Positions 1-8,548 of a stretch of DNA of 8,548 bases are shown here, piece by piece. The position numbers were made by a program, and so were the translations under genes. The notes under the pieces are model-generated. The model searched no databases. It saw only the letters and a program-made list of their open reading frames with translations, and was not told the origin of the DNA. Within the stretch, counting starts at the first letter, position 1. The number at the start of each line of letters is the position of its first letter. This DNA comes from Bacteroidales bacterium (GTDB lineage: Bacteria > Bacteroidota > Bacteroidia > Bacteroidales > ML635J-15). The DNA lies in NCBI GenBank assembly GCA_028696755.1, contig JAQVGK010000125.1:1-8548 (forward strand). Direction: 5' to 3'.

Positions 1-681
1 AGCCATTGTTTTAACCCTAACCTTTCCAACACCAAAGTTATTTTCATAATATGCCCCTACTCGCAAAAAATCTGTGTTGTATGTAAATCCATCGGATTGT
101 GAATATGATAAATTTAAAGTCTGGTTGAACTTATTAGCTACATGATTAAGAATTAAATCAGAATTTAGCGTATTAAAACTACCGTACGACAGGTCGAGAA
201 GAATTCCCGACTTATCTGGAATCTTACTTATAAAATTCACAGCACCAGTCAAAGCATTTGCCCCAAAGATTCTCGAGCCAGGACCATAAACAACCTCAAC
301 AGCTTCGAGTCCTGAATTGTTTATTGGCAGGTTAAGACTATGATGTCCAGTTTGTGGATCGCTTAAATTTATACCATTAATCAGAATCATTGTCTGATCA
401 AAAGTTCCACCTCTCACGCTAATATCCGCTTGAACAGAAGAAAATGATCGTTGACGAATGTCAACTGCCGAATAATCTTTAAGGACTGAACTAATGTCAA
501 CATCCTTAACAAACAGCATTGTATTTTTATCAAGAATCTGGAGAGGCAGTAACATTTGTGATTCAGAGATATTGGTACGAGCCGAATTTATCACAACTTC
601 TTTCAAAATCACAGTGTCGGATTGAGTGTAAGCAGCAACGCCTGCAACAACAAGACATATTATGATTACAATTTTCTTCAT
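1..681 (-). CDS. TonB-dependent outer-membrane receptor, N-terminal part (cut by window edge)
   Basis: These are the first 227 codons of a TonB-dependent receptor; the frame is still open at base 1, so most of the 22-stranded barrel lies outside the window. Such proteins import a scarce ligand across the outer membrane using TonB/ExbBD energy. The ATG at 681 gives a signal peptide (MKKIVIIICLVVAGVAAYTQ). A TonB-box-like stretch, DTVILKEVVINSAR, follows at residues 22-35. The plug domain runs from about 40 to 155 and includes VRGGTFDQTMILINGINLSD (89-108), DPQTGHHSLNLPI (108-120), VEVVYGPGS (128-136) and GANALTGAVNFISK (140-153). The first barrel strands follow. The mature protein starts directly at the TonB box and plug, with no carboxypeptidase-like N-terminal extension, so it resembles BtuB/FepA-like receptors more than SusC. 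No SusD-like gene is visible. The ligand cannot be inferred. It is divergent from the 818-1678 gene. Confidence 0.94.
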   Translation of the reverse strand, partial: MKKIVIIICLVVAGVAAYTQSDTVILKEVVINSARTNISESQMLLPLQILDKNTMLFVKDVDISSVLKDYSAVDIRQRSFSSVQADISVRGGTFDQTMILINGINLSDPQTGHHSLNLPINNSGLEAVEVVYGPGSRIFGANALTGAVNFISKIPDKSGILLDLSYGSFNTLNSDLILNHVANKFNQTLNLSYSQSDGFTYNTDFLRVGAYYENNFGVGKVRVKTMA

Positions 682-700
682 TTCCGAAAAATTTTTGCAA

Positions 701-722
701 AAGTCGCATTAAAAACCGACTT
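701..722. repeat. 6-bp inverted repeat in the receptor gene leader
   Basis: AAGTCG (701-706) and CGACTT (717-722) are perfect inverted copies separated by 10 bases. They lie about 20-40 bases upstream of the receptor start codon and just downstream of its candidate -7 element. This could be an operator half-site pair or a small leader hairpin. A 6-bp arm is short enough to be chance. Confidence 0.3.
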
Positions 723-751
723 AAAGCATAATTTTTTGAACATTTATACAA
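723..751 (-). promoter_or_regulatory. Candidate Bacteroidota promoter for the TonB-dependent receptor
   Basis: On the minus strand, TTG (751-749) is followed after 18 bases by TATGCTTT (730-723), which matches the Bacteroidota -7 consensus TAnnTTTG at seven of eight positions. Transcription would begin near 716 and give a leader of about 35 bases. This is a pattern match only. Confidence 0.35.
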
Positions 752-769
752 GTTCTTGATTTAATTTCG

Positions 770-797
770 TTTGGATAATGCATTTATATTATTTTTG
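770..797 (+). promoter_or_regulatory. Candidate Bacteroidota promoter for the 818-1678 gene
   Basis: TTTG at 770-773 and TATTTTTG at 790-797 match the -33 (TTTG) and -7 (TAnnTTTG) consensus exactly. The 16-base spacer is slightly shorter than usual. Predicted transcription starts near 804, leaving a leader of about 14 bases before the ATG at 818. No Shine-Dalgarno sequence is visible, as is common in this phylum. Confidence 0.42.
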
Positions 798-817
798 GAA
801 CGAATTTTAATATTGAA

Positions 818-1678
818 ATGAGACTTGCATCAGTAATAATTTTTCTTTGCCTTTCACTATTTACAATGGCACAAACGGATGATGGGAACAACACTCCTAG
901 TCCAAAGCGCAAATATGCTCTTTCCGATTTTCGCATTGCCTATACTGGTACACTTTACAATTACAATTCTGTTTATCTCAGTCATGCTCACGATTTATGG
1001 GATTTTACAGCACCAGACTGGACTAATTGTGATTCGTTGATGGAACACGACAATCGCTCGGAGATTTATGCTGGCTTTACATTTCGAAAACAAATATTTA
1101 GTAACGAATCGTATTTTTACGGAAATATAAACTTTGGAATTATTGCAAGTACTGGTGGCAGAATAAAAGCTGGATACAAACATGATTATTTTGCTCATTA
1201 CGATTCTGCACTTATCGAATCGGAAATTGTAACAAATCTAGACACTTTGATACGTTTTCAGAACGATTATGTTTACAAGTCCACCGATCTTGGTTTTGAC
1301 ATTTCTTATACTATAAGTTCACCGCCGAAATATATTTTCAGAGCTGAGACAGGTGTTGGATTTGCCGGATTAACTAGCATTTCTGGTAGCGTTAGCTTTA
1401 CCGACACCTATTCGATAAGCGGTAAATACCGCGATCAGTATAATCGCAGCCAAAGTTTTACCTATATCGAAACTGAAACTGCTCAAATCCAGCCAAAATC
1501 GCAAATAGTTTTACGTACCTACATCCCGATTATAATGACATACAGTCCAGGAAGAAGCAAAAAGTTTGCAATTACAACATCTTTCATGGGAGGACTGGAT
1601 TTCCAAAAACCAAAAGGAGGAAATTTCTATTCTTACCCATTTTTTTCGGTTAGTGCAGGGCTTAGGTGGAGGATTTAG
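818..1678 (+). CDS. Secreted protein, probable outer-membrane beta-barrel (unknown function)
   Basis: This 286-aa protein has a clear signal peptide, MRLASVIIFLCLSLFTMAQ, with cleavage expected before TDDG. The remainder has no internal hydrophobic helix. It is rich in alternating aromatic/polar stretches such as YFYGNINFGIIASTGGRIKAG, read from about residues 98 to 119, and FRAETGVGFAGLTSISGSVS (about 170-190). It ends in FFSVSAGLRWRI, an amphipathic terminal strand of the kind that closes outer-membrane barrels, although the last residue is Ile rather than Phe. No named family was recognised; an outer-membrane beta-barrel or porin-like fold is inferred from pattern alone. It is divergent from the TonB-dependent receptor across 136 bp, so the two may share regulation. 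It converges on the metallo-hydrolase gene. The ATG at 818 starts directly before the basic residue and hydrophobic core of the signal peptide. Confidence 0.75.
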   Translation: MRLASVIIFLCLSLFTMAQTDDGNNTPSPKRKYALSDFRIAYTGTLYNYNSVYLSHAHDLWDFTAPDWTNCDSLMEHDNRSEIYAGFTFRKQIFSNESYFYGNINFGIIASTGGRIKAGYKHDYFAHYDSALIESEIVTNLDTLIRFQNDYVYKSTDLGFDISYTISSPPKYIFRAETGVGFAGLTSISGSVSFTDTYSISGKYRDQYNRSQSFTYIETETAQIQPKSQIVLRTYIPIIMTYSPGRSKKFAITTSFMGGLDFQKPKGGNFYSYPFFSVSAGLRWRI

Positions 1679-1679
1679 A

Positions 1680-1724
1680 AGTGCCTAGAGTACTTGGAGT
1701 GCCTAGAGTGCCTAAAGTACTTGC
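1680..1724. repeat. Five tandem copies of a 9-bp unit between convergent genes
   Basis: Five head-to-tail nonamers begin two bases after the stop codon of the upstream gene: AGTGCCTAG (1680), AGTACTTGG (1689), AGTGCCTAG (1698), AGTGCCTAA (1707) and AGTACTTGC (1716). All begin AGT, and the consensus is AGTgCcTaG. Units 2 and 5 share the AGTACTT variant; the last overlaps the palindrome AAGTACTT. AGTACTT (1689-1695) and AAGTACT (1715-1721) could also pair across 19 bases. The array fills most of the 68-bp gap between two convergent genes. No T-run follows, so it is not an ordinary terminator. Confidence 0.85.
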
Positions 1725-1746
1725 TGCTGGGAATAAAATCTCTAAA

Positions 1747-2457
1747 CTATGGTGCGCAGGTTTTTTTCTTTTTACGCTTAAAATTATTTTCGAGCAAGTT
1801 CCTGCTAATTGAACGTCCATGTGAGGGTAGGTATAATCTGCATTCAGTTGTCAACAACATTTGCCAACTTTTTATCAAGAGATTTGTATCATCTGCAAAA
1901 GGTGGAAATGCTGAAAACGGGAAAATTCCGAATAAAGTATCTCCAACAATTGCAATATCATCATCTACAATAATACAAATTGAACCGCAGCTATGTCCTG
2001 GGGTATGAATGATTTTGATATTACATTCTAAAAAAGGTATTGTGTTATCTTCAATTATTTCATTAGCAACACATGGCTCATAATTAATACGTGATATCCG
2101 TTTCTTTTGCAAAAATCGCATCAGAGGACGTGTAATAAAATTAGTTCCGGCAGGCGACACAGTAACACCTTCTGCCAGAAAACCTGTTTCATAGGCATGA
2201 ATCAGCACTTTAACGTTAAAATGTTTTTGAAAAAATGCAGCATTAGCTGTATGATCAAAATGAGAATGAGTTAAAATCAAAAAATCCAGATTGTTCACTT
2301 GCAGTTTTTCTAAGCGCTTTAAAATTTTGCTTCTCACAAATGAAACTGATGAATCTACTAAGATATTTTTACTCTCAGATTTAATTAAGTAACAAGCACT
2401 TCTGCCTCCGACAATTCTTATAATTTGTGATCCACCAACTGATAAAAAGCTTTTCAT
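1747..2457 (-). CDS. Metallo-beta-lactamase-fold hydrolase (cytosolic)
   Basis: This 236-aa protein has the full metal-binding set of the metallo-beta-lactamase superfamily: THSHFDH (residues 63-69; H64, H66, D68, H69), H155 in HTPGHSCGS, D173 in VGDTLF and H213 in LPSHGRS. It should bind two metal ions, usually zinc, and resembles glyoxalase II-like hydrolases; the substrate cannot be told. No signal peptide is present. The start is placed at the ATG at 2457. A longer frame would begin at TTG 2481 and overlap the upstream gene by 17 bases, whereas ATG 2457 lies 7 bases after its stop and has GGAAGAA about 10 bases upstream. The C-terminus is unusually basic (KRKKKKTCAP). It is the last gene of a three-gene operon with the GldN-like and SUMF1 proteins, so it may be co-expressed with an envelope complex while acting in the cytosol. 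Confidence 0.92.
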   Translation of the reverse strand: MKSFLSVGGSQIIRIVGGRSACYLIKSESKNILVDSSVSFVRSKILKRLEKLQVNNLDFLILTHSHFDHTANAAFFQKHFNVKVLIHAYETGFLAEGVTVSPAGTNFITRPLMRFLQKKRISRINYEPCVANEIIEDNTIPFLECNIKIIHTPGHSCGSICIIVDDDIAIVGDTLFGIFPFSAFPPFADDTNLLIKSWQMLLTTECRLYLPSHGRSISRNLLENNFKRKKKKTCAP

Positions 2458-2464
2458 GCTGATA

Positions 2465-3466
2465 TTATTCTTCCAATGCAAAACTACTCAAAAGCATATC
2501 GTGTTCGGTTTCGATCAGGCTAATTTTAAACTCTTCTGATTTTTGTAATTGGTCGTTGCTCAATTTTCCATTTTTAACAATTTCGTCGGCATGGTTGGTC
2601 GAAAGCTTAAACCCATTATGTGTCGCACCAATATCAACAATATGCTTGCAATAAGAGTCAAAATAAAATGCATCCGACATATTCTTTAATAAATCTGTGG
2701 ACTTATCCTTAGCACACTCAAATTTTGCAATATATTTTATAAGACTGGGAAAATAAAACCAATTGTCGCTTAAAACTTTTTCTGTTTTTAAATCCTTTAC
2801 AACAGGGCAGATAAATATCACCCTCGATTCCATGGCTTGTGTCTTCAAATCAAAAACGTTTTCCTCGGTAAACTTAAATGCAATAATTTTCTTATTGTCT
2901 GCAGTCTCTATGTTTGATTTCGATGCAGCATAACTTTTAAAGACTTCATAAACTTTAAAATCGTCCAAATCTTTATTTTCGCAAATCATTTTAAGAAATG
3001 CTTCATCATCAAGAACTCCAATATTCTCATCAGGAAAAACAACGCATACTACTTTCTTTGAAAACTGAATGTCGTTTTCATAAATTTTACGATAATCGTA
3101 AAAACCATCGCTGTTTCGCTGCGGAATAAAACTGCACGATTCAAGAAGGCGAATTGATTCATCCTTTGGCAAATCGGGGTAAAGCTGTGTAAATGTAAAA
3201 TTGTTCTGATAATCTCGTTTTAGAATCAGATTGCCTTTTTTATCATAGATACTCCAAATACCTGTTCGCTGATTATTGGCATAGCTTCCCTCCGACTTTA
3301 AAGTTTCGTCAGGATAAAACGACTGGTACTTACCGTTAAGCATTCCGTTCTCGGTGTAAAAACTCGCCGAATAACTACCACTTTTTATCTTTTTAAGTTC
3401 AGCTGCCTCTAAATTGGAAACTAAAAACAGACAGATTATTGCGATTGTATAATTTTGAATTCTCAT
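2465..3466 (-). CDS. Exported MORN_2-repeat protein with GldN/PorN-like domain
   Basis: This 333-aa protein starts with a signal peptide (MRIQNYTIAIICLFLVSNLEA, cleavage near residue 21). Residues 28-86 form two to three MORN_2/YwqK-like repeats, seen in GMLNGKYQSFYPDETLKSEG (41-60) and RTGIWSIYDKKGNLILK (67-83). From about residue 120 the protein resembles GldN/PorN, a periplasmic subunit of the type IX secretion ring: NDIQFSKKVVCVV (131-143), like the family's D-V-x-W-x-K-x-x-W-x-I pattern; SRVIFICPVV (214-223), like its R-x-x-GICPV; NWFYFPSLIKYIAKFE (235-250), like its FWVxYPxxRxxL; and a terminal ETEHDMLLSSF (319-329), like the family's FEHDMW ending. The GldN match is from memory of the family and divergent, with most tryptophans replaced by smaller or aliphatic residues. 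The ATG lies 5 bases after the stop of the SUMF1 gene. An alternative is a generic MORN_2 lipoprotein-like envelope protein. Confidence 0.72.
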   Translation of the reverse strand: MRIQNYTIAIICLFLVSNLEAAELKKIKSGSYSASFYTENGMLNGKYQSFYPDETLKSEGSYANNQRTGIWSIYDKKGNLILKRDYQNNFTFTQLYPDLPKDESIRLLESCSFIPQRNSDGFYDYRKIYENDIQFSKKVVCVVFPDENIGVLDDEAFLKMICENKDLDDFKVYEVFKSYAASKSNIETADNKKIIAFKFTEENVFDLKTQAMESRVIFICPVVKDLKTEKVLSDNWFYFPSLIKYIAKFECAKDKSTDLLKNMSDAFYFDSYCKHIVDIGATHNGFKLSTNHADEIVKNGKLSNDQLQKSEEFKISLIETEHDMLLSSFALEE

Positions 3467-3471
3467 AACAA

Positions 3472-4263
3472 TTAAAAAATAAAATATTTCATATACTCTT
3501 CATTTCTCTCTACTGGAACTCTAACGATCCGGAAGGCTACATAGCTTGCGCCTTTATCGTATAGCAGACAATAGTAATGATTTAGCTTGATTTTAGGTTT
3601 GAATTTATAGTTATCACCTATAATTCTTTTTCTTTTTTCTGTTTCCCCAATATTATTTTTGTGAGCATGAGCAATATCAAAACTAAAACGTACATAGTCA
3701 AAATACATTTTTGCATCTGAAACAGACCCTCCCATACTACTATACAACAAATCAGAGTATGTTTTAGATAAATCATTCTCAATCTTCATTTCCTCAAAAT
3801 AGCTATATGCCGATATCCATTCCGATGTTAATGGCAAACGATAGTAATAAGAAATCGATTCGCTTTTTTGTTCTATTTTTGCTCTCCATTCACAATAAGC
3901 CAAAGCATCTTCCCACGAAATTCCAAGAACAGGATAATTCTCAAATTTGCTATCCGATAAATAACTAGTATACCTATCTTCACAAAAAGTAATTGAAGAA
4001 TCGGGCAACATTTTAAGATAATAACTTTCGGAAGAGTCACTCTTTACAGCTTCTAAAAACATTTTATACTCGCCTAAAGTTATAAAATGGCTCATTTCGA
4101 TTTCGGGCACAGTATCGATGTACAACATTTCGTAATCGCTGTATTTCAGCAAATCGAGGCTTTGGTGTGGAATGTGATAAAATTCTCTATTCTGTGCCAT
4201 CATCTGAAAAGATAATAAAAATGCCAGACACAGAAAAATCAACGATGTAAATATTTTTGTCAT
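3472..4263 (-). CDS. Exported SUMF1/FGE-fold protein, GldK/GldJ-like
   Basis: This 263-aa protein has a signal peptide (MTKIFTSLIFLCLAFLLSFQ, then MMAQ, cleavage near 24) and a formylglycine-generating-enzyme (SUMF1) fold. Diagnostic blocks are HFITLGEYKMFLEAV (59-73), YPVLGISWEDALAYCEWRAK (110-129), YRLPLTSEW (141-149) and YVAFRIVRVP (241-250). The usual RGGSW block is not visible and only C231 lies near the C-terminal region, so oxidase activity is unlikely; a structural role, as in GldK/GldJ of the gliding/type IX secretion system, is more plausible. Unlike GldK it shows no lipobox cysteine after the signal peptide. The start is placed at ATG 4263; a longer frame would start at TTG 4281 and add six residues before the signal peptide. 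It is the first gene of an operon, 5 bases ahead of the GldN-like gene, and divergent from clpB. Confidence 0.8.
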   Translation of the reverse strand: MTKIFTSLIFLCLAFLLSFQMMAQNREFYHIPHQSLDLLKYSDYEMLYIDTVPEIEMSHFITLGEYKMFLEAVKSDSSESYYLKMLPDSSITFCEDRYTSYLSDSKFENYPVLGISWEDALAYCEWRAKIEQKSESISYYYRLPLTSEWISAYSYFEEMKIENDLSKTYSDLLYSSMGGSVSDAKMYFDYVRFSFDIAHAHKNNIGETEKRKRIIGDNYKFKPKIKLNHYYCLLYDKGASYVAFRIVRVPVERNEEYMKYFIF

Positions 4264-4379
4264 AAATATGTGAATTTTCAATACTTAAAAAATTACTAAC
4301 GGTAATGATATAGATTTATTTTGTAAAAGGAAAGGAAATGATTGTATGAAAGTGATTTTTGGGATTTATACCAGATAAC

Positions 4380-4429
4380 AAAATGCCAATTTGTCCTAAA
4401 AACCAGAGCTTAAAATGCCAAAATGTCCT
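4380..4429. promoter_or_regulatory. Pair of 18-bp direct repeats upstream of clpB (candidate operator)
   Basis: AAAATGCCAATTTGTCCT (4380-4397) and AAAATGCCAAAATGTCCT (4412-4429) match at 16 of 18 positions. Their starts are 32 bp apart, about three helical turns, which would place a bound protein on the same face of the DNA. They sit 56-105 bp upstream of the clpB start and also upstream of the divergent SUMF1 operon. They do not match the CIRCE element bound by HrcA. A heat-shock or stress regulator site is inference from position. Confidence 0.5.
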
Positions 4430-4446
4430 GATTTTGCAAATGGTTT

Positions 4447-4459
4447 GTTAATTGTTAAC
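4447..4459. promoter_or_regulatory. Short inverted repeat in the clpB promoter region
   Basis: GTTAA (4447-4451) and TTAAC (4455-4459) are perfect inverted copies around TTG. The element lies 26 bp before the clpB ATG, between the direct repeats and the start codon, where a promoter or operator is expected. No full TAnnTTTG element is visible; the closest, AATATTTG (4473-4480), is too close to the ATG unless the transcript is nearly leaderless. Confidence 0.3.
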
Positions 4460-4484
4460 CTCAAATTGAAAAAATATTTGTACT

Positions 4485-7058
4485 ATGAATTTGAATGATT
4501 ACACAGTTAAAGCACAGAAAGTAATTGAAGGTTCTGTGATTAAAGCAAAGGAAAACGGCAACCAAGCTATAGAGCCTGGACATTTGCTATTAGCTCTACT
4601 GGACGACAGCGATAATATCATTAACATTGTTTTATCAAAACTGGAAATCGATAAGCGCAATTTTGAGTCGGCAGCATTAAGCATCACCAGCTCCTACCCT
4701 AAAGTTGAAGGTGGAGATCCATATCTATCATCAAAAATGCAGGATGTTTTGCAGAATGCTCAGAAGGCTAAAAACTCAATGAGCGATAAATTTGTATCAG
4801 TCGAGCACTTAATATTAGCCTTGTCTGAATCTAAAGAAACCATTGGTCAAATGATGCGCGATGCCGGAATCAAACAAGAATTTGTAAAAAAAGCAATTAG
4901 CGATTTGCGAAAAGGTTCAAAAGTTAACTCTCAGTCGGCCGAAGAAAGCTATGATGCTCTTAACAGATATGCAATAAACTTAAACGATAGGGCTCAAAAC
5001 GGGAAACTCGATCCGGTAATTGGTCGTGACGACGAAATCAGGCGTGTTTTACAGATTTTATCCCGCAGAACTAAAAACAACCCTCTGCTTATTGGCGAAC
5101 CCGGAGTTGGAAAAACTGCCATTGCCGAAGGACTAGCTCACCGAATCATCAAAGGTGATGTTCCCGAAACTTTAAAATCTAAACAAATCTTCTCGCTGGA
5201 CATGGGTCTGCTAATTGCGGGGGCAAAATATCAGGGCGAATTCGAAGAAAGGTTAAAATCGGTAATCAAAGAAGTTGTTGCCGCCGAAGGAGAAATCATA
5301 CTGTTTATTGATGAAATTCACACCCTTGTTGGAGCAGGAAAAACACAAGGAGCAATGGATGCTGCAAATATACTTAAACCAGCTCTGGCTCGAGGAGAAC
5401 TTCGTGCAATAGGAGCAACAACCCTAAACGAATATCAAAAATATTTTGAACAAGACAAAGCTCTCGAGCGAAGATTTCAGTCGGTAATAATTGACGAACC
5501 CGATGTGCCTAGTGCAGTTTCAATTTTAAGAGGATTAAAGGAAAGATACGAATCTCACCATAAAGTAAGAATTCTTGACGAGGCAATTGTTGCAGCAGTA
5601 GAACTTTCGCATAGATATATCACCGAGAGATTTTTACCTGATAAAGCTATTGACCTAATTGACGAGGCTGCATCCAAACTTAGACTTGAAGTAAACTCTG
5701 TTCCCGAAGAAATAGACGTTCTTAATCGGAAAATCCAGCAACTGGAAATTGAAAAGGAGGCAATAAAGCGTGAAAAAGACTTGAAAAAAGTAGAAGATAT
5801 TCAGAAGCAATTATCAAACATTCAGGAAGAACGCAATTCTCTTACGGCAAAATGGAAACAGGAAAAGGCTATTGTTGACAAAATTCTGGCAGAAAAGCAA
5901 AATATCGAAAACTACAAACTGCAAGCAGAACAAGCAGAGCGAAGTGGTGATTATGGAAGAGTAGCTGAATTTCGCTATGGAAAAATCAACGAAAGCGAAA
6001 GGAATATAGAAGAACTTAAGAAAAAACTAAACGAAATTCAGGGCGATCACGCACTCGTTGACGAAGTTGTTGGTGCCGATGACATTGCAGATATTGTAAG
6101 TCGCTGGACTGGAATTCCTGTAAGCAGAATGATTTTAAGTGAGCGCGAAAAGCTAATGCATTTGGAAGACGAGCTACATAAACGAGTAATCGGACAAGAA
6201 GATGCAATAATCGCTGTATCTGATGCTGTCCGTCGTTCTCGTGCAGGTTTGCAGGACGAAGGTAAACCAATCGGATCATTTATTTTTCTTGGTTCTACTG
6301 GCGTTGGCAAAACCGAGTTGGCAAAAGCACTTGCCGAGTTTATGTTCGACGACGAAAACATGATGACCAGAATTGATATGAGCGAATATCAGGAAAAACA
6401 TAGTGTTTCCCGACTTGTTGGAGCTCCTCCCGGATACGTAGGTTATGACGAAGGCGGTCAGCTTACCGAAGCTGTTCGTCGCAAACCATATTCCGTTGTA
6501 TTACTTGATGAAATAGAAAAAGCTCATCCTGATGTCTTTAACATTCTGCTTCAAGTTCTTGACGATGGAAGACTTACCGATAACAAAGGAAGAACAGTAA
6601 ACTTCAAGAACACAATTATCATAATGACTTCTAACATTGGATCGCAGTTTATTCAAGAGCAAATCAGCAGCAAAAAAACCGACTGGTTTAAAACCGAAGA
6701 TCAAGTTCTGAATGCCCTAAAAGCACATGTTCGTCCCGAATTTTTAAACAGAATCGACGAAGTAATCATGTTCCGACCACTAAACGAAGAGCAAATCAAC
6801 GGAATAGTAAGACTTCAGCTTAAAAATCTCGAGAGCAAGCTTGCAAGTGCAGGATATAGTTTATCAATTAGTGACGAAGCAATTTATCTAGCAGGAAAAC
6901 TTTCATACGATCCGAATTATGGAGCACGACCAGTTAAACGATTTATCCAGAAAGAACTCGAGAACAGAATTGCAAAAATTATTATTGGAACCGAATCTCT
7001 TCAGAAGAATATTGAAATTGGCGTTGAAGCTGAAGGTTTGAAAATAAGTCTGACATAA
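4485..7058 (+). CDS. clpB: ClpB, ATP-dependent protein disaggregase
   Basis: This 857-aa protein is a complete ClpB of normal length, the hexameric cytosolic AAA+ machine that pulls polypeptides out of aggregates with DnaK/DnaJ/GrpE. Domains in order are the Clp N domain (1-145), NBD1 with Walker A GEPGVGKT (204-211), pore-loop tyrosine Y249, Walker B LFIDE (D276, E277) and arginine fingers R329/R330. A long coiled-coil middle domain follows (about 400-525) with the conserved [14 protein letters not shown] (488-501), then NBD2 with Walker A GSTGVGKT (603-610), pore loop GYVG (Y651), Walker B VVLLDE (D675, E676) and sensor-2 GAR (R815). The long middle domain and absence of a ClpP-binding IGF/IGL loop separate it from ClpA/ClpC. 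The ATG at 4485 gives the standard start [11 protein letters not shown]. No Shine-Dalgarno sequence is evident. It is divergent from the SUMF1 operon and ends at a terminator. Confidence 0.99.
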
Positions 7059-7077
7059 ACATAATCCCACAGAAACC

Positions 7078-7116
7078 AAAAAGGCGACCCGTTATATAGC
7101 TCGGATCGCCTTTTTT
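7078..7116. terminator. Bidirectional Rho-independent terminator after clpB
   Basis: AAGGCGACCCG (7081-7091) pairs with CGGATCGCCTT (7102-7112) with one C/A mismatch around a 10-base AT-rich loop. A-rich sequence precedes the stem and six T residues (7111-7116) follow. Read from the other strand, the same hairpin is also followed by a T-run, so it should end both clpB and the convergent DUF4476 gene. Confidence 0.9.
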
Positions 7117-7132
7117 CATGAAAGCTTCGTTA

Positions 7133-7162
7133 TACCTTAAAACCGCAAGCGGTTTTAAGGTA
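7133..7162. repeat. Perfect 30-bp palindrome (14-bp arms)
   Basis: TACCTTAAAACCGC (7133-7146) and GCGGTTTTAAGGTA (7149-7162) are exact inverted copies around AA. As RNA or single-stranded DNA this gives a 13-bp stem with a CAAG/CTTG tetraloop. It begins two bases past the stop codon of the minus-strand gene and has no T-run, and the real terminator lies next to it, so it is not itself an ordinary terminator. A near-identical half is found at 8493-8508. It could be a REP-like dispersed palindrome or an mRNA 3'-end stabiliser. Confidence 0.9.
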
Positions 7163-7164
7163 CT

Positions 7165-8394
7165 CTATTTTGTTTGGAGATACTCGTCCAGTTCCTCGAT
7201 TGTCATTTCGAAACTGAAAGAATCGTTAACCTTATAATATTTTGATGCATCGTAAACATAATCATAAGCATATTTTGCAAATTCAAGACGTGTATCTTCA
7301 AAACCAAAGATTTTATTTATATCGCGAATCTGCTCAGCAGTCATACATTCGCTTTTACAAATCTGTTTTGCAGTAGTGAGTTTTGTATCCTCAAATGATT
7401 TTGACTTAATGCTTGCCAATGCTTCCTGAAATTCGCTATCAGACATCGCATAGGAACATCTAGAATAAGAATTTGACGAATATGATGTTGATGACGAATA
7501 ATTATCAGTTGGAGTAACAGTGGTTCCTCCGTATGTGGTAGTTGTAGTAGTTGTTGTTGTAACAGTTTCTTCATAATCAACAACCTCCATATTTTCAGCA
7601 CCAGTAACACTAATATTCATACTGATTGTTTCACCTCCAGCTCCAGTTGTAAAATTCATGCCGTTTTCGTTGGCATTTACATCCATTGTAACGGTTTCGC
7701 CACCAGCTGTCGTACTAAAATTCATTCCATTCTCGCTTGCAGTAACATTCATATCAACGGTTTCGCCACCAGCAGTAGTTGTAAAATTCATTCCATTTTC
7801 ACTTGCAGTAACATTCATATCTACTGTTTCGCCACCTGCAGTTGTAGTAAAAGTCATTCCAGTTTCGTTCGCTGTTACATCAGTCGTAACAGTTTCGTTC
7901 ATGTCGATAGTTTCGCGCGGAACTCTTTCGGTAGTAACAGTAGTAGTTGTAACTGAAGTTTGTGTACCCGTTGATCCCGAATTATTTGAAGTACTTGAAG
8001 GCGCTCCTGGATCTTCGTACGTAGCCTGAGTGTTTGTAGTGGTTGCTGCAACAGAGTTTGCAGTTTTAGGATTTTCGCCCATATACCTTAAAACATATTT
8101 ACCTTTGTTGTTAACCTTGATAACTGCCGAAATCTCAACATTCTTACTTTCTGTCCAGAAATTTTGAGTTAATTCAGGAATCGATTTATCAACAAACACT
8201 ACTCTAGCAATAAAACTTTCACCACTAATATCTTTAGCCTTGACATTAGCTGCAGGAGTTGTATTCTGCTGTATGCTGTTAACGTAAAGTGTAAATTCTT
8301 CTCCTTTTTCAGAGAAAATAACCAAATCGTTAGTCTGAGCAAATGCTCCAATGCTTGCAAACAGAACGAAAATTAAAATAAAAATATTCTTCAT
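7165..8394 (-). CDS. Secreted DUF4476 protein with Thr-rich 22-residue repeats
   Basis: This 409-aa protein has a signal peptide (MKNIFILIFVLFASIGAFAQ, cleavage after residue 20). Residues 22-106 form an N-terminal domain often found with DUF4476, starting LVIFSEKGEEFTLYVNSIQQ and ending KGKYVLRYMGENP. Residues 107-312 are a Thr/Ser-rich linker holding four 22-residue repeats (167-254), a run of nine Thr (279-287) and a Ser/Tyr-rich tail. The C-terminal DUF4476 domain (313-405) shows CSYAMSDSEFQEALASIKSK, SFEDTKLTTAKQI, DINKIFGFEDTRLEFAKYAY and a closing FSFEMTIEELDEYL. DUF4476 has no known activity; the protein is probably periplasmic or surface-associated. No Asp-Ser/Thr-hydrophobic site, the Bacteroides O-glycosylation signal, occurs in the linker. 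It is a single gene convergent with clpB; the 30-bp palindrome lies directly after its stop. ATG 8394 is fixed by the signal peptide. Confidence 0.9.
   Translation of the reverse strand: MKNIFILIFVLFASIGAFAQTNDLVIFSEKGEEFTLYVNSIQQNTTPAANVKAKDISGESFIARVVFVDKSIPELTQNFWTESKNVEISAVIKVNNKGKYVLRYMGENPKTANSVAATTTNTQATYEDPGAPSSTSNNSGSTGTQTSVTTTTVTTERVPRETIDMNETVTTDVTANETGMTFTTTAGGETVDMNVTASENGMNFTTTAGGETVDMNVTASENGMNFSTTAGGETVTMDVNANENGMNFTTGAGGETISMNISVTGAENMEVVDYEETVTTTTTTTTTYGGTTVTPTDNYSSSTSYSSNSYSRCSYAMSDSEFQEALASIKSKSFEDTKLTTAKQICKSECMTAEQIRDINKIFGFEDTRLEFAKYAYDYVYDASKYYKVNDSFSFEMTIEELDEYLQTK
7633..7896 (-). repeat. Four in-frame 66-bp tandem repeats within the DUF4476 gene
   Basis: Residues 167-188, 189-210, 211-232 and 233-254 are 22-residue copies with the core ETVdMnVtAsENGMnFtTtA followed by GG. 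Copies two and three differ by one residue (Thr to Ser) yet by 8 of 66 bases, six of them silent. A partial copy (ETIDMN, 161-166) precedes the array and a degenerate one (ETISMNISVTG, from 255) follows. The alternating hydrophobic/polar pattern suggests short beta strands separated by Gly-Gly turns. Confidence 0.92.
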
Positions 8395-8492
8395 AATATT
8401 AGTTTTAGTAGTTTAACAAATTTGACCTCAGCCGATTTTCAAAATTTATGCCATAAAGATAATGCAATTATTTATATCATAAAATTGTATAA

Positions 8493-8508
8493 TACCTTAA
8501 ATCCGCAA
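8493..8508 (+). repeat. Half-copy of the 7133-7162 palindrome
   Basis: TACCTTAAATCCGCAA matches the left arm plus loop of the palindrome (TACCTTAAAACCGCAA) at 15 of 16 bases, in the same orientation. The second arm is not intact; only TTAAG-ACA-GGTA, an interrupted form of TTAAGGTA, appears at about 8522-8533. The element lies about 100 bp upstream of the DUF4476 start. Nothing else was recognised in the rest of 8395-8548: no clear promoter and no gene start that can be supported. Confidence 0.5.
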
Positions 8509-8548
8509 ATTACAAAAAATGTTAAGACAGGTAATTTTTTTTATGGAA

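What the first reader, a model, noticed from the sequence alone, without database searches (positions are those of the whole stretch)
2465..4263. GldK/GldN-like pair without GldL and GldM
An exported SUMF1-fold protein and an exported GldN-like protein are translationally adjacent (5-bp gap), mirroring the two partner subunits of the type IX secretion periplasmic ring (GldK/PorK with GldN/PorN). The motor genes gldL and gldM that normally sit between them are missing, and the next gene is a cytosolic hydrolase. The SUMF1 protein lacks the lipobox that anchors GldK and the GldN-like protein has lost most family tryptophans. This could be a paralogous K/N ring with a non-secretion role, an accessory ring for the canonical T9SS, or a decaying duplicate. 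Intact frames and tight coupling argue against decay.
Basis: partly seen in the sequence, partly recalled or inferred. Interest (0 to 1): 0.75.

Follow-up and report, generated by a model that had tools for sequence, protein, structure and literature searches.

The report
Pared-down twin of a secretion hub
Two neighbouring bacterial genes encode a cut-down, unanchored version of the two proteins that form the ring of the type IX secretion machine, and because the ring-building part is missing in the relatives compared, they probably work as a free pair rather than as a second ring.

Summary
In detail: window 3472-4263(-) encodes an exported GldK/PorK-type FGE-fold protein and 2465-3466(-) an exported MORN + GldN/PorN protein, 5 bp apart. 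They belong to a conserved paralogous family ("mini-KN"): mini-K adjoins mini-N in 12 of 12 genomes where I found a full-length mini-K, and the two are one chain in 16 of 73 mini-N protein clusters. Of those 12 genomes, 11 also have canonical GldK and GldL elsewhere, and 12 have further GldM and GldN genes; the window's own genome is not held. None of 42 mini-K rows has the lipobox cysteine, the InsH domain that joins PorK subunits into the ring, or the cysteine that links GldK to outer-membrane partners. Residues of the known K-N contact are mostly kept (K: E in 38 of 42; N: D in 64 and N in 19 of 85), though not fully in the window. Best reading: a soluble K-N heterodimer derived from the T9SS/gliding hub that cannot form a ring by itself and acts on the canonical motor or hub, as adaptor, cap or regulator. 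The architecture is well supported; the function is inferred. A decaying duplicate or a second ring is unlikely.

The parts
3472..4263 (-). mini-K: leader + compact FGE-like (PorK/GldK-type) domain, 263 aa, without lipobox cysteine, InsH or the Cys loop
   Evidence: tree
2465..3466 (-). mini-N: leader + MORN beta-sheet (residues about 20-108) + GldN/PorN domain (residues about 116-333)
   Evidence: tree
3467..3471 (.). 5-bp K-N junction; from 4-bp overlap to 12-bp gap in the 10 other unfused loci (taking the first ATG where the ORF list begins N at TTG), fused in others
   Evidence: fusions
3143..3409 (-). MORN-type beta-sheet of mini-N (residues about 20-108), where canonical GldN has only a short N-terminal stretch
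2468..3121 (-). GldN/PorN-fold part of mini-N (residues 116-333)
1747..2457 (-). metallo-beta-lactamase-fold hydrolase, possibly co-transcribed here (7-bp gap); not next to the pair in L001-L007, so not part of the conserved module

Best explanation
The pair encodes a soluble periplasmic heterodimer derived from the K and N subunits of the type IX secretion/gliding hub. SHOWN by sequence and model comparison: mini-K is the FGE-like core of PorK without the lipid-anchor cysteine, without InsH (the PorK-PorK bridge) and without the loop that carries the cysteine that bonds GldK to PorG/SprF. Mini-N is a PorN fold that starts with a MORN sheet, where PorN has the N-terminal helix that in the ring reaches a neighbouring PorK. 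The two genes adjoin in every carrier found and are sometimes one polypeptide, so they are very likely 1:1 partners in one compartment. INFERRED: the unit cannot polymerise into a ring by itself. It docks through mini-N on the GldM axle, or through the remaining K/N faces onto an end or side of the canonical K-N polymer, and so acts as adaptor, cap or regulator of the canonical T9SS/gliding hub, with the MORN sheet as an extra binding surface. Confidence: about 0.85 for a ring-incompetent K-N heterodimer derived from the hub, about 0.4 for a role on the canonical motor or hub; the figure below is a compromise of the two.
Confidence: 0.5

Rival explanations
1. A GldJ-like subunit set: mini-K is an InsH-poor FGE protein that, like GldJ, packs against N subunits, so the pair joins the canonical K-N polymer as a minority subunit or forms a thinner track.
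For: PMC12421860 says GldJ has minimal InsH motif; PMC12635249 models GldJ, GldK and GldN in one filament (passages). The K tree does not fix mini-K's place beside GldK or GldJ (AU p 0.32 for mini+GldK).
Against: Mini-K scores higher with the GldK model (1.2e-11) than with GldJ models (5.2e-9, 3.3e-4); GldJ is a lipoprotein (PMC12635249), mini-K has no lipobox cysteine. GldJ's V-helix and B-loop insertions were not mapped in mini-K.
Confidence: 0.2
2. A second, independent K/N ring with a non-secretion or accessory role.
For: Both ring partners are present and co-conserved.
Against: InsH, the lipobox cysteine and the partner cysteine are each absent in 42 of 42 mini-K rows, and the PorN N-terminal helix region is replaced by the MORN part.
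Confidence: 0.07
3. A fully repurposed periplasmic complex without any T9SS link; the FGE and GldN folds serve as a binding module for another ligand.
For: Patchy distribution (full-length mini-K in 5 of 149, 1 of 395 and 6 of 199 genomes in three draws centred on carriers), no shared neighbour found beyond close kin and one DUF218 gene seen twice, fast evolution (mean distances mini-K 1.12 and mini-N 1.28 against GldK 0.64 and GldN 0.99 in the same five genomes).
Against: Residues for K-N docking and the GldM-contact segment remain recognisable in most members.
Confidence: 0.2
4. A decaying duplicate of gldK and gldN.
For: The window's copy has lost several motif residues and lies on a long branch; the G072 fused frame has one in-frame stop.
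Against: Intact frames in 11 of 12 carrier genomes and the window, dN/dS 0.11-0.29 in two genome pairs, and the same deletions throughout a deep family.
Confidence: 0.03

Closest known systems
PorK/PorN (GldK/GldN) hub ring of the type IX secretion system
   Same: FGE-like fold paired with a PorN fold; conserved K-N contact residues in most members
   Different: no lipobox cysteine, no InsH, no VR3/Cys loop in K; MORN sheet instead of the N-terminal helix in N; K and N adjoin with no gldL/gldM between; fusions occur
GldJ, FGE-fold lipoprotein of the gliding track
   Same: FGE-like fold with little InsH (PMC12421860); contacts GldN in a published model (PMC12635249, passages)
   Different: mini-K has no lipobox cysteine and scores lower with GldJ models than with GldK
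Formylglycine-generating enzyme / SUMF1 family (PF03781)
   Same: fold; matches positions 42-123 of the 255-position profile
   Different: mini-K has 24-45 residues between RLP..EW and the next [ED]W, against 75 in GldK; an enzymatic role is not indicated but catalytic residues were not mapped
MORN_2 / MORN repeat proteins
   Different: only about 90 residues, attached to a GldN domain

Membership tests
GldK/PorK | equivalog model TIGR03525 over its cut-off | tested here: not met
   44.6 bits against 350
GldK/PorK | lipoprotein cysteine (OM anchor) | tested here: not met
   no Cys at the GldK lipobox column in 42 of 42 mini-K rows; Cys in 7 of 7 GldK; leader cysteines of the 13 locus rows lie in no lipobox-like context by eye
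GldK/PorK | InsH domain bridging PorK subunits | tested here: not met
   20-21 residues in 42 of 42 against 130-315 in 7 of 7 GldK
GldK/PorK | invariant Cys343/356 for the PorG/SprF disulfide | tested here: not met
   Cys in 0 of 42 (gap in 41, Ile in 1); 7 of 7 GldK; position checked on the PorK alignment
GldK/PorK | FGE-like fold closest to PorK | tested here: met
GldN/PorN | Pfam PF19841 over its gathering score | tested here: met
   41.1 vs 23 bits
GldN/PorN | equivalog model TIGR03523 over its cut-off | tested here: not met
   11.4 vs 85.9 bits
GldN/PorN | PorN fold | tested here: met
GldN/PorN | binding to GldM/PorM | tested here: inconclusive
   contact-segment Arg kept as R/K in 67 of 85 rows, not in the window; binding itself not testable
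PorKN ring | assembles into a ring under the outer membrane | not testable with these tools
   ring-forming parts absent; assembly needs experiment
GldJ | TIGR03524 or TIGR03530 over cut-off | tested here: not met
   19.5 vs 458.2 and 35.5 vs 382.9 bits
GldJ | V-helix and B-loop insertions | not tested
   not mapped
FGE enzyme | two catalytic cysteines | tested here: inconclusive
   cysteine positions vary among 13 rows; not mapped on an FGE

The most novel reading that the evidence does not exclude
Mini-KN is a chain-terminating or motor-parking subunit of the T9SS/gliding hub. It keeps faces that can join a canonical K-N protomer or GldM but lacks the InsH donor and the N-terminal helix that would recruit the next protomer. 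Its dose would then set the length or number of hub rings and tracks, or hold idle motors off the hub.
Probability: 0.18. Interest if true: 0.85.

Novelty: new variant of a known kind. Interest (0 to 1): 0.6.

Why it matters
How the K-N hub is closed into a ring of about 33 subunits in one species or extended into tracks in another, and how motors engage it, is unsettled in the papers read. A natural K-N unit without the polymerising parts, in places fused into one chain, is a ready-made minimal complex for structural work on the K-N and N-GldM contacts and a candidate regulator of secretion and gliding. It also shows that K and N can evolve as a stand-alone two-gene module.

Tried and rejected
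Ruled out or uninformative: plasmid carriage of mini-N (no tblastn match at E<=1e-5 in the plasmid collection); defence-system link (no PADLOC family for K or N at E<=1; four weak matches for the MBL neighbour); an orphan second GldM as special partner (second GldM-like genes occur in many of the 80 relatives of G006); a conserved third gene (the neighbours I tested differ: Por_Secre_tail/SprB-repeat protein, OmpA, TonB_C, SIMPL below cut-off, DUF218 twice, Type ISP, DUF4199). One search gave 39 loci; I read the gene order of L001-L008 only and left L009-L039 unread. L008 was not counted as a member: its K-like gene lies near a contig end with no partner seen. Rows dropped before counts: P0015 (152-aa fragment), P0024 and P0025 (weak, E 1.4e-8 and 4.7e-8). 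The 42 mini-K rows are 13 locus rows, 13 proteins and 16 N-terminal pieces of fusions; the 85 mini-N rows are 12 locus rows and 73 clusters; some are the same protein (for example P0026 and G006; P0028 and G668). One of 73 mini-N clusters, P0047, has a lipobox-like motif by regular expression. The folding alignments held 63 and 55 rows chosen by me from the 145 returned proteins and the loci. The 73 mini-N clusters are P0026-P0098 of 132 matches (120 listed), above a drop from 151 to 129 bits; that cut-off is mine. The ancestral-state idea (mini-K from before InsH arose) was considered; GldK's matched range to FGE chains spans the Cys-loop region (those alignments not printed), which points to secondary loss of that loop, while InsH stays undecided. 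Paper searches for a prior description: on the open-licence PMC library only; nothing in the listings or in the passages I read described a K-N fusion or an InsH-less GldK paralogue, but I opened only two of the listed papers.

Full report

A FAMILY, NOT A ONE-OFF. Close relatives are few (P0001-P0007 for N; the eighth hit, P0008, is a MORN protein), but a profile of K brought 39 loci from the genome collection, of which I read L001-L008. In L001-L006 K is followed at once by N, and in L007 both are one 569-aa frame. Whole-genome searches with the K profile gave full-length mini-K in 5 of 149 relatives of G003, in 1 of 395 genomes spread over the phylum of G005, the centre itself, and in 6 of 199 relatives of G006. 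Centres were carriers, so these are not prevalences. With G007 that makes 12 genomes, and in 12 of 12 mini-N adjoins mini-K. Two of the 12 are fusions; one of these (G072) has a single in-frame stop in its N part. In the 10 unfused loci the junction ranges from a 4-bp overlap to a 12-bp gap, taking the first ATG where the ORF list begins N at TTG. A profile of mini-N then found 73 protein clusters that stand apart from canonical GldN, 16 of them K-N fusions of 529-590 aa, one named as from a Crocinitomicaceae bacterium.

PARALOGOUS TO THE CANONICAL HUB. Canonical GldK is over its cut-off in 11 of the 12 carriers (G001, G072, G668, G695, G700, G647; G002, G003, G004, G006, G007) and GldL lies on the same contig beside it in the same 11. 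GldM matches in 12 of 12 (in G001 only a piece at a contig end, below the cut-off) and a further GldN match exists in 12 of 12. G005 is a fragmented assembly: GldM and GldN over their cut-offs, GldK only partial matches, no GldL at E<=1e-10. Read in order, gldK-gldL-gldM-gldN stand together in G002, G003, G004, G006, G007 and the non-carrier G008, preceded by an ORF that I take for porP by eye. The trees put 22 of 22 mini-K on one side of a 100/100 branch and split 16 of 16 canonical GldN from 30 mini-N rows, also 100/100. Whether mini-K is sister to GldK alone is not resolved (AU p 0.32). For the window's own genome nothing can be said.

WHAT WAS LOST AND KEPT. From PMC12421860 (parts 1-4 of 7 read): InsH (R81-P230, the paper's numbering) bridges PorK subunits; VR3 (L327-D348) receives the PorN C-terminal end; PorN's N-terminal helix (25-37) fits a groove of an adjacent PorK; PorK E383/S384 with PorN D220 give a cysteine cross-link; PorM S460 cross-links with PorN A241. 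From PMC12635249 (passages): GldK Cys343 / PorK Cys356 is invariant and GldK Cys343 bonds to PorG or SprF. I placed these by alignment: PorK Cys356 (precursor) is in the loop RGCFLGNFKP, which by my offset of 23 between the two numberings is VR3. In 42 mini-K rows the InsH stretch is 20-21 residues (7 GldK: 130-315), no row has Cys at the Cys356 column (gap in 41, Ile in 1), and no row has the lipobox Cys. In 85 mini-N rows, PorN D220 is D in 64, N in 19, E in 2; W47 is aromatic (W 38, F 23, Y 15) in 76; the C-terminal W is kept in 81; the Arg beside the PorM contact is R in 55 and K in 12. PorK E383 is E in 38 of 42. The PorN N-terminal helix region is replaced by the MORN part. So InsH and the PorN helix that uses the InsH groove are both absent, while the direct K-N contact residues mostly stay.

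AGAINST THE SIMPLE PICTURE. The window's lineage departs at K383 (G), at the C-terminal W (L) and at the Arg by the PorM contact. The C-terminal W is kept in N although VR3 is gone in K. The fused model has pTM 0.62, so its K-N interface cannot be used, and one of four PorK chains scores below PvdO with it. The distance correlation of K and N weakens without close relatives (r 0.55, 525 of 9999, against 0.84, 0 of 9999). T9SS genes are near-universal in relatives (78 of 80 with GldM, carriers included), so co-occurrence proves nothing.

SELECTION. dN/dS for K and N is 0.29 and 0.23 between G001 and G002, and 0.11 and 0.11 between G668 and G700 (dS 2.6 and 2.8 there, so rough); the seven other gene comparisons give 0.03-0.10. 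Constrained but faster than other genes; not decay.

MECHANISM. I judge a soluble, non-polymerising K-N heterodimer as shown in outline by the anatomy (about 0.85). That it acts on the canonical motor or hub as adaptor, cap or regulator is inferred (about 0.4). A GldJ-like minority subunit and a fully repurposed complex are the main rivals.

NOVELTY. Individual domains are known. The InsH-less, unanchored K with a MORN-N partner, adjacent or fused, was not met in seven searches of the open PMC library, of whose listed papers I opened two; subscription papers and preprints are not held there. Hence 'new variant of a known kind'.

Noticed in passing
L001 3985-5787 and L002 5337-7139: dS of the mini-KN pair between G001 and G002 (0.17, 0.23) is well below that of four other genes (0.57-1.17), hinting at recent exchange of this cassette between lineages.
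   Followed up: partly
window 818-1678(+); L001 5811-6680; L002 7163-8086: An exported-looking protein without Pfam match lies convergent to the pair in L001 and L002 and beyond the MBL gene in the window; with divergent clpB it marks a shared neighbourhood (likeness of the proteins judged by eye).
   Followed up: partly
window 7165-8394(-), repeats 7645-7897: DUF4476 protein with about 3.5 tandem 66-bp repeats.
   Followed up: no
L006 11782-12273: An OmpA-domain protein follows mini-N at once, reminiscent of PorE of the T9SS, which binds peptidoglycan (title of PMC7192894 in the listing).
   Followed up: no
L131 4981-6648 (G006:C233): A full-length GldM paralogue with no gldL- or gldN-sized partner beside it by eye; second GldM genes are common in relatives.
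   Followed up: partly
G695:C3, G647:C2, G072:C70, G668:C33: Canonical gldN is present in two (three in G695) copies in a row on these contigs.
   Followed up: no
mini-K C-termini (G004, G005, G668, G700, G647, P0021, P0023): A C-terminal WG[LFI] motif in 7 of 42 mini-K rows, absent in the window.
   Followed up: no
L003 7053-7814; L127 7124-7924: A DUF218 gene next to the pair in two distant genomes, possibly chance.
   Followed up: no
L125 6895-8586 (G072): Fused K-N frame interrupted by one in-frame stop within the N part, after the MORN segment.
   Followed up: partly
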